Assembly (NCBI RefSeq): GCF_018448785.1
Contig: NZ_JAHCLU010000012.1
Coordinates: 124,001 to 188,000 of the forward strand
Reading direction: 5' to 3'
Source: Halomonas jincaotanensis
GTDB lineage: Bacteria > Pseudomonadota > Gammaproteobacteria > Pseudomonadales > Halomonadaceae
Length of the DNA stretch: 64,000 nt
In this document: positions 1-64,000 of the stretch, piece after piece
How the letters are laid out: every line of letters begins with the position of its first letter
How positions within the stretch are numbered: the stretch's first letter is position 1
Notes under the pieces: model-generated
The model's input: the letters and a program-made list of their open reading frames with translations, nothing else
What the model was told of the DNA's origin: nothing
Databases searched by the model: none
Position numbers and translations under genes: made by a program

Positions 1-427
1 TGTTGAGCTTCCCTTTTTTACAGTGAGGCTGGTATTGACTGCGCCCATTTTCTGACTTTGGCCGACTTGATGATTTATACAGTGGACGAGGCGGTGATAA
101 TTCTTGAAATCGCGCGTCTTATCAACGATAAATAATATTCATTAATCGCCAAAATGGCGGCAAGATCGACCCGGTATTAAACTTTAGTCTCGATTTCGTT
201 CCTCTTTCTTGCGGCATGGGTCCGTACAGACTAGCTTGTACTTTGTATGATGTATGACATGTTGTGGTTTGCTACGACACCATCGACATCTACGTACGCT
301 GACGGTTCGAAAGTCTTTTATCCGATAGCTACAAGTACTGCAAGTTGTCTTCGCCGATTAGTAGCTAGAATAATCTGTGTGCCAAGTCATTTTTAGCTTG
401 GTGTGTGAAAAAATAGGAGTAGGCATA
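1..427. other. Non-coding upstream region of the tct operon
   Basis: No convincing gene is seen in these 427 bases. The stretch is richer in A and T than the coding DNA that follows and ends in a Shine-Dalgarno-like AGGAGTAGG just before the tctC ATG at 428. It contains two head-to-tail TGTATGA units at 244-257, described separately as a possible regulator site. A weaker related string (TTATACAG) lies near 76-82. No clear -35/-10 pair was assigned. Confidence 0.5.
244..260. promoter_or_regulatory. Candidate GntR operator upstream of tctC (TGTATGA tandem)
   Basis: Two adjacent TGTATGA units occur at 244-250 and 251-257. The ten bases TGTATGACAT at 251-260 are identical to bases 6907-6916 inside the palindrome at the start of the GntR gene. 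TGTATGATGT at 244-253 also equals the first ten bases of the reverse complement of that palindrome. The same word at the two promoters of one catabolic island suggests a common site for the local GntR protein. This is inference; binding is untested. Confidence 0.45.
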
Positions 428-1405
428 ATGTACAAGAAACCCATTCTGACGCTAGCTGGTGTTATCGCATTATCCACGATGGCCGGGGCAGTGCAGGCCG
501 ATTATCCTGAGCGCGACATTCGAGTGATTGTCCCTTGGGGTGCGGGTGGTGGTACCGATGGCATCGTGCGCAAACTGACAAGCATTGCCGAAGATAGCCT
601 CGATGTTTCCATGTATGTGGAAAATATCGAGGGGGGCGTTAGTGCCACCGGTATTGGCCAGGTCATGAGCTCTCGTCCAGATGGCTATACCATTGGCGCG
701 CTTACCTATGACAGCATCGTAACCGTACCTTGGCAAGGGATGTTGCCGAGCTACAAGATGGACAGGCTGAAACTGATTGCACGAGTGACGAGCGAGCCCG
801 ACGCTATCGTGGTGGATGCCGATTCCGATTATGAAACGATTCATGATCTGATCGAGGCGGCCAAGGCAGATCCGGGTGAGGTTCGCGTTGCCATCCAGAA
901 TCTGGGCGGGCGAATCCACCTGGCGATTCTGCAGTTGCAGGAGCTGACCGATACGGAATTCAGGATCGTCTCTTATCCAGGCGGTGCAGCCCCACAGAAG
1001 GAGGCCATCCTGTCCGACGAGGTCGATGTCGCTCTGACCAGTCTGGGCGATTTTTCCAATCTTCTGGAAGATGGCACCGTGCGGGGTCTCGTCGAGTTCT
1101 CGGATACCCAGAACCCCACTTATCCCGAGGTGCCCACCACGGTGGATGAGGGGATCGATCTGCAGATTGGCAGCTTCATCGTCTTCGCGGCACCGGCGGA
1201 TACCCCGGACGTGGCCATCGAGGTGCTGGAAAACGCTTACCAGACGGCGTACGACAGCGATGAGTTTCAGGAGTGGGTGGCCAATGTCGGGGTAACACCC
1301 AACTGGCTGGGGACCGATGAGGTGACTCCCTGGGCCGAGGAAACGGCCGAGTCGCTGTTCGATGAAATGGATGCGCTGGTCGAAGCCGGCATCATGTCCA
1401 AGTAA
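428..1405 (+). CDS. tctC: TTT transporter substrate-binding protein (TctC/Bug family)
   Basis: Periplasmic solute receptor of a tripartite tricarboxylate transporter. It captures a carboxylate and delivers it to the TctA/TctB membrane pair encoded next. The 325-residue product has a signal peptide of about 24 residues (lysines at 3-4, hydrophobic core, cleavage after AVQA). The mature part starts with the family pattern YPERDIRVIVPWGAGGGTD and is strongly acidic, as expected for a periplasmic protein of a halophile. The ATG at 428 is chosen over the upstream 377 start because it gives a clean signal peptide and follows AGGAGTAGG. A strong hairpin separates it from tctB. The substrate cannot be read from the sequence; this family takes citrate, other dicarboxylates, aromatic acids and sugar acids. 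Confidence 0.9.
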   Translation: MYKKPILTLAGVIALSTMAGAVQADYPERDIRVIVPWGAGGGTDGIVRKLTSIAEDSLDVSMYVENIEGGVSATGIGQVMSSRPDGYTIGALTYDSIVTVPWQGMLPSYKMDRLKLIARVTSEPDAIVVDADSDYETIHDLIEAAKADPGEVRVAIQNLGGRIHLAILQLQELTDTEFRIVSYPGGAAPQKEAILSDEVDVALTSLGDFSNLLEDGTVRGLVEFSDTQNPTYPEVPTTVDEGIDLQIGSFIVFAAPADTPDVAIEVLENAYQTAYDSDEFQEWVANVGVTPNWLGTDEVTPWAEETAESLFDEMDALVEAGIMSK

Positions 1406-1440
1406 TCGACAGCATAAGACAGCATAAAGAGTATAACCAA

Positions 1441-1465
1441 CGTGGCACCGGCGTCCGGTGCCACG
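1441..1465 (+). other. Intercistronic hairpin between tctC and tctB
   Basis: A perfect inverted repeat: CGTGGCACCGG at 1441-1451 pairs with CCGGTGCCACG at 1455-1465 around a CGT loop. No T-run follows, so it is not a typical intrinsic terminator. In transporter operons such hairpins often protect the upstream message so that the binding protein is made in excess over the membrane parts; that role is inferred here. Confidence 0.7.
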
Positions 1466-1493
1466 AGGTCTTCCTACAAAGGGTTCTGAGTCA

Positions 1494-1964
1494 ATGAACA
1501 ACGTCGAACGATTCAGAAAGTCGGCGGTGCTGTTCCCAGTCTTCCTGCTAATCTTGACCACGATCTACCTGGCAGAAGCATTAAGCATACGCTCGCAGTT
1601 TGGCGGTGACACCATTGTGGGACCGCGTTTCATGCCCATCCTCATGGCGATCATCATGTATGTGGCGCTTATCGTCGTGCTGGTGGGTGAGTTGCGTCGA
1701 GACGAGGAGTCGGCATCCAGTGGCTCCTTCCTCAGGCCGTTGCTGGTAGTTGTGGCGACGGGCATTTATATCGCGCTATTCCGTCCCTTGGGTTATGTGC
1801 CTGCCACCTTGGGTTTCGTGATAGCCCTGTTTCTTATCTTTGACTTCGAAAGGCGACGCCCCGCTTTCTTCGCATTCTATGTGATTGCCGTGACAGCTCT
1901 CTTTTACGGCTTGTTTGCCGGTGTTTTTGGGGTGCGGCTGCCCCCTGTGTTAGGAGGATTCTGA
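1494..1964 (+). CDS. tctB: TTT transporter small membrane subunit (TctB)
   Basis: Small integral-membrane subunit of the tripartite tricarboxylate transporter, 156 residues, with about four hydrophobic segments (near residues 12-30, 45-65, 85-105 and 120-150). The start at 1494 (MNNVERF) is preferred to the longer frame at 1458, whose extra codons run through the tctC-tctB hairpin region. Its stop overlaps the tctA start by one base (TGATG at 1962-1966), which implies translational coupling and fits the obligate TctA-TctB pairing. TctB proteins diverge quickly, so identification rests on size, hydrophobicity and position between tctC and tctA. Confidence 0.85.
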   Translation: MNNVERFRKSAVLFPVFLLILTTIYLAEALSIRSQFGGDTIVGPRFMPILMAIIMYVALIVVLVGELRRDEESASSGSFLRPLLVVVATGIYIALFRPLGYVPATLGFVIALFLIFDFERRRPAFFAFYVIAVTALFYGLFAGVFGVRLPPVLGGF

Positions 1965-3481
1965 TGGAGACGTTTATCAGTTTCCTGGGCGGTTTTGGTG
2001 CGTTGCTGAGTTGGGAAGTGCTTGGTTTCATGATTGCCGGTTTCTTGATCGGCACGTTTTTCGGTGCGATGCCCGGTCTTACCTCCGTGCTGGCCATTGC
2101 ACTGCTACTGCCCATTACCTACACGATCGACGTGGTCCCGGCGCTGGTCATGTGCGCCTCCATCTTCATGGCAGGGATGTACTCGGGGAGCATAACGGCC
2201 ACGACGATCAATATCCCCGGCGCGCCGTCCTCGATGATGACCGCGGTGGAAGGCAATGCCTTGATGCTCAAGGGGCATGGCGCCAACGCGCTGGGACATG
2301 CGGCGCTGGGCTCGATGATCGGCGGCTCGATCGGCGCGATCCTGCTCATGGCGTTCATGCCGCTCGCGGCTGAGCTTGCGCTGCTGATCCGCACCCCGGG
2401 GAAGTTCTCGCTAGTCCTCTTCGCACTGGTGGTCATCATCATCGTCGACAAGGGGGCCATCGCCAAGGGCATCGTCGCGACCTCGCTTGGCATCATGCTG
2501 GCCACCGTAGGGATCGATGTGCTCCAGCCGATTCCGCGCTTCGAGTTCGGAACCGAACTGCTGGTCGAGGGTATCGGTTTGATGCCGGTGGTGATCGGTG
2601 CGTTTGCGGTGAGCGAGCTGCTGGTCCAGGCCCAGAACTGGAACCTCTCACTTGAAGGAACCCTTGAGCGGGCGAAGGCCCTCAGGATTCGTCGGCGTGA
2701 TTTCATCCCGCCCTGGTCGGAGATCCGTCAGATCGGGTTCTTTACCTACATCAAGAGCGCGATCATGGGCTATAGCATTGGCATTCTGCCCGGCGCGGGT
2801 GGCTCGATGGCCGCCTTCGTCGCCTATGCCGATGCCAAGCGCAGCTCAAAGCAACCCGAAGAATATGGCTATGGCAGTCGTGAAGGGATTGCCGCTGCTG
2901 AATCGGCGAACAACTCCATGTGCGGCGGTGCCTTCGTGCCCATGCTGATGTTCGGGATTCCGGGGGATCCGACCACGGCCATCGTGCTGGGCGTGTTGGT
3001 CATCAATGGCTTGCAGCCTGGGCCGCGTTTGCTCGAACAGCAGGCTGACCTTATCGCGCCCATGTTTGCTTCCTTGTTCGTGAGTGCCCTGATCCTTATC
3101 CCGCTGACGCTGTTCCTGTTCGGGCCGTATTTCATCAAGATCGTCTCGATTCCCCGCGGCCTTCTCTACAGCTCCATCGCGGTGGTGGCGCTCGTCGGAA
3201 GCTACGTGGCGACCTATTCGATTTTCCAGATGTTCCTGGCGCTGATGTTCGGCGTGCTGGCCTTCTTCCTGCGCAAGCATAACTACTCGGTGGTGGCCAT
3301 GCTGTTGGGCTTCATCCTGGGTCCGGACCTGGAGCAGTATCTGCGACGATCCTTGTCATTCAACGACGGCAATCCGATCGTCTTCCTGACGAATCTTGAC
3401 AGCCTGGCATTTCTAATATTGACCGTAGTATTCGCCTATTTAATCCTTCGCAAGAAGCCAAAGCTCGACGCCATACCCTAG
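1964..3481 (+). CDS. tctA: TTT transporter large membrane subunit (TctA)
   Basis: Main permease of the tripartite tricarboxylate transporter, 505 residues with about 10-12 membrane segments. It carries both family hallmarks: an N-terminal FFGAMPGLT stretch with glycine and proline in the membrane (about residues 26-40) and a second copy, MFGIPGDPTTAIVLG, near residue 330. It probably drives secondary uptake of a carboxylate handed over by TctC. It is coupled to tctB by a one-base overlap and is followed by a large hairpin and then the ThDP enzyme gene in the same direction, so transporter and enzyme are likely co-transcribed. Confidence 0.93.
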   Translation: METFISFLGGFGALLSWEVLGFMIAGFLIGTFFGAMPGLTSVLAIALLLPITYTIDVVPALVMCASIFMAGMYSGSITATTINIPGAPSSMMTAVEGNALMLKGHGANALGHAALGSMIGGSIGAILLMAFMPLAAELALLIRTPGKFSLVLFALVVIIIVDKGAIAKGIVATSLGIMLATVGIDVLQPIPRFEFGTELLVEGIGLMPVVIGAFAVSELLVQAQNWNLSLEGTLERAKALRIRRRDFIPPWSEIRQIGFFTYIKSAIMGYSIGILPGAGGSMAAFVAYADAKRSSKQPEEYGYGSREGIAAAESANNSMCGGAFVPMLMFGIPGDPTTAIVLGVLVINGLQPGPRLLEQQADLIAPMFASLFVSALILIPLTLFLFGPYFIKIVSIPRGLLYSSIAVVALVGSYVATYSIFQMFLALMFGVLAFFLRKHNYSVVAMLLGFILGPDLEQYLRRSLSFNDGNPIVFLTNLDSLAFLILTVVFAYLILRKKPKLDAIP

Positions 3482-3511
3482 TCGTGACAACAGCCATGGC
3501 CTCACTTACTC

Positions 3512-3546
3512 GACTCGCGTCATCAGCCTCGCTGGTGGCGCGAGTC
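3512..3546 (+). other. Hairpin between tctA and the ThDP enzyme gene
   Basis: GACTCGCG at 3512-3519 pairs with CGCGAGTC at 3539-3546, and inside it CATCAG at 3521-3526 pairs with CTGGTG at 3532-3537 (one G-T pair). This makes a stem of about 15 pairs with a CCTCG loop. No T-run follows. It ends about 20 bases before the next ATG and may act as a processing or stability element in the polycistronic message. Confidence 0.55.
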
Positions 3547-3566
3547 TCTGCCATCAGGAACCCGAC

Positions 3567-5240
3567 ATGACCACAACGCCACGACCCTCCCCACGCACCG
3601 GGGGGAAAGTGCTGGTTGACCAGCTCATCATCCACGGTGCCGATAGCGGCTATTGCGTGCCCGGGGAAAGCTACTTGGAAGTGCTCGACGCCCTCTATGA
3701 TCAGCGCGAGCATTTCACGCTCTACAATGCGCGCCATGAAGCCGGCGCGGCGAACATGACTGAGGCCTATGGCAAGCTGACGGGCCGCCCCGGTATCTGC
3801 CTGGTGACGCGTGGCCCGGGGGCCTGCCACGCCGCCATCGGCGTGCATATCGCTCAGCAGGATTCGACGCCGATGATTCTGCTGGTTGGCCAGGTCGACC
3901 GCGGCTCCCTGGACCGGGAAGCGTTTCAGGAGATCGACTACCGGGTCATGTTCGCCGGTGTGGCCAAGTGGGTCGCCCAGATCGATGACGCTCGCCGGAT
4001 TCCGGAATACATGTCGCGTGCCTTTCGAGTCGCCACCTCGGGCCGTCCGGGGCCGGTGGTGCTGGCCCTGCCCGAAGACATGTTGACCGATGTCGTCGAG
4101 GTCGATGATGCGCCACCCTATACGCCATCTCGGCCAAGCGTTGCCCTTGAAGAGATCGAGCGAATCGGTGCCCTGGTGTCGCGTGCCGAGCGCCCGATGA
4201 TGCTGGTGGGCGGCTCGGGCTGGACGGATGAGGCCTGTGCGCAGATCAGGACATTTGCCGAGGCCAACGGGATCCCGGTGGCCTGTTCCTTCCGGCGCCA
4301 GGATATCCTCGACAACGCCTCGGATTGCTATGTGGGCGACTTCGGTACCGCCGTGGTGCCGTCGCTGATCAAGCGTCTGGCCGAGGCCGACCTGCTGTTG
4401 GTCGTCGGCGCCCGGCTCGGCGAGATGACCACCAAGACCTACACCACGCTCACTTCCCCGAATCCCACCCAGACGCTGATCCACGCGCATGTCGACCCGG
4501 ACGAGATAGGCCGTGTCTTCAGCCCAGCGCTGGGTGTCGTTTCGGCGCCCGACAAGCTCGCCGCCGCGTTGGCGCCATGCGATTGGGCGCAGCGCAGCCG
4601 TTGGAGCGAGTGGTGCCAGACGCTTCGCGACGAGTACCTTGCCGATATCCAGCCACCGGCGCACGACTATCCGCTCAACATGGGCGCGGCGATGCACGAG
4701 TTGCGCGACAGCCTGCCGAAGGATTGTATCGTGACCCTGGACGCCGGAAATCATACCGGCTGGGCGCAGCGGTTCCTGGCTTATCAACGTCCCGGTCGGA
4801 TCATCGGTTCGACCTGCGGCTCGATGGGCTATTCGGTGCCCGCCTCCGTGGCGGCGTCGTTGCGCGAGCCCGACAAGTGCGTGCTGGCATTTGTCGGTGA
4901 TGGCGGCTTCATGATGAGCGGCGTCGAGATTGCCACTGCCGTGCAACATGGCGGCCGGCCCATCGTGTTGCTGTTCAATAACGGCACGTACGGCACGATC
5001 CGAATGCATCAGGAGCGCGACCATCCGGGACGCGTCTCGGGGACCGACCTTGTGAACCCCGATTTCGGCCAGATGGCCGCCGGGCTCGGCGCGCATTTCG
5101 AGCGCGTCAGCGATACGGGCAGCGTCAAGCCGGCCCTGGAGCGAGCCATAGCCTCGGGCCGTCCCGCCGTTATCGAACTGATGACCGATCCGGAGCGTAT
5201 TTCGACGCGCACCACCGTTTCGGCACTGCGTTCCGCCTGA
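3567..5240 (+). CDS. Thiamine-diphosphate-dependent enzyme, acetolactate synthase-like
   Basis: A 557-residue member of the ThDP enzyme superfamily with the usual three domains (PYR, central, PP). The catalytic glutamate is in NARHEAGAANMTEAYG (E58). The cofactor motif is GDGGF at 444-448 through NN at 471-472, followed by GTYGTIR. Known relatives decarboxylate or ligate 2-oxo acids (acetolactate synthase, oxalyl-CoA and benzoylformate decarboxylases). It is probably not the biosynthetic acetolactate synthase: no small regulatory subunit is nearby and it follows a tct transporter. I infer that it acts on a 2-oxo acid derived from the imported substrate. SD-like AGGAAC precedes the ATG. Confidence 0.85.
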   Translation: MTTTPRPSPRTGGKVLVDQLIIHGADSGYCVPGESYLEVLDALYDQREHFTLYNARHEAGAANMTEAYGKLTGRPGICLVTRGPGACHAAIGVHIAQQDSTPMILLVGQVDRGSLDREAFQEIDYRVMFAGVAKWVAQIDDARRIPEYMSRAFRVATSGRPGPVVLALPEDMLTDVVEVDDAPPYTPSRPSVALEEIERIGALVSRAERPMMLVGGSGWTDEACAQIRTFAEANGIPVACSFRRQDILDNASDCYVGDFGTAVVPSLIKRLAEADLLLVVGARLGEMTTKTYTTLTSPNPTQTLIHAHVDPDEIGRVFSPALGVVSAPDKLAAALAPCDWAQRSRWSEWCQTLRDEYLADIQPPAHDYPLNMGAAMHELRDSLPKDCIVTLDAGNHTGWAQRFLAYQRPGRIIGSTCGSMGYSVPASVAASLREPDKCVLAFVGDGGFMMSGVEIATAVQHGGRPIVLLFNNGTYGTIRMHQERDHPGRVSGTDLVNPDFGQMAAGLGAHFERVSDTGSVKPALERAIASGRPAVIELMTDPERISTRTTVSALRSA

Positions 5241-5334
5241 CCGGTCCCTAGGTCAAGGGGTGGGGCGGCGCTATTCGGTCAAACAGTGGCTAGGGCCCGA
5301 GTGTTTCTCGTGAGACGCCGGCCTCCGACGAGCC

Positions 5335-5652
5335 TCAATCCTTGAAGAAGGGCGCGGGGACGACGATCTTGTTCTCCTGGCTGACCAGGTAACCCGCCTC
5401 GGCGCTTTTCTTGAGATAGGCGGCCCAGTCGGGGTCTTTCTGCATGGCGGCACGTCGCTGGCTGCGGTCAGCGGCGTCCTGGAACACCCAGATATGCACG
5501 TACGAGTTCACGTTTCCGGTCTCGACCGGGCCGTAAAGCAGTGGTTCGCCCAGGTGGCGTCTCTGGATCGGCCAGCCATGTTCCTCGTAGAGTGCCATTT
5601 GCTTTTTCAAGGTGCCGGGGATGCAGGTATAGGTGCGGTGGTCATAAAGCAT
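5335..5652 (-). CDS. NIPSNAP family protein
   Basis: A 105-residue protein with the ferredoxin-like, dimeric NIPSNAP fold signature: LYDHRTYTCIPG at the start, a central YVHIWVF strand and a C-terminal basic helix before VVPAPFF. The start at 5652 is chosen because AAGGAG lies eight bases upstream and the conserved MLYDHRTY begins there; an open frame to 5787 adds unrelated sequence. It lies downstream of the D-2-hydroxyacid dehydrogenase on the same strand (119-base gap) and converges with the ThDP gene. Small NIPSNAP proteins occur in catabolic clusters, but their biochemical role is not settled. No function is assigned beyond family. Confidence 0.82.
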   Translation of the reverse strand: MLYDHRTYTCIPGTLKKQMALYEEHGWPIQRRHLGEPLLYGPVETGNVNSYVHIWVFQDAADRSQRRAAMQKDPDWAAYLKKSAEAGYLVSQENKIVVPAPFFKD

Positions 5653-5771
5653 GTCGATGCTCCTTGTGCGGAATCGGCCAACCGGCAGTGAGGCGGCTGG
5701 CAGTTCGGTGATGCTGTGGTGGCGCATGCAATGACGAGCCCCCATCCAGCGTGCGTAACAGGGCCAGAGGC

Positions 5772-6728
5772 CTAGCGGACAAGACAAGCGGGATCAATGG
5801 GCTGCCCTTGATCGAAGGCCGTAATGTTGGCCGCCCAATGTGACACCATGCGTACCAGATTGTCTCGCGTCAGCCCGCTGACATGGGGCAGGGTCACGAC
5901 GCTGTCGAGAGCGAGCAGGGGATTGTCGGCAGCGACGGGTTCTTTTTCGAACACATCGAGTCCCGCACCTGCCAGATGGGCGCTTTCCAGCGCGGCGACG
6001 AGCGCCGTTTCATCGACCAGTGCGCCGCGCGACGTATTGATCAGCACCGAGCCCGGTTTCATCAGGGCCAGGCAATCCGGCCCGAGCAAATGGTGGGTAT
6101 CTGCCGTCAGGGGAAGATGCAGGCTGATGACATCGCACTGCGCCAGCAAGGCGTCCATGTCGGCGAAGCGCAGGGAGGAACCGGCGACGGGGCCGGAGGG
6201 CTTGGTGTAGACGATCTCGCAGCCGAACCCCTGAAGCCGCGCGGCGACTTGCTGGCCGATGGCGCCAAGCCCGATCAGCCCGACGGTGGCTGATGACAGA
6301 TCGAAGGTCCGCTGCCAGAGATCCTTCATTTCCCACTGGCCCGTACGCATGGACGCATGGACCTGTGGTATGCGGCGCAGGGTGGCCAGCATCAGCCCGA
6401 TCGTCATGTCCGCTACCGTCGGGGCATTCACGCCGGGGCTGCGCGCGACGGTGATGCCTCTGGCACGGGCCTCGACCAACGGAATCCCGTCGGTTCCCGT
6501 GCCCCACTGATGGATGAGCCGGACAGCCCTGGCCTGCTCCAGCACGCTGGCGGGGAAGCGCAGGCCACGCGTGACGATATAGGGGGCGTCAACGACGATA
6601 TCTGCAAAATCATCCGGGTGACCGGATCTAGGAAACCGCATGTCGAGCCCGGGGCAGATCTTGCGCACGAACGACTGCATGTCGGCGGTCATGGGCTCAA
6701 GCACGGCGACCGGTCCGGTGCGTGTCAT
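5772..6728 (-). CDS. D-isomer-specific 2-hydroxyacid dehydrogenase
   Basis: NAD(P)-dependent interconversion of a 2-oxo acid and a D-2-hydroxy acid. The 318-residue protein has a Rossmann motif GLGAIG at 153-158 and the catalytic triad Arg234 (NTSRGALVDE), Glu263 (DVFEKEP) and His282 (LPHVSG). The length fits the family. Within the island it could feed a 2-oxo acid to the ThDP enzyme or remove its product; the direction is not known. It is transcribed away from the GntR gene, and the 230 bases between them hold the CTGTATGA palindrome. Confidence 0.88.
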   Translation of the reverse strand: MTRTGPVAVLEPMTADMQSFVRKICPGLDMRFPRSGHPDDFADIVVDAPYIVTRGLRFPASVLEQARAVRLIHQWGTGTDGIPLVEARARGITVARSPGVNAPTVADMTIGLMLATLRRIPQVHASMRTGQWEMKDLWQRTFDLSSATVGLIGLGAIGQQVAARLQGFGCEIVYTKPSGPVAGSSLRFADMDALLAQCDVISLHLPLTADTHHLLGPDCLALMKPGSVLINTSRGALVDETALVAALESAHLAGAGLDVFEKEPVAADNPLLALDSVVTLPHVSGLTRDNLVRMVSHWAANITAFDQGQPIDPACLVR

Positions 6729-6905
6729 GAGTCGGCCTCGCTCGGATTTCGCTTCATCTCGACCTCTTTGGCTGTCGGATGTCTGTTTCGTTGAAGTAGA
6801 GAAATGTCATTGGACATGGCCGTTACGGGTAATGCCGGTTAACGTGGGGCATTCTTACCCTGAAGACGGGCTTTTATACGGTAAAATCTAGCTGATCATG
6901 CTATG

Positions 6906-6923
6906 CTGTATGACATCATACAG
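6906..6923. promoter_or_regulatory. Palindromic operator CTGTATGA-CA-TCATACAG
   Basis: A perfect 8-base inverted repeat with a two-base centre lies between the divergent 2-hydroxyacid dehydrogenase and GntR genes, 37 bases before the GntR start chosen here. It overlaps the alternative ATG at 6903, which argues against that start. Palindromes of this size are usual for FadR-type GntR dimers. The shared ten-base word upstream of tctC suggests autoregulation plus control of transport. Confidence 0.6.
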
Positions 6924-6959
6924 CGATACAACACAAACATCATGATTAAGGATGTTGAC

Positions 6960-7697
6960 ATGGTGACGGATCCTGCCCCAATCAATGTGCGAAGGGCGCC
7001 TCAACAGGGGAGTCTATCCGTTCATGTGGCGGATCAACTTGAGTCTCTGATCACAAAGGGTAAGGTGGCGGTGGGTAATAAACTGCCGACCGAAAATAGC
7101 CTTTGCGAGTCCTTCGGGGTCAGTCGTACGGTGATTCGCGAAGCGATTACCCACCTGAAGTCGTTGGGTCTGGTCGAGACGCGTCGGGGTGTCGGCACGA
7201 CGGTGCTGCGGGCCACCACCGTGGAAGCCAAGCCCGCCGAGCGCATCAACCCAACGACGGTCGAGGACATATTGCATTTGCTCGAGTTGAGGTTGACGCT
7301 CGAGCCTACCGCTGCCGAGTTGGCGGCATTGCGTCATGACGACGAGGACCGTCGAGAGCTTGTTGAACGCCATGAGGCCTTCGGCAAGGCTCACCTGGAA
7401 AAAACCCAGGCGCGCAGTGAGGACTATCACTTTCACTTTGCCATCGCCCAGGCGACCAAGAATCCTTTCTTCAAGTCTTTCTACGAGCAGTGGAGCCAAA
7501 GCGTGATTCCACGGGCCAAGCTACTCAGCATCGAAATCGATACCACTTCCTCCAAGCGTTACTTGGAGCGTGTTCACGAAGAGCATACCTACATCCTCGA
7601 GGCGATTCTGTCGCGGGATGCCGAGGCCGCTCGTGAAACCATGTTTCAGCATCTCAACCGTGCGCGGAACACGTATGCCAAGTATCGCGATCAATGA
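6960..7697 (+). CDS. GntR family regulator, FadR/FCD subfamily
   Basis: A 245-residue transcription factor. The N-terminal winged helix-turn-helix (about residues 18-90) includes KLPTENSLCESFGVSRTVIREAITHLKSLGLVE in family order. The C-terminal FCD ligand-binding domain (about 100-235) has the histidine-bearing helices HFHFAIAQATKN and VHEEHTYI that bind a metal or carboxylate in relatives. The start at 6960 is used because 6903 would lie inside the palindrome, although 6942 is also possible. It probably senses the imported acid or a metabolite and controls the surrounding genes. Confidence 0.88.
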   Translation: MVTDPAPINVRRAPQQGSLSVHVADQLESLITKGKVAVGNKLPTENSLCESFGVSRTVIREAITHLKSLGLVETRRGVGTTVLRATTVEAKPAERINPTTVEDILHLLELRLTLEPTAAELAALRHDDEDRRELVERHEAFGKAHLEKTQARSEDYHFHFAIAQATKNPFFKSFYEQWSQSVIPRAKLLSIEIDTTSSKRYLERVHEEHTYILEAILSRDAEAARETMFQHLNRARNTYAKYRDQ

Positions 7698-7788
7698 CCG
7701 GGGCGTATAAAACGTGGCTGGCGCATCATAATCATTGCCATAGCGCTCAGCCAACCCCCTTCTTTTTCTTAGTGACTCAGGAGAGCTC

Positions 7789-9366
7789 ATGACTATCAGT
7801 GGAAACATGTTGATCGGCCAGCAAGCCGTCAGCGGCCAGCAAGCCGAGATCCACGCCGTCAACCCGGCCACCGGCGAGACCCTGTCCCCGGCCTATGCCG
7901 GCGGCAGCAAGGCAGAGGTCGAAAAGGCCTGCGCGCTGGCCGAGGCGGCATTTGACGCCTATCGCGAGACCTCGCTTGAAGACCGTGCGACCTTCCTTGA
8001 GTCCATCGCCAGCGAAATCGAGGCGATCGGCGATCAGCTGACCGAGCGCGGCGTAGCCGAGACCGGCCTGCCCGAGGCTCGCCTCCAGGGCGAGCGTGGC
8101 CGTACCTGCGGCCAGCTGCGGCTGTTCGCTTCCGTCGTGCGTGCCGGCGAATGGCTCGACGTGCGCGTCGATCCGGCGCTGCCCGAGCGTGAGCCGATGC
8201 CGCGCGTCGACCTACGCCAGCGCCATATTGCCCTGGGCCCGGTGGCGGTGTTCGGTGCCAGCAATTTCCCGCTGGCCTTCAGTGTCGCTGGTGGCGATAC
8301 CGCCTCGGCGCTTGCCGCCGGCTGCCCGGTGGTGGTCAAGGGCCATTCCGCCCATCCCGGCACCTCGGAGCTGGTCGGTCGCGCCATCCAGCGAGCCGTC
8401 AAGGCGTGCGGGTTGCCCGAGGGCACCTTCTCGCTGCTGTTCGGCTCGGGCCGCGAGATCGGCCAGGCGCTGGTCGCTGACCCGCGCATCCAGGCGGTGG
8501 GCTTCACCGGTTCGCGTAGCGGCGGCACGGCGCTGATGGCCACCGCCCAGGCGCGCCCGCAGCCGATTCCGGTCTACGCTGAGATGAGCTCGATCAACCC
8601 GGTGTTTCTCCTCCCCGAGGCGCTCAAGGCACGCGGTGACAAGATCGCCGAGGGCTTCGCCGCCTCGCTCAGCATGGGTGCCGGGCAGTTCTGCACCAAC
8701 CCCGGGCTGGTGATCGCGATCGAGGGCCCCGAACTCGACGCCTTCGTCGCCGCCGCCGGTGAAGCGGTCAAGGGCAGCGCCGCCCAGACCATGCTCACCC
8801 CGGGCATCCATGACGCCTACGAGCAGGGCGTCAACCGGCTGGCCGGCCACGCCAAGGTCACGGAAGCCGCCCGCGGCCAGGCCGGCGAGACCGCCCACCC
8901 CGCCCAGGCCGGGCTATTCGTCACGCAGGCCGAGGCTTTCCTCAACGATCCTGCCCTGCAGGAAGAAGTGTTCGGCTCGACCTCGCTGGTGATCGCCTGT
9001 GCCGACGTGCAGGAAGTGCGCCGCGTCGCCGCCGAGCTTGAAGGCCAGCTGACCATCACCCTGCAGATGGACGACGGTGATCTTGATACTGCCCGGCAGC
9101 TGCTGCCGACGCTGGAGCGCAAGGCCGGCCGGATACTCGCCAACGGCTGGCCCACCGGCGTGGAAGTCTGCCACGCCATGGTCCACGGCGGGCCCTACCC
9201 GGCGACCTCGGATAGCCGCACCACCTCGGTGGGCAGCGCGGCGATCTTCCGCTTCCTGCGCCCGGTGTGCTACCAGGCACTGCCCACGGGCCTGCTGCCC
9301 GAGGCGCTCAAGGATGCCAACCCGCTGGGCGTGAGCCGCCTGGTCGATGGCAAGCGTGAAGTCTAA
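7789..9366 (+). CDS. Aldehyde dehydrogenase, alpha-ketoglutarate semialdehyde (2,5-dioxovalerate) type
   Basis: Oxidises an aldehyde, most likely 2,5-dioxopentanoate, to the acid (2-oxoglutarate) with NAD(P). The 525-residue protein belongs to the longer bacterial KGSADH class: an N-terminal GNMLIGQQ segment, catalytic Cys302 in [10 protein letters not shown] and general base Glu265 in [10 protein letters not shown] strong AGGAGAGCTC leads into the ATG, and an intrinsic terminator follows. It sits 91 bases after the GntR gene on the same strand. In known pathways this enzyme ends the oxidative breakdown of hexarates, pentoses and hydroxyproline, but no dehydratase for those routes is in the window, so its feeding pathway is open. 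Confidence 0.87.
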
Positions 9367-9395
9367 GGGCGGAGCAAGCGGTGTCACGTAGACAA

Positions 9396-9425
9396 GGGGG
9401 CGGCCGGGAGGCCGGCCCCTTTTTG
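9396..9425 (+). terminator. Rho-independent terminator after the aldehyde dehydrogenase
   Basis: A GC-rich inverted repeat (GGGGGCGGCC pairing with GGCCGGCCCC, one mismatch, GGGA loop) is followed directly by five T residues, about 30 bases after the aldehyde dehydrogenase stop. Confidence 0.85.
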
Positions 9426-9466
9426 CTGTCGCCGAGGAATGGCGATCACCTTATGAGCGTTCGGGA

Positions 9467-10414
9467 CTAGATCAACTGGGCAAGCTTGAGCAGGAAGATG
9501 CCAAGGCTCACTGTTGCCATGCTACCGAAGGTACTGATGACGATAATGTTGGCGGCCAGCTGTTCATTGCCGCCGACGGCTTTCGCCATGACGTAACTGA
9601 TGGCAGCGCCAGGGCTGGCGAGGAACAGAAACAGGATGCCGAGCTCGGCGCCACGGAAGCCCAGCGGCAGGGCCATGACGACTCCAAGTGCCGGCATGCC
9701 GATAATCTTCCACAGGCTCGCCTCCAGCGCCTGACCGCGTGTCTGGTTGACCGCTTTGAGGGTTAAGCTGCCGCCGATACAGATCAGTGCCAAGGGCAAT
9801 GACAGCGAGCCGAAATATTCCCCCGACGTCATCAGCCAGGTAGGCAGCGTAATGCCGGAATAAGCCACCGGGATCGCTGCCAGGATGCTGATGATGAGCG
9901 GATTGACGGCTATCTCGCGGAAGATTGAGGTGAGGTTGGAGCTTGCGGTGGGACTGTAAAGCGCAAGAATGATCGCCGACAGCACCAGATTCAGCACGAT
10001 GACGCCGCCGGCCATGATGCCACCCAGCGACAGGCCGTAATCGCCGTACATGCTGGCCGCAAGCGCCAAGCCGACAATCCCGCAATTGCCGCGAAAGGCG
10101 CCCTGAACAAAAACGCCGCGATCGAGGCGGGGACTGCGCCAGATGGCCCATACCCAAATCAGCAAAAAGCACAGTGTCGTGACTGCCAGGTAATAAATGA
10201 TCAGGCCGGGTTGCAGGGCGCTTGCCAGGTCTGCCTTGATAATGCTCATAAAAAGCAGCGTCGGCATCGTGGCCTTGAACACGAGACTGGACGCCGTGTT
10301 GATGAAAGGCATGTCGATCCAGCCGATGCGTTTGAGCAGGATGCCGATCATGACCATGGAGAACACCGGCAGAGTCACTTCCAGTGTGCCGAAAAAGACG
10401 TCAATCGGGCCCAT
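9467..10414 (-). CDS. AEC family transporter (auxin efflux carrier-like)
   Basis: A 315-residue integral membrane protein with about ten hydrophobic segments in two halves, matching AEC/malonate-permease-like carriers. Related bacterial proteins move malonate, malate or other small carboxylates; the substrate here is unknown. The ATG at 10414 is preferred because it overlaps the stop of a tiny upstream ORF (TGATG), giving translational coupling; a GTG at 10429 is the alternative. It converges with the aldehyde dehydrogenase gene and may serve the same carboxylate island, but nothing in the sequence proves this. Confidence 0.85.
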   Translation of the reverse strand: MGPIDVFFGTLEVTLPVFSMVMIGILLKRIGWIDMPFINTASSLVFKATMPTLLFMSIIKADLASALQPGLIIYYLAVTTLCFLLIWVWAIWRSPRLDRGVFVQGAFRGNCGIVGLALAASMYGDYGLSLGGIMAGGVIVLNLVLSAIILALYSPTASSNLTSIFREIAVNPLIISILAAIPVAYSGITLPTWLMTSGEYFGSLSLPLALICIGGSLTLKAVNQTRGQALEASLWKIIGMPALGVVMALPLGFRGAELGILFLFLASPGAAISYVMAKAVGGNEQLAANIIVISTFGSMATVSLGIFLLKLAQLI

Positions 10415-10509
10415 CAGCGAGCCAGCCACAAGCCGACCACCAAGGCCGCGAGCGTCGTGGCGAAGAACAGGGTATTACGCAGGCGGGTGTCGCGGGGCGG
10501 CTTGGTCAC
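10414..10509 (-). CDS. Small single-span membrane protein coupled to the AEC transporter
   Basis: An ORF of 31 codons starting with GTG. The first half is polar and basic (VTKPPRDTRLRN) and the second is one hydrophobic span ending in WLAR, so the N terminus should face the cytoplasm. AGGAGA precedes the GTG at good spacing, and the stop overlaps the transporter ATG by one base. It could be a real accessory peptide or a leader that sets translation of the transporter. No homologue is claimed; support is the ribosome site, topology and overlap. Confidence 0.5.
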   Translation of the reverse strand: MTKPPRDTRLRNTLFFATTLAALVVGLWLAR

Positions 10510-10516
10510 AGGTTCT

Positions 10517-10770
10517 CCTGGCGCTGTCTTGTCGACAGGTGCTAAAGCGAGTGTTTGCTTATCATGGGAAAAGCGGGCCACGATGGTAAACCCGTTAGTT
10601 TGCTACCGCTAGTCAGGTGACCACCATGCACGAGCACACGACTCAGCGAGACACGCTGGTTTTCGCCCATGCCAATGAGCTTTCTGACATTGGCTATCGA
10701 AGCGTCCAGGCCCCATTGTCGAAGCGACTTACCTCGTATTCACCGGATCGCCTGGGGCATCACGGCGGGA
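10517..10770 (+). repeat. Direct repeat copy 1 (about 255 bp), flanking the hydroxyacid dehydrogenase
   Basis: This stretch matches 12108-12361 at a constant offset of 1591 bases. The first ~165 bases differ at only a few positions; similarity then falls until it fades near 10770. The unit holds the leader region and first codons of the alpha/beta hydrolase gene whose intact copy starts at 12217. Confidence 0.85.
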
Positions 10771-10775
10771 AAGCA
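10626..10775 (+). pseudogene. Truncated 5' copy of the alpha/beta hydrolase gene
   Basis: Codons from ATG 10626 give MHEHTTQRDTLVFAHAN, identical to the start of the intact hydrolase at 12217, then a diverging GYRS...APLS...DRLGHH stretch. After about 50 codons the similarity ends, and the frame continues only as a shadow of the hydroxyacid dehydrogenase. The catalytic serine region is missing, so this is a dead fragment. The higher divergence of its 3' part suggests relaxed selection since the duplication. Confidence 0.75.
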
Positions 10776-10893
10776 GTCCCAGTGGACATTCACGCGCAAA
10801 CCTCATGCATGGACCGAATAATCGTCGAGTGTGACGGTGATCCGGCATCGTCGGATTTCAATGGCATCATCTATTATCGGGAGCACGCACGCG

Positions 10894-12180
10894 ATGACAG
10901 CTCAAGGATCATCACCGACTGCATCGGCGCAACGCCCGTCACCGAAAGCCTCCTGGCTAGAGGCCAGGCGGCTGGCTCGTATCTTCTGTCTCGACGACTT
11001 CGAGCCGGCGGCCAGGCGACACCTGCCGCGGCCGATCTTCGGCTATGTCGCCGGGGCGGCAGAGACCAATGCGTCATACCGCGACAACCGTGCCGTGTTC
11101 GACGAATACGGCTTCAGGCAACGGGTGCTGCGCGATGTCAGTGGGCGCGAGTCATCGCTCGACCTGCTGGGGGGGCGCTATTCGGCCCCCTTCGGCATTG
11201 CTCCGATGGGCATTTCCTCCTTGACCGGCTATCGGGGGGATCTGGCCCAGGCACGGGCGGCCGAGCGGGCCGGCATCCCGATGATCCTCAGTGGCTCCTC
11301 GCTGATCCGGCTCGAGGAGGTGGTCGAGGCGGCACCGAGTACCTGGTTCCAGGCCTATCTGCCCGCCGATTCGTCACAAATCGCTGCGCTGGTCGATCGT
11401 GTGGCGCAGGCGGGTGTGGAAACCCTGGTGGTGACCGTGGATTCCGCCGTCGTCCCCAACCGCGAGAACAACCTGCGCAATGGCTTTCGGACGCCACTAC
11501 GTCCGGACCTCCGACTGCTCTGGGATGGCGTGACGCATCCGGCCTGGAGCCTGGGAACCTTCCTGCGCACTATGCTTCACCACGGCATGCCTCATTTCGA
11601 GAACAACACCGCCGAGCGCGGCGCCGCCATCCTGTCGCGGCATGCCACTCGCGACTTCTCGGGTCGGGAACACCTGGACTGGGAGGAATGGCGGTGCATC
11701 CGTCGCCAATGGCAGGGCAACCTGGTGATCAAGGGCCTGCTGCACCCGGAAGATGTGGCCACCGCGCGTCAGCATGGTGCCGATGGGGTCATCCTCTCCA
11801 ATCATGGCGGACGCCAGCTCGACGGTGCCGTCTCGCCGATGCGAGCGCTACCTGAGGCCTTGGACGTCGCCGGGGAGATGGCGGTGATGATCGACAGCGG
11901 CTTCAGACGCGGTACCGATGTGATCAAGGCACTGGCCCTGGGGGCTCGCTGTGCCTTCATCGGACGCCCCTTCAACTATGCCGCCGCCATCGGTGGGGAA
12001 GCCGGCGTGGATCACGCCATCGAACTGCTGATGTCGGAAATCCGCGCCGACATGGGCATGCTGGGGATCAACCGGCTGGCGGAACTCGACCCCGCGATGC
12101 TGGTAGACCTGGCGCTGTCTTGTCGACAGGTGCCAAAGCGAGCGTTTGCTTATCATGGGAAAAGCGGGCCACGATGCTAA
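10894..12180 (+). CDS. FMN-dependent alpha-hydroxyacid dehydrogenase/oxidase (LldD/glycolate oxidase family)
   Basis: Oxidises an L-2-hydroxy acid to the 2-oxo acid using FMN. The (beta/alpha)8 barrel is complete: PRPIFGYVAGAAET near the N terminus, FGIAPMGISSL, WFQAYLP, the catalytic Lys in LVIKGLLHPED, the active-site SNHGGRQLDGA histidine and arginine, and DSGFRRGTDVIKALALGA for phosphate binding. The start is uncertain (10831, 10861 and 10894 are in frame); 10894 follows GGGAG. The last 23 residues (from LALSCRQV to the end) are encoded by the second direct repeat, so the native stop seems to have been lost and the protein ends in a borrowed tail. The enzyme could act with the nearby carboxylate genes. 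Confidence 0.82.
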   Translation: MTAQGSSPTASAQRPSPKASWLEARRLARIFCLDDFEPAARRHLPRPIFGYVAGAAETNASYRDNRAVFDEYGFRQRVLRDVSGRESSLDLLGGRYSAPFGIAPMGISSLTGYRGDLAQARAAERAGIPMILSGSSLIRLEEVVEAAPSTWFQAYLPADSSQIAALVDRVAQAGVETLVVTVDSAVVPNRENNLRNGFRTPLRPDLRLLWDGVTHPAWSLGTFLRTMLHHGMPHFENNTAERGAAILSRHATRDFSGREHLDWEEWRCIRRQWQGNLVIKGLLHPEDVATARQHGADGVILSNHGGRQLDGAVSPMRALPEALDVAGEMAVMIDSGFRRGTDVIKALALGARCAFIGRPFNYAAAIGGEAGVDHAIELLMSEIRADMGMLGINRLAELDPAMLVDLALSCRQVPKRAFAYHGKSGPRC

Positions 12181-12361
12181 ACCCGTTAGTTTGCGACCGC
12201 TAGTCAGGATACCATCATGCACGAGCACACGACTCAGCGAGACACTCTGGTTTTCGCCCATGCCAACGGGTTTCCTGGCATCAGCTATCGAAGCTTCCTG
12301 GCACCCTTGGCGGAGCAGTTTACCCTGTACCCGATGGATCGTATGGGGCATCACCCGGATT
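12108..12361 (+). repeat. Direct repeat copy 2 (about 255 bp), start of the intact hydrolase gene
   Basis: Partner of 10517-10770. It supplies the 3' end and stop codon of the hydroxyacid dehydrogenase reading frame as well as the leader and first ~48 codons of the intact alpha/beta hydrolase. A small CTGTC/GACAG inverted repeat lies near its left edge. Confidence 0.85.
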
Positions 12362-13029
12362 TCCCGGTCGGGCATAACTGGTTCTCTTTGCGTGATGAGT
12401 TGCTGGAACATCTGACCCATATCGAGACGCCAGTGATCGGCGTCGGGCATTCCATGGGCGGCGTGCTGATGGCTATGGCGGCCGAGCAGGCTCCTGAGCG
12501 GTTTCGTTGCGTGATAATGCTGGATCCACCGCTGATGCTGGGTCCCGATGCCTGGGCCGTTAAGCTCGCCAAGTTGATGGGATTTGTCGACCGCGTCACG
12601 CCGGCGGGAAAGAGCCAGGGCCGGCGCATCATCTGGCCGGACAGTGACGCCATGGCCCACTACCTGCGTCGTCGGGGACTTTTTCGACGCTTTACTGAGT
12701 CGGCACTGCAGGATTATATCGAGGGTGGCACCCGGACCCTGGAAGATGGGCGAGTGACATTGATCTACGATCCCCAGATCGAGGTGGATATCTTTCGTCA
12801 TCTGCCCGACCACCTGGGCACCCTGCCGCGGCGCCTGAGAGTGCCCGCAGGGGTGCTGGCTGGCGCGCAGTCCGACCTTCTGACCCCGCGACGTCGCAAG
12901 CGTCTCGCCCGCCATGGCATCAAGGTCCGCGAAGTGACCGGAAGCCATATGTTTCCGATGGAGAGCCCCGACGAAGCCCGTCAGGCATTGCTGGCAATGC
13001 TGCATACCCTGCTGGAAGATCGATCATGA
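12217..13029 (+). CDS. Alpha/beta hydrolase
   Basis: A 270-residue alpha/beta-hydrolase-fold enzyme. Nucleophile Ser79 sits in VGHSMGGV; the likely acid is Asp220 (AGAQSDLLTP) and the base His244 (GSHMFPME). An early HANGFPG segment may form the oxyanion hole. The next hydrolase gene overlaps its end by four bases (ATGA), so the two are translated together. The substrate is unknown; carboxyl-ester or epoxide-like activities are possible. Its 5' end is duplicated upstream. Confidence 0.87.
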   Translation: MHEHTTQRDTLVFAHANGFPGISYRSFLAPLAEQFTLYPMDRMGHHPDFPVGHNWFSLRDELLEHLTHIETPVIGVGHSMGGVLMAMAAEQAPERFRCVIMLDPPLMLGPDAWAVKLAKLMGFVDRVTPAGKSQGRRIIWPDSDAMAHYLRRRGLFRRFTESALQDYIEGGTRTLEDGRVTLIYDPQIEVDIFRHLPDHLGTLPRRLRVPAGVLAGAQSDLLTPRRRKRLARHGIKVREVTGSHMFPMESPDEARQALLAMLHTLLEDRS

Positions 13030-13892
13030 CCGACCCTCATTCGCTGCGCCTCGCCGACGGTCGCCTGGCCGCGCTGAGCTGGGGTGAGGCCACTGCGCCT
13101 ACCTGGCTCGCGCTTCACGGCTGGCTCGATAATGCTGCTAGTTTTACGCGGCTGGCGCCGCCATTGGTCGAGCGTCTCGGTATTCGCGTGGTCGCCATCG
13201 ATTTTGCCGGCCACGGTCTCTCGCAGCCACTCGGCGGCGATACCGATTATGCCCTCTGGGATTACTGCCACGATCTGCTCGACGCGTGCGATGCGCTGCA
13301 GATCGAACGGGCGACTCTGCTGGCCCACTCCTTGGGTGCCGGAGTCTCTTGTCTGGTGGCCGCAGCACTTCCCGAGCGAGTGGCACGTCTGATGCTGATC
13401 GATGGGGTGGGAGTACTGACCACGCCGGCCGATGAGGCCCATCAGCAGTTGCGAAAAGGGTTGTTGGGCCATCGGCGCTCCAGGTCCCTGGCACCGCGCT
13501 ATCCTGATAGTGAGACGGCAATATCCGCCCGGGTGGCTGGTGGCGTGACGCCCATCGATCCCCGAACCGCCGAGCCGGTGGTGAGGCGTAATCTCGCGCG
13601 CGACGAAGGCGGTGGCCTACGGCTGCGCACCGATGGTCGGTTGTTGCGCCCTTCGCCGGTGCGCTTCTGTCCCGAGCAGGCACTGGCTATGCTGGCGGCG
13701 ATTCGCTGCCAGGTGCTGTTGATCGAGGGTGAGGACGGCATCCTCGGCGAGCGCGACATGGCTAGGCGGGCCCGCGCCGCCGTGCCAGGACTCGAACGCC
13801 GGGTATTGCCCGGGGGCCATCATCTGCATCTGGAGCCTGATGCTGTCGGAGGCGTAGTCGATACGCTCGTGGCCTGGCAGCCAATTCTGTGA
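13026..13892 (+). CDS. Alpha/beta hydrolase, second of a coupled pair
   Basis: A 288-residue alpha/beta hydrolase. LALHGWLDNAASF supplies the oxyanion-hole HGW and DFAGHGLS follows. Nucleophile Ser102 is in AHSLGAGVS, with the acid near Asp237 and the base His265 or His266. This HGWLDN...AHSLG pattern is common in small esterases of gammaproteobacteria. The ATG overlaps the stop of the preceding hydrolase (ATGA). The two proteins are different subfamilies rather than a recent duplication. Substrate not known. Confidence 0.87.
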   Translation: MTDPHSLRLADGRLAALSWGEATAPTWLALHGWLDNAASFTRLAPPLVERLGIRVVAIDFAGHGLSQPLGGDTDYALWDYCHDLLDACDALQIERATLLAHSLGAGVSCLVAAALPERVARLMLIDGVGVLTTPADEAHQQLRKGLLGHRRSRSLAPRYPDSETAISARVAGGVTPIDPRTAEPVVRRNLARDEGGGLRLRTDGRLLRPSPVRFCPEQALAMLAAIRCQVLLIEGEDGILGERDMARRARAAVPGLERRVLPGGHHLHLEPDAVGGVVDTLVAWQPIL

Positions 13893-13934
13893 CCGGCACA
13901 GTAACGCCGGCACATAAAAAAGGAGCATGTGATC

Positions 13935-15056
13935 ATGGGCCCGCAGCCAAGCAACTCCCTCTACCAAGGCAAGCGAGTGGCGTTGGTGCTCGGCAGCGGC
14001 GGAGCGCGCGGTTATGCGCATATCGGCGTGATTGATGAGCTGGAGGCGCGGGGATATGAGATCGTGGCGATTTCTGGCTGTTCCATGGGCGCCCTGATTG
14101 GGGGTATCTACGCCGCGGGCAAGCTTCAGGGCTACCGTGATTGGGTTCGTCGCCTCGATTATTTCGATGTACTCAGACTCGTCGATGTGACCTGGAGCCC
14201 GATGGGGGCAATGCGTGGCAGCAAGGTGATGAGCAAACTCGAAACGTTGATCGGCGATACACGTATCGAGGATCTGGCGATTCCTTTCACCACCGTGGCG
14301 ACCGACTTGAACCGTCAGCGAGAGGTATGGTTCCAGAGCGGTTCACTGCTCGATGCCATTCGTGCCTCTATCGCCGTGCCCGGTGTGATTACGCCGGTCC
14401 ACCGCGGCGACCAGGTGCTGGTCGATGGCGGCCTGCTCAATCCTCTGCCGATTACGCCGACGGTCTCGGCATATGCCGATTTCGTGCTAGCAGTGAACGC
14501 CACCGCACACAGTCCGCGGCCGATCACCCTCGAGGAACTGTTGCCGGTTCCGGCCGAAGAGGCTAATCCGGACACGCCGGCAATAACCAACGAAATTGCC
14601 AACAGCCCGCAGTTGACTGGCTGGATGGATGACGTCAAGGCGGCGGCCCGGCGCATGCTCGATGGGTTCGGTAGTGGCTCCAACGATGAGGATGATACCG
14701 ACGACATCGACGAACGCTCGCGTGGCAAGCGCGCCTGGGGACGGCTCGACATGATTCTGGCATCGTTCGATATAACCCAGGCATCGCTGGCCAAGTACAA
14801 GATCGCGGGTTATCCACCCGACGTGCTGATTGAGGTACCCAAGACAGTATGTGGGGCCTACGAGTTTCATCGTGCCGAGTCGCTGATTGCCCTCGGGCGC
14901 CACCTAGCTGTCGAGGCGCTGGACCGCTTCGAAGGGCGCGCCCCTAGCGGCTGGGGGGATCGTGCCGTCACCGCTGGGCCTGGCGATGTCAATGCTGAAG
15001 GCAATGCCGAGTCTGACACCAGGAGTGACGCCAAGGCCCAGGGAAAACGGCGATGA
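13935..15056 (+). CDS. rssA: Patatin-like phospholipase (RssA/NTE type)
   Basis: A serine hydrolase with a Ser-Asp dyad. The oxyanion loop is GSGGARG at 20-26, the nucleophile is Ser50 in GCSMGA and the partner is Asp164 in VDGGLLNP. The 373-residue protein is longer than E. coli RssA and has an acidic, Asp/Glu-rich insert near residues 215-260 and a low-complexity Ala/Asp/Lys tail. It probably hydrolyses membrane or storage lipids. The ATG at 13935 is chosen because the GTG at 13929 lies too close to AGGAG. It converges with the Smr gene. Confidence 0.82.
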   Translation: MGPQPSNSLYQGKRVALVLGSGGARGYAHIGVIDELEARGYEIVAISGCSMGALIGGIYAAGKLQGYRDWVRRLDYFDVLRLVDVTWSPMGAMRGSKVMSKLETLIGDTRIEDLAIPFTTVATDLNRQREVWFQSGSLLDAIRASIAVPGVITPVHRGDQVLVDGGLLNPLPITPTVSAYADFVLAVNATAHSPRPITLEELLPVPAEEANPDTPAITNEIANSPQLTGWMDDVKAAARRMLDGFGSGSNDEDDTDDIDERSRGKRAWGRLDMILASFDITQASLAKYKIAGYPPDVLIEVPKTVCGAYEFHRAESLIALGRHLAVEALDRFEGRAPSGWGDRAVTAGPGDVNAEGNAESDTRSDAKAQGKRR

Positions 15057-15072
15057 GCAGAGGCGGGTGGCT

Positions 15073-15648
15073 TCAGGTGTTGTTGCCTTGGCGCCTCAAC
15101 AACACGTACACGGCCCCCGTCCCTCCGTCGGTATCCATAGCGGAGCAGAAGGCAAGCACGCTCGGCCATTCACGCAGCCAGGTGTTCACGTGGCTCTTGA
15201 TGACTGGATAGTCGCTGGTGGCGCCCCAGGCCTTGCCGTGCACGATGAGCACGCAGCGACGCCGCCCTGCCACCATTTCGCGCAGAAAACCCTCCAACTC
15301 GGTCCGGGCCTCTTCGAGCGTATAGCCATGCAGGTCGAGGCCTTCTTCCCAAGCGATGCGGCCGCGCTTCAGCTGCTGGCGCGTCCGCCACGGCAGGTCG
15401 GGCAAGGCGAAATCGAGGTATTCCGAGGGACGTACTGCCTCCACGCGGCCGTCGGATGTGCGCCCGGCATGGTGATCGTCTCGCTTGGCGATGGCGGCTG
15501 CGCGACGCTCGGCAACCGACGAGTGGGACCGACGTGGCCGCCCCGGATCGGCGCGATCGCTCTCGATCGGACGCACGCCGGCTTCGCGCAGGGCCTGACG
15601 AAAGGCGTCAATATCGGCATCGTCAGGGTGGTGGCGGTGTCGGCTCAT
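15073..15648 (-). CDS. smrB: Smr-domain protein (SmrB-like ribosome rescue endonuclease)
   Basis: A 191-residue protein with a basic, disordered N-terminal half and a C-terminal Smr domain (about 95-185). The domain shows LDLHGYTLEEA at 104-114 and the catalytic-type HGKAWG loop at 137-142. E. coli SmrB cleaves mRNA between collided ribosomes. Its position divergent from prmB and followed by aroC on the other side matches the E. coli yfcN(smrB)-prmB-aroC order. Confidence 0.85.
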   Translation of the reverse strand: MSRHRHHPDDADIDAFRQALREAGVRPIESDRADPGRPRRSHSSVAERRAAAIAKRDDHHAGRTSDGRVEAVRPSEYLDFALPDLPWRTRQQLKRGRIAWEEGLDLHGYTLEEARTELEGFLREMVAGRRRCVLIVHGKAWGATSDYPVIKSHVNTWLREWPSVLAFCSAMDTDGGTGAVYVLLRRQGNNT

Positions 15649-15793
15649 CGGCGTCTCGTGGCGGGAAAGTGTGGGTCAGTATAACCAGCCCGGCGTGGCT
15701 GTGAACCGTTGGGGCGGTTACAATCAAGCACCATTATTCATCGTTCGATTCATCGCTCACCCTCATTGCTCACCCCAGAGCGCGGGAGATCCT

Positions 15794-16747
15794 GTGGCCG
15801 TTTGTAGAGACGCCTCCAACACAACGCTGAAGCTTGCCGATAACGAGCTTTGTGATGGGCTCGTCAGCCTGCGCGATTGCCTGCGCTGGGCCGCCAGCGA
15901 GTTCCAGCTGGCCAGACTCTTCCATGGTCACGGCACGGCTTCTTGCTGGGATGAGGCGGTCGCCTTGACGCTGGGGGCGGTACACCTGCCCTGGGATGTC
16001 GACCCGGCGGTGCTCGATGCCCGCTTGCTGGCCATGGAGCGTATGCGCATCGTCGCCTTGGTGCGCGAGCGCGTCACTACACGCCGCCCGCTGCCCTACC
16101 TGCTCGGTGAAGCGTTCTTTGCCGGGGTGGCATTTGCTGTCGATGAGCGAGTGCTTATCCCACGCTCGCCGATCGCCGAGCTGATCGAGGACGGCTTTGC
16201 GGCCTGGTTCCCCGAGGAGCCGCCAGCAAGAGTGCTCGACCTCTGCACCGGATCAGGCTGCATCGGTATCGCCACCGCGTTATATCTGCCCACTTGCGAG
16301 GTCGATCTGGCCGATGTCAGTCCTGAGGCGTTGGCGGTAGCGAAAGCCAACATCAGTCGTTACGATGTCGGGGAACGTGTCAGGGCGGTGGCATCCGACT
16401 TGTTCGCGGAGCTTGCGGGCCGTCGGTATGACCTGATCGTCTGCAACCCACCCTACGTGGATGCCCGGGATCTTGCGCTCATGCCCGTCGAATTTCGCCA
16501 TGAGCCGACCCTGGCGCTGGAGGCGGGCATGGATGGTCTGGATATCGTGCGGCGCCTGCTTCGCGAGGCGCGTGGCCATCTTGCCGACGACGGCGTGCTG
16601 ATCGTCGAGGTCGGCAACTCCGACCGCCATCTCGAAGCTGCTTTCCCCGGGGTCCCGTTCCTGTGGCTGGAGTTCGAGCGCGGGGGCCAGGGGGTGTTTG
16701 TCCTCAGCGCCGCCGAACTCGACGCCCATGCGGCGTCCTTCACCTGA
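15794..16747 (+). CDS. prmB: Ribosomal protein L3 N5-glutamine methyltransferase
   Basis: SAM-dependent methylation of a glutamine in ribosomal protein uL3. The SAM-binding DLCTGSGCIGIA motif lies at 149-160 and the catalytic NPPY motif at 218-221. The GTG at 15794 (317 residues) is preferred to the ATG at 15671, because the extra N-terminal residues do not resemble the family and GGGAG precedes the GTG. It is followed by aroC with a 30-base gap, as in many gammaproteobacteria. PrmC is excluded mainly by gene order. Confidence 0.88.
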   Translation: MAVCRDASNTTLKLADNELCDGLVSLRDCLRWAASEFQLARLFHGHGTASCWDEAVALTLGAVHLPWDVDPAVLDARLLAMERMRIVALVRERVTTRRPLPYLLGEAFFAGVAFAVDERVLIPRSPIAELIEDGFAAWFPEEPPARVLDLCTGSGCIGIATALYLPTCEVDLADVSPEALAVAKANISRYDVGERVRAVASDLFAELAGRRYDLIVCNPPYVDARDLALMPVEFRHEPTLALEAGMDGLDIVRRLLREARGHLADDGVLIVEVGNSDRHLEAAFPGVPFLWLEFERGGQGVFVLSAAELDAHAASFT

Positions 16748-16777
16748 TTTCCGATTTTGCTATCTCCTGGAGCGCCC

Positions 16778-17863
16778 ATGTCCGGCAACACCTTCGGCAA
16801 GCTGTTCACCCTCACCACCTTTGGCGAGAGCCACGGGCCCGCGCTGGGAGCCATCGTCGACGGCTGTCCACCGGGACTACCGCTCAGCGAAGAGGATCTG
16901 CAGCATGACCTGGACCGGCGCCGTCCGGGCACTTCCCGGCATACCACCCAGCGCCGCGAACCCGACCGGGTCAGGATTCTTTCCGGGGTGTTCGAGGGGG
17001 TGACCACGGGGACCTCGATTGGCCTGTTGATCGAGAATACCGACCAACGCTCCGGGGACTACTCGAAGATCAAGGACCAGTTCCGCCCGGCGCATGCCGA
17101 TTACAGCTACCATCACAAGTATGGCGTGCGCGACTACCGCGGCGGCGGTCGCTCCAGCGCGCGGGAAACCGCCATGCGTGTTGCCGCCGGCGCCATCGCC
17201 AGGAAATATCTCGCCACGCAGGGTGTTCGTGTGCGTGGCTACATGAGCCAACTGGGCCCCATTGCCATCGATTTCAAGCAGTGGGAAACCATCGACGACA
17301 ACCCCTTCTTTTGTCCCGACCCTGACCGTGTCGCCGAACTTGAGGCCTTCATTGATCAGTTGCGTCGCGATCAGGATTCGGTAGGCGCGAAGATCACCGT
17401 GGTCGCCGAGGGCGTGCCCCCGGGTCTCGGCGAGCCGGTCTTCGATCGACTCGATGCCGAGTTGGCCCATGGGTTGATGAGTATCAACGCCGTTAAGGGG
17501 GTGGAGATCGGTGACGGCTTCGCAGCCGTATCACAGCGTGGCAGCGAGCATCGCGACGAGATGGCTCCCGAGGGGTTTCTCTCCAATCATGCCGGTGGCG
17601 TGCTGGGCGGCATCTCCAGCGGCCAGACGATCATCGCCCACCTTGCGCTCAAGCCCACCTCCAGTATCACGACGCCGGGCCGCTCCATCGATATTCATGG
17701 CAATACCGTAGAGATCGTCACCAAGGGGCGCCACGATCCCTGTGTGGGGATTCGTGCCACGCCCATCGCCGAGGCAATGATGGCCTTGACGCTGATGGAT
17801 CACTTCCTGCGTCATCGTGGGCAGAACGCCGAGGTTAGCGTGGAAACGCCGCGATTGCGCTGA
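16778..17863 (+). CDS. aroC: Chorismate synthase
   Basis: Last shikimate-pathway step: removes phosphate from EPSP to give chorismate, needing reduced FMN. The 361-residue product begins [20 protein letters not shown] and carries the family signatures [33 protein letters not shown] and a C-terminal [17 protein letters not shown]. The ATG at 16778 follows CTGGAG and starts exactly at the conserved N terminus. Its product feeds the trp and pabB genes also present in this window. Confidence 0.96.
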
Positions 17864-17920
17864 GATGCGCTTGCCCTCATGACTGCTACACTGCATATGA
17901 CAACTAACAAGAGTCACGCC

Positions 17921-18364
17921 ATGAAGATTAACGTCGAGTTCGACCTGACCCCCGACGAGTTCCGCCAGTCGCTGGGCCTGCCCGATGTGGAAGCCTTTCA
18001 AAAGGATCTGATGGACCGGATCCACAAACAGATGGAGTCCGGTGTCGAGGGTTATGATCCAATGAGTCTGATGCGGCCCTTCCTGCAACAGCAGGGCATG
18101 CCGCAGCAGTTGACGCAGGGGCTTTCGCAGGGGTTGTCCAGCTTCGGCTCTTATCAGCAAATGATGCTGGATATGCTGCGCCAGGCCAGTACCAACCAGA
18201 ATGCCGACAGTAGCGATAGCAACAAGGCGGGTACACAGCGCGAGACGTCTGACAAGCAAGCAAAGGCCAGTTCGGCGCAGGACAGGCAAGCCAAGCCGGC
18301 TGCCAGCAGTGCTGAACGTAAGTCAACGGCGAGTGCTCGCTCGCGTGCTAAACGAGAAAGCTGA
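17921..18364 (+). CDS. DUF6489-like protein next to PHA genes
   Basis: A 147-residue cytoplasmic protein of unknown function. Residues 1-75 form a compact conserved part starting MKINVEFDLTPDEFRQSLGLPDV, then a Gln/Met-rich amphipathic stretch (about 48-85). The final ~55 residues are low-complexity Ser, Ala, Lys and Gln. That tail resembles the Ser/Lys tail of the phasin encoded 137 bases downstream. The start at 17921 gives the conserved N terminus; the longer frame from 17879 is not preferred. Position before phaP and phaC suggests a PHA-granule-linked role, but that is inference from context. Confidence 0.72.
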   Translation: MKINVEFDLTPDEFRQSLGLPDVEAFQKDLMDRIHKQMESGVEGYDPMSLMRPFLQQQGMPQQLTQGLSQGLSSFGSYQQMMLDMLRQASTNQNADSSDSNKAGTQRETSDKQAKASSAQDRQAKPAASSAERKSTASARSRAKRES

Positions 18365-18394
18365 CATGCGCTTGTGTTGCGTTTCTTCATCATA

Positions 18395-18423
18395 TTGCAA
18401 CGTGGCACTAGGCAAACTATCAT
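18395..18423 (+). promoter_or_regulatory. Sigma-70-type promoter of the phasin gene
   Basis: TTGCAA at 18395-18400 and TATCAT at 18418-18423 are separated by exactly 17 bases, giving a start point near 18430 and a leader of about 70 bases to the phasin ATG. The operator palindrome overlaps the end of the -10 box and the start point. Confidence 0.6.
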
Positions 18424-18439
18424 TGTTGCACTGCAACAA
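18423..18439. promoter_or_regulatory. Palindrome TTGTTGCA-C-TGCAACAA, candidate PhaR-type operator
   Basis: A perfect 8-base inverted repeat with one central base, placed at the -10 box and transcription start of the phasin promoter. Half-site TTGCAAC also occurs at 18395-18401 in the -35 box. PhaR, the repressor that releases phasin promoters when polyhydroxybutyrate appears, is known to use TGC-rich palindromes. No phaR gene is in the window, so the assignment is by motif and position. Confidence 0.55.
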
Positions 18440-18501
18440 GAGCGGCATGGCTAATACTGTCATGTCTCGCTTTAACCAGGACCTTCGAAGGAGGATCCGT
18501 G

Positions 18502-18924
18502 ATGCAAGATAAAATGACCGAAAACTTCAATGAGCAGACTCGCCAGTTCTTTGAGCCGATGCGCAAGCTCAATGCCCTGATGCTCAATAATATGGAAAAG
18601 ATGACCCAGCAACAGCTGGAGTCCATGAAGCGCTACAGCCAGATGGGCACCGATCGCATGCGCAGCGCTACTGAGATCGAGGACGCCGAGAGCATGCGTG
18701 ACTTCGGCACGCAACAGGCGCAGATGATGCAAGAGCTTTCTCAGCAGATGCTCGAGGATGCGCGTTCAATGAGCGAGATGAGTCTGGAGTTCAAGAACCA
18801 GCTCGAGCAGCTCTTCAATGAAGCGGGCCAGCAGATGCAGCAGCAGGCCGAAAAAGCCGACAGTAGCAACAAGTCCACTTCAGCCAAGTCCTCCAGCCAG
18901 TCCTCCCGCAGCAGCAAGAGCTGA
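18502..18924 (+). CDS. phaP: Phasin family protein (PHA granule surface)
   Basis: A 140-residue, almost wholly alpha-helical, Met/Gln-rich protein of the phasin type: an amphipathic N-terminal helix (FNEQTRQFFEPMRKLNALML), a long helical middle and a Ser/Lys tail. Phasins coat polyhydroxyalkanoate granules and set their size and number. AGGAGG lies eight bases before the ATG at 18502. It is next to phaC in the same direction and has its own promoter with a palindromic operator. Confidence 0.83.
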   Translation: MQDKMTENFNEQTRQFFEPMRKLNALMLNNMEKMTQQQLESMKRYSQMGTDRMRSATEIEDAESMRDFGTQQAQMMQELSQQMLEDARSMSEMSLEFKNQLEQLFNEAGQQMQQQAEKADSSNKSTSAKSSSQSSRSSKS

Positions 18925-18969
18925 GCCAGACAGCTGAGCCAGACAAGAGTAGAGTAGAGCCTGATCGTG

Positions 18970-18998
18970 CGGCGGCCATGGCCGCCGTACTTTCTCAT
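18970..18998 (+). terminator. Possible terminator or attenuator between phasin and phaC
   Basis: A perfect 18-base palindrome of CGGCGGC and GCCGCCG arms around CATG (18970-18987) is followed by a pyrimidine-rich TACTTTCTC stretch rather than a clean T-run. It would reduce but perhaps not stop read-through from the strongly expressed phasin gene into phaC. Confidence 0.5.
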
Positions 18999-19038
18999 TA
19001 CATTACAATGCAGTCGGTAGTTAGTTTAGGAGAGCTCA

Positions 19039-20880
19039 ATGCAGCCAGAGATTCAAGCGCCATCAAAGGCCGATATCGAAGCCTGGAGTGGTCAACTTCA
19101 GGGCATCGGCGAGGAATATCGTGCCTTGATGGAGGTGCTGCTGGAGCGCATGGTACCGAGCGATGCCGCGGATTCAATACACGGCGATATGCGCGAGAGT
19201 TTCAAGGCCGGTGCCGAGGCGCTGGCGCGCAATCCTCCCTTGCTGTGGCAGGTGCAATCGAGGCTTCTACAGGACCAGTTCCAGTTGTGGCAGCAGGGCC
19301 TGCGCCTGATGGCTGGCGAGGAAGTCGAGCCGTTGGTGTCTCCCGAGCGAGGCGACCGTCGGTTCAAGGACGAGGCCTGGACCCAGGACCCTAACTACCG
19401 GTGCATCTTGCAGCAATACCTGCTGTTCTCGCGGACGGTTGAGGAGCTTATCGATAATCTCGATAACATGGATCCCGATCGTAAGCGCAATCTGGTGTTC
19501 TACGCTCGTCAGATGGTCAGTGCGATGTCGCCGACCAATTTCGCCTCCACCAATCCTGAGGTGATGCGCAAGACACTTGAGACGCGTGGCGAGAATCTAA
19601 TCGAGGGCATGGCCCGGTTGCGCGAAGACCTGGCTAACTCGGCCGAAGGTCTCAACGTCACCATGACCGATCGCAGTGCCTTTACGATCGGTGAGAACAT
19701 CGCTGTGACCCCAGGGTCGGTGGTTTTCGAAAACGAGTTGATCCAGCTGGTCCAGTACACGCCCAGCACCGAGCAGACCTTCAAGACGCCTCTGCTTATC
19801 GTACCGCCCTGGATCAATAAGTACTATATTCTCGATCTTCGTCAGGACAACTCACTGGTCAAATGGCTGGTCGATCAAGGCCATACGGTCTTCTTGATCT
19901 CATGGCGCAATCCTGGACCCGAGCAGCGCGACCTGTCTTGGTCTGACTACATGCAGATGGGGCCGATCGAGGCCATGGGTGCTATCGAGCAGGCCACCGG
20001 CGAGAAGTCGGTCAATCTCGTCAGCTACTGCATCGGCGGTACCCTGGCCGCGTCCACCGTGGCCTATCTCACCAGCACGCGGCGTGGGCGCAAGGTCAAG
20101 TCGGTGACCTATATGGCCACCCTGCAGGATTTTCGCGACCCCGGTGAGATCGGCGTGTTCCTGTCCGAGCCGGTACTTCAGGGCATCGAGGCCAAGCTTG
20201 AGGAAGATGGTTATCTCGACGGCCGAGTGTTGGCGTATTCCTTCAATCTGATGCGCGAGAATGACCTCTTCTGGTCGTTCTACATCAATAATTACTTGAA
20301 AAACGACATGCCGGCGCCTTTTGATCTTCTCTACTGGAACACCGACGGCACTAACCTGCCGGCTGGGACCCATGGTTGGTACCTGCGCAACATGTACATG
20401 GAGAATCGTCTAGTGGAGCCGGGTGGTATCGAGCTCGACGGGGTCAAGATCGACCTGCGCAAGATATCCACGCCGAGTTACTTCATCTCCACCCATGATG
20501 ATCACATCGCCAAGTGGAACAGCACCTACTACGGTGCGCTGCTGCCCAAGGGGCCGGTGACCTTCGTGTTGGGCGGATCCGGTCACATCGCCGGCATCGT
20601 CAATCCGCCGTACAAGAACAAGTACGGTTACTGGACCAACGACGAGCTGCCGGAAACAGCGGACCAGTGGCTCGAGGGGGCCGAGCGGCATGATGGCTCC
20701 TGGTGGCCGCATTGGCAGCAGTGGATCACCGCCAATGGTTATGCCGACAGCGAGAATATGGTACCGGCACGCCAGCCTGGTGATGGCGAACTCAGCATCA
20801 TCGAGCCAGCGCCGGGGCGCTACGTACGCATGACTATTCCCGAGGTGCTGGGCGGAGCTCCGGATCCAGCGGAATCTTGA
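19039..20880 (+). CDS. phaC: Class I poly(3-hydroxyalkanoate) synthase
   Basis: Polymerises (R)-3-hydroxyacyl-CoA into polyhydroxyalkanoate on the granule surface. The 613-residue enzyme has the lipase-like box SYCIGG with nucleophile Cys331, Asp487 in STHDDHIA and His516 in GGSGHIAG. The N-terminal domain (about 1-200) and PWINKYYILDL are typical of class I. The start at 19039 follows AGGAGAGCTCA. No phaA, phaB or phaE is beside it, so precursor supply is encoded elsewhere. The propionate genes at 58-64 kb compete for one possible precursor, propionyl-CoA. Confidence 0.95.
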   Translation: MQPEIQAPSKADIEAWSGQLQGIGEEYRALMEVLLERMVPSDAADSIHGDMRESFKAGAEALARNPPLLWQVQSRLLQDQFQLWQQGLRLMAGEEVEPLVSPERGDRRFKDEAWTQDPNYRCILQQYLLFSRTVEELIDNLDNMDPDRKRNLVFYARQMVSAMSPTNFASTNPEVMRKTLETRGENLIEGMARLREDLANSAEGLNVTMTDRSAFTIGENIAVTPGSVVFENELIQLVQYTPSTEQTFKTPLLIVPPWINKYYILDLRQDNSLVKWLVDQGHTVFLISWRNPGPEQRDLSWSDYMQMGPIEAMGAIEQATGEKSVNLVSYCIGGTLAASTVAYLTSTRRGRKVKSVTYMATLQDFRDPGEIGVFLSEPVLQGIEAKLEEDGYLDGRVLAYSFNLMRENDLFWSFYINNYLKNDMPAPFDLLYWNTDGTNLPAGTHGWYLRNMYMENRLVEPGGIELDGVKIDLRKISTPSYFISTHDDHIAKWNSTYYGALLPKGPVTFVLGGSGHIAGIVNPPYKNKYGYWTNDELPETADQWLEGAERHDGSWWPHWQQWITANGYADSENMVPARQPGDGELSIIEPAPGRYVRMTIPEVLGGAPDPAES

Positions 20881-20905
20881 TGCCCTAGGCCTATAGCTGG
20901 AACAC

Positions 20906-20940
20906 AACATCCCTATCGTTCATTCGGTAGGGATGTTTTC
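20906..20940 (+). terminator. Terminator after phaC (convergent with lnt)
   Basis: AACATCCCTA at 20906-20915 pairs with TAGGGATGTT at 20928-20937, followed by TTTC. It lies between the convergent phaC and lnt genes and could work in both directions. Confidence 0.75.
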
Positions 20941-20981
20941 GTTGGCTGCTACGGGGCGCAAGCGGGCTCCATGGTTACCGA

Positions 20982-22451
20982 TCAGCGCTTGAGGCGCAGT
21001 CCCGGCAACACCATCAGCCCGGCCAGCAGCCAGACCGGCCAACTGCCGGTGCGGCTGAAAGGTGTCAAGCCGGCCATGGGGACGACCTCGCCGCTGATGC
21101 TGGTGGCCTCGAACTGTGGCGCCTGGGCGGTGATGCTGCCCTTAGGATCGATAATCGCAGTGACGCCGTTGCTGGTCGCGCGCGCCAGGTAACGGCCATT
21201 CTCTAGAGCGCGCAGCCGGGCCATCTGCAGGTGTTGCAGCGGGCCGATAGAGGCGCCGAACCAAGTGTCGTTGGAGACGGTGAGCAAGAGATCGGCACTA
21301 CGCGCGCGGTTGGCCACCAGGTCGGGGTAGATGATCTCGTAACAGATGGCGTTGCCGATGCTGAGCCCTGCCGCCCGTATCGGTGCCTGCTCCGAGAGAC
21401 CGGGCGTCATGGCCGGCATGGGCAGGTCGAAGAAGGCGATGGTGCCGCGCAGTAGGGTTTCCAGCGGCAGGTACTCGCCAAAGGGCACCAGGTGCGCCTT
21501 GCGGTATTCCCCCTCGACATCCCCGACGCCCACCACGCTGTTGTAGTAGCGGCGGTTTTCCTCGCGCTGCAGAATACCGGTGAGCAGGGCGGTCTCGGGA
21601 GGCAGGTTCGTTTGCACCCGCTCGAGGATCGGACGCGCCTCGTCCTCGAACATCGGCAGGGCCGCTTCGGGCCAGATGATTAGGTCGGTGTTGTCGTTCT
21701 GCTGACGAGTCAGCTCGCGATAGGTGTCGATGGCGACCCGCTGTCCCTCGGGGGTCCACTTGATCAGCTGTGGCAGGTTGCCCTGTAACAGGGCAAGGCG
21801 TACAGGATCGCCCGCCGGCATCGTCCATTGCTGTGGCAGCGCCAGCGGCGCTATCCATAGCATGGCGATGGGGATGGCGGCCCACCAGCGGCGGCGCAGC
21901 AGCTCGACACCCAGGCTGCCGGTGAGCACGGTGAGCAGCGACAGCAGGTAAACGCCGCCGATTGGCGCCCAGGCGGCCAGCGGTGAATCAATATGGCCTG
22001 TGCCCAGCAACAGCCAAGGAAAGCCGGTGAACAGCCAGGTGCGCAGCCATTCGCCCAGCACCCAGGCGCCGGCAAAGGTCAGAAAACCCAGTCGCGGCCC
22101 ACAGAGGCGACGGTACAGCCCGAAAGTTACGGCGAAGAACAGCGCCAGGCCCGCTACGAAAAGGCTTGTAAGAAAAACCGCAAGAGGCACGCCCGTGTAG
22201 CCGTAATCATGAATCGAAACGTAGACCCAGGAAGCGCCGGAGCCGAACAGTCCCACGCCGTAGCACCAGCCGCGTATAGCGGCTTGCCCGGCAGACAGGT
22301 TGTGAATGCCAAGGTAGACAAGCCCCGCGGCGACAGGGCCTAGCCACCAGAGTTCGAAAGGTGAGGCGGTCAGTGTGGTGAGGCCGCCGGCCAGCAGGGC
22401 AGCCAGGTAGCCCAGCGCCGGCGCCGGGTGTCGTTGCATCATGAGTGCCAT
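20982..22451 (-). CDS. lnt: Apolipoprotein N-acyltransferase
   Basis: Inner-membrane enzyme that adds the third acyl chain to lipoproteins. The 489-residue protein has six or more N-terminal membrane spans and a periplasmic nitrilase-like domain with the catalytic set Glu262 (WPEAALPMF), Lys318 (KAHLVPFGEY) and Cys370 (GNAICYEIIYP). The ATG at 22451 (MALMMQRHP) lies about 20 bases after the corC stop; the longer frame would overlap corC. The gene order miaB-phoH-ybeY-corC-lnt is the conserved one. Confidence 0.94.
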   Translation of the reverse strand: MALMMQRHPAPALGYLAALLAGGLTTLTASPFELWWLGPVAAGLVYLGIHNLSAGQAAIRGWCYGVGLFGSGASWVYVSIHDYGYTGVPLAVFLTSLFVAGLALFFAVTFGLYRRLCGPRLGFLTFAGAWVLGEWLRTWLFTGFPWLLLGTGHIDSPLAAWAPIGGVYLLSLLTVLTGSLGVELLRRRWWAAIPIAMLWIAPLALPQQWTMPAGDPVRLALLQGNLPQLIKWTPEGQRVAIDTYRELTRQQNDNTDLIIWPEAALPMFEDEARPILERVQTNLPPETALLTGILQREENRRYYNSVVGVGDVEGEYRKAHLVPFGEYLPLETLLRGTIAFFDLPMPAMTPGLSEQAPIRAAGLSIGNAICYEIIYPDLVANRARSADLLLTVSNDTWFGASIGPLQHLQMARLRALENGRYLARATSNGVTAIIDPKGSITAQAPQFEATSISGEVVPMAGLTPFSRTGSWPVWLLAGLMVLPGLRLKR

Positions 22452-22470
22452 CCGTCGCTGCGTTGCCGAT

Positions 22471-23340
22471 TCACTCCTCGGAAGGCTCTTCACAGGGTTC
22501 GGCTTCCAGCAGACGAATGCGCCGGTTGTCGGCATTGAGCACCGTAAAACGCCAGCCACCGATTTCGGTATGTTCACCGCGGCCCGGTAGGTGGCCGAAG
22601 CGCTGCATCACCAGCCCACCGAGGGTGTCGAATTCCTCGTCGGAAAAACGGGTATGGAAGCGCTCGTTGAAGTCTTCGATCGGCGTCAAGGCGCGGATGG
22701 CGAAGCGGTTCTCGCCAAGCTCGCGGATATCGTCTTCCTCGTCGGTGTCGTGCTCATCCTCGATATCGCCGACGATCTGCTCGAGGATGTCCTCGATGGT
22801 GACGATCCCGGCGGTACCGCCATATTCATCAACGACCACCGCCATATGATTGTGGGTGTCGCGAAACTCCTTGAGCAGGCTATTGAGGCGCTTGGATTCG
22901 GGCACGAACATCGCCGGGCGGACCACTTCTTCGAGACGGAAGGCCGGTGCGGCATCGGCGCTGCGACGCAGTAATGGCAAGAGATCCTTGGCCAACAGGA
23001 TGCCCTTGACCTCATCGAGGTTCTCGCCGATGACCGGGTAGCGGGAGTGGCCGGTTTCCAGTATCACCGGCAGATAGTCTTCCAATGGCTGGTCAAGGGC
23101 GATGGCGGTGACCTGTGAGCGGGGGATCAGCACTTCGCGAACCTGCTGATCGCTGATATTCAAGGCCCCCTCGATGATCATCATGGCATCCTGCTCGAGC
23201 TTCAATCGGCCTGCCGTTTGCCTCAGAAAGCCCAAGAGCTCTTCCCGAGAGTTGGGTTCCTCGCTATCGCTGGATAGGGCGCTGAAAAACTTCTCGAACC
23301 AGGACTTGTTGCCCTGGCTAGTCGATCGGTCTTCGCTCAT
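22471..23340 (-). CDS. corC: CorC/HlyC family CBS-domain protein
   Basis: A 289-residue soluble protein with two CBS domains (about residues 65-190) and a C-terminal CorC/HlyC domain (about 200-280). The second CBS shows [29 protein letters not shown]. In E. coli CorC affects magnesium and cobalt efflux. It starts within the end of ybeY (23-base overlap), so translation is probably coupled. Confidence 0.92.
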
Positions 23341-23839
23341 GCGTCGGCTCTCTCGTCCTCGTTATGGAATCGCGATGGGGTGTTAGGTAAGGATCAGCAA
23401 TCCCCAACTCCGCCAGGATCTCTCGCTCGAGTGATTCCATGGCGTCGGCCTCATCGTCCTCGAGATGATCATGGCCCAAGAGGTGCAGGGTGCCGTGAAC
23501 CACCATATGAGCGTAGTGATTGTGTAATGACTTGTCCTGCTCGGCAGCTTCACGGGCCACCACCGGATGACAGAAAATCAGGTCGCCAAGCAAGGGTAAC
23601 TCGACCCCTGGAGGGCCCTCGAAGGGGAAGGAGAGCACGTTGGTCGGTGAGTCCTTGCCGCGATAGTCACGATTGAGCGTACGACTCTCATCGCTGTCGA
23701 CGAAGCGCAGGGTCAATTCGTTGCGTATCTCGTCGGGATGGCGCGACAGCGCAGCCGCAACCCAGGCGTCAAGCTCAAGGAGAGACGGAAGCCCGTCGGC
23801 GGTCACGGCGACCTGTCGATCAACTACAGGCGATGTCAT
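23318..23839 (-). CDS. ybeY: Endoribonuclease YbeY
   Basis: Single-strand RNA endonuclease needed for 16S rRNA 3'-end maturation and ribosome quality control. The 173-residue protein carries the zinc motif [11 protein letters not shown] with His115, His119 and His125, and an upstream NVLSFPF strand. The gene overlaps both neighbours (phoH by four bases, ATGA; corC by 23). Confidence 0.95.
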
Positions 23840-24939
23840 GAGCCGTCACGCTCACTGGTGTCGCGGTCGTGGCGAGCCTTCTCCTGGCTGGCGCGTTCGA
23901 GCCGTTCCTGCCGCTGGGTCTCCCGCTCGTCACGGCGAGCGCGCTCGGCGGCTTCCTCGGTGGCCTCGAAGTGGTCGTAGGCCTCGATGATGCGTTGCAC
24001 CAATGGATGACGTACCACGTCCTTGGCGGCGAAATGCGTCACCCCGATACCCGGCGTGCCCTTGAGTACCTCGAGCACCTGGATCAGGCCCGAGGTCTGG
24101 CCGCGGGGAAGATCGACCTGGGTGACATCGCCGGTGATGACCGCCGTGGAACCGAAGCCGATGCGCGTCAGGAACATCTTCATCTGCTCGCGCGTGGTGT
24201 TCTGGCTCTCGTCGAGGATGATGAAGGCGTTGTTGAGCGTGCGACCACGCATGTAAGCCAGCGGTGCAATCTCGATCACCTGGCGCTCGATCAGCTTTGC
24301 GACTTGTTCGAAACCGATCATCTCGTAGAGGGCGTCATACAGCGGGCGCAGGTAGGGGTCGATTTTCTGGGCCAGGTCGCCGGGCAGGAAGCCGAGCTTC
24401 TCGCCGGCCTCGACGGCCGGACGCACCAGCAGGATGCGGCGCACCTCCTGCTGATTGAGCGCCTCCACTGCCGCGGCGACGGCGAGATAGGTCTTGCCGG
24501 TGCCGGCGGGGCCGATGCCGAAGTTAATGTCATGGGCGCGGATGCTCTGCACATAGCTCTGCTGGTTGAGCCCACGCGGCTTGATCAGCGTGCGAGGCGT
24601 GCGCAGCAGTACCTCTCCCTCTGAGGCGTTGCCTTCTTCTTCATCCAGCGCTTCGAGCCCCGACTCCTGCAGGAACAGATGCAAGGTGTCGGGGGTAAGC
24701 TCGCTCGCTTCGGTCTCACGGTAAAGATGTTCCAGTACATTGGCGGCGGCCTTCACACGTGCCGAGGGGCCTGCCAATTGAAAGGTATTGCCGCGGTTGC
24801 GCAGGGTGATGCCCAGACGAGACTCGATCAGCTTGAGATGCTCGTCACGCTCGCCACTTAGATTGGCCAGGCGCCGAGGGTCGTTGGGCTCGAGGTTGAG
24901 GGTAACGATGCGATTGGCCGGAGTAGATGGCTGGCTCAA
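23836..24939 (-). CDS. ybeZ: PhoH-like ATPase (YbeZ)
   Basis: A 367-residue P-loop ATPase with Walker A GPAGTGKT at 143-150 and Walker B FIILDESQ. An N-terminal KH-like region (about 15-85) may bind RNA. It partners with YbeY in many bacteria, and the two genes overlap by four bases here. The C-terminal ~45 residues are very rich in Arg and Glu ([19 protein letters not shown]) and probably form a charged helix. Confidence 0.93.
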
Positions 24940-24980
24940 GACAGAAGAATCCTGGGTAATGAATGGAGTTTCAGCTTACT

Positions 24981-25000
24981 GCCCCGGCACTAGCCGGGGC
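24981..25000 (-). other. Hairpin between miaB and ybeZ
   Basis: GCCCCGGC at 24981-24988 pairs perfectly with GCCGGGGC at 24993-25000 around ACTA. No T-run follows on the minus strand, so it may be an intercistronic stability or pausing element between miaB and ybeZ. Confidence 0.5.
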
Positions 25001-25016
25001 AATTCACGGCGATTGC

Positions 25017-26360
25017 TCAGAAGCGCTCAGGGGAGGCGAGCTCGCCTCTCAATGAGTTGGGGAGGGCTTCGCTGATCTCAACGTCAACGAAATAACCGAT
25101 CAACTCGACGGGATTGGCAGCGCGGAAATTGACCACCCGGTTGTTTTCGGTACGCCCTGAGAGTTGGCCGGGGTCCTTGGGCGAGAAACCGGTGACCAGG
25201 ATGCGCTGCCGAGTACCGACCATGCACCGGCTGATCTGCATCGCCTGCTGGGTGATGCGCTCCTGCAGGATCGCCAGGCGTTGCTTCTTGACGCCCTCGG
25301 GTGTGTCATCCGGCAGATTGGCCGCCGGCGTACCGGGCCGGGCCGAATAGACGAAGCTGAACGAGTGATCAAAGCCGATGCGGTGGATCAGGTCCATGGT
25401 GGCTTCGAAGTCCGCCGCCGTCTCGCCGGGAAAGCCAATGATGAAGTCCGAGGAAAAGCTGATGTCCGGGCGCAGTTCACGGATGCGCTCCATTTTCTCG
25501 ACATAGTCCTCCACCGTATGGCCCCGTTTCATGGCGGCAAGCACGCGATCGGAGCCGGCCTGTACCGGCAGGTGCAGATGGCTGACAAGCTCAGGGATCT
25601 CGCCATAGGCCTCGATCAGGCTGTCGGAGAATTCCACCGGATGAGAGGTGGTGAAGCGAACCCGGTCGATGCCGTCCACCGCTGCCACACAGGCGATCAG
25701 TTCGGCCAGGTCGATCTCGTCGCCCACCTGGTTGGGGCCGCGATAGGCATTGACGTTCTGGCCCAGCAGGTTGATCTCGCGCACGCCTTGATCGGCCAGG
25801 TGGATGACCTCGTCCATCACCGCCTCGAAAGGCCGCGACACTTCTTCACCACGGGTGTAGGGCACAACGCAGAAGGTGCAGTACTTGGAACAGCCTTCCA
25901 TCACCGACACGAAGGCGGTGGCGCCATCGGAACTAGGCTTTGGCAGGTGGTCGAACTTCTCGATCTCAGGGAAGGTCACATCGACCACCGAGATCTGGTC
26001 GTTGCGCCGCGAGTCGAGCATCGCCGGCACCCGATGCAGGGTCTGGGGGCCGAACACCATGTCGACATGGGGTGCGCGCTTGCGCAGCGCCTCGCCTTCC
26101 TGGCTGGCCACACAGCCCCCCACGCCGATCACCAGCTCGGGGTTGGCCTCCTTGAGCTTCTTCCAGCGTCCCAACTGGTGAAAGACCTTTTCCTGGGCCT
26201 TCTCGCGGATCGAGCAGGTGTTGAGCAGGATGACGTCGGCTTCGCGTTCGTCATCGGTGAGTTCGAGCCGGTGGGATTCGCCGAGTAGATCCGCCATGCG
26301 TGCGGAGTCATACTCGTTCATCTGGCAGCCGTGCGTCTTGATGAAGAGTTTCTTCGCCAT
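25017..26360 (-). CDS. miaB: tRNA-2-methylthio-N6-dimethylallyladenosine synthase
   Basis: Radical-SAM methylthiotransferase that converts i6A37 of tRNA to ms2i6A. The 447-residue protein has the N-terminal UPF0004 domain with Cys12, Cys49 and Cys83 for the auxiliary cluster, the radical-SAM motif Cys157, Cys161 and Cys164 ([16 protein letters not shown]), and a C-terminal TRAM domain. The start at 26360 ([15 protein letters not shown]) fits the conserved N terminus; the extra codons to 26399 are not needed. Confidence 0.96.
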
Positions 26361-26566
26361 AAGAGTAGATCGGAGCGCAGGGCTCGCGACGTTTTGCACC
26401 CGTGGATGAAAAGGATTCGATAAGTGCCGTCATGATACGCCTGCACCCCCTTGCGGGGCCAGCTTGGGCTTATGACGGGGCGGCCTTGGGCGCAAGTGAT
26501 TGTGATATCCTCGGCACTTTGCATTGGAACGGGCATTCAAGAGCCTTGACCTGCCAGGATGACGGC

Positions 26567-27196
26567 ATGACAAAACATGATCTCAAGTTCCTGACCCTGG
26601 GGATGGCCCTGGGGCTCACCGCGTTGCCGCTGTATGCCCAAGAGGCGGTCGATGGCACCCGCTGGGTATCCGACGAACTCACTACCTGGGTGCGCAGCGG
26701 TCCCACCGATGGCTACCGCATCGTGGGTACGCTGACCGCCGGTGAGCCGGTGACGGTTCTCGAGTCAAGCGGCAACTACAGCCGTGTCGAGAATAGTGAG
26801 GGCGACACGGTATGGGTGCTGTCCAATGAGCTGCAGGATGAGCCCAGTGCCCAGGTACAGCTGCCGCGTCTTGAGGCGCAGGTGGAAGAGCTCCAGACCG
26901 AGCTCGAAGACATCAATGCTACCTGGGAAAGCCGGGTGAGCGACATGACGCAAACGCTGCGAGCACGCGAGCAGCGCATCGCCGAGCTGCAGGAGCAGAA
27001 TCGGGCTTATGCAGCGTCGGCGGACGAGGCGAGTCAAACTATCCGCCGTCTGCAGGTGCGCCTCGAAACCCAGGAAGAGGATCTGTTGATTCGTTACTTC
27101 CTTTACGGTGGTGGCGTTGCCGGGGCGGGCCTGCTGGTTGGGTTGATCGTTCCGCATCTGCCGCGCCGTCGCAAGAAGAATGACCGCTGGTTCTGA
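26567..27196 (+). CDS. SH3-domain and membrane-anchor protein (TIGR04211-like)
   Basis: A 209-residue envelope protein: signal peptide of about 24 residues ending LYAQ, a bacterial SH3 domain (about 28-90, VRSGPTDGYRIVGTL), a coiled coil (about 95-165) and one membrane span (about 176-195) before a basic tail RRRKKNDRWF. The layout matches the SH3/anchor family of gammaproteobacteria (YgiM-like); function is unclear, possibly cell-wall related. The ATG at 26567 opens the signal peptide, so the longer frame from 26402 is rejected. Confidence 0.85.
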   Translation: MTKHDLKFLTLGMALGLTALPLYAQEAVDGTRWVSDELTTWVRSGPTDGYRIVGTLTAGEPVTVLESSGNYSRVENSEGDTVWVLSNELQDEPSAQVQLPRLEAQVEELQTELEDINATWESRVSDMTQTLRAREQRIAELQEQNRAYAASADEASQTIRRLQVRLETQEEDLLIRYFLYGGGVAGAGLLVGLIVPHLPRRRKKNDRWF

Positions 27197-27217
27197 TGCC
27201 GGCGCCGAGGAGATGGC

Positions 27218-27853
27218 ATGGCCAATGACTGGCTAGACCGTTGGAGAGAAGGGCGCATCGGCTTTCATCGTGACCGACCGCATCCGGCTCTGGTGCGTCA
27301 CTGGCCCCGGTTGGGAGTGCGGCCTGGCACCAAGGTACTGGTGCCACTATGCGGCAAGAGCCTGGATATGCGTTGGCTGGGTCAGCACGAGCACCCCGTA
27401 TTGGGCATCGAGATGGCGCCCGAGGCAATCGAGCAGTTTGTTGCGGAAGGCACCGGAGAGATATCTCGCTACCGTCAGGATGGCTTCGATATCTGTCGGC
27501 AAGGCAATGTCGAACTCTGGTGCGGCGACTTCTTTCACTTCCATATCCAGCAGGCAGCAGAAATCGGGGCCTTCTACGATCGTGCCGCCTTGATTGCCCT
27601 TCCGGCGCCGACTCGCCAGCGCTATGCCTTTCATCTGGCCCAGCTATTGCCTCCTGGCGCGGCCGGTCTGCTGATTAGCCTGACGCGCACCCTGGACGAT
27701 GGTGGTCCCCCTTACACGGTCTCCGGCGACGAGGTACGCGAGCTCTTCGAGCCCAACTTTCGGGTCATGCATCTGGAGGATGGCGAACCGGAAGCGGGTA
27801 GCGGCTTTCAAGAGAGCCTCTGGGCAATGGTCCGCCGCGGCCCGATCGCCTAG
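27218..27853 (+). CDS. tpm: Thiopurine S-methyltransferase family protein
   Basis: SAM-dependent methyltransferase of 211 residues. The family signature is clear: WLDRWREGRIGFHRDRPHP at the N terminus, VLVPLCGKSLDM for SAM binding, GIEMAPEAIEQF, and DRAALIALP. Bacterial Tpm methylates thiopurines and detoxifies selenium or tellurium oxyanions. It follows the SH3 gene by 21 bases. Its TAG stop shares CTAG with the stop of the convergent lipoprotein gene. Confidence 0.92.
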   Translation: MANDWLDRWREGRIGFHRDRPHPALVRHWPRLGVRPGTKVLVPLCGKSLDMRWLGQHEHPVLGIEMAPEAIEQFVAEGTGEISRYRQDGFDICRQGNVELWCGDFFHFHIQQAAEIGAFYDRAALIALPAPTRQRYAFHLAQLLPPGAAGLLISLTRTLDDGGPPYTVSGDEVRELFEPNFRVMHLEDGEPEAGSGFQESLWAMVRRGPIA

Positions 27854-28440
27854 CGGGCCAGCAGCCGGCCCAGCTCTGGGTCGCGAAACGCACGGTCGAG
27901 GCCATCGGAGAGCAGCTCGTTGACCATGCGAGTATTGGCTTCCTTGTCAGGGCGCAAGGCGTAGCTCTGCGTTCTGCGTGAAGTGTAGGTGCCTGTGTAG
28001 GTATTACCGCCATTGATTGCTTCGGCGATGAAGACCGCCTCGATGTGCGCCTCGTCAATCACCGGGCGGCTCTTGCCACGCGCGTAACCCAGGTGGTCCA
28101 GCGTCAGAGTCAAGCTGGGGCGCCCTTCGGCCTGTTGAGTGGTGGGGCGGAAACCCATCTCGCGAACGGCGCGTTCGGCTTCGGCTTGCAGCTTAGGTAC
28201 CAGCTCATGGGCGCTGACGGTAATGGTGGCGGTCGACATGGCGCTACCGCTGCGCGTGCCGATAACTTCACTATCACGCCCGTCGACGGCGTTGACGGTG
28301 ATCTCGCGACCATTGCCGGTCGCCGGGACGTCGGCCGTTCGCCGCGGGTCGAGCTGGAGATAATGCGGGCTGGCGCAGCCGCTCAGCCAGAGACCGGCGA
28401 GCAATACGGCGCCATGGCGCAGAAAGTGACGACGAAACAT
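27850..28440 (-). CDS. YajG-like lipoprotein
   Basis: A 196-residue lipoprotein: basic MFRRHFLRHG, hydrophobic core and lipobox LSGC with Cys22. The body (ITVNAVDGRDSEVIGTR..., ELVPKLQAEAERAVREMGF) matches the YajG lipoprotein family of unknown function. The start at 28440 is set by GGAG eight bases upstream and by the signal sequence; the open frame continues to 29400 only as antisense to rpe. It converges with tpm and diverges from rpe. Confidence 0.82.
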   Translation of the reverse strand: MFRRHFLRHGAVLLAGLWLSGCASPHYLQLDPRRTADVPATGNGREITVNAVDGRDSEVIGTRSGSAMSTATITVSAHELVPKLQAEAERAVREMGFRPTTQQAEGRPSLTLTLDHLGYARGKSRPVIDEAHIEAVFIAEAINGGNTYTGTYTSRRTQSYALRPDKEANTRMVNELLSDGLDRAFRDPELGRLLAR

Positions 28441-28593
28441 TCGATAGCTCCACATGAATCGGGGTGAATCGAGAAGTGAATGACTCGGTGAGTATATCTT
28501 CTGGCGAAGGTTGTCGATATTCCTCTGACGCTGGAGTGCTCGGCGCGCTCTGCTAGAATGCGGTGCTTCCGAAGATGCTCCTGGAATTTCTCC

Positions 28594-29340
28594 ATGCCAG
28601 ACTCGCTCATGACAGATGCCGCCAGCCACGATGCGTCGTTGCCCCCCGAGCAGCGCGATTTTCTGATTGCCCCCTCGATCCTCTCCGCCGACTTCGCGCG
28701 CCTGGGAGAGGAAGTCGAGAATGTGCTGGCGTCCGGTGCCGACATCGTCCACTTCGATGTGATGGACAATCACTTCGTGCCCAACCTCACCATCGGGCCG
28801 ATGATCTGCGAGGCGCTGCGCAAGCACGGCATCACCGCCCCCATCGACGCCCATCTGATGGTCAAGCCGGTCGACCGCCTGATCGGCGATTTCATCGACG
28901 CGGGGGCCAACTACATTACCTTTCACCCCGAGGGTTCGGATCATATCGACCGTTCCTTGCAGCTGATCCGCGACGCTGGCGTGAAATCGGGGCTCGTCTT
29001 CAATCCGGCCACGCCGTTGAGTTATCTCGACCACGTGATGGACAAGGTCGACATGATCCTGCTGATGAGCGTCAATCCCGGCTTCGGCGGGCAGGCCTTC
29101 ATTCCGGGAGCGCTCGACAAGCTGCGCGAGGCGCGCAGGCGGATCGATGCGTCGGGGTATCCCATTCGTCTCGAAGTCGATGGCGGTGTGAAGGTCGATA
29201 ACATCGCCGAGATCGCGCGTGCCGGAGCCGACACCTTCGTCGCCGGCTCGGCCATCTTCCAGGCTCGCCGTGATGCCGACCCCCACCGTTATGACAGCGT
29301 GCTGCGCGACTTCCGTGAGCAGCTGGAAACGGCCCGGTGA
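28594..29340 (+). CDS. rpe: Ribulose-phosphate 3-epimerase
   Basis: Interconverts ribulose 5-phosphate and xylulose 5-phosphate. TIM-barrel signatures are [50 protein letters not shown] and EVDGGV...AGSAIF. The start is uncertain: 28594 and 28609 are both in frame, and either gives an N-terminal extension of some 15-20 residues before the conserved part, compared with E. coli Rpe. Its end overlaps the GIY-YIG gene (GTGA). With gph and trpE nearby this is the usual rpe-gph-trp neighbourhood. Confidence 0.95.
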
Positions 29341-29618
29341 GCGACGCGCGTCCCGCTTCGCTTTGGCATCTTTATCTGCTCGAAACCGCCAGAGGGACAC
29401 TCTATACCGGCGTCACCACCGACGTAACGCGTCGCCTCGCCGAGCATCGCGCCGGGCGGGGTGCCAAGGCGCTGCGTGGCCGAGGCCCCTTGCGGCTGGT
29501 GCACCACGAAGCAGTGGGCAATCAGGGTGAAGCGCTTCGCCTGGAAGCCGCCCTAAAACGCCTGTCGGCGTCCGGCAAGCGCGAATGGATCGCTAAGCGC
29601 TTCACATCAGTCCTCTGA
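29337..29618 (+). CDS. GIY-YIG nuclease-superfamily protein (UPF0213)
   Basis: A 93-residue single-domain GIY-YIG protein. The [26 protein letters not shown] stretch gives the catalytic-type Tyr and Arg, followed by [15 protein letters not shown]. It begins with GTG overlapping the rpe stop by four bases. Small UPF0213 proteins are widespread, and their substrate is uncertain. Confidence 0.87.
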
Positions 29619-29631
29619 TCGGATCGTCTAG

Positions 29632-30930
29632 TCAATGGAGCTTCATCCTCGGCCGAATGAAGTGATAGAGGCCATCGACCAGCATGGTAACGCCGGTCTT
29701 GAAGCTGCCATGGATGGCGCGCTGATGCATGCGATAGAGCGATGAATAGAAGAACTTCGCCAGATAGCCCTCGATGAAGAGGCTGCGCGCCGAGGCGCCG
29801 CGCATCAGGCTACCGATCGCCTCGAAGTGCGCCAAGGAGATCAACGAGCCTCGGTCGCGGTAGACAAAGGGCTTGAGCGGCTTGCCTTCCAGGGTGGCAA
29901 CGAGGTTGTCATAGAGGCAACTGGCCTGCTGATGCGCCGCCTGGGCGCGTGGCGGTACGGGGGTGCCATTTTCCTGCGGGCAGCTGGCACAATCGCCGAA
30001 GGCGAAAATATGCTCATCGTCGACGCTCTGAAGCGTTTGCTTAACCTTGACGCGGTGGTTGTTTTCGGTCGAAAGGCCGAGTTCGGAGAGAATGGCCGGC
30101 GCCTTGATGCCGGCGGCCCACACACCGAGGTCGGTAGGCAGTTGCACACCATCGGCGGTGGTGAAGCCGTTCTCGTCGACCTCTGTCACCCGTGTATCGA
30201 CATGGATCTTCACCCCGAGCTTTTCCAGCTCCGCATGGACGGCCTGAGCGATGCGTTCCGGCAGGGCGGGCAGAATGGCGGGGGCCGCTTCGATCAGGTG
30301 CACTTCCAGATTGCCACTCTCCATGCTGGTAAAGCCGTAGCTGTGCAACATCTTGGAGGCGTCGTAGAGTTCCGCTGCCAGCTCGACACCGGTGGCACCG
30401 GCACCGACGATCCCCACGGTGAGCCGGCCATGGCCGTGCCGTTCGGGATTGTTGTAGCGCAGGAAGGTGTTGAGCATGTCGCGCCGGAAGGCCTCGGCCT
30501 GCTCGGGGCTGTCCAGAAAGTGGCAATGCTCAGCGACGCCGGGGGTGCCGAAATCATTGCTGACGCTACCCAGCGAGAGGACCAGGGTGTCGTAGCCAAG
30601 CGTGCGCGCGGGCAGGATCACCTCACCGGACTCGTCGAGCACCGGCGCCAGGGTCAAACGGCGTTGTTCGCGGTCGATGTCGCTTAGGGTGCCGTGCTGG
30701 AATTGGTAGCCGTTGACGCTCGCGTGGCCTTGGTAGGAAATCTCGTCAAGGCGTGAGTCCAGGGCGCCAGTGGCGACCTCGTGCAGCAATGGCTTCCAGA
30801 TATGGGTGGCGCTGCGATCGACCAGCACTATCTCGGCGCGCTTGCGTTTGCCTAGCTTGTGGCCGAGGCGAGTGGCGAGCTCCAGGCCGCCGGCGCCGCC
30901 TCCGACTACCACGATCCTTGGTTGGGTCAT
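29632..30930 (-). CDS. ndh: NADH dehydrogenase type II (NDH-2)
   Basis: Single-subunit, non-proton-pumping NADH:quinone oxidoreductase attached to the inner membrane. The 432-residue protein has an N-terminal FAD motif VVVGGGAGGLELATRLG, a central NADH motif VGIVGAGATGVELAAEL, the FAGDC-like IFAFGDCASCP segment and a C-terminal amphipathic anchor region. The ATG at 30930 (MTQPRIVVVGGG) starts at the conserved core. It is transcribed divergently from gph. Confidence 0.93.
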   Translation of the reverse strand: MTQPRIVVVGGGAGGLELATRLGHKLGKRKRAEIVLVDRSATHIWKPLLHEVATGALDSRLDEISYQGHASVNGYQFQHGTLSDIDREQRRLTLAPVLDESGEVILPARTLGYDTLVLSLGSVSNDFGTPGVAEHCHFLDSPEQAEAFRRDMLNTFLRYNNPERHGHGRLTVGIVGAGATGVELAAELYDASKMLHSYGFTSMESGNLEVHLIEAAPAILPALPERIAQAVHAELEKLGVKIHVDTRVTEVDENGFTTADGVQLPTDLGVWAAGIKAPAILSELGLSTENNHRVKVKQTLQSVDDEHIFAFGDCASCPQENGTPVPPRAQAAHQQASCLYDNLVATLEGKPLKPFVYRDRGSLISLAHFEAIGSLMRGASARSLFIEGYLAKFFYSSLYRMHQRAIHGSFKTGVTMLVDGLYHFIRPRMKLH

Positions 30931-31038
30931 CGAAAACTCCTTGATGAGGTATCGCCTCACAGAATAAGCGTTATCGTATTTCCTGCCCACCGGCATTGCG
31001 GCAGAATGGCCTCCCGCCCGCCAAACGAGACTAGACGT

Positions 31039-31704
31039 ATGCACTCCCTCTTGAGCGGTATTCGCCTGGTCGTCTTCGACCTGGACGGCACCCTGGTGGA
31101 CTCCGTGCCCGACCTGGCGGCGGCCGTCGACGGGGCGCTGCGCGAGCGGGGATACCCCGCGGCGGGTGAGGCTCGGGTGCGCGACTGGGTCGGCAATGGC
31201 TCGCTCAAGCTGATGGAGCGCGCGCTCGCCGACGCATTGGGCGAGGCGCCATCGTCAAAGTTGCTCGCACGGGCACACGAGGCGTTTCTCGATCAGTATG
31301 GTCGTGATCCGAGCTCGCGCACCCGCTTGTATCCCGGTGTCCGCGAGGGGCTCGATGGACTTCGTGACAGCGGAATGATCTTGGCGCTGGTGACCAACAA
31401 GCCCCATGCCTTCATTGCGCCGATTCTCGACAGCAAGGGCTTGTCAGGCTACTTCAGGCTCTGCCTGGGCGGTGACAGCCTGCCCGAGAAGAAGCCCCAT
31501 CCGGCGCCGTTGTGGCAGGTGTCAGCGCATTTCGATGTGGCTCCCCAGGCGTGTCTGATGGTGGGCGATTCACGCCACGATATCGCCGCGGGGAAGGCCG
31601 CGGGTTTTCGAACCGTCGCGGTTCCTTATGGCTACAATCATGGCGAACCGGTTAGCCTCAGCCGGCCCGATGGCGTAGTTGAATCGCTTTCCGAACTCGT
31701 TTAG
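31039..31704 (+). CDS. gph: Phosphoglycolate phosphatase
   Basis: HAD-family phosphatase of 221 residues that removes 2-phosphoglycolate. Motif I is FDLDGTLVDS (nucleophile Asp14, Asp16), motif II is LVTNKPH, and motifs III/IV lie in KKPHP and MVGDSRHDIAAGKAAG. The start at 31039 places motif I at the usual distance; the longer frame from 30859 overlaps the ndh promoter region. Its place between rpe and trpE is conserved. Confidence 0.93.
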   Translation: MHSLLSGIRLVVFDLDGTLVDSVPDLAAAVDGALRERGYPAAGEARVRDWVGNGSLKLMERALADALGEAPSSKLLARAHEAFLDQYGRDPSSRTRLYPGVREGLDGLRDSGMILALVTNKPHAFIAPILDSKGLSGYFRLCLGGDSLPEKKPHPAPLWQVSAHFDVAPQACLMVGDSRHDIAAGKAAGFRTVAVPYGYNHGEPVSLSRPDGVVESLSELV

Positions 31705-31804
31705 TGTGAATTTCCTTGTCGCTATCGGCACCCGTCAGGTCGATAGTGGCCTGCCACCCAGGTGCCTCAACCCGGTTTCGTGTTCACTCTTCCCTTGCGG
31801 GATA

Positions 31805-31856
31805 GGTTTCGATGGTTCGTTTTGATGGATGGTTTCGATGGACGGTTTCGATGGAT
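31805..31856 (+). repeat. Short tandem repeats of GGTTTCGATGGA
   Basis: The 11-12-base word GGTTTCGATGG(A) occurs at 31805-31815, 31831-31842 and 31844-31855, with a degraded copy (TTTTGATGGAT) between. The repeats encode the Trp-containing N-terminal part of the candidate trp leader peptide. The ~330-base gap between gph and trpE holds only this and the leader ORF. Confidence 0.65.
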
Positions 31857-31961
31857 AGCCGCTTGACGCTGGATGCGCTTTTTTACCCTGGCGGCGTGCC
31901 TTTTGCCGCTGCCGTTTTGCCGGTTCACTCGCTCGCCGTGCCCGGCGACTGGCGATGGTGA
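31812..31961 (+). CDS. trpL: Candidate trp leader peptide (49 aa, ends Trp-Arg-Trp)
   Basis: An ORF of 49 codons plus stop in the gph-trpE gap, ending 75 bases before trpE. Tryptophan occurs at residues 7, 10, 47 and 49, with TGG CGA TGG directly before TGA. AGG lies six bases before the ATG. Trp codons at the end of a short leader ORF are the usual sensor of transcription attenuation. The Trp codons can pair with CCATCG at 32004-32009, and AGCGC/GCGCT (31976-31989) forms a competing stem. No T-run terminator is seen, so any control may act on translation or through Rho. Expression is unproven. Confidence 0.45.
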   Translation: MVRFDGWFRWTVSMDSRLTLDALFYPGGVPFAAAVLPVHSLAVPGDWRW

Positions 31962-32036
31962 CACCCCTCCTGCCTAGCGCGTTGGCGCTCGACTGACATC
32001 CCCCCATCGTCAACTTCCATCCTCGAGGATCCGGGC

Positions 32037-33536
32037 ATGATGACCCCCGACCGTTTTTATGAGATTGCGGCTGCCGGCTATAACCGTATACCGGTCACCC
32101 GCGAGGTGCTGGCCGATCTCGATACGCCGTTGTCCACCTACCTGAAGCTCGCCGACCAGCCCTGGACCTTCCTGTTGGAATCGGTGCAGGGCGGCGAGAA
32201 GTGGGGCCGCTACTCGATCATCGGCTTGCCGTGCCAAGAGCGCATCGAGGTGCGCGGCTTCACTGTCCGGCATATCGTCGATGATGAGCAGCACGGCGTG
32301 GCCGAGGTCGAGGACCCATTGGCCTGGATCGAGGAGTTCCAGGCGCGCTTCCGGGTACCGCGCCTCGACGATCAACCGCGTTTCGACGGCGGGCTGGTGG
32401 GTTACTTCGGCTACGACACCATCCGCTACATCGAGCCGCGGCTGCGCGGGCCGCAGGTCGATGCCAAGGCCGACCCGCTGGGCGTGCCGGATATCCTGCT
32501 GATGGTCTGCAACGACTTGGTGGTGTTCGATAACCTCTCCGGCCGCCTGACGCTCTGGACGCATGCCGATCCGGCCGAGGATGACGCCTACGATCATGCC
32601 CGCGAGCGACTGGAGCGACTGGAGGTTCGGCTACGCAGCGCCACCTTCAACACCATCAGCCCGGGAACAGGGCGCAGCGCGGTGGAAGAGGGCCACTTTA
32701 CCTCCGGCTTTACCGAATCGGGCTTCAAGGCTGCGGTCGAGACCATCAAGGAGTACGTGCTTGCCGGCGACATAATGCAATGCGTGCCGTCCCAGCGGAT
32801 GTCGATTCCCTACAAGGCGTCGCCGCTGGATCTCTACCGGGCGCTGCGCAGCTTGAATCCGTCGCCCTACATGTTCTTTCTCAACCTCGACGATCATCAG
32901 GTAGTGGGCTCGTCGCCCGAGATCCTTACTCGTCTGGAAGATGGCGAGGTCACGGTGCGTCCGATCGCCGGCACCCGGGTGCGAGGCCAAAACGAAGAGG
33001 AAGATCGGGCCTTGGAGGCCGATCTGCTGAGCGACCCCAAGGAGGTCGCCGAGCACCTGATGCTGATCGACCTGGGGCGCAACGATGTGGGGCGCATCAG
33101 CGAGACCGGCTCGGTGAAGGTAACCGACCAGATGGTCGTGGAGCGCTACTCGCACGTGATGCATATCGTCTCCAACGTCACCGGCAAGCTGAAACCCGGT
33201 CTGACGGCCATGGACGTTCTGCGCGCCACCTTTCCGGCGGGCACGCTCTCGGGCGCCCCGAAGATCCGCGCCATGGAGATCATCGATGAGCTGGAGCCGG
33301 TCAAGCGTGGCGTCTACTCCGGCGCGGTGGGGTATCTGTCCTGGCATGGCAACATGGACACCGCCATCGCCATCCGCACGGCAGTGATCAAGGATGGCGA
33401 GCTTCACATCCAGGCCGGCGCCGGCATCGTCGCCGATTCGGTGCCCGAGCAGGAGTGGCAGGAGACCCTCAACAAGGGCCGCGCCCTGTTCCGCGCCGTT
33501 GCCATGGCCGAGCGCGGCCTCGACAACCTCGAATAG
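32037..33536 (+). CDS. trpE: Anthranilate synthase component I
   Basis: With TrpG, converts chorismate and glutamine to anthranilate, the first step of tryptophan synthesis. The 499-residue protein has an N-terminal regulatory part with [15 protein letters not shown], where tryptophan inhibits in the family, and the catalytic [10 protein letters not shown] and [20 protein letters not shown]. Ala in PIAGT separates it from PabB, which has Lys there. GAGGA lies inside the perfect palindrome ATCCTCGAGGAT just upstream of the ATG. trpG follows after 22 bases. Confidence 0.96.
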
Positions 33537-33558
33537 CCCGGTGTCGGAGAGACCATCC

Positions 33559-34143
33559 ATGAAAGTCTGCATGATCGATAACTACGACAGCTTTACCTTC
33601 AACCTGGTGCAGTACCTGGGTGAGCTGGGTGCCGAGGTGGAGACTTATCGCAACGATGCTCTCACCGTGGGGGACATCGAGGCCATCGCGCCCAGCCATA
33701 TAGTCATTTCCCCCGGGCCGTGCACGCCCAACGAGGCGGGCATCTCCATGGCGGTGATTCGCCATTTTGCCGGCAAGCTGCCGATTCTCGGCGTCTGCCT
33801 GGGCCATCAGGCCATCGGCCAGGTCTACGGAGGCAGGGTGGTGCGCGCGCCTCAGGTCATGCACGGCAAGACCTCGAAGATTCGTCATCGCGGCCAGGGC
33901 GTGTTCAGCGGCCTGGACGACCCTCTGGAGGTCACGCGTTATCATTCCCTGGTCGTGGCAGCCGAGGATCTGCCCGCCTGCCTGGAGGTCACGGCCTGGA
34001 CCGACGAGGACGACGTGACGCCTGGCTTGATCATGGGGCTTCGCCATCGCGAACTCGATGTCGAAGGGGTACAGTTTCATCCCGAATCGATCCTCACCCG
34101 CCAGGGCCACGAGCTGCTGGCCAACTTCCTGACACGTCGCTAG
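33559..34143 (+). CDS. trpG: Anthranilate synthase component II (glutamine amidotransferase)
   Basis: Glutaminase subunit supplying ammonia to TrpE. The 194-residue class I amidotransferase has nucleophile Cys80 (LGVCLGHQ) and the dyad His174/Glu176 (VQFHPESIL). The start at 33559 ([20 protein letters not shown]) fits exactly. In related bacteria TrpG also serves PabB (PabA role); PabB is encoded at 56.8-58.2 kb without a pabA beside it, so sharing is likely. Confidence 0.95.
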
Positions 34144-34172
34144 CCGTGCCCATGTCACAGGAGACCAGACCC

Positions 34173-35192
34173 ATGCAGATGCGAGAGGCCATCGGGGCGG
34201 TGATGCGCCGCGAGAATCTGAGCTTCGACGATACCCATGCGGTGATACACCAGATCATGACCGGCGAGGCGACCGATGCCCAGATCGGCGGTTTCCTGAT
34301 CGGCCTGGCGATGAAGGGCGAGACCGCCGAGGAGATCGGCGCCGCCGCCCAGGTGATGCGCGAACTGATGAAGCCGGTGCACGTGACGGCGGAGAACATC
34401 GTCGATATCGTCGGTACCGGCGGTGACGGCGCCAACCTGTTCAATGTTTCCACCGCGGCGAGCTTTGTCGCCGCCGCCGGCGGGGCGCATGTCGCCAAGC
34501 ATGGCAATCGCAGCGTGTCCTCGTCGTCCGGCAGCGCCGATCTGTTCGATGTCGCGGGCATTAACCTCGACCTCGACCCCGAGCAGGTGGGGCGCTGCAT
34601 CGAGCAGGTCGGCGTCGGCTTCATGTTCGCACCCAATCACCACCCGGCGATGCGCCACGCCGTCGGCCCACGCCGCGAGATGGGCGTGCGCACCCTGTTC
34701 AATATCCTCGGGCCGCTGACCAACCCGGCCGGCGTTCGCAATCAGGTGCTGGGAGTCTACGCCGCCGAGCTGGTGCCGCTGATGGCCAGGGTGCTGCAGG
34801 TGCTCGGCAGCCGCCATGTGATGGTGGTGCATGCTGACGACGGCCTGGACGAAATCTCGCTGGCCGCCCCGACCCGCGTCGCCGAGCTGAAAGACGGCGA
34901 GATTCATGAATACACGATCGCCCCGGAGGACGTGGGCATCGAGCGCCAGTCGCTGCATGCGCTGCGCGTCAGCACCGCCGAAGACAGCCTGCGCCTGGTG
35001 GAGCGGGCATTGGTCGGCGAGGGTGCTGCGGCGGATATCGTATCGCTCAACGCTGGCGCGGCGCTCTATTGCGCCGACATCGCCGACAGCTTCCACGAAG
35101 GCGTGGAGATGGCCCAGGATGCCCAGGCCTCTAAACTGGCGCTGGAAAAGCTCAAGGAATTGGCCCTCTTCACCCGTGTCTTCAATCAGTGA
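34173..35192 (+). CDS. trpD: Anthranilate phosphoribosyltransferase
   Basis: Transfers the phosphoribosyl group from PRPP to anthranilate. The 339-residue protein carries the PRPP motif [15 protein letters not shown], the [15 protein letters not shown] loop and the [10 protein letters not shown] motif. AGGAG precedes the ATG at 34173 at good spacing, so the longer frame is rejected. It is separate from trpG, unlike the fused enterobacterial form, and trpC follows eight bases later. Confidence 0.96.
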
Positions 35193-35199
35193 GCCTCCC

Positions 35200-36000
35200 A
35201 TGACCCAGCCCCTGCCGACCATTCTCGAGCGCATCCTGGCCCGCAAGGACGAGGAGGTCGCCGAGCGTCGCCAAGCCGTGCCCGAAGCGGAGCTGCTGCT
35301 GCTGGCCGCCGAGCAGAGCGCGCCGCGCGGCTTCATCGCCGCCCTGGATGCCTGCATTCGCCGCAACGACCCCGCAGTGATCGCCGAGATCAAGAAGGCA
35401 TCGCCCTCGAAGGGCCTGATTCGTGAGAACTTCCGCCCCGGCGAGATTGCCGTGAGCTACGCCGCCGGTGGGGCGGCGTGCCTCTCGGTGCTCACCGATG
35501 CCGACTTCTTCCAGGGCCACGAGGATTTCCTGATCGAGGTGCGCGACGCCTGCGCGCTGCCGGTGATCCGCAAGGACTTCATTACCCACGGCTATCAGGT
35601 CAGCGAAGCGCGGGCCATCGGCGCCGACTGCATCCTGCTGATCGTCGCCGCCCTGGACGACGCGAGGATGGTCGACCTTCATCGCCAGGCGGTCGAGCTG
35701 GGCATGAACGTGCTGGTGGAAGTTCACGACGCCCACGAGCTCGAGCGGGCGCTCAAGCTCGACCTGGCGCTGGTCGGCATCAACAATCGCGACCTGCATA
35801 CCTTCGACACTCGCCTCGAGACCACGCTGGAGCTGCTGCCGCGCATCCCCGAGAGCGTCACCGTGGTCACCGAGTCGGGCATCCACACCCCTGACGACGT
35901 GCGGCGCATGCGCGAGCATGACATCAACGCCTTCCTGGTCGGCGAAGCCTTCATGCGCGAGGATGAACCCGGCGAGGCGCTGCGGCGGCTGTTTTTCTGA
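35200..36000 (+). CDS. trpC: Indole-3-glycerol phosphate synthase
   Basis: Closes the indole ring: CdRP to indole-3-glycerol phosphate. The 266-residue TIM barrel shows [20 protein letters not shown] at the N terminus, [17 protein letters not shown] (catalytic Lys), [20 protein letters not shown] and [12 protein letters not shown]. It is monofunctional, without TrpF. trpF, trpB and trpA are not in the window, as is usual for the split trp genes of Pseudomonas-like bacteria. Confidence 0.96.
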
Positions 36001-36097
36001 GCGGTTATCCTCTCTTGGCGACCGACGATGTCTTGATACGCTGTAATCGATAGCCTGGGACTCGTCGTTTGTTCCGCCAGCGAAGGAAAACGCACCC

Positions 36098-37057
36098 ATG
36101 GAAATCCTCTTTCTGGGCATCTCCGCCGGGGTACCGACCAAGGCGCGCAACGTCTCGGCGCTCGCGGTCAGGAAGCGTAGCGCCAAGGCATGGTATCTGG
36201 TCGATTGCGGCGAGGGCACACAACAGCAAATTCTGCGTACGCCGCTTTCACTCAACCGCCTGGAAGCAATCGTGATCACCCATGTACATGGCGATCATTG
36301 CTTTGGCCTGCCCGGGTTGTTGTCGAGCGCCTCGATGACCGGTCGCGAGCGGCCATTGACGATCGTCGCGCCGGCGCGCATCCGCGCTTTCCTCGAGGCG
36401 ATCCAGGCGACCTCGGGGCTGCACCTGACCTTTGCCATCGAGTTCATCGCCGTGGAGGACTTGGTAGAACCTGTCGTTCTGCCCGATTTCGCGCTCGAGG
36501 CCGCCGCGCTATCCCATGGCGTCGCCTCGTATGGCTACGCCTTCACCGAAAGAGGCGTCGAGCGCAAGCTCGATATCGCGGGCCTGGAGGCCGCGGGCGT
36601 GACGCGTGGGCCGCTGTGGGGCCGTATCACCAAGGGAGAGGATGTCACGCTGGATGATGGCTTGTTGGTGAGAAGCGATGACTATCTGTTGCCGCAGCGG
36701 CGAGCGAGAAAGCTCGTGGTCGGCGGGGACAACGACACGCCGGCACTACTCGATGCCCTGTGCACCGGCGCCGACGTGCTGGTGCACGAGGCGACATATA
36801 CCCGCGCCGTGGTCGAGCGCCTGGGCACCGACAATCAACACAGCACTGCCGCCGCCGTGGCCAGATTCGCCCAGCACAAGGCGCTGGCGAACCTGGTGCT
36901 CACCCATTTCAGCCCGCGCTACCAGTACGACCGTGACGCCATACCCTCCATCGACGACATCGAACACGAAGCCCGCAGCCACTACCGCGGCAACCTGTTC
37001 CTGGCCAACGACTTCGACCTCTATCAGCTATCGCATGACGGCGTGCTAAGTCGGTGA
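36098..37057 (+). CDS. rnz: Ribonuclease Z
   Basis: Metallo-beta-lactamase-fold endonuclease that trims tRNA 3' ends. The 319-residue protein has the zinc motif THVHGDH (His62, His64, Asp66, His67), and downstream VLVHEATY and LTHFSPRYQYD supply the remaining ligands. The PxKxRN-type N terminus (GVPTKARNVSALAV) is typical of RNase Z/ElaC. GAAGGA lies upstream of the ATG. Confidence 0.92.
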   Translation: MEILFLGISAGVPTKARNVSALAVRKRSAKAWYLVDCGEGTQQQILRTPLSLNRLEAIVITHVHGDHCFGLPGLLSSASMTGRERPLTIVAPARIRAFLEAIQATSGLHLTFAIEFIAVEDLVEPVVLPDFALEAAALSHGVASYGYAFTERGVERKLDIAGLEAAGVTRGPLWGRITKGEDVTLDDGLLVRSDDYLLPQRRARKLVVGGDNDTPALLDALCTGADVLVHEATYTRAVVERLGTDNQHSTAAAVARFAQHKALANLVLTHFSPRYQYDRDAIPSIDDIEHEARSHYRGNLFLANDFDLYQLSHDGVLSR

Positions 37058-37248
37058 TTCGAGCCTCCCCAGCCTCAATGTTACGATCTCGACGCGCGTC
37101 AAGCGCTGTCAGTCGTTTGTCGTATCGTTGCCTTGATGACTTGATGAGAAGTTAAGCCCAAGCTCGGTGTATGGGAGGAGATAGGAAGGGTGGCATATCC
37201 TGTTGATTGATCACGACCAAGATCTCAACCAACACGAGTGGATACGCC

Positions 37249-37344
37249 ATGACCGATTCTACCCTCCGGGCTCTTTCACAACCAGAACCCCAGATCGCTG
37301 ACCCACTGCACGAGCTGCTGCGCCAGGGCCCGTGTCAGGTCTAG
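37249..37344 (+). pseudogene. Truncated IS256-like transposase remnant
   Basis: An ORF of 31 codons whose sequence, with DPLHELLRQG near its end, matches the N terminus of IS256-family (mutator-type) transposases as I recall them. It breaks off after LRQG at about 37329; the last codons and stop come from the inverted-repeat element that begins at 37334. No DDE catalytic part remains. The rest of the 37.06-37.51 kb gap shows no gene. Confidence 0.5.
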
Positions 37345-37434
37345 CTTTTAGCCCAGTCAGAAAATATAAGACATTTTTCCAGTAGGGATTTAAACAGGAG
37401 ACTATATTAGCAATTTCTAAAGTATAGATCTGAC
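37334..37434. mobile_element. AT-rich element bounded by GTCAGRTCTA inverted repeats
   Basis: GTCAGGTCTA at 37334-37343 and TAGATCTGAC at 37425-37434 form imperfect inverted ends (one mismatch) around about 80 AT-rich bases with no ORF. It interrupts the transposase remnant. It may be a short non-autonomous element or the edge debris of a transposon. No target duplication was confirmed. Confidence 0.4.
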
Positions 37435-37513
37435 CCTTGACTTATAAACGTGATCGGGCTGGGTTCACCTCGAGTATCGATGGTCGAGAGGATGAGCCTT
37501 CCAAGATCAGTAT

Positions 37514-38530
37514 TCAACGGGCTCGGTCCCGCCACGCCTTCGGCGTTACGCCCACCACTCGCTTGAAGGCGCGGCTGAAGGCAGCCTCCGACTCGTATCC
37601 GACGTCCTGCGCTACGGCTTGAATCTTGCTTGCGCTATCTTCCAACTGCCGTGCCGCCGCCTGCATGCGCCAGCGAGTCAGGTATTGCATAGGCGGCTCG
37701 CCCACCGACTGGCTGAAACGATCCGCCACTGTCGAGCGGGAGGCGCCGACCTCGTTGGCCAACTTCTCCAGGGTCCAGCGTTCGGTGATGCGTCGATGTA
37801 ACAGATCAAGCGCCTTACCCACGACCGGATCACGAAGTCCGACTAGCCAACTGCAGTCATCACCCGGGGCGGAGCGCAGGTAGCGGCGCAGCACCTCGAC
37901 AAACATCAGTTCGCTCAATCGCCGCAGAAGGGAGCGCTCACCGCCCCGGCCCTGGCGGGACTCGGTCAAAGCGAAATCAATCAACGAGGACAGCGGATCA
38001 GTGTCGTCTTCGGGTGCCGGGACGCGGATCATGCGCGGCAGGGTACCCAGTAGCGGATTGAACGGTCGCATGTCACAACCCAGAAAACCGCAAATCAGCT
38101 TGTTGCCTCCCGGGCCGCCGCCGCCGTCCACGACCACCGGCGGAATCGCACCCGCCGCCATCATCCGAAAGAACTCGAGCGAGGCGGCTTCGTCCTCCGC
38201 CATGGGCGAGCGTGGCTCACTGGCAATCACATAGGCATCACCCCGTGGCAGAATCAAAATGTCACCGGTCTCCAAACGCACCGGTTCCTCACCGTGTACG
38301 GCACCCCAACATGGGCCCTCGGTGACGATGTGGTAGGAAATGATTTGATCGGCACCGGGCACAACCAAGGACGCAAATTTTCCCCCATTGGCCACGCTCG
38401 TAGCGTACGGCCAGGATGGTTCCCACAGGAAAAACACCGCGCCGCGAAGATGGATGGTCTCCAGAACGTCGGACAACGGGTCACCGTCTTGTACCAGTAA
38501 CGCCATGTTGTCGTCTTCGTTTGTTGTCAT
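37514..38530 (-). CDS. AraC family transcriptional regulator, cupin type
   Basis: A 338-residue regulator: an N-terminal cupin sensor domain (AraC-binding, about 10-190, with EPVRLETGDILILPRGDAYVI) and a C-terminal pair of helix-turn-helix units (about 235-335, LEKLANEVGASRSTVADRFSQSVGEPP and IQAVAQDVGYESEAAFSRAFKRVVGVTPKAWR). The start is uncertain: 38530 (MTTNEDDNMALL) or 38506 (MALLVQ). It is divergent from the methyltransferase gene and probably controls it or another nearby gene. The ligand is unknown. Confidence 0.88.
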   Translation of the reverse strand: MTTNEDDNMALLVQDGDPLSDVLETIHLRGAVFFLWEPSWPYATSVANGGKFASLVVPGADQIISYHIVTEGPCWGAVHGEEPVRLETGDILILPRGDAYVIASEPRSPMAEDEAASLEFFRMMAAGAIPPVVVDGGGGPGGNKLICGFLGCDMRPFNPLLGTLPRMIRVPAPEDDTDPLSSLIDFALTESRQGRGGERSLLRRLSELMFVEVLRRYLRSAPGDDCSWLVGLRDPVVGKALDLLHRRITERWTLEKLANEVGASRSTVADRFSQSVGEPPMQYLTRWRMQAAARQLEDSASKIQAVAQDVGYESEAAFSRAFKRVVGVTPKAWRDRAR

Positions 38531-38796
38531 GACTGTAGCCACGCCTCTGGACGATCGGGCAAGCGATATGGACGGTCGGTCATGGCTGCGGGCCTCCTTG
38601 ATACTTATCCTGAAATCACCGTGAATCGCGCGCCTTGTAAGCGTGCACACAGCAATATTAGAGGATAGCGCATGCCCGGGAGCGGCTCTATGACATCGAA
38701 GTCGCGCCGGCGTGGGTGGACACCGTGATCGTCGCCAGCGCTGAGCGTTTTGCGGAAACCGGGGCTGGACTTTGGCTGGCAATGGAGAGACGACAA

Positions 38797-39600
38797 ATGA
38801 CACATGCGACGATACAAGCGCAGATCGATGCGGCGAAAGCGTACGAGGACTTGATGGTGCCGGCGCTGTTTGGCGAATGGGGTCCGGTAGTGGCAGACGC
38901 TGCACACATTCAAACCGGGCAACGCGTTCTCGATGTAGCATGCGGCACGGGTGTCCTTGCTCGCGGAGTGCTATCCCGTACAGGTAAAGCGGAGTTCGTC
39001 ACTGGACTGGACCCAAACGCCGGCATGCTGGAGGTGGCCAGGCAGCTCGCTCCGGGTGTGGAATGGCAACAGGGCCTGGCTGAGTCCTTACCGTTCCCTG
39101 ACGCAACATTCGACGTCGTCGTCAGTCAATTCGGGCTCATGTTTTTCCATGACCGCTCCGAGGCTATTCGTGAGGCACTGCGAGTGCTCAAGCCAGGAGG
39201 GCGTATGGCTTTCGCGGTGTGGGACTCTCTCGAGAACATCCCGGCTTACGCCGATGCGGTGGCTCTGCTGGAGCGCCTCGCTGGCGCACCGGCCGCTAAC
39301 GCTGTACGTGCCCCGTTCGTGCTCGGCGACCGGCGCGACCTCGAGATGCTGTTTGCGGGTGCCGGGTTCAAGTCGGTTGAAGTTGCCACCCGCAAGGGTG
39401 TTGCCCGGTTTCCGAGCGTTCGCGTGATGGTCGAGGCTGATCTCAGGGGCTGGTTACCGGTATTGGGCGTGGTGCTCACGGAGGAGCAGATCGAAGGTAT
39501 CTTACAGGCCGCCGAACATGCTCTGCAGCAATATGTCAGCAGTGACGGAGCCGCCTCTTTTGCCACATCCGCCCACATCGTCACGGGGATGAAGCCATAG
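38797..39600 (+). CDS. Class I SAM-dependent methyltransferase (UbiE/COQ5-like)
   Basis: A 267-residue methyltransferase with SAM motif I VLDVACGTGVLA at 44-55, then LDPNAGML, AESLPFPDATFDVVVSQFGLMFF and EALRVLKPGGRMAFAVWDS. Substrate unknown; small natural products or quinones are typical for the family. GGAGAG precedes the ATG at 38797. The reading frame stays open upstream through about 50 non-family codons, which may be relics of another gene. It is divergent from the AraC regulator, a layout often seen with a regulated detoxification gene. Confidence 0.85.
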   Translation: MTHATIQAQIDAAKAYEDLMVPALFGEWGPVVADAAHIQTGQRVLDVACGTGVLARGVLSRTGKAEFVTGLDPNAGMLEVARQLAPGVEWQQGLAESLPFPDATFDVVVSQFGLMFFHDRSEAIREALRVLKPGGRMAFAVWDSLENIPAYADAVALLERLAGAPAANAVRAPFVLGDRRDLEMLFAGAGFKSVEVATRKGVARFPSVRVMVEADLRGWLPVLGVVLTEEQIEGILQAAEHALQQYVSSDGAASFATSAHIVTGMKP

Positions 39601-39691
39601 TCGGTGAAGTCCATGAATTCGGGTAAGCTAACAAGGCCAGCCAGTGGGACTCCAAAATTGCCGCGCAGCTCCGCGTTAAATAACCACTACC

Positions 39692-39892
39692 TCACCGATT
39701 CACCAGCCACAACACCCCCGACAGCACCACACTCGCCAGAATCATCGTGGTAACAGGAAAGTAGAACGAAAAATTTTCGCGGCGGATAACGATGTCGCCG
39801 GGGAGCTGGCCGAGAGGAAGCTTGGAGAGCCACGGCCAGAGCAGGCCGATGGCGACGACGAGCAGACCGATCAGGACCAGGGTGCGGTTCAT
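39692..39892 (-). CDS. DUF2905 family small membrane protein
   Basis: A 66-residue protein with two membrane spans (about 5-22 and 45-63) separated by the loop LSKLPLGQLPGDIVIRRENFSFYFP, which is the DUF2905 signature. Function unknown. It converges with the methyltransferase gene. Confidence 0.88.
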   Translation of the reverse strand: MNRTLVLIGLLVVAIGLLWPWLSKLPLGQLPGDIVIRRENFSFYFPVTTMILASVVLSGVLWLVNR

Positions 39893-40285
39893 GGTATTCG
39901 TTCCTGACTCTTTAATTTATAAAATCAGATATTTTTAAGTTAGACAATGCGCCTATCGGCCGGTGGGCGCTTTTCGTTGAAGGGTTATCCGGCTCAAGGG
40001 TAACGGTGAAGAGGCTCCTTTCTGCCTGGCGAAGTCCCCCAGCCTCGCCTAATCTGTTTTTCAGACCATGGTGTGTTCAATACGTCGTGCCAAGCAAGGG
40101 CTGGCGCTACGGTGCTGTTCGCATCCCCAATAGAACTGGCAAAAAATGCCGTTTCGTTTGATTGCGCTTTATTGTTCTGTCGGGGGCCATAATGCGAAGT
40201 GCCCAAGCGCAAAAAAAGGGAGATTACCCAAGGTTATAGAGTGCGTCCCAACTATGCTATCTAGATGAACTCGAGGAAAGCCACC
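39893..40285. other. AT-rich gap without a supported gene
   Basis: About 390 bases between the DUF2905 and SnoaL-like genes. The first ~50 bases are very AT-rich. A terminator-like hairpin sits at 39949-39974. A 72-codon minus-strand frame (39994-40212) shows no recognisable features or ribosome site and is not called. GAGGAAAG just before 40286 is the ribosome site of the next gene. Confidence 0.5.
39949..39974 (+). terminator. Terminator-like hairpin, GCGCC...GGCGC then TTTT
   Basis: GCGCCTATC at 39949-39957 pairs with GGTGGGCGC at 39962-39970 (with T-G pairs), followed by TTTT. No plus-strand gene ends just upstream, so it may be the remnant of a lost gene's terminator. A similar sequence occurs at 40742-40775. 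Confidence 0.5.
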
Positions 40286-40720
40286 ATGAGCGCGCAAGAC
40301 GAGGTTCGTAAGGCATCAGAGGATTTCTACTCGGCATTGAATCGCATGGCGAACGGGGACGCCAGCGCCATGACGAATAGCTGGGCGCATGGTGAGGAGG
40401 TCACGGCCATGCATCCGATTGGGGGTCGGCAAGTTGGCTGGGAGGCGATCAAGGAATCGTTCGAGCTAGTCGCCGAACTCGCCTCAGGCGGGAAGATCGA
40501 GCTGCTCGATCAACGGGTCCGGGTCGTGGGGGATGTGGCCTATGAGGTCGGTGTCGAGCGTGGGGAAATGGCTATGGGCACCCATCAGGCCAACATCGAC
40601 CATCGCGTCACCAACCTCTATCAGCGAGACACCGGGACTTGGAAGATGATCCATCATCATGCCGATCTCGCTACCGATATGCTGGAAATCGTTCGCCGAT
40701 TGCAAGCCGAACAATCGTGA
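40286..40720 (+). CDS. SnoaL/NTF2-like protein (DUF4440 type)
   Basis: A 144-residue single-domain protein with the cone-shaped NTF2 fold pattern: an N-terminal helix SEDFYSALNRMANGDASAM, then WAHGEEVTAMHPIGGRQVGWEAIKESFE, and C-terminal strands TNLYQRDTGTWKMIHHHAD. Members include isomerases and stress-related proteins; the specific role is unknown. The ATG at 40286 follows GAGGAAAG, so the upstream 40265 start is not used. Confidence 0.8.
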   Translation: MSAQDEVRKASEDFYSALNRMANGDASAMTNSWAHGEEVTAMHPIGGRQVGWEAIKESFELVAELASGGKIELLDQRVRVVGDVAYEVGVERGEMAMGTHQANIDHRVTNLYQRDTGTWKMIHHHADLATDMLEIVRRLQAEQS

Positions 40721-40741
40721 GTCGGTAAGACAAACAAGGAG

Positions 40742-40775
40742 CCCATCGGCTATTTGGTCGGTGGGCGCTCTTCGT
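40742..40775 (+). terminator. Terminator after the SnoaL-like gene
   Basis: CCCATCGGC at 40742-40750 pairs with GTCGGTGGG at 40757-40765 (with G-T pairs), followed by CGCTCTTCGTTG. The 3' half resembles the hairpin at 39949-39974 (TCGG...GGTGGGCGCT then TTCGTTGA). Confidence 0.5.
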
Positions 40776-40843
40776 TGATTAGCAGTGGTGCGCTCGGCAA
40801 CCTCTACCATTGTTTCCTCGCATTGAATCCAGGAATTAACCGC

Positions 40844-42913
40844 CTAGAAGGCGAGTTCCAGGCCCGCGTAGAAGGTACGCCCGGGAGCGGGCTCGTAGTA
40901 GCGTCCGCCGAAGGAGTTGATGCGCACGTTCTCGAAGTACTCCTCGTCGAGCAGGTTGCGAATACCCAGGTGGGCACCGAGCCGGGTGTCGCCGTCGCCC
41001 AACCGCCAGCCGTCGCCGGCCTTCAGGCTCACCTGCCAATGGTCGTCAATTTCCACGTCATTGGCGTTGTCGGCGTAATAGTCGCTGGTGTATTGAACGT
41101 CAATGCCGGCAAAACGCTCACCACTGCCGTACCAGGTCAGGCCATTGTGCCAGAGCTGTTTCGGTTGGCCGGGCAGGCGGTTGTCGGCATAGTTGCCGCT
41201 GGCGTCGGCGAAGCTGTCGAAGCGGTAGTCGGCCAGGGTCAGGGCGCTTGTCCAGCGCCAGCTCGGCGAGAAGCTCCAATCCAGCCCCAGTTCGATGCCG
41301 TCTCGCGAAGTGCGTCCGGCATTCTCGTAGAAGGTCCGGTCGTTCGGCGCGTCGAAACCGATCAGTTCATCGTCGACACTGACCGAGAAGGCGACCAGTT
41401 CGTAGCGCAGGCCGTTGCCGAAGGTGCCGCGCAGCCCCACTTCGCGGTTGAGCGCCTTCTGGGGCTCGATGGCGGGGTTGAAGCCGCCGCGGCCATCTTC
41501 GCGGGCGAACTCGGTGAAGGTCGGCGTCTCGAAGGCGTTGCCCACCGTGGCGTAGACCTGATGGTCGGGGAGGTAGCGGTAGCTCAGCCCCAGGCTGCCG
41601 GTCCACTCGCGGTAGGTGCGCTCGCCGCTGTCATCCTGGCCGTCGGCGAAGAAACGGTCGTCGATGTCCATGCGTACCTGATCGTGACGGACACCGGCGC
41701 TGAGCTCCAGTTTTTCGGTGAGCCCCATCTCGGCCTGCAGGAAGACGCCGGCTGAGGTGGCATTCTGCTGTTCATCGGCGGTGATGCCGGTCACACCACC
41801 CTGCGAATTCACCGAACGCCGGCCACGATCGTCTTCCTGGCGGGCCAGGTCGATGCCGGTGACATAGCGCAGCGGCATCTCGGCCACGGTCACGGCGCCC
41901 GTGTAGTCGGCGCCGCCGCCATAATAGAAGCGCTCATAGTCGATCAGGCTGCTGCCGGGGAAGGGCAGCTGCTGCTCGAAATCGCGCCGACTGGCGAAAC
42001 CGCGCACATTAACCTCGCCGCCCAGGGCGTCGAGATCCTCGTAGTGCAGGCCGACCAGTTGCTGTTCCACCGTCTGCCCCGAATCCAGCGGGATCGCCAC
42101 GTCGCGCGCCTGGCGGGGATCCTCGGCGACTTCCTCGAGGGTCAGGGCGCTGGGGTCCTCGGCGGTGGGCATGTCGAGGATGTTGACCAACGCCGAGAGG
42201 GTGCGGTCGTCGTCCAGGCGGTAGCCAACGCGGGCATTGAGCAGCCGCTTCTCCACGGCGCTCTGTTCGCGATAGCCTTCGAAATCCAGCGCCGAGAAAC
42301 TCACGCTGTGCACCCAGTTGCCGGTTTCGCCGCCGTTGCGCAGCGCCAGCTTGCGAAAGTCATGGCTGCCGCCCTGCACCCTGACCACCGGCGAGCGGCG
42401 CATCTCGCTGCCGTCGCCGGTGGTGATGTCGAGCACCCCGCCGGCGGCGTTGCCGTAAAGCACCGAGGAGGGCCCGCGTATGACCTCGATACGCTCGGCG
42501 CTGTCGAGGTCCACGGCATCGATCTGCGCCTGGCCATCCGGCAGGGTGTAGGGGATGCCGTCGACGCGGATATGCAGGCCGCGGATGCCGAAGGTGCCGC
42601 GGGCACCGAAGCCGCGGCTGGAGATTCGCTGGCCCTGGGCGAAGTTGTCGCGGTTCTGCAGGAAGATGCCGGGAACCGGGTCGAGCGCCTCGTCGAGACG
42701 CACGCGCTGTTCGCCTCGCTGGATTTCCTCGCGGGTGCGGACCGACACCGCGGCGGGCGTGTCATACAGCTCACGCGTCAGCCGAGGGGCGCTGATGGTG
42801 ATGGTCGGCAAGGCGGCCTCCTCCCCGCCGGTCGCCGATGAGGATGACTGCGCATTGGCCGTCGCGGCGGAAAGGCTTCCTGCCAGCAGCAGTAGCGTCG
42901 TGCTATTTCGCAT
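40844..42913 (-). CDS. TonB-dependent outer-membrane receptor
   Basis: A 689-residue outer-membrane receptor, likely for a ferric siderophore or similar chelate. It has a signal peptide of about 21 residues (ending TANA), a TonB-box-like TITISAPR near residue 36, a plug domain with VPGIFLQNRDNFAQGQRISSRG and IEVIRGPSSVLYGNAAGGVLDI, and a 22-strand barrel ending in the C-terminal ELAF. The substrate cannot be read. No Fur-box-like 19-mer was recognised in the 120 bases upstream. It follows the RND pump gene on the same strand. Confidence 0.92.
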   Translation of the reverse strand: MRNSTTLLLLAGSLSAATANAQSSSSATGGEEAALPTITISAPRLTRELYDTPAAVSVRTREEIQRGEQRVRLDEALDPVPGIFLQNRDNFAQGQRISSRGFGARGTFGIRGLHIRVDGIPYTLPDGQAQIDAVDLDSAERIEVIRGPSSVLYGNAAGGVLDITTGDGSEMRRSPVVRVQGGSHDFRKLALRNGGETGNWVHSVSFSALDFEGYREQSAVEKRLLNARVGYRLDDDRTLSALVNILDMPTAEDPSALTLEEVAEDPRQARDVAIPLDSGQTVEQQLVGLHYEDLDALGGEVNVRGFASRRDFEQQLPFPGSSLIDYERFYYGGGADYTGAVTVAEMPLRYVTGIDLARQEDDRGRRSVNSQGGVTGITADEQQNATSAGVFLQAEMGLTEKLELSAGVRHDQVRMDIDDRFFADGQDDSGERTYREWTGSLGLSYRYLPDHQVYATVGNAFETPTFTEFAREDGRGGFNPAIEPQKALNREVGLRGTFGNGLRYELVAFSVSVDDELIGFDAPNDRTFYENAGRTSRDGIELGLDWSFSPSWRWTSALTLADYRFDSFADASGNYADNRLPGQPKQLWHNGLTWYGSGERFAGIDVQYTSDYYADNANDVEIDDHWQVSLKAGDGWRLGDGDTRLGAHLGIRNLLDEEYFENVRINSFGGRYYEPAPGRTFYAGLELAF

Positions 42914-43032
42914 GGGTCTGAATTCCTTAACGGTCCTGATCAGTCTTCATAGTGGGCCAGGAAATGGGCCATCGCCTCAATGCTAAACCACAACAATTTT
43001 CGCCAGCATGGCAAATACACCCCGCCGGCGGG

Positions 43033-46000
43033 TCACTCGGCCGCGGGGCTCGCCGATCCTTTCGCCCGGTCCGGTCGGCGCCAGGCCAGCACGGTGACGG
43101 TTAAGGCGGGCAAGAAGGTGAGGGTGACGAAGGCCGAGCCGAGCAGGCCGAACAGCACGATGGCGCCGACGCCCCGATAGAGCTCGGTACCTTCTCCGGG
43201 TAGAAACACCAGCGGCGAGAGGCCGCACAGGGTCGTCAGGGTGGTCATGGCGATGGGCCGAAGACGGCTCGCCACCGCATCGCGCACGGCCTGGCGGGGC
43301 CCGATGCCGGCCTGGCGCAGGTTCTCGCGGGCCTGGTGCACCACCAGAATGGGGTTGTTGACCACGGTGCCCAGCAGGATCAAGAACCCCAGCATGGTGA
43401 TCATGTCGAAGGGTTGGCGAATTTCGCCGAGCCCCACGCTCGGCAGCCAGCCACCCACCAGGTTCATCAAGGCGAGCCCCACGATCCCTCCGGCCGCGCC
43501 GAGCGGAATGGTGGCAAGGATCAGCAACGGATAGCCCCAGTGGGCGAATATCGCCACCAGCAGCAGGTAGACGAGGGCCAGGGCGATCAGGATGTTGCTC
43601 GACAGCGCCTGTCGAGTGGCGTCGAGCTGGTCGCTGGCGCCGGTGATCGTGACGTCGATCTCGGCCCCGAGGGCGCCTTCTTCACGCAAGGGCTCGATCA
43701 CCTCGCGACGCACCCGTTCGATGCCGGTTTCCAGCGCGACGCTGCGCGAGGGAATGATGTTCAACGTGACGCTGCGTCGGCCATCCACCCGGCGCAGCGT
43801 GGCGGTATCCACGGTTTCGCGAATCTCGGCCAGGGTGCCCAGGGGGAGCGTGACGCCGTCGCGCGTATACACGGGCAGATCGGCCAGCGCATCGAGGTCG
43901 ATGTCGCCGGCATCGGGGCCGTACCCGTAGAGATCGACCTTCTCATCGCCGAGATAGAAGTCGTCCAGGTAGGTGCCATTGCTGAACGCGGCGACGGTGG
44001 TTCCCAACTGCTCGGCATCCAGCCCCAGCTCGGCGGCACGTTCCCAGTCGGGGTGAATCTCAATTAGCGGCTGGCCCAGGTCCAATGCCGAGGGGCGCGT
44101 CTGAATGCGCGGCGAGTCGAAGACCTCGTCCGCGCGGTCGTAGATGCGGTTGGCGGCGGCATAGAGGTCGGCAAGGTCGTTGCCGGCCACGTCCAGCGTG
44201 ATGCTGCGGGTGCCACCGTCGTTGCTGGAAATGATCGACCCGCGGGCGGCAAAGGCGCGCATGTCGGGATAGGCCTCGAAGCGTTCAGTCAGCGCCGCCA
44301 TCAGCGCCTCGATATGCGCGGGGTCGCGGGTCTCGGCGATAATGCGTAGGCTCTGCGCCTCGACCTGGGTGCCCATGGAGCGAATGGCCGGCACCTCGGC
44401 CTCGCCGGCGTCGAATGCGTCCGGGTCGGCCCCGACATGGGGCAGCAACGCGTCCTGGACCTCATCGGCGATCGCGGTCATGGTCGAGAGGTTGTAGCTC
44501 GCCGGTGCGTTCATGCTGGCGAAGGTCTTGGCTTCCTCGCCTTCGGGCAGGTATTCGGCCGGGGGCGTCAGCCAGACGAAAATCGCCATGCCGCCGCCAA
44601 TCGCCATGGCCATCGCCGCCAACCGGCGTGGTTTGGAGTCGATCATGGTATCGACCAGGCGCAGGCTGGCGCGCATCCAGCGGGGCTGTGGCTTGTTGTC
44701 AGGCTCGTAGTCAGGCGTTTCATTGCCGTGGAAATCGAGATGTGCGCCCAGGGCGGGAATCACCGTGATGGCGACGACCATCGAGACCAGGATCGCCGCC
44801 GAGATGGCCACGGCGATATCGGAGAACAGCTGCCCGGCTTCCTGCTCGATGAAGAAGATCGGCACGAACACCAGAATGGTGGTGAGGGTCGAGGCGAGCA
44901 CGGCCGGCCACACCTCCTTGACGCCCGCCACGGCGGCTTCAAAGCGCGCGAGCCCGCGGCGACGCTGCGTCTCGATGCTTTCCAGTACCACGATGGTGTT
45001 GTCGATGGTCATGCCGATGGCGAAGGCGACGCCGGCCAGCGAGATGACATTGAGCGTTCGCCCCGCCAGCAGCAGCCCCAGGAAGGCGGCGATGGTACAG
45101 ATGGGAATGCCGATCACGCCGGCGAAGGTGGCTCGCACGGAGCGCAGGAAGGCGTACATCACCAGGGTGGCGAAGAGGGCACCGAGCCCGAGGTTGACCC
45201 AGACGTTGGCAATGGAGGCTTCCACGTAGCGCACGTCGTCGCTGGACAGCGTCATCGTCAGCCCCTGGTTGGCCAGCAGGCCGGCGTTGAGTAACTCCAC
45301 CTCCTCGAGCATGTTGCGCTTGATGTCGATGACGTTGGCGCCCGGCTCGCGGCGTACCTGAACGCTGATCACCGGTTCGCCCTGCGAGTTGAAGGAGCGC
45401 GAGGTCAATTCGGCGTGCGACTGCCGAACCTCGGCGACATCCGACAGGCGAATCACCGCATCGCCGCGGCGGGCCAGGATCAGCGCCTCGAGTTCGGTGA
45501 CATCGCTGAAGCGTCCCACGGTGCGCAGCAGGTAGCGACGCTTGCCGCTTTCCAGATCGCCCCCCGAGACGTCCTGGTTGCGGGCCGCCAGGGCGGCCTG
45601 CACGTCACCGATGCCCAACGAGCGCTGGGCCATGGCCTCGGGGTCGAGCAGCAGCTGCATCTGGCGCACGGCACCGCCTGAGACGTTGACGTCGGAGACG
45701 CCCTGCACGCTTTCCATGCGCGGGCGCACGTTGTCCTCGAGGTAGTCGCGCATGGCCGCCATCTCGAGCTCGCGGGGATTGCCTTCGCGGGGCGCGACGT
45801 TGAAGTACATGAAGGCGTTGGCGGAAAAGGAGTTGGCGACGATGCGAGGCTGGTCGACGTTGACGGGGTAGGAGGGCACCTGACTCAAGGCGTTGTTGAC
45901 GCGGATCAGCGTCTCGGTCAAATCGACGCCGAAGGGAAACTCCAGCTCGATCTCGGCGCTGCCGCTGCTTGCCGTGGCCTCCATGCGCGTGAGCGCGGGC

Positions 46001-46215
46001 ACGTTGCGCAGGTACTCTTCCTGCTCGATCAGGATGTCCTTCTCGATGTCCTGCGGGGTGGCACCCGGCCACTGGGTCTCGACCCCGATGTTGCGCACCT
46101 CCAGGTCGGGAATCATCTGCACCGGAATGCGCCAGATGGCAGCAAGGCCGAGGATCATCAGGATCAGGACGACCACGCTGACCAGGATGCCGTGGCGAAT
46201 GATGGCGGCGAACAT
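43033..46215 (-). CDS. RND family efflux permease (AcrB-like)
   Basis: Proton-driven multidrug-type efflux pump of 1060 residues with 12 predicted membrane spans and two large periplasmic loops. In helix 4 the motif is GMTIDNTIVVLE (about 400-411): one relay aspartate is kept and the second position is Asn, a variant seen in one RND branch rather than in AcrB itself. The start at 46215 (MFAAIIRHGILV) gives the usual N-terminal span. It follows the adaptor gene by 49 bases. No outer-membrane channel is encoded beside it, so a TolC-like partner elsewhere is expected. Confidence 0.92.
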   Translation of the reverse strand: MFAAIIRHGILVSVVVLILMILGLAAIWRIPVQMIPDLEVRNIGVETQWPGATPQDIEKDILIEQEEYLRNVPALTRMEATASSGSAEIELEFPFGVDLTETLIRVNNALSQVPSYPVNVDQPRIVANSFSANAFMYFNVAPREGNPRELEMAAMRDYLEDNVRPRMESVQGVSDVNVSGGAVRQMQLLLDPEAMAQRSLGIGDVQAALAARNQDVSGGDLESGKRRYLLRTVGRFSDVTELEALILARRGDAVIRLSDVAEVRQSHAELTSRSFNSQGEPVISVQVRREPGANVIDIKRNMLEEVELLNAGLLANQGLTMTLSSDDVRYVEASIANVWVNLGLGALFATLVMYAFLRSVRATFAGVIGIPICTIAAFLGLLLAGRTLNVISLAGVAFAIGMTIDNTIVVLESIETQRRRGLARFEAAVAGVKEVWPAVLASTLTTILVFVPIFFIEQEAGQLFSDIAVAISAAILVSMVVAITVIPALGAHLDFHGNETPDYEPDNKPQPRWMRASLRLVDTMIDSKPRRLAAMAMAIGGGMAIFVWLTPPAEYLPEGEEAKTFASMNAPASYNLSTMTAIADEVQDALLPHVGADPDAFDAGEAEVPAIRSMGTQVEAQSLRIIAETRDPAHIEALMAALTERFEAYPDMRAFAARGSIISSNDGGTRSITLDVAGNDLADLYAAANRIYDRADEVFDSPRIQTRPSALDLGQPLIEIHPDWERAAELGLDAEQLGTTVAAFSNGTYLDDFYLGDEKVDLYGYGPDAGDIDLDALADLPVYTRDGVTLPLGTLAEIRETVDTATLRRVDGRRSVTLNIIPSRSVALETGIERVRREVIEPLREEGALGAEIDVTITGASDQLDATRQALSSNILIALALVYLLLVAIFAHWGYPLLILATIPLGAAGGIVGLALMNLVGGWLPSVGLGEIRQPFDMITMLGFLILLGTVVNNPILVVHQARENLRQAGIGPRQAVRDAVASRLRPIAMTTLTTLCGLSPLVFLPGEGTELYRGVGAIVLFGLLGSAFVTLTFLPALTVTVLAWRRPDRAKGSASPAAE

Positions 46216-46264
46216 ACGCGTCAGCGCTCCCTCGGTGCATTTTGCGTTCGATGTTCGGGCGCCA

Positions 46265-47329
46265 TCAGCTGTCGGACAACGCGAGGCGCTGCCCATCTTC
46301 CAGGCGCTCGTTGCCTTCCACCACGATCCGCTCGCCGGCTGTCAACCCCTCGAGCACGGCGGTCTGCCCGTCGTGGCTGGCGCCGATTTCAACCCGCCGT
46401 TGCCGCGCGCGCCATTCGCCATCCTCTTCCTGGGCCAGCCAGACGCTTACCTGGCCATCCGGGCGACGCAGCAGGGCGTCGCGGGGCACCACGGGCCCTT
46501 CGGTGCTGGGGACCCGCAAACGCCCCTGCACGGCCATGCCCGGCAGCAACGCATGGCTCTTCGCGAGTTCGGCGCGTAACAGGAACTGCCGGGCCGATTC
46601 GTCGTTCTGTGGCACGCGGGCGACGACCCTGGCTTCCTGCCATTGTTCCGTCTCGCCCGGTATCTGGACCTCCAGCGCCGCTGTCTCCACTCGGTTGTAC
46701 CAGGCGAGGGGCACGGCAAAATCCAGCATCAGGCTGTCCAGGTCGACCAGGGTCATGAGGGCGGTGCCGGGGCTTGCCCATTCGCCGACCTCGACATGGC
46801 GGGCGGTAACCATGCCGGCGAACGGAGCGGTCAGGCGATGGCGATCGATGCGCGACGCCCATCGGTCCCGCGTGGCGGTCTGGCGTTTCAGTACCGCCTC
46901 GGCGACGGCCACGGCGTTGGCGCGTTGGTTCAGCTCACTGTCGGCAATGCTGCGACTCTGCCTGAGCTGGCGGGCCTCGTTGAGGCGTCGGCGGGCATCG
47001 TCCAGTTCGGCGCTGGCCTGGTCGACGTCGGCAGCGGCACCGCGGGCCTCGAAGCGCGCCTCTTCGGCATCGAGGGTCAGTAGCGTCTGGTCGGCGTTGA
47101 CTCGTTCGCCGATCGCGACCGGAAAATCCGCGATACGGCCTTCGACCTCGCTGGAAAGCCGCGCGGTGCGCAGAGCGGTAACGCTACCGCTGACGTCCAG
47201 GAATTCCACGATCGTCGCCTCCTCGACCTCGGCCGTGGCGACGCGGGTTTGTTGGGCCAGGACCTCGATGTTTACCCCCGCCGCCAGACAGACAGAAAGG
47301 ACGAAGCGCAGAATGGGAAATGACAGCAC
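46265..47329 (-). CDS. RND periplasmic adaptor (membrane fusion protein)
   Basis: A 354-residue adaptor linking the RND pump to an outer-membrane channel. It has a signal peptide of about 25 residues (ending EVLAQ), a split lipoyl domain (VSGSVTALRTARLSSEVEGRI and DRHRLTAPFAGMVTARHVEVGEWASPG), a helical hairpin (about 95-160) and beta-barrel and membrane-proximal domains. It lacks a lipobox, so it is probably not a lipoprotein. First gene of the pump pair; 115 bases follow ydiJ. Confidence 0.9.
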   Translation of the reverse strand: MLSFPILRFVLSVCLAAGVNIEVLAQQTRVATAEVEEATIVEFLDVSGSVTALRTARLSSEVEGRIADFPVAIGERVNADQTLLTLDAEEARFEARGAAADVDQASAELDDARRRLNEARQLRQSRSIADSELNQRANAVAVAEAVLKRQTATRDRWASRIDRHRLTAPFAGMVTARHVEVGEWASPGTALMTLVDLDSLMLDFAVPLAWYNRVETAALEVQIPGETEQWQEARVVARVPQNDESARQFLLRAELAKSHALLPGMAVQGRLRVPSTEGPVVPRDALLRRPDGQVSVWLAQEEDGEWRARQRRVEIGASHDGQTAVLEGLTAGERIVVEGNERLEDGQRLALSDS

Positions 47330-47444
47330 GCGGCTCTTCCTTCGGTGGACGGTATCAGGGTGGGCGCCGTCGAGCCCTCGGCCAGCGCCCCTTATACTGG
47401 CCGATGGTTCGGCAGCAAGTTCCGTTGGCGATGATGCTTGGTGA

Positions 47445-50400
47445 TCAACGCTGCGTGAGGCGTAGCTGGGCGAGCAGCGCCTGCAGCGGATGCGGTAGCG
47501 TCTGGTTGGAGAGCCGCCCAGCCTGGCTGCGGCACGAATAGCCGGTGGCGAGCAGTCGGCCGGCGTTGGTCGCGTCCTCGACTACGGGCTGCCACGATTG
47601 GGCGTAGATGGTCTGGGAGGTGTCGCGATTGCGCGCCTCGTGGCCGTAGGTGCCGGACATGCCGCAGCAGCCGGTGTTGATGAGCTCCAGTTCCAGGCCT
47701 AAGGCGGCGAATACCTGCTGCCAGGCCTTGGGGCTGCCCGGCGCCTGGGTCTTCTCGGTACAGTGGGACAGCAGCCGATAGCCGGGGTCCCGCGTCGCCA
47801 GGCCACTCGGGGCTAGCTGGCGGGCCAGGGTGGGTGACTCTGCCACCAGCCATTCCTGCAGCATCAGCACCTCGGGCACGGCGTCGGGGCCGAGCGTCGT
47901 CACGTACTCCTGGCGATAGGTCAGGGTCATGGCCGGGTCGATACCTACCAGCGGCACGCCAAAGTCGGCCAGGGTGCGCAGCCGCCGGGCCTGCGCCTCG
48001 GCGGTGCGGGCAAAGGCGCTGAGAAAGCCCTGGACGTTGAGCGGCTTGCCGTTGGGCGCGTAGGGGGCGACGAAGACCTTCACATCCAGTCGGGCGAGCA
48101 GCTCGACGATGTCAATCACCAGCTTGGCCTCGAAGTGGCTGGTGAAGGCGTCCTGCACGAGGATGACGCTGCGCGCCTTCTGCGCCTCGGTGAGCAGGCC
48201 CAGCGATATCGGTGTCGCCTCCGCCACGCCCCAGGCCGCGAGCTGCTTCTTGAGGCTGGCCCGCGAGAGCCGCGGGCTGTCGACCAGGCCGATCGGCCCG
48301 GCCAGCAGCCGGTCGACCAGGCGGCTGCCCAGCGCCGCGTTGTAGAGCGGGGCGATCCTGGCCAGCGCCGGCACGAAGAACTCCATGCCGCCGATCAGGT
48401 AGTCGCGCAGCGGGCGCAGGTAACGGCCGTGGTAGACCTCGAGGAACTGCGACCGGGAATCGGGCACGTTGACCTTGACCGGGCACTGGCCGGCGCAGGC
48501 CTTGCAGGCCAGGCAGCCGGCCATGGCGTCATACACTTCATGAGAGAAATCGCTCTCCTTGCCACGGCGCAGGGTGTTGAGGGTGCGCATCGGCAGGTGC
48601 CTGATGAAACCCCAGGCCCCTTCGGCCTGCTTCTTGCGCGACTCCTCGATCAGATCGACACCGGCCGCGCCCTGCAGGCGCAGCCATTCGCGGATCAGGC
48701 TGGCGCGTCCCTTGGGCGAATGGATGCGGTCGCGGGTGGCCTTCCACGACGGGCACATGGCGTCATCGGGGTCGTAGTTGTAGCAGGCGCCGTTGCCGTT
48801 GCAGTAGACCGTGGCGGCATGCGCCTGCCAGACCCGTTCGTCGATCTGGCGGTCGTGCTCGCCGCGTGTCGGGACGCCGTCGATGGTCAGCAGGTTGGGG
48901 TCGGCCCAGGCCACGGGGTCGACCTCGAGGTCATGGGCGACGGCGAGCGGGGAGGCAATCTTTCCCGGGTTGAGCTGGTCATGCGGATCGAAGGCCGCCT
49001 TGACGCGCTGCAGGCTGGGGTAGAGCGCGCCGAAGAACTGCGGCGCGTATTCCGAGCGGATGCCCTTGCCGTGCTCGCCCCACAACAGGCCATGATACTT
49101 CTTCGTCAGCGTGGCGACCTCATCGGAGATCTCACGAATCAGCCGCGCCTGCGCGGGGTCCTTCATGTCCAGCGCCGGGCGCACGTGCAGCACGCCGGCA
49201 TCGACGTGGCCGAACATGCCGTAGGCGAGGCCGCGGGCGTCGAGCAGCGCGCGGAACTCGGCAATGTAGTCCGCCAGGTGTTCCGGCGGCACCGCGGTGT
49301 CCTCGACGAAGGGCAGGGGACGCTTCTCGCCTTCGGCATTGCCCAGCAACCCGACGGCGCGCTTGCGCATGGCGTAGACGCGCTGGATCGCCTCGCGGCC
49401 CTCGGCCAGCGTATAGCCGAGCCGCTCGACGCCGGCGTCGCGCTCCAGGTGCCGGCAGAACGCGGCGACGCGCTCGGCCAGCCGTTCGGGGTCGTCGTCG
49501 TTGAACTCGACCAGGTTGATGCCGTGCACCGGCGTCTCGGCCTCGGGGAAGAACGCGGCGACGCCGTCCCAGACGAAGTCGTTGCGGGCCAGGCCCAGCA
49601 CGGTATCGTCGACTGTCTCGATGGAGGTGGGGCGCGCCGGCGGTTGGTCTTGTGACGGGTCGGATGAAGCGTCAAGCGCCTGAGGCGGGTCTTGTGAAGA
49701 GTCACTGCTCGCCATCAGCGCCTTGGCGTCGCGCAGCGCGTCCATGAAGCCGGCGTAGCGCACGTTGACCAGCGTCGAGTGCTTGGGGATCGGCAGCACG
49801 TTGAGCACCGCCTCGTCGAGAAAGCCCAGCGAGCCTTCCGAGCCGCACAGCAGGCTGTTCAGGTCGAGGCGCCCTGCCTCGTCTCTGAGATGCGCCAGGT
49901 CGTAGCCGGTCAGGCAGCGATTGAGCGGCGGGAAGGTGGCGTCGATCCGTTCGCGTTGGGTATCGATGATCTCCCGGGCGGTGCGGTAGGCGCGGCCGGT
50001 GACGTCGTCGCGCGCGCACAGCGTGTCCAGCTCGGCCTCGTCGACGGGGTGGCTCACCAGGCGCTCGCCGCCGATCAGCACCGTGTCGAGTGCCAGCACG
50101 TGGTTACGGGTCTTGCCGTACTCGCAGCTGCCCTGGCCGCTGGCGTCCGTCGAGATCATGCCGCCTAGGGTAGCGCGGTTGGAGGTCGAGAGCTCCGGGG
50201 CAAAGAACAGCCCATGCGGCTTGAGCGCCGCGTTAAGCTGATCCTTGACCACCCCGGCCTGCACCCGCACGCGGCGGTTCGCCACGTCGATCTCGAGAAT
50301 CCGGTTCATGTGCCGCGAGACGTCCACCACCAGGCCGTCGGTGAGCGACTGACCGTTGGTGCCGGTACCGCCGCCGCGTGGCGTGAGGGCGACAGAGCGA

Positions 50401-50642
50401 TGCTCGTCTTGGCCAGCGAGCCGTGCGAGGCAGACGAGATCGGCGCCATGCTGGGGATAGACCACCGCCTGGGGCAGGCGCTGGTAGATCGAGTTGTCGG
50501 TGGCCAGCACCGTGCGGGCGGCGTAGTCCGGGGCGATCTCGCCGGCGAAGCCCTCGGCCTTGAGGGCGTCGAGGAAGCGTTGATAGCGGGCTTCGAGGCT
50601 CGGGGCGTTACGCGCTTGGGCAGTGTCCAGTCGTGCGATCAT
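47445..50642 (-). CDS. ydiJ: FAD/Fe-S D-2-hydroxyacid (2-hydroxyglutarate) dehydrogenase, YdiJ type
   Basis: Oxidises D-2-hydroxyglutarate or a similar D-2-hydroxy acid and passes electrons through Fe-S centres. The 1065-residue fusion has an FAD-binding FAD-PCMH domain (PRGGGTGTNGQSLTDG), a C-terminal FAD-oxidase domain, then an Fe-S region (CNGNGACYN and CLACKACAGQCPVKVN) and a CCG domain (LINTGCCGMSGTYGHE). It is somewhat longer than E. coli YdiJ (1018), partly because of a Ser/Asp/Gln/Pro-rich insert near residues 310-340. It is divergent from serS. Confidence 0.9.
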   Translation of the reverse strand: MIARLDTAQARNAPSLEARYQRFLDALKAEGFAGEIAPDYAARTVLATDNSIYQRLPQAVVYPQHGADLVCLARLAGQDEHRSVALTPRGGGTGTNGQSLTDGLVVDVSRHMNRILEIDVANRRVRVQAGVVKDQLNAALKPHGLFFAPELSTSNRATLGGMISTDASGQGSCEYGKTRNHVLALDTVLIGGERLVSHPVDEAELDTLCARDDVTGRAYRTAREIIDTQRERIDATFPPLNRCLTGYDLAHLRDEAGRLDLNSLLCGSEGSLGFLDEAVLNVLPIPKHSTLVNVRYAGFMDALRDAKALMASSDSSQDPPQALDASSDPSQDQPPARPTSIETVDDTVLGLARNDFVWDGVAAFFPEAETPVHGINLVEFNDDDPERLAERVAAFCRHLERDAGVERLGYTLAEGREAIQRVYAMRKRAVGLLGNAEGEKRPLPFVEDTAVPPEHLADYIAEFRALLDARGLAYGMFGHVDAGVLHVRPALDMKDPAQARLIREISDEVATLTKKYHGLLWGEHGKGIRSEYAPQFFGALYPSLQRVKAAFDPHDQLNPGKIASPLAVAHDLEVDPVAWADPNLLTIDGVPTRGEHDRQIDERVWQAHAATVYCNGNGACYNYDPDDAMCPSWKATRDRIHSPKGRASLIREWLRLQGAAGVDLIEESRKKQAEGAWGFIRHLPMRTLNTLRRGKESDFSHEVYDAMAGCLACKACAGQCPVKVNVPDSRSQFLEVYHGRYLRPLRDYLIGGMEFFVPALARIAPLYNAALGSRLVDRLLAGPIGLVDSPRLSRASLKKQLAAWGVAEATPISLGLLTEAQKARSVILVQDAFTSHFEAKLVIDIVELLARLDVKVFVAPYAPNGKPLNVQGFLSAFARTAEAQARRLRTLADFGVPLVGIDPAMTLTYRQEYVTTLGPDAVPEVLMLQEWLVAESPTLARQLAPSGLATRDPGYRLLSHCTEKTQAPGSPKAWQQVFAALGLELELINTGCCGMSGTYGHEARNRDTSQTIYAQSWQPVVEDATNAGRLLATGYSCRSQAGRLSNQTLPHPLQALLAQLRLTQR

Positions 50643-50695
50643 GGTGTGATATTCGGCCGGTATCGCTGCCGCGGCGGGCCCGGGCAGTGGTATGA

Positions 50696-52093
<1,398 letters not shown>

Positions 52094-52159
52094 CTTGGCT
52101 TCGCCCCGCCGCTGAAAGCTGGAGGAGCGGCGCTTCGCGCTTGGAAGAAGGAGTAAGTG

Positions 52160-52193
52160 GCAACCCCAACAGCGTTGGTGGGGTTGCGTCGTT
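52160..52193 (+). terminator. Terminator after serS
   Basis: GCAACCCC at 52160-52167 pairs with GGGGTTGC at 52180-52187, followed by GTCGTT. The T-run is short. It separates serS from the convergent SIMPL gene. Confidence 0.55.
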
Positions 52194-52225
52194 ATGGAGT
52201 CGTTAAATACGAGCTCAGGCTTCGT

Positions 52226-53020
52226 TCACTCACCGGATGCTTCGATTGCCCAGCTGACGCTCACGCCCGCCTCGATGGAGAGGGTACCCGGGCGGTACTC
52301 GGTTTGCGCGCCGCTCTCTCTGGCATCGGCGCTCATGGCCATCATGCGTGGCTGGAACTTTGGCGGAAGGGTCTCGCTCACGCTGATGACGTCGCCCAGC
52401 GTGATGCCCAGGGTCCTGGCCATCAGCGTTGCCTTGTGGCGGGCTTTCTCGAGGGCGGCGACCAGCGCCTGGTCGGTGGCAGCGTCGCGATCGGTTAGAT
52501 CGTAGGTGATGCCGTCCAGCGCTTCGACGCCGGCTTCGGTCAGGGCATCGAGCAAGCGTGTCAACTGCTCCAGGTCGTCGATCTCGACATGAAAGGGCCG
52601 CTCCAGCCGAGTTCGGACCATCGGCTGGCCCTCGCCGTTGCCCAGGCGCGGGCCCGGGACATATTCCGGTTGTACGTTGAGCGAGCCGGCATTGATGTCG
52701 TCACTCGCCACGCCGGCGTCTTCCATCGTCTGGATCAGCTTAGCGGCGCGTTGCTCCAGGCTTTCGCGCGCATCACGCAATGCCTCGGGATCGCTACTTT
52801 GATTATCTTGCTGGGCAATCGCTGGGGTGCGCTCCCAGAGCCGGGCGTTGAGTGTGGCGCGATCCGGCACCGCTTCCTGCTGGGCCTCGGCCTGAACATC
52901 GAGACGTGGACGCGGCTCCTCGGCCATGGCAGTGGTCATCATCAAGGGGGACGCGACAAGCAGGCCGCCGAGTAAGATCTTGCGAAGGGGCGTGTTGCGA
53001 GGGAGCGTGGCGATGGTCAT
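52226..53020 (-). CDS. SIMPL domain periplasmic protein (DUF541)
   Basis: A 264-residue secreted protein. The N terminus (to about residue 33, ending TAMA) is a signal peptide, and the rest is the SIMPL/DUF541 fold with RPRLDVQAEAQQEAVPDRATLNARL, the VQPEYV strand and ALEKARHKATLMARTLGITLGDV. Members include YggE of E. coli, linked to oxidative stress. Very acidic mature part. It is divergent from the permease gene. Confidence 0.87.
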   Translation of the reverse strand: MTIATLPRNTPLRKILLGGLLVASPLMMTTAMAEEPRPRLDVQAEAQQEAVPDRATLNARLWERTPAIAQQDNQSSDPEALRDARESLEQRAAKLIQTMEDAGVASDDINAGSLNVQPEYVPGPRLGNGEGQPMVRTRLERPFHVEIDDLEQLTRLLDALTEAGVEALDGITYDLTDRDAATDQALVAALEKARHKATLMARTLGITLGDVISVSETLPPKFQPRMMAMSADARESGAQTEYRPGTLSIEAGVSVSWAIEASGE

Positions 53021-53224
53021 GGTCGAAAGGTTCCTTGCCGCAAGGCATGTTGAGGGTGGCGCGGTATCGGTGCCGCATGGTGTTTCGAGAACTGGGAATA
53101 ATGCAGATCTATCCCCGCCGAAGTAAGGCCTGTAGCGAGGGTGTCCTCGAGGCAGGGATAAGGTTTGTGCCCAGGCCCTGCAAGCGGCATGATGGGCAAT
53201 TCTCGGCTGGCAGGGATTTCCGGC

Positions 53225-54325
53225 ATGGCGCTATCCAATGATGGGTCTACCAAGACCATTCCTCTCAACCTCATTCTGGCACTGGCCGCGCTGGTTATCA
53301 TCATTACCGGCATGAAGGCTGGCTCGAGCCTATTGGTGCCCTTGTTGCTGGCGTTATTCATTGCCGTGGTCTGTACGGCACCCGTGCACTGGCTGACGCG
53401 GCTGGGGATGAGTCCAAAACTGGCAGTTTGGCTGACCCTGCTGGTGCTCGGTGGGCTGTTGTTATTGCTTGGTCTGCTGCTGGCAAACAGTTTCGGTACC
53501 TTCGTCGATGCTCTGCCAGGGATCGAACAGAAACTCTATCAGTACTACCTCGGTATTCTCGATAGCCTCGCTGCCATGGGGTTGGCCATCGATACCAACC
53601 GTCTGGCGGAGCTGCTGGATGCCGAGCAAATGGGAAGCTTTATTCCCACGCTGCTTGGTGAAGTGGGTAACCTGATGATGCAGAGCGTCATCGTGGCCTT
53701 GCTGGTGATGTTTCTGCTGTTTGAAACCATCAATTTCCGCACCAAGGTTTTCCTCGCCCTGGATGATCCGGCGCCAAGCCTGCGGCGGTTCCATGAGTTC
53801 AGCCTGACGCTCAAGCGTTACCTGGCGGTTAAGACAATGATCAGCCTGGTGACCGGCGCGCTGATCTGGATCGCATGCAAGGTAATCGGCGTCGAGTTTG
53901 CGCTGCTCTGGGCGGTGATGGCCTTCGCACTCAACTTTATCCCTAACATCGGTTCGGCCATCGCCGCCTTTCCCCCCGTGATGCTGTTGCTGGTGGCCCC
54001 CGACGGCGGTTTGCTCGATGCGATGCTGTTGGCGGCGGCCTATCTAGCTGTCAACTTCCTGCTGGGTAATATCGTCGAGCCCAGGGTCATGGGACGTGCC
54101 CTGGGGCTCTCGACCTTCGTGGCCTTTCTATCGCTGGTGGTCTGGGGCTGGATCTTCGGCGCCGTGGGCATGCTGCTGTCGGTGGTGCTGACCATGACGC
54201 TGAAGATTGCCCTGGACAGCCACCCCGAGACACGCTGGATCGCTCACCTGCTGGGGCCCGCGGACGGGCCGAAGCCCGAGAAGGCCGACCGGGCTCCACT
54301 GGAGCGCCTGGACGATACTGCCTGA
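53225..54325 (+). CDS. AI-2E/PerM family transporter
   Basis: A 366-residue integral membrane protein with about eight spans. The conserved C-terminal signature FALNFIPNIGSAIAAFPPVM and VEPRVMGRALGLSTFVAFLSLVVWGWIFG identifies the AI-2E family, whose members export AI-2, exchange Na+ and H+ in halophiles, or are uncharacterised. Na+/H+ exchange would be plausible in a halophile, but the sequence does not decide. The start at 53225 follows AGGGA; an earlier ATG at 53165 is not needed. Confidence 0.87.
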   Translation: MALSNDGSTKTIPLNLILALAALVIIITGMKAGSSLLVPLLLALFIAVVCTAPVHWLTRLGMSPKLAVWLTLLVLGGLLLLLGLLLANSFGTFVDALPGIEQKLYQYYLGILDSLAAMGLAIDTNRLAELLDAEQMGSFIPTLLGEVGNLMMQSVIVALLVMFLLFETINFRTKVFLALDDPAPSLRRFHEFSLTLKRYLAVKTMISLVTGALIWIACKVIGVEFALLWAVMAFALNFIPNIGSAIAAFPPVMLLLVAPDGGLLDAMLLAAAYLAVNFLLGNIVEPRVMGRALGLSTFVAFLSLVVWGWIFGAVGMLLSVVLTMTLKIALDSHPETRWIAHLLGPADGPKPEKADRAPLERLDDTA

Positions 54326-54339
54326 GTCAACATGAAACG

Positions 54340-54368
54340 ACATTGCCCTGGGCGAGCCGGGGCAATGT
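54340..54368 (-). terminator. Terminator between the permease and trxA
   Basis: ACATTGCCC at 54340-54348 pairs with GGGCAATGT at 54360-54368. On the minus strand the stem is followed by CGTTTC, consistent with trxA termination. The genes converge here. Confidence 0.55.
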
Positions 54369-54409
54369 GAAAGGGCAGGTCGAAAACAGTGGGAAGCAGC
54401 GTTGCCGGA

Positions 54410-54733
54410 TCAGGCGTTCTGTTCGATGAACTGCGAAAGCTGGGACTTGGACTGGGCGCCTACCAGGGACGCTACCTTGGTACCGGACTTGAACAGCATT
54501 ACGGTAGGCACACCGCGTACCCCTTGCTCGGCGGCGATTTCTGGGGCGTCGTCGACGTTGATGCTGACGACCTTGAGGTTGCCGTCGCGCTCTTCGGCGA
54601 CTTCATCGACCACCGGCGCCATTACCTTGCAGGGGCCGCACCAGGGGGCCCAGAACTTCAACAGGACCGGCGTTTCTGCCTTGAGAACTTCCTGCTCGAA
54701 ATTAGCATTGGTGACATCGACGTTATTGGCCAT
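54410..54733 (-). CDS. trxA: Thioredoxin 1
   Basis: A 107-residue thioredoxin with the redox pair Cys32/Cys35 in FWAPWCGPCKVMAP, the cis-Pro loop RGVPTVMLF and an acidic surface. It reduces cytosolic disulphides and is the usual electron donor of CysH, encoded 1.3 kb away. Convergent with the permease; cysB starts 272 bases beyond its 5' end on the other strand. Confidence 0.97.
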   Translation of the reverse strand: MANNVDVTNANFEQEVLKAETPVLLKFWAPWCGPCKVMAPVVDEVAEERDGNLKVVSINVDDAPEIAAEQGVRGVPTVMLFKSGTKVASLVGAQSKSQLSQFIEQNA

Positions 54734-54936
54734 GGGATTCTCCAGTTACGTTACGCTGCATCGAGCGGATCGGGACGACATGCCGACAGCATATCCGGTC
54801 GGCCGATGGTAGCGGTAGGCCGCGACGCTGGCAAATGCGACTGCGACGGTAAAACGATAGACAGTGGCTATCATGGTTAAGGCGATCGAGGCGTAGCCTC
54901 TGCTATCTTTTATGCTATTTAGTGATTACATTGTTT

Positions 54937-54942
54937 TATAAT
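54937..54942 (+). promoter_or_regulatory. Consensus -10 box TATAAT upstream of cysB
   Basis: TATAAT lies 64 bases before the cysB ATG within a clearly AT-rich stretch. The expected -35 region (GCTATT at 54914-54919) is poor, so activator help or an extended element may be needed. The 270-base gap to trxA otherwise shows no gene. Confidence 0.4.
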
Positions 54943-54978
54943 ATACGTTACGTTCAGGTTTTAAGAAGCCGCATGTGA

Positions 54979-55977
<999 letters not shown>

Positions 55978-56043
55978 GGGGCTTTCGCTTTCCATCCAAG
56001 CGTTGGGCTCCTGATTCCCTCAACCCCATTAAGATTTGTGCCC

Positions 56044-56706
56044 TCAATGCTGAAGGTGCAGGCCACACTCGCGCTTCGCCTCGACCTTGGTGGGGTCGAA
56101 ATAGTCGAAGTTGTTGGGCAGGTCGTGTGCCTGAAGGTACTGGTAGAGGTCGCGGGCATTCCAGTGAAGAAGCGGTGAGACCTTCAGCAGACCATTAGCG
56201 TTTCGGCTTACGGGCGCCATGCGGGCTCGCTCGGGAGTGTCTTCGGCACGCAGCGCGGTAAACCAGACATCCGGCGCCATCTCGCGCAGGGCGCGCTCGA
56301 AAGGCTCCAGCTTGACCTCGCGCGTAAAGGCTTCGTGGCGAGGATCATCGATCCCCGGCATGGCGCCTTCCAACGCCTCGCGATGGGCACGGGAACGCCG
56401 AGGCAGATAACTGACCAGATTGAGTCCAAGTCGCCGGATCAGAGCATCGGCAAAGCGGTAGGTTTCCTCGGTGTTGTAGCCGCTATCCATCCATACGATG
56501 GGGATGTCGGGTTGCTGGCGGGTGACCATATGCAGGATGACAGCTTCGAATGGACGAAAGTTGGTCGTGCATATCGGCCGTTTTCCCTGCCTGAGAGCCC
56601 AGCGAATCAGCGCCTCGGGATCATTGCCAAGCTCTTGATTAATTGAAACGAGCTCTTGGTTGACCGAGACGAGTTCCTGGTTGATCGAGTCGAGTGGTTG
56701 CGCCAT
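56044..56706 (-). CDS. cysH: Phosphoadenylyl-sulphate reductase with N-terminal heptad repeats
   Basis: Reduces PAPS to sulphite with thioredoxin. The 220-residue protein has an ATP-PPase-like core and the catalytic Cys214 in the C-terminal ECGLH motif. The paired cysteines of APS reductases are absent, so PAPS is the likely substrate. Residues 7-27 are three copies of a seven-residue unit (SINQELV type), replacing the usual N-terminal extension; the repeat may be a short coiled coil. It converges with cysB. Confidence 0.93.
   Translation of the reverse strand: MAQPLDSINQELVSVNQELVSINQELGNDPEALIRWALRQGKRPICTTNFRPFEAVILHMVTRQQPDIPIVWMDSGYNTEETYRFADALIRRLGLNLVSYLPRRSRAHREALEGAMPGIDDPRHEAFTREVKLEPFERALREMAPDVWFTALRAEDTPERARMAPVSRNANGLLKVSPLLHWNARDLYQYLQAHDLPNNFDYFDPTKVEAKRECGLHLQH
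56626..56688 (-). repeat. Three 21-bp tandem repeats inside cysH
   Basis: The DNA encodes S-I/V-N-Q-E-L-V/G three times in frame (residues 7-27 of CysH). Units differ at a few bases, so the expansion is not brand new. In-frame units could vary in number between strains. Confidence 0.8.
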
Positions 56707-56825
56707 CGGAGAGTTCCTAAAGTGGTGTGAAGCCAGTTTCCGCTACCCTAGCAAAGCTTGTCGGCGTTTCCCCAATACCGATTGATTGGATGTTTATTCT
56801 TTTGTCGACTATTTGAAGCTGTTTT

Positions 56826-58181
56826 TTATTCCATATTATGCTTTTTGTCCTCTGCAAGCGCGCCCATCAGATGGCGAATCTTGTCGAGTGTCTCATCGTA
56901 TTCGTCTTCCCCTCGCGAGTCCGCCACCAGTCCGCCGCCGCCCCACAGGTGGAGGCGTCCCCGATCCGCCACTGCCGTACGGATGGCGATTGAGGTATCC
57001 ATCCGTCCGCGCACGTCCACATAGCCCAGGCTGCCACAGTAGGCGCTGCGTCGGCTGGGCTCGAGCTCGTCGATGATCTGCATGGCCCGTAACTTGGGTG
57101 CGCCGGTAATCGATCCTCCGGGAAAGGCCGCCGCCAGAAGATCGAGAGGGCGTTCGTCCGGTCTCAGCTCGCCGGTCACTATGCTGACCAGGTGATGGAC
57201 ATTGGCATAGCTTTCCAGGGCGCAAAGCTGCGGGACCCGAACGCTACCCGGTCGACAGACGCGCCCCAGGTCGTTGCGTAGCAGGTCGACGATCATCACG
57301 TTTTCGGCCCGATCCTTGAGACTTGTCATCAATGAGTCTGCGAGTCGTTGGTCCTGTTCGGGCGTCGTGCCGCGGGGGCGAGTGCCCTTGATGGGACGCG
57401 CCTCGACCTTTGCTTCATGACAGCGAAGAAAGCGTTCCGGCGAAAGCGACAGAATCGCCTTGTCCTCCCAAGCCAGGAAACCCGAAAACGGAGTGGGCGT
57501 GGCCAGGCGCAGGCGTTGATAAGCGTCCCAAAGGTCTCCGCGAAAAGGGGCGCTGAAACGTTGAGACAGGTTGATCTGGTAGCAATCCCCATCACGAATA
57601 TAGCGCTGAACGGCATTGAAACGCGCCAGATATTCCTTGCGGCTCAATTCGCCGCTAAACGGCTCAATGAGTCGAAAATCAGCCACAGGGGCGAGGCGTC
57701 GCTCGAGACGTCCGAGGACCTGAGCCTGTCGTTCAGGCGCGGCGACGAGCCAACTGGCCTGCTCATGGTGATCTTGAATCAACGCCCAGTCATATAGCCC
57801 AACTCGGCTCGCGGGCAGATCGACCACACGCCTTGCGCGTCCGGCAATCGGCTTCTGGTGGCAGCCAAGGTCATAGCCCCAGTAGCCGATCAGCCCGCCG
57901 AGAAACGGCAGGTCACTGTTCGGGAGATCGTGGGGCAATCCGTCGAGTAGCGCCTGCTGGACGTCGAAGGGAGCTTGGTCGTTGCCAGTCGAGTCGCTGC
58001 CTGGTGCATCGAAAGTGAGCAAGCTCAGTGGGTCACTGCTCAGGATATCGTAGCGACCGCCGGGAGCCGCGGGACGTCCACTATCGAGTAGCACGGCGCC
58101 GGGTCGGTCACGCAGCGCGGCGAAATAGCCCAGCGGATTTTCCTGATAGGGCAGTGGGATGATCTGGAGAGTGGGTGTCAT
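56826..58181 (-). CDS. pabB: Aminodeoxychorismate synthase component I
   Basis: Converts chorismate to 4-amino-4-deoxychorismate for folate. The 451-residue protein belongs to the chorismate-binding family; Lys265 in PIKGTRPRG marks PabB rather than TrpE. Conserved YFQINL-like CYQINLSQRF, FPGGSITGAPKLRAM and DVRGRMDTSIAIRT are present. No pabA adjoins it, so TrpG may serve both. The start at 58181 is used; upstream codons to 58220 are not family-like. Confidence 0.94.
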   Translation of the reverse strand: MTPTLQIIPLPYQENPLGYFAALRDRPGAVLLDSGRPAAPGGRYDILSSDPLSLLTFDAPGSDSTGNDQAPFDVQQALLDGLPHDLPNSDLPFLGGLIGYWGYDLGCHQKPIAGRARRVVDLPASRVGLYDWALIQDHHEQASWLVAAPERQAQVLGRLERRLAPVADFRLIEPFSGELSRKEYLARFNAVQRYIRDGDCYQINLSQRFSAPFRGDLWDAYQRLRLATPTPFSGFLAWEDKAILSLSPERFLRCHEAKVEARPIKGTRPRGTTPEQDQRLADSLMTSLKDRAENVMIVDLLRNDLGRVCRPGSVRVPQLCALESYANVHHLVSIVTGELRPDERPLDLLAAAFPGGSITGAPKLRAMQIIDELEPSRRSAYCGSLGYVDVRGRMDTSIAIRTAVADRGRLHLWGGGGLVADSRGEDEYDETLDKIRHLMGALAEDKKHNME

Positions 58182-58286
58182 CGACGCGTCTTTCCTGAAC
58201 AGGCGCCTCATTCTAGGCATCGCAGCCTGGTTTGTCCCCCGAAGGGCGCGGGTTCACATGGACGCCATATCAACGTCTTTCGGTGG

Positions 58287-58298
58287 ATTGTCTACAAC
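58287..58298. promoter_or_regulatory. Imperfect operator ATTGTCTACAAC upstream of the prp regulator
   Basis: A 12-base near-palindrome matching the perfect ATTGTCGACAAT site 86 bases downstream in ten of twelve positions. It lies in the pabB-prp intergenic region and may be a second site for the prp GntR protein. Confidence 0.45.
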
Positions 58299-58372
58299 CA
58301 AAGATGTAGATGACCCCTGTATGTCGTGGTTGACCCGCACAAAGGCAGTGATTACAGTTTCTTCACTTCCCG

Positions 58373-58384
58373 ATTGTCGACAAT
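58373..58384. promoter_or_regulatory. Perfect palindrome ATTGTCGACAAT at the prp regulator start
   Basis: A 12-base perfect palindrome ending four bases before the ATG of the GntR regulator. The ATTGT-ACAAT form is the usual recognition pattern of FCD-type GntR repressors. Its position over the ribosome-binding site and start region suggests autorepression and control of the downstream prp genes. Confidence 0.6.
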
Positions 58385-58388
58385 TTCA

Positions 58389-59102
58389 ATGAACTTAAAC
58401 TTACCCGAACAAGCCACTCCCGAAATTCGCACCCTGGCCGAGCGAGTCTTCCATCAGCTCCAGGATGCCATCGTACGTGGTGAGTTGCCTCCGGGCAGCA
58501 AGATCACCGAGCCGGGTCTGTCCCGGGCCTATGGCATCTCACGAGGGCCCTTGCGCGAGGCCATGCGTCGCCTCGAAGCTCATCGGTTGATCGAGCGGGT
58601 GCCGCATGTGGGCGCGCGCGTGGTCAAGCTTTCGGTCAAGGAGCTGCTAGAGCTGTTTGACCTGCGCGAGGCATTGGAGAGCATGGCGGCTCGGCTTGCC
58701 GCCGAGCACATGAGTGCTGAGCAAATCGCTGGGCTGCGCGATGTGCTGGCGGTCCACGAGCAGCAGAGTGACTTCAAGCGCGGTGAGGCCTATTACCAGC
58801 GAGAAGGCGATCTGGACTTTCACTATCTCATCGTTCAAGGCAGCCAGAATCGTATGCTGATGACGTTGCTCTGTGACGATCTCTACTATCTCGTGCGCCT
58901 TTACCGAACCCAGTTCAGTGCCAGTGGCACTCGCCCCCAGCGTGCCTTCGTGGAGCACCATCGTATTATCGATGCCATCGAGGCTGGGGATGCCGAACTT
59001 GCCGAACTGTTGATGCGCCGCCACCTCAGCGCCTCCCGCGCCAACGTGGTCGAGCGCTATGCCGCGATACTCGAACCGAATGCCCCGACGCCGGTTACCT
59101 GA
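58389..59102 (+). CDS. GntR family regulator of the 2-methylcitrate operon
   Basis: A 237-residue FCD-subfamily repressor: winged helix-turn-helix (about 15-80, [40 protein letters not shown]) and an FCD domain (about 90-225) with [14 protein letters not shown] and [15 protein letters not shown] providing metal-type histidines. It sits 41 bases before prpB in the same direction. In Pseudomonas-like bacteria this regulator senses 2-methylcitrate or methylisocitrate. The ATG at 58389 starts directly after the palindrome. Confidence 0.9.
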
Positions 59103-59143
59103 GACCCGCCGGATATTGTTGCCGAATCACTGAGGACCCATGC

Positions 59144-60046
59144 ATGCATCCATCAACTCCCGGCGGCCGTTTTCGTGCTGCTCTCAACGCCCACCGGCCG
59201 CTGCCGATCGTCGGCACCATCAACGCCTATACCGCCATGATGGCCGAGCGCGTCGGCCATCCGGCGATCTATCTGTCCGGTGGTGGCGTGGCCAATGCCT
59301 CGTTCGGTCTGCCGGATCTGGGCATGACCACCATGAATGATGTGGTCGAGGACGCGCACCGCATCTGCGGTGCCACCGACCTGCCGTTGCTGGTGGACAT
59401 CGACACCGGCTGGGGCGGTGCCTTCAATATCGCCCGCACCGTCAAGGAAATGCAGCGAGCTGGGGTGGCCGCCGTGCATCTCGAGGATCAGGTGGCCCAG
59501 AAGCGCTGCGGGCATCGTCCCAACAAGGCGATCGTGACGCAGGCTGAAATGGTCGATCGCATCAAGGCCGCGGCCGATGCTCGCTTCGATCCGGGCTTCA
59601 CTTTGATCGCCCGCACCGACGCGTTCCAGAAGGAGGGTCTCGAGGCGGCCATCGAGCGGGCCAATGCCTGCGTCGAGGCTGGTGCCGATGGCATCTTCGC
59701 CGAAGCGGTTCATACCCTGGAGGACTACCGTGCCTTCTGTCAGCAGGTTGATGCACCGATCCTCGCCAATATTACTGAGTTCGGCGCCACACCGCTGTTT
59801 ACCCAGCAGGAGCTGGGGCAGGTGGGCTGTCGCATGGTCCTTTATCCGCTGTCGGCGTTTCGCGCTATGAATGCCGCAGCGCTCAAGGTCTACCAGAGCA
59901 TTCACGACAACGGTCACCAGCGCGAGGTGGTCGAGCTGATGCAGACCCGCGACGAGCTTTATGACTTCCTCGACTACCACGCCTTCGAGCACAAACTCGA
60001 TGCGCTTTTCCGGGCAGATGACGACGAGTCCAGCACCGCGACGTAA
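59144..60046 (+). CDS. prpB: 2-Methylisocitrate lyase
   Basis: Cleaves 2-methylisocitrate to pyruvate and succinate, the last step of the 2-methylcitrate cycle. The 300-residue enzyme belongs to the isocitrate-lyase superfamily; catalytic Cys122 lies in KRCGHRPNK, with [12 protein letters not shown] and HLEDQ metal ligands. GAGGA precedes the ATG; a second ATG four bases earlier is out of frame. Confidence 0.96.
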
Positions 60047-60096
60047 GACGATTTGACCTTGTTAGCGACCCTCATCGATTCAACAGGAGACACGAC

Positions 60097-61224
60097 ATGG
60101 CAGAAAAACCCATCGGTGGTGCCGGCCTGCGTGGCCAAAGTGCCGGAAGCACGGCACTTTGTACCGTCGGGCAGACCGGTTCAGGGCTAACGTATCGCGG
60201 TTTCGACATCGAGGTGCTGGCCGAAAAAGCGCGTTTCGAGGAAGTGGCGTATCTGCTGTTCAAGGGCAAGCTGCCAAACCAGGCAGAGCTCGACGCCTAT
60301 ATCGCCAAGCTCAAGGGGTTGCGCGGCCTGCCCCAGGCGCTCAAGACCGTGTTGGAGCAGATTCCGGCCAATGCCCATCCCATGGACGTGATGCGTACTG
60401 GCGCTTCCATGCTCGGTAATCTGGAAACCGAAGAGCGCTTCGATCAGCAGCAGGATGTCTCTGATCGCTTGTTAGCTGTGCTGCCCTCGATCATCTGCTA
60501 CTGGTACCGTTACTCCCACGATGGCGTGCGCATCGACACCGAGACCGACGACGAGTCTGTGGGGGCGCACTTCCTGCACCTGCTGCGGGACCAGGCGCCA
60601 AGTGAGTTGCATGCCCGAGTCATGAACGTCTCGCTGATTCTCTATGCCGAGCACGAATTCAATGCCTCGACCTTCGCTGCGCGGGTCTGTGCCTCGACCC
60701 TGTCCGACATGCACTCCTGCGTGACGGGCGCCATTGGTACGCTGCGCGGCCCTCTTCACGGTGGCGCCAACGAGGCGGCCATGGCGATGATCGAGCACTG
60801 GCAGTCCACGGACGAGGCCGAGCGCGAGATCCTGGGCAAGCTCGAACGCAAGGAGAAGATCATGGGGTTCGGACATGCAGTCTACCGCGAGTCCGACCCG
60901 CGCAATGCCATCATCAAGCACTGGTCAAAGCGCCTGGCCGACGATGTGGGCGACAGCGTGCTCTATCCGGTCTCAGAGCGCGTCGAGGCGGTGATGTGGC
61001 GCGAGAAGAAACTCTTCTGCAATGCCGACTTCTTCCATGCCAGTGCTTACTACTTCATGGATATCCCCACCAAGCTGTTCACTCCGATCTTCGTCTGCTC
61101 GCGGGTCACCGGCTGGTGCGCCCATGTCTTCGAGCAGCGCGAGAACAACCGCATCATTCGCCCCAGCGCCGACTATACCGGTCCGGAAAAGAGCGAGTGG
61201 GTCCCCATTGAACAGCGTGACTGA
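60097..61224 (+). CDS. prpC: 2-Methylcitrate synthase
   Basis: Condenses propionyl-CoA and oxaloacetate. The 375-residue citrate-synthase-fold enzyme shows the LTYRGFDIEVLAEKA N-terminal part, TLRGPLHGGANEAAM and FGHAVYRESDPRN (catalytic histidines), and the C-terminal FVCSRVTGWCAHVFEQ. PrpC rather than GltA is assigned from operon context and the shorter length. acnD follows after eight bases. Confidence 0.95.
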   Translation: MAEKPIGGAGLRGQSAGSTALCTVGQTGSGLTYRGFDIEVLAEKARFEEVAYLLFKGKLPNQAELDAYIAKLKGLRGLPQALKTVLEQIPANAHPMDVMRTGASMLGNLETEERFDQQQDVSDRLLAVLPSIICYWYRYSHDGVRIDTETDDESVGAHFLHLLRDQAPSELHARVMNVSLILYAEHEFNASTFAARVCASTLSDMHSCVTGAIGTLRGPLHGGANEAAMAMIEHWQSTDEAEREILGKLERKEKIMGFGHAVYRESDPRNAIIKHWSKRLADDVGDSVLYPVSERVEAVMWREKKLFCNADFFHASAYYFMDIPTKLFTPIFVCSRVTGWCAHVFEQRENNRIIRPSADYTGPEKSEWVPIEQRD

Positions 61225-61232
61225 GCGACGCC

Positions 61233-63854
61233 ATGAATACTGACTACCGCAAGCCCCTGCCGGGCACCGACCTCGACTATTTCGACACCCGCGAGGCTGT
61301 CGAAGCTATCCAGCCTGGTGCCTACGCCAGACTTCCCTACACCTCGCGGGTGCTGGCCGAAAACCTCGTGCGCCGCTGCGATCCCGACATGCTTACCGAT
61401 GCCCTCACGCAGCTGATCGAGTGCCGGCGGGATCTGGATTTCCCCTGGTTCCCGGCTCGCGTGGTGTGTCATGACATCCTCGGCCAGACCGCGCTGGTCG
61501 ATCTGGCGGGGCTGCGCGACGCCATCGCCGAGAAGGGTGGCGACCCGGCCAAGGTCAATCCGGTGGTGCCGACCCAGTTGATCGTCGACCATTCTCTTGC
61601 CGTCGAGCATGCCGGCTCCGACAAGGAGGCCTTCGCGAAGAACCGCGCCATCGAGGATCGCCGCAACGAGGACCGTTTCCATTTCATCGACTGGACCAAG
61701 AAGGCCTTCAAGAACGTCGATGTTATCCCGCCAGGCAACGGCATCATGCACCAGATCAACCTGGAGCGAATGTCGCCGGTGATTCAGGTGCGCCCGGATG
61801 AGCACGGAAAGCGCGTGGCCTTCCCGGACACCCTGGTCGGGACCGACAGCCACACCCCCATGGTCGATGCCCTCGGGGTCATCGCCGTCGGCGTCGGCGG
61901 GCTCGAGGCCGAAAGCGTGATGCTGGGGCGGGCTTCGTGGATGCGCTTGCCGGACATCATCGGCGTGGAGCTGACCGGTAAGCCCAGGTCTGGCATCACC
62001 GCCACCGATATCGTCTTGGCGATCACCGAGTTTCTGCGCAATGCCAAGGTGGTCTCGGCGTACCTGGAGTTCTTCGGCGAAGGGGCGGCTCACCTGACGC
62101 TTGGCGACCGCGCCACCATCTCCAATATGACGCCCGAATTCGGCGCCACCGCGGCGATGTTCTACATCGACCAGCAGACGCTCGATTACTTGAAGCTGAC
62201 CGGTCGTGAAGACGACCAGATCAAGCTGGTGGAGACGTACGCGAAGCAGGCGGGCCTGTGGGCAGACAGCCTGGAAAACGCCGAATACGAGCGTGTGTTG
62301 ACCTTCGATCTCTCCAGCGTGGAGCGCACCATCGCCGGTCCCAGCAACCCGCATAGCCGGGTCGCCACCCGGGACCTGGCGGCACGTGGAATTTCCGGCA
62401 AGGTGGAGAACGAGCCCGGCCTGATGCCCGACGGCGCCGTGATCATCGCCGCAATCACCAGCTGCACCAATACCAGTAACCCGCGCAACATGATCGCCGC
62501 GGGTCTCATGGCGCGCAACGCCAACGCGCGTGGGCTGACGCGCAAGCCGTGGGTGAAGAGTTCGCTGGCCCCCGGCTCCAAGACCGTTCAGCTCTACCTG
62601 GAAGAGGCCGGTCTGCTGTCGGAGTTGGAAACGCTCGGCTTCGGTGTGGTCGCCTTTGCCTGCACGACGTGCAATGGCATGAGCGGCGCCCTGGACCCGG
62701 TGATCCAGAAGGAGCTGGTGGAGCGCGACCTTTATTCGACTGCGGTGCTGTCCGGCAATCGCAACTTCGATGGCCGTATCCATCCCTACGCCAAGCAGGC
62801 CTTCCTGGCCTCGCCGCCGCTGGTGGTCGCCTACGCCATCGCCGGAACCATTCGCTTCGATATCGAGAAGGACGTTCTGGGCACGGATCACGCCGGTAAC
62901 CCCGTCACGTTGATGGACCTCTGGCCGAGCGATGAAGAAATCGACGCCATCGTCGCCGAAAGCGTCAAGCCCCAGCACTATCGCGACGTCTACATTCCGA
63001 TGTTCGAGGTGAAGGCCGACAGCGGCCCGCAGGTCGAGCCGCTGTACGACTGGCGCCCGCAGAGCACCTACATTCGTCGTCCGCCTTACTGGGACAAGGA
63101 GGGGGACGGCGCGCTTGGCGGCGAGCGTACGCTCAAGGGCATGCGGCCGCTGGCGGTGCTGGGTGACAACATCACCACCGACCATCTGTCGCCGTCGAAT
63201 GCCATCATGGCCGACAGTGCGGCCGGCGAGTACCTGGCGAAGATGGGCCTGCCGGAGGAGGACTTCAACTCCTATGCGACCCACCGCGGCGACCATCTGA
63301 CGGCGTTGCGCGCGACCTTCGCCAACCCGAAGCTGCGCAACGAAATGGCGCAGCAGGAGGGTGAGGTCAAGCAAGGCTCCTTGGCGCGCCTCGAGCCGGA
63401 AGGCGACGTGACGCGCATGTGGGAAGCCATCGAAACCTACATGAAGCGCAAGCAGCCGCTGATCATCGTCGCCGGTGCCGACTACGGTCAGGGCTCGTCT
63501 CGCGACTGGGCCGCCAAGGGCGTGCGCCTGGCCGGGGTCGAAGCCATCGTCGCCGAAGGCTTCGAGCGTATCCATCGCACCAACCTGCTAGGCATGGGTG
63601 TCCTGCCGCTGGAATTCACGCCGGGCACGACGCGCAAGACGCTGGCAATCGACGGCACCGAGACCTATGACGTGATCGGCGAGTTCAAGCCTCGCAATAC
63701 CCTGACTCTGATCATCCATCGCCGGAATGGCGAGCGCTTGGAAGTGCCGGTGATCTGCCGTCTGGATACCCAGGAAGAAGTCTCGATCTACTCTGCGGGG
63801 GGAGTGCTACAGCGCTTTGCCCAGGACTTTCTCGAATCGGAGGCGGTGGCATGA
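61233..63854 (+). CDS. acnD: Fe/S-dependent 2-methylisocitrate dehydratase AcnD
   Basis: Aconitase-family enzyme that dehydrates 2-methylcitrate to a 2-methylaconitate isomer, which needs PrpF to be used. The 873-residue protein has cluster ligands Cys411 (TSCTNTSNP), Cys477 and Cys480 (CTTCNGMSG), and the swivelling C-terminal domain with GADYGQGSSRDWAAKG. This [4Fe-4S] type replaces PrpD in many bacteria. Its stop overlaps the first ATG of prpF (ATGA). The long open frame on the other strand is a shadow. Confidence 0.95.
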   Translation: MNTDYRKPLPGTDLDYFDTREAVEAIQPGAYARLPYTSRVLAENLVRRCDPDMLTDALTQLIECRRDLDFPWFPARVVCHDILGQTALVDLAGLRDAIAEKGGDPAKVNPVVPTQLIVDHSLAVEHAGSDKEAFAKNRAIEDRRNEDRFHFIDWTKKAFKNVDVIPPGNGIMHQINLERMSPVIQVRPDEHGKRVAFPDTLVGTDSHTPMVDALGVIAVGVGGLEAESVMLGRASWMRLPDIIGVELTGKPRSGITATDIVLAITEFLRNAKVVSAYLEFFGEGAAHLTLGDRATISNMTPEFGATAAMFYIDQQTLDYLKLTGREDDQIKLVETYAKQAGLWADSLENAEYERVLTFDLSSVERTIAGPSNPHSRVATRDLAARGISGKVENEPGLMPDGAVIIAAITSCTNTSNPRNMIAAGLMARNANARGLTRKPWVKSSLAPGSKTVQLYLEEAGLLSELETLGFGVVAFACTTCNGMSGALDPVIQKELVERDLYSTAVLSGNRNFDGRIHPYAKQAFLASPPLVVAYAIAGTIRFDIEKDVLGTDHAGNPVTLMDLWPSDEEIDAIVAESVKPQHYRDVYIPMFEVKADSGPQVEPLYDWRPQSTYIRRPPYWDKEGDGALGGERTLKGMRPLAVLGDNITTDHLSPSNAIMADSAAGEYLAKMGLPEEDFNSYATHRGDHLTALRATFANPKLRNEMAQQEGEVKQGSLARLEPEGDVTRMWEAIETYMKRKQPLIIVAGADYGQGSSRDWAAKGVRLAGVEAIVAEGFERIHRTNLLGMGVLPLEFTPGTTRKTLAIDGTETYDVIGEFKPRNTLTLIIHRRNGERLEVPVICRLDTQEEVSIYSAGGVLQRFAQDFLESEAVA

Positions 63855-63862
63855 GGATACCC

Positions 63863-64000
63863 ATGTCCCACGAACCTCAGGTCAGGATTCCCGCCACGTA
63901 CATGCGTGGCGGTACCAGCAAGGGCGTGTTCTTTCGTTGGCAGGATCTGCCCGACGTTGTCCAGTCGCCTGGCGCTGCGCGCGATGCCTTGCTGCTGCGG
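63863..64000 (+). CDS. prpF: 2-Methylaconitate isomerase PrpF (5' part only)
   Basis: The first 46 codons of prpF, cut by the window edge. MSHEPQVRIPATYMRGGTSKG followed by VFFRWQDLPDVV matches the N terminus of PrpF, the isomerase that accompanies AcnD. The start at 63863 is preferred because GAGGATACCC precedes it; an in-frame ATG at 63851 overlaps the acnD stop. Confidence 0.93.
   Translation, partial: MSHEPQVRIPATYMRGGTSKGVFFRWQDLPDVVQSPGAARDALLLR

Follow-up and report, generated by a model that had tools for sequence, protein, structure and literature searches.

The closest described counterpart of the locus reported here is the GguR regulon for galactarate/glucarate and hexuronate use, which has been reconstructed for Halomonas sp. 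HL-48 and HL-93 (PMC5507952). In the portions of that work drawn on here, the regulon shares with our locus the galactarate/glucarate genes, TctABC and a GntR-family regulator, and also Udh, Gli and Gci with UxuPQM; it differs in naming one TctABC and no ThDP enzyme, NIPSNAP protein, D-2-hydroxyacid dehydrogenase or Ldh_2 dehydrogenase, and its main text nowhere contains the words thiamine, acetolactate, decarboxylase or NIPSNAP (PMC5507952). The oxidative hexuronate pathway of Agrobacterium tumefaciens shares Udh, Gli, Gci, KdgD and KGSADH, whereas this natural pathway, in the excerpt of its description consulted, contains no ThDP step, and GarD and a GudD-like gene are extra in our island (PMC6353982). 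A further point of comparison is 25HK, the TTT-C protein of the alginate locus of Vibrio sp. C42, which according to part of its published description binds unsaturated alginate oligosaccharides (PMC13390454). By score it is the best solved relative of the solute-binding protein TctC1 of our locus (155 bits), and the alginate-oligosaccharide ligand is that of the Vibrio protein. Searches for NIPSNAP with tripartite tricarboxylate transporters (TTT), and for galactarate with ThDP and TTT, found no literature, and among the matches listed no paper places a ThDP enzyme in such an island setting by title or abstract. For the ThDP enzyme, its small partner protein and the second importer, no role in such an island seems to have been established so far.

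Extent and gene content of the island

The locus lies in a stretch of 64,000 nucleotides from Halomonas jincaotanensis, the whole of the DNA analysed and hereafter the window. A first-pass annotation of the window had described positions 428-9366 as an uncharacterised catabolic island that it did not recognise as any known pathway. The genes and coordinates it named are correct, and each product carries the expected Pfam domain above its gathering score (Table 1). The island limits it gave reflect where the window begins: the true left end lies outside, about 15.4 kb left of the window's first base, and the part in the window, about 9.4 of 24.7 kb, is the right-hand end. The 20 kb upstream of the window hold two kdgD genes, a second tctCBA, a galactarate dehydratase, a glucarate-dehydratase-like gene, a TRAP transporter, Gci, Gli and uronate dehydrogenase, and it is because the window cuts the island that the gene set seemed unfamiliar. 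The island is thus catabolic, as had been said, and mostly a known oxidative hexuronate/hexarate pathway under GguR, as far as the published regulon is described in the portions consulted (PMC5507952). Its edges are marked by two AEC-family permease genes, the left one (L085:3412-4359) being a 59% identical paralog of the right one.

Table 1. Features of the island (plain positions are those of the window; those of upstream genes carry the prefix L085)
Feature	Position	Strand	Evidence or setting
GguR-type operator, exact copy TTGTATGATGTATGACA	243..259	+	in front of tctC
TctC solute-binding protein (TctC1)	428..1405	+	Pfam TctC 115 bits
TctB membrane subunit	1494..1964	+	Pfam TctB 63 bits
TctA membrane subunit	1964..3481	+	Pfam TctA 420 bits
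ThDP-dependent enzyme, PRK08199 subfamily	3567..5240	+	NF006052 770 bits, cut-off 539
NIPSNAP-domain protein	5335..5652	-	Pfam NIPSNAP 85 bits
D-2-hydroxyacid dehydrogenase	5772..6728	-	Pfam 2-Hacid_dh_C 202 bits
Palindromic operator variant TGTATGACATCATACA, same half-sites	6907..6922	.	between divergent D-2-hydroxyacid dehydrogenase and regulator genes
GntR/FCD regulator	6960..7697	+	Pfam GntR and FCD
KGSADH-type aldehyde dehydrogenase	7789..9366	+	relatives 3v4c 537 bits, 1eyy 512 bits
AEC-family permease	9467..10429	-	right edge of island
Cycloisomerase Gci	L085:15907-17043		matches 4ggb, 633 bits
Lactone isomerase Gli	L085:17040-17909		matches 4mup, 241 bits
Uronate dehydrogenase (Udh)	L085:17988-18788		solved relatives 3ay3, 6mfh, 3rft; 6mfh and 3rft named uronate dehydrogenase

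As judged by homology, the upstream genes together with the GntR regulator and the KGSADH-type dehydrogenase of the window make up the oxidative hexuronate/hexarate pathway, or "GguR regulon", and the island serves the catabolism of sugar-derived acids from plants and algae, which is of a known bacterial kind. GarD passes its model (TIGR03248, 890 bits against a cut-off of 730.85), as do both KdgD copies (TIGR03249, 384.5 and 382.4 against 373.95). The glucarate dehydratase candidate falls below TIGR03247 (692.6 against 828.7) and is therefore called GudD-like only. The TRAP binding protein matches 4p1l/4p3l at 510 bits, and we take 4ggb and 4mup, the structures matched by the cycloisomerase and the lactone isomerase, to be Gci and Gli. 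The aldehyde dehydrogenase scores 93.7 against a cut-off of 770 for the KGSADH model NF042993, and its placement in the KGSADH class with 3v4c and 1eyy is our assumption. TctA, TctB and TctC1 lie together, all above Pfam gathering scores, as a tripartite tricarboxylate transporter.

With these genes, uronates would be oxidised by Udh, with Gli and Gci carrying out the isomerisation and opening that follow in the known pathway, and aldarates would be dehydrated by GarD and the GudD-like enzyme to 2-keto-3-deoxyhexarate. KdgD would convert the latter to 2-oxoglutarate semialdehyde, and the aldehyde dehydrogenase of the window would yield 2-oxoglutarate. Hexarates, listed among the earlier substrate guesses, fit this gene content, and the proposed final step to 2-oxoglutarate fits KdgD and the KGSADH-type gene. 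An apparently unknown island becomes a defined question within a known pathway: what role does the operator-sharing TctCBA-ThDP-NIPSNAP unit play on uronates and aldarates?

The regulator and the shared operator

The GntR/FCD regulator is taken to be GguR; in six genomes, G177 among them, copies 82-92% identical to it adjoin the gene for the aldehyde dehydrogenase. The candidate operator that had been proposed as common to the genes is real. The 4.13 Mb genome has three exact copies of the 17-base sequence, all within the island, preceding kdgD1 and kdgD2 (left of the window) and tctC. Two operator matches at up to three mismatches lie in the window, and none of 100 shuffles gave two; no site immediately precedes either the ThDP gene or that of the aldehyde dehydrogenase. 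Allowing three mismatches genome-wide brings one further island site and three outside the island; since a reversed control pattern also has two genome matches at up to three mismatches, only the exact copies carry weight. The pairing of GguR with this operator is a prediction.

Operator sites are kept in relatives. The palindromic variant also adjoins gntR in G177 and lies between the NIPSNAP gene and a kdgD gene in G166. Six same-genus genomes carry an operator-like 16-mer between the two arms of a tctCBA-NIPSNAP-ThDP locus that is separate from garD, with one mismatch in G119, G155 and G133, two in G141 and G099 and three in G175; 20 shuffled 20-kb stretches gave no site at up to two mismatches. 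No operator-like site at up to three mismatches was found in L005, L007, L008, L012, G178, G043 or G027.

Conservation of the TctCBA-ThDP-NIPSNAP unit

The gene set co-occurs in other genomes, a comparison that the first-pass annotation had called for, and TctCBA-ThDP-NIPSNAP recurs as a unit. The order kdgD-tct2-garD-gudD-tctCBA1-ThDP-NIPSNAP-gntR-ALDH is kept in all five of G108, G144, G200, G088 and G010, in whose 40-kb stretches the D-2-hydroxyacid dehydrogenase was not found. This enzyme reaches the cut-off of none of the 21 NCBIfam models listed and has relatives near ThDP genes in L005 (64% identical) and L008 (54%); an Ldh_2 dehydrogenase accompanies the separate locus in five of the six same-genus genomes. 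2-Hydroxyacid dehydrogenases thus recur near the ThDP gene, and because their families vary by locus, no single oxidation step is conserved.

At an identity of at least 65%, the ThDP gene is present in 15 of 201 Halomonadaceae genomes. KdgD is found in 15/15 of these genomes against 112/186 others, and GarD in 11/15 against 49/186; the p-values (7e-4 and 4e-4) are too favourable because the genomes are related. Gene calls in high-GC loci were rough, and these co-occurrence counts, like those of separate loci and markers, rest on tblastn or pattern scans. Conversely, a ThDP gene at 65% identity is missing from 112 of 127 KdgD-bearing genomes, and 99 of the 127 lack even a match at E 1e-100 or better; the core pathway can therefore do without it.

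In a quick ThDP tree without bootstrap, of which the shape alone was used, the window's enzyme belongs to a 33-row clade. A sugar-acid marker lies within 10 kb at 20 of its loci and none at the other 13, and a 2-hydroxyacid dehydrogenase lies there at 15; the window row was entered by hand with its distance checked, and G122 is counted twice for its two ThDP genes. Outside Halomonadaceae, the marker is present at 6/17 clade loci against 2/61 loci of the other clade, with self-chosen identity thresholds, some short loci (L016, L022 and L030, under 13 kb) and IlvD and DHDPS references taken from L009 and L023, which favour the clade. If the two marker types that come from the loci themselves are dropped, the comparison is 4/17 against 0/61.

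Candidate roles of the ThDP enzyme

The subfamily model that the ThDP enzyme passes, PRK08199/NF006052, bears a name ('thiamine pyrophosphate protein') that gives no function, and the literature searched, though not queried by that name, turned up no assay of a PRK08199 protein. Identity as an acetolactate synthase, which the first-pass annotation had named, together with a citrate-only transporter, as a finding that would overturn its scheme, is largely excluded by curated cut-offs: among the 25 matches listed of 54, every acetolactate synthase model falls below cut-off, the best at 321 against 509 (PRK08322) and 307 against 538 (TIGR00118). The best solved relatives are acetolactate synthases, and the enzyme keeps an acetolactate-synthase-like FQE motif and the catalytic Glu, whose functional roles here we presume. 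Gene context suggests that it releases CO2 from a 2-oxo acid to leave an aldehyde. The NIPSNAP protein, whose structure model (pLDDT 94.5) is closest to the NIPSNAP structures 5k9f and 2ap6 in a fold search that indicated no function, may act in the same branch.

On balance, the genes at 428-9366 are probably the right part of a GguR-type oxidative hexuronate/hexarate island, in which TctCBA-ThDP-NIPSNAP, with an Ldh_2-type or D-2-hydroxyacid dehydrogenase, adds an accessory branch to the GguR regulon. TctCBA would import a uronate-related or aldarate-like acid, the presumed branch substrate; a C6 2-oxo acid would be made by a dehydrogenase or dehydratase, or brought in by the importer; the ThDP enzyme would remove CO2 from this acid, leaving a C5 aldehyde acid for an aldehyde dehydrogenase to oxidise in the last step. 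The previously suggested order of import, oxidation, ThDP-dependent decarboxylation and aldehyde oxidation may apply. More tentatively, it is possible that hexarate/uronate users possess an undescribed decarboxylating branch. In it the ThDP enzyme, with NIPSNAP as a dedicated partner (isomerase or subunit), would take one carbon off a C6 2-oxo sugar acid to give a C5 aldehyde acid; the branch would be supplied by a TTT importer of its own, by 2-hydroxyacid dehydrogenases that can replace one another and, in related clusters, also by a nickel-pincer (LarA group 22) epimerase. Should the accessory-branch reading hold, it would assign a function to a ThDP subfamily whose model carries no functional name, place a bacterial NIPSNAP protein in a metabolic context and provide a short list of candidate substrates.

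Alternatively, the ThDP enzyme could act inside the core pathway, decarboxylating 2-keto-3-deoxyhexarate, or a diastereomer poorly handled by KdgD, and so giving 2,3-dihydroxy-5-oxopentanoate as a substrate for the aldehyde dehydrogenase to oxidise. Across ThDP-bearing hexarate islands the dehydratases are orthologous whereas the type of dehydrogenase varies, G177 carries a ThDP gene with no tctCBA1, NIPSNAP or D-2-hydroxyacid dehydrogenase gene in 40 kb, and a pentonate-type IlvD dehydratase found at some clade loci could process the dihydroxy acid further. This role is nonetheless unlikely, as the KdgD present in every ThDP genome already consumes 2-keto-3-deoxyhexarate and no identified island gene obviously takes 2,3-dihydroxyglutarate further.

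The FQE motif, the catalytic Glu and the solved relatives are also what a carboligase or lyase would show, like glyoxylate carboligase or acetolactate synthase, acting on small aldehydes or 2-oxo acids from aldarate growth. We consider this quite unlikely, given that acetolactate synthase, Xsc and Gcl models among the matches listed score far below cut-off and PRK08199 far above, and that the Pfam-identified neighbour genes include no regulatory subunit.

That the ThDP-NIPSNAP-Tct genes are hitch-hikers serving an unrelated substrate would agree with the quite different clusters of some PRK08199 relatives, where hydantoinase-like and aminotransferase genes adjoin the ThDP gene (L037, L065, L070, G179), and with G043 and G027, where tctCBA-NIPSNAP-ThDP is present with no sugar-acid marker near. 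It is made very unlikely by the operator, which is common to the unit even away from core genes, and by the gene order kept in five genomes. An ordinary biosynthetic acetolactate synthase beside a citrate transporter, which fold and superfamily alone would favour, is largely refuted by the model scores, with operator and gene context also against it, and has next to no chance of being correct. A mandelate-type pathway, combining the FMN dehydrogenase at 10894-12180 with the ThDP enzyme and the aldehyde dehydrogenase, was set aside because the FMN gene lies between 247-base direct repeats and is without a counterpart at the H. korlensis locus L017.

Extent and content of the island

The coordinates of the eight genes named in the first-pass annotation proved right, and each product carries its expected Pfam domain. 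The window covers positions 124001-188000 of contig 4 in a genome of 4.13 Mb, and the island extends beyond its left edge, as seen in the adjoining 20 kb (L085). From left to right, L085 begins with an AEC permease, kdgD1, a second tctC-tctB-tctA (tct2), garD and a gudD-like gene. There follow kdgD2, a TRAP transporter and the genes for Gci, Gli and Udh, and then an Ldh_2 dehydrogenase gene that ends 152 bases short of the window. Galactarate dehydratase scores above its curated model cut-off, as does each copy of KdgD, and the GudD-like protein falls below that for glucarate dehydratase (692.6 of 828.7). By sequence, Gci and Gli match the solved proteins 4ggb and 4mup, which we take to be Gci and Gli themselves, Udh matches 3ay3/6mfh/3rft, with "uronate dehydrogenase" as a name printed among these matches, and the TRAP binding protein matches 4p1l/4p3l.

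Udh-Gli-Gci-KdgD-KGSADH is a pathway described in PMC6353982. PMC5507952 describes galactarate/glucarate clusters with a TctABC transporter and the GntR regulator GguR in two Halomonas strains, one of which has Udh, Gli, Gci and UxuPQM in a GguR-regulated operon. The island core is thus known; the island is this hexuronate/hexarate system plus an accessory TctCBA-ThDP-NIPSNAP unit sharing the same operator. Given that the best solved relative of TctC1 is 25HK, which binds alginate oligosaccharides, a uronate-type ligand would be a fair lead for this importer.

To the right, a pair of direct repeats of 247 bases (87% identity, spacing 1591) flanks an FMN-dependent (LldD-like) dehydrogenase gene. 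Both repeats match a single place in the Halomonas korlensis locus L017, where no such gene lies between; the segment is a duplication with an inserted gene.

Locations of the main features
Feature	Location	Remarks
tctCBA1	window 428-3481	
ThDP enzyme gene	window 3567-5240 (+)	PRK08199 subfamily
NIPSNAP gene	window 5335-5652 (-)	
Putative gguR	window 6960-7697 (+)	GntR/FCD
KGSADH-type aldehyde dehydrogenase gene	window 7789-9366 (+)	
FMN dehydrogenase gene with its flanking repeats	window 10517-12354	
kdgD1, kdgD2	L085:4680-5597 and 12048-12962	97% identical; exact operator copy ahead of each
Second operator-led row of G108	L120:11801-13240 onward	
Further family ThDP gene of G122	G122:C1:45135-46808	47% identical; one in-frame TGA stop

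The operator and the accessory unit in relatives

The operator TTGTATGATGTATGACA has three exact copies in the genome, ahead of kdgD1, kdgD2 and tctC, and the gap separating the D-2-hydroxyacid dehydrogenase gene from the regulator gene holds a palindrome built from the same half-sites. The 16-mer is exact in six genomes (G177, G108, G144, G200, G088, G010); the copy preceding tctC1 is exact in G108 and has one mismatch in the last four. Copies in G166 have one or two mismatches, and a copy beside the cluster's own gntR has two in G020 and three in G122, G040 and G021. At up to three mismatches it was not found in L005, L007, L008, L012, G178, G043 or G027. The regulon claim is therefore restricted to part of the Halomonadaceae.

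G108, G144, G200, G088 and G010 share the gene order kdgD, tct2, garD, gudD, tctCBA1, ThDP, NIPSNAP, gntR and aldehyde dehydrogenase; no Udh, Gci or D-2-hydroxyacid dehydrogenase turned up within the 40 kb examined. All five have an Ldh_2 gene directly ahead of kdgD, 65-66% identical to that of G119, and those of G088 and G200, the pair that was scanned, score above the cut-off of the "3-dehydro-L-gulonate 2-dehydrogenase" model (364.8 and 360.9 of 316, respectively). A second operator-led row is also present in these five; it contains a GudD paralog (53%), a further Tct and, directly ahead of kdgD, an Ldh_2 gene.

In another five genomes (G119, G155, G133, G175, G099), an Ldh_2 gene lies between tctC and NIPSNAP-ThDP, and the ThDP enzymes, 46-49% identical to the window's, fall in a different part of the tree. 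The four Ldh_2 proteins scanned (G119, G133, G175, G099) pass the same model (348-364 of 316); the Ldh_2 of the window's own island stays below it (100.2 of 316). The two arms have an operator-like site between them, with one mismatch in G119, G155 and G133, two in G099 and G141, and three in G175; no site with up to two mismatches occurred in 20 shuffled 20-kb stretches. No Ldh_2 gene was seen at the tctCBA/NIPSNAP-ThDP locus of G141.

The ThDP enzyme and its neighbourhoods

The ThDP enzyme scores above the PRK08199 cut-off (770 of 539), and the Glu of its RHE/RQE motif and the FQE motif are kept in 22/22 aligned rows, its own included. Acetolactate synthase was rejected as its identity, since it scores below the cut-off of every curated acetolactate synthase model among the matches listed. 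The best reading is a putative ThDP decarboxylase whose substrate would be a C6 2-oxo acid, because dehydrogenases of three mutually unrelated families (D-2-hydroxyacid, Ldh_2 and GlcD-like) recur nearby.

At 65% identity or more, the enzyme occurs in 15 of 201 Halomonadaceae genomes. KdgD is present in all 15 versus 112/186 others (p 7e-4) and GarD in 11/15 versus 49/186 (p 4e-4), both uncorrected for relatedness. Within 10 kb, a sugar-acid marker stands at 20 of the 33 loci of the enzyme's clade, with TctCBA at 13, NIPSNAP at 14 and a 2-hydroxyacid dehydrogenase at 15. Outside Halomonadaceae, a marker is found at 6/17 clade loci versus 2/61 others (p 0.001), or at 4/17 versus 0/61 when the IlvD and DHDPS references, themselves derived from such loci, are dropped.

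Three results count against one fixed pathway: 99 of 127 KdgD genomes lack a ThDP match at E 1e-100 or better; H. korlensis, whose enzyme is the closest among 80 named loci (94% identical), has neither this importer nor NIPSNAP nearby; and no sugar-acid gene is seen at 13/33 clade loci.

For 26/109 distinct ThDP sequences there is a NIPSNAP gene within 1.5 kb, either on the same strand, before or after the ThDP gene, or convergently oriented. In L033, L044, L048, L059, L069 and L081 the two genes adjoin directly although none of the sugar-acid markers used is present, so they seem to be linked independently of such markers. The NIPSNAP protein gave a high-confidence predicted model whose nearest folds are NIPSNAP structures, some titled unknown function or uncharacterized, followed by monooxygenase/LsrG-like folds; no function is therefore indicated.

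Related ThDP clusters

In G122, G040, G020, G021, L006-L008 and L012, the ThDP gene accompanies a TAXI-TRAP transporter and a GlcD-like oxidase, with lar genes, galactarate dehydratase, IlvD and HpcH present variably. In G020, scores above the model cut-off were obtained by IlvD for L-arabinonate dehydratase (1090.7 of 882), by LarA for nickel-pincer isomerase group 22 (477.6 of 400) and by GarD for its own model (866.9 of 730.85); HpcH did not pass. In G020 (L136-L137), Lar nickel-pincer genes share a sugar-acid cluster with the genes for ThDP, GarD and L-arabinonate dehydratase, and L138-L139, L134-L135 and L130 are similar. For one LarA group found in a uronic-acid context, PMC7583248 proposes uronic or aldaric acids as substrates; that group seems to differ from the group 22 LarA of G020.

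PRK08199 relatives in L037, L065, L070 and L151 (G179) stand with genes named by eye as hydantoinase A/B-like, aminotransferase, FAD oxidase and short-chain dehydrogenase, and in some cases aldehyde dehydrogenase; here the same enzyme type perhaps acts on an amino-acid-derived 2-oxo acid.
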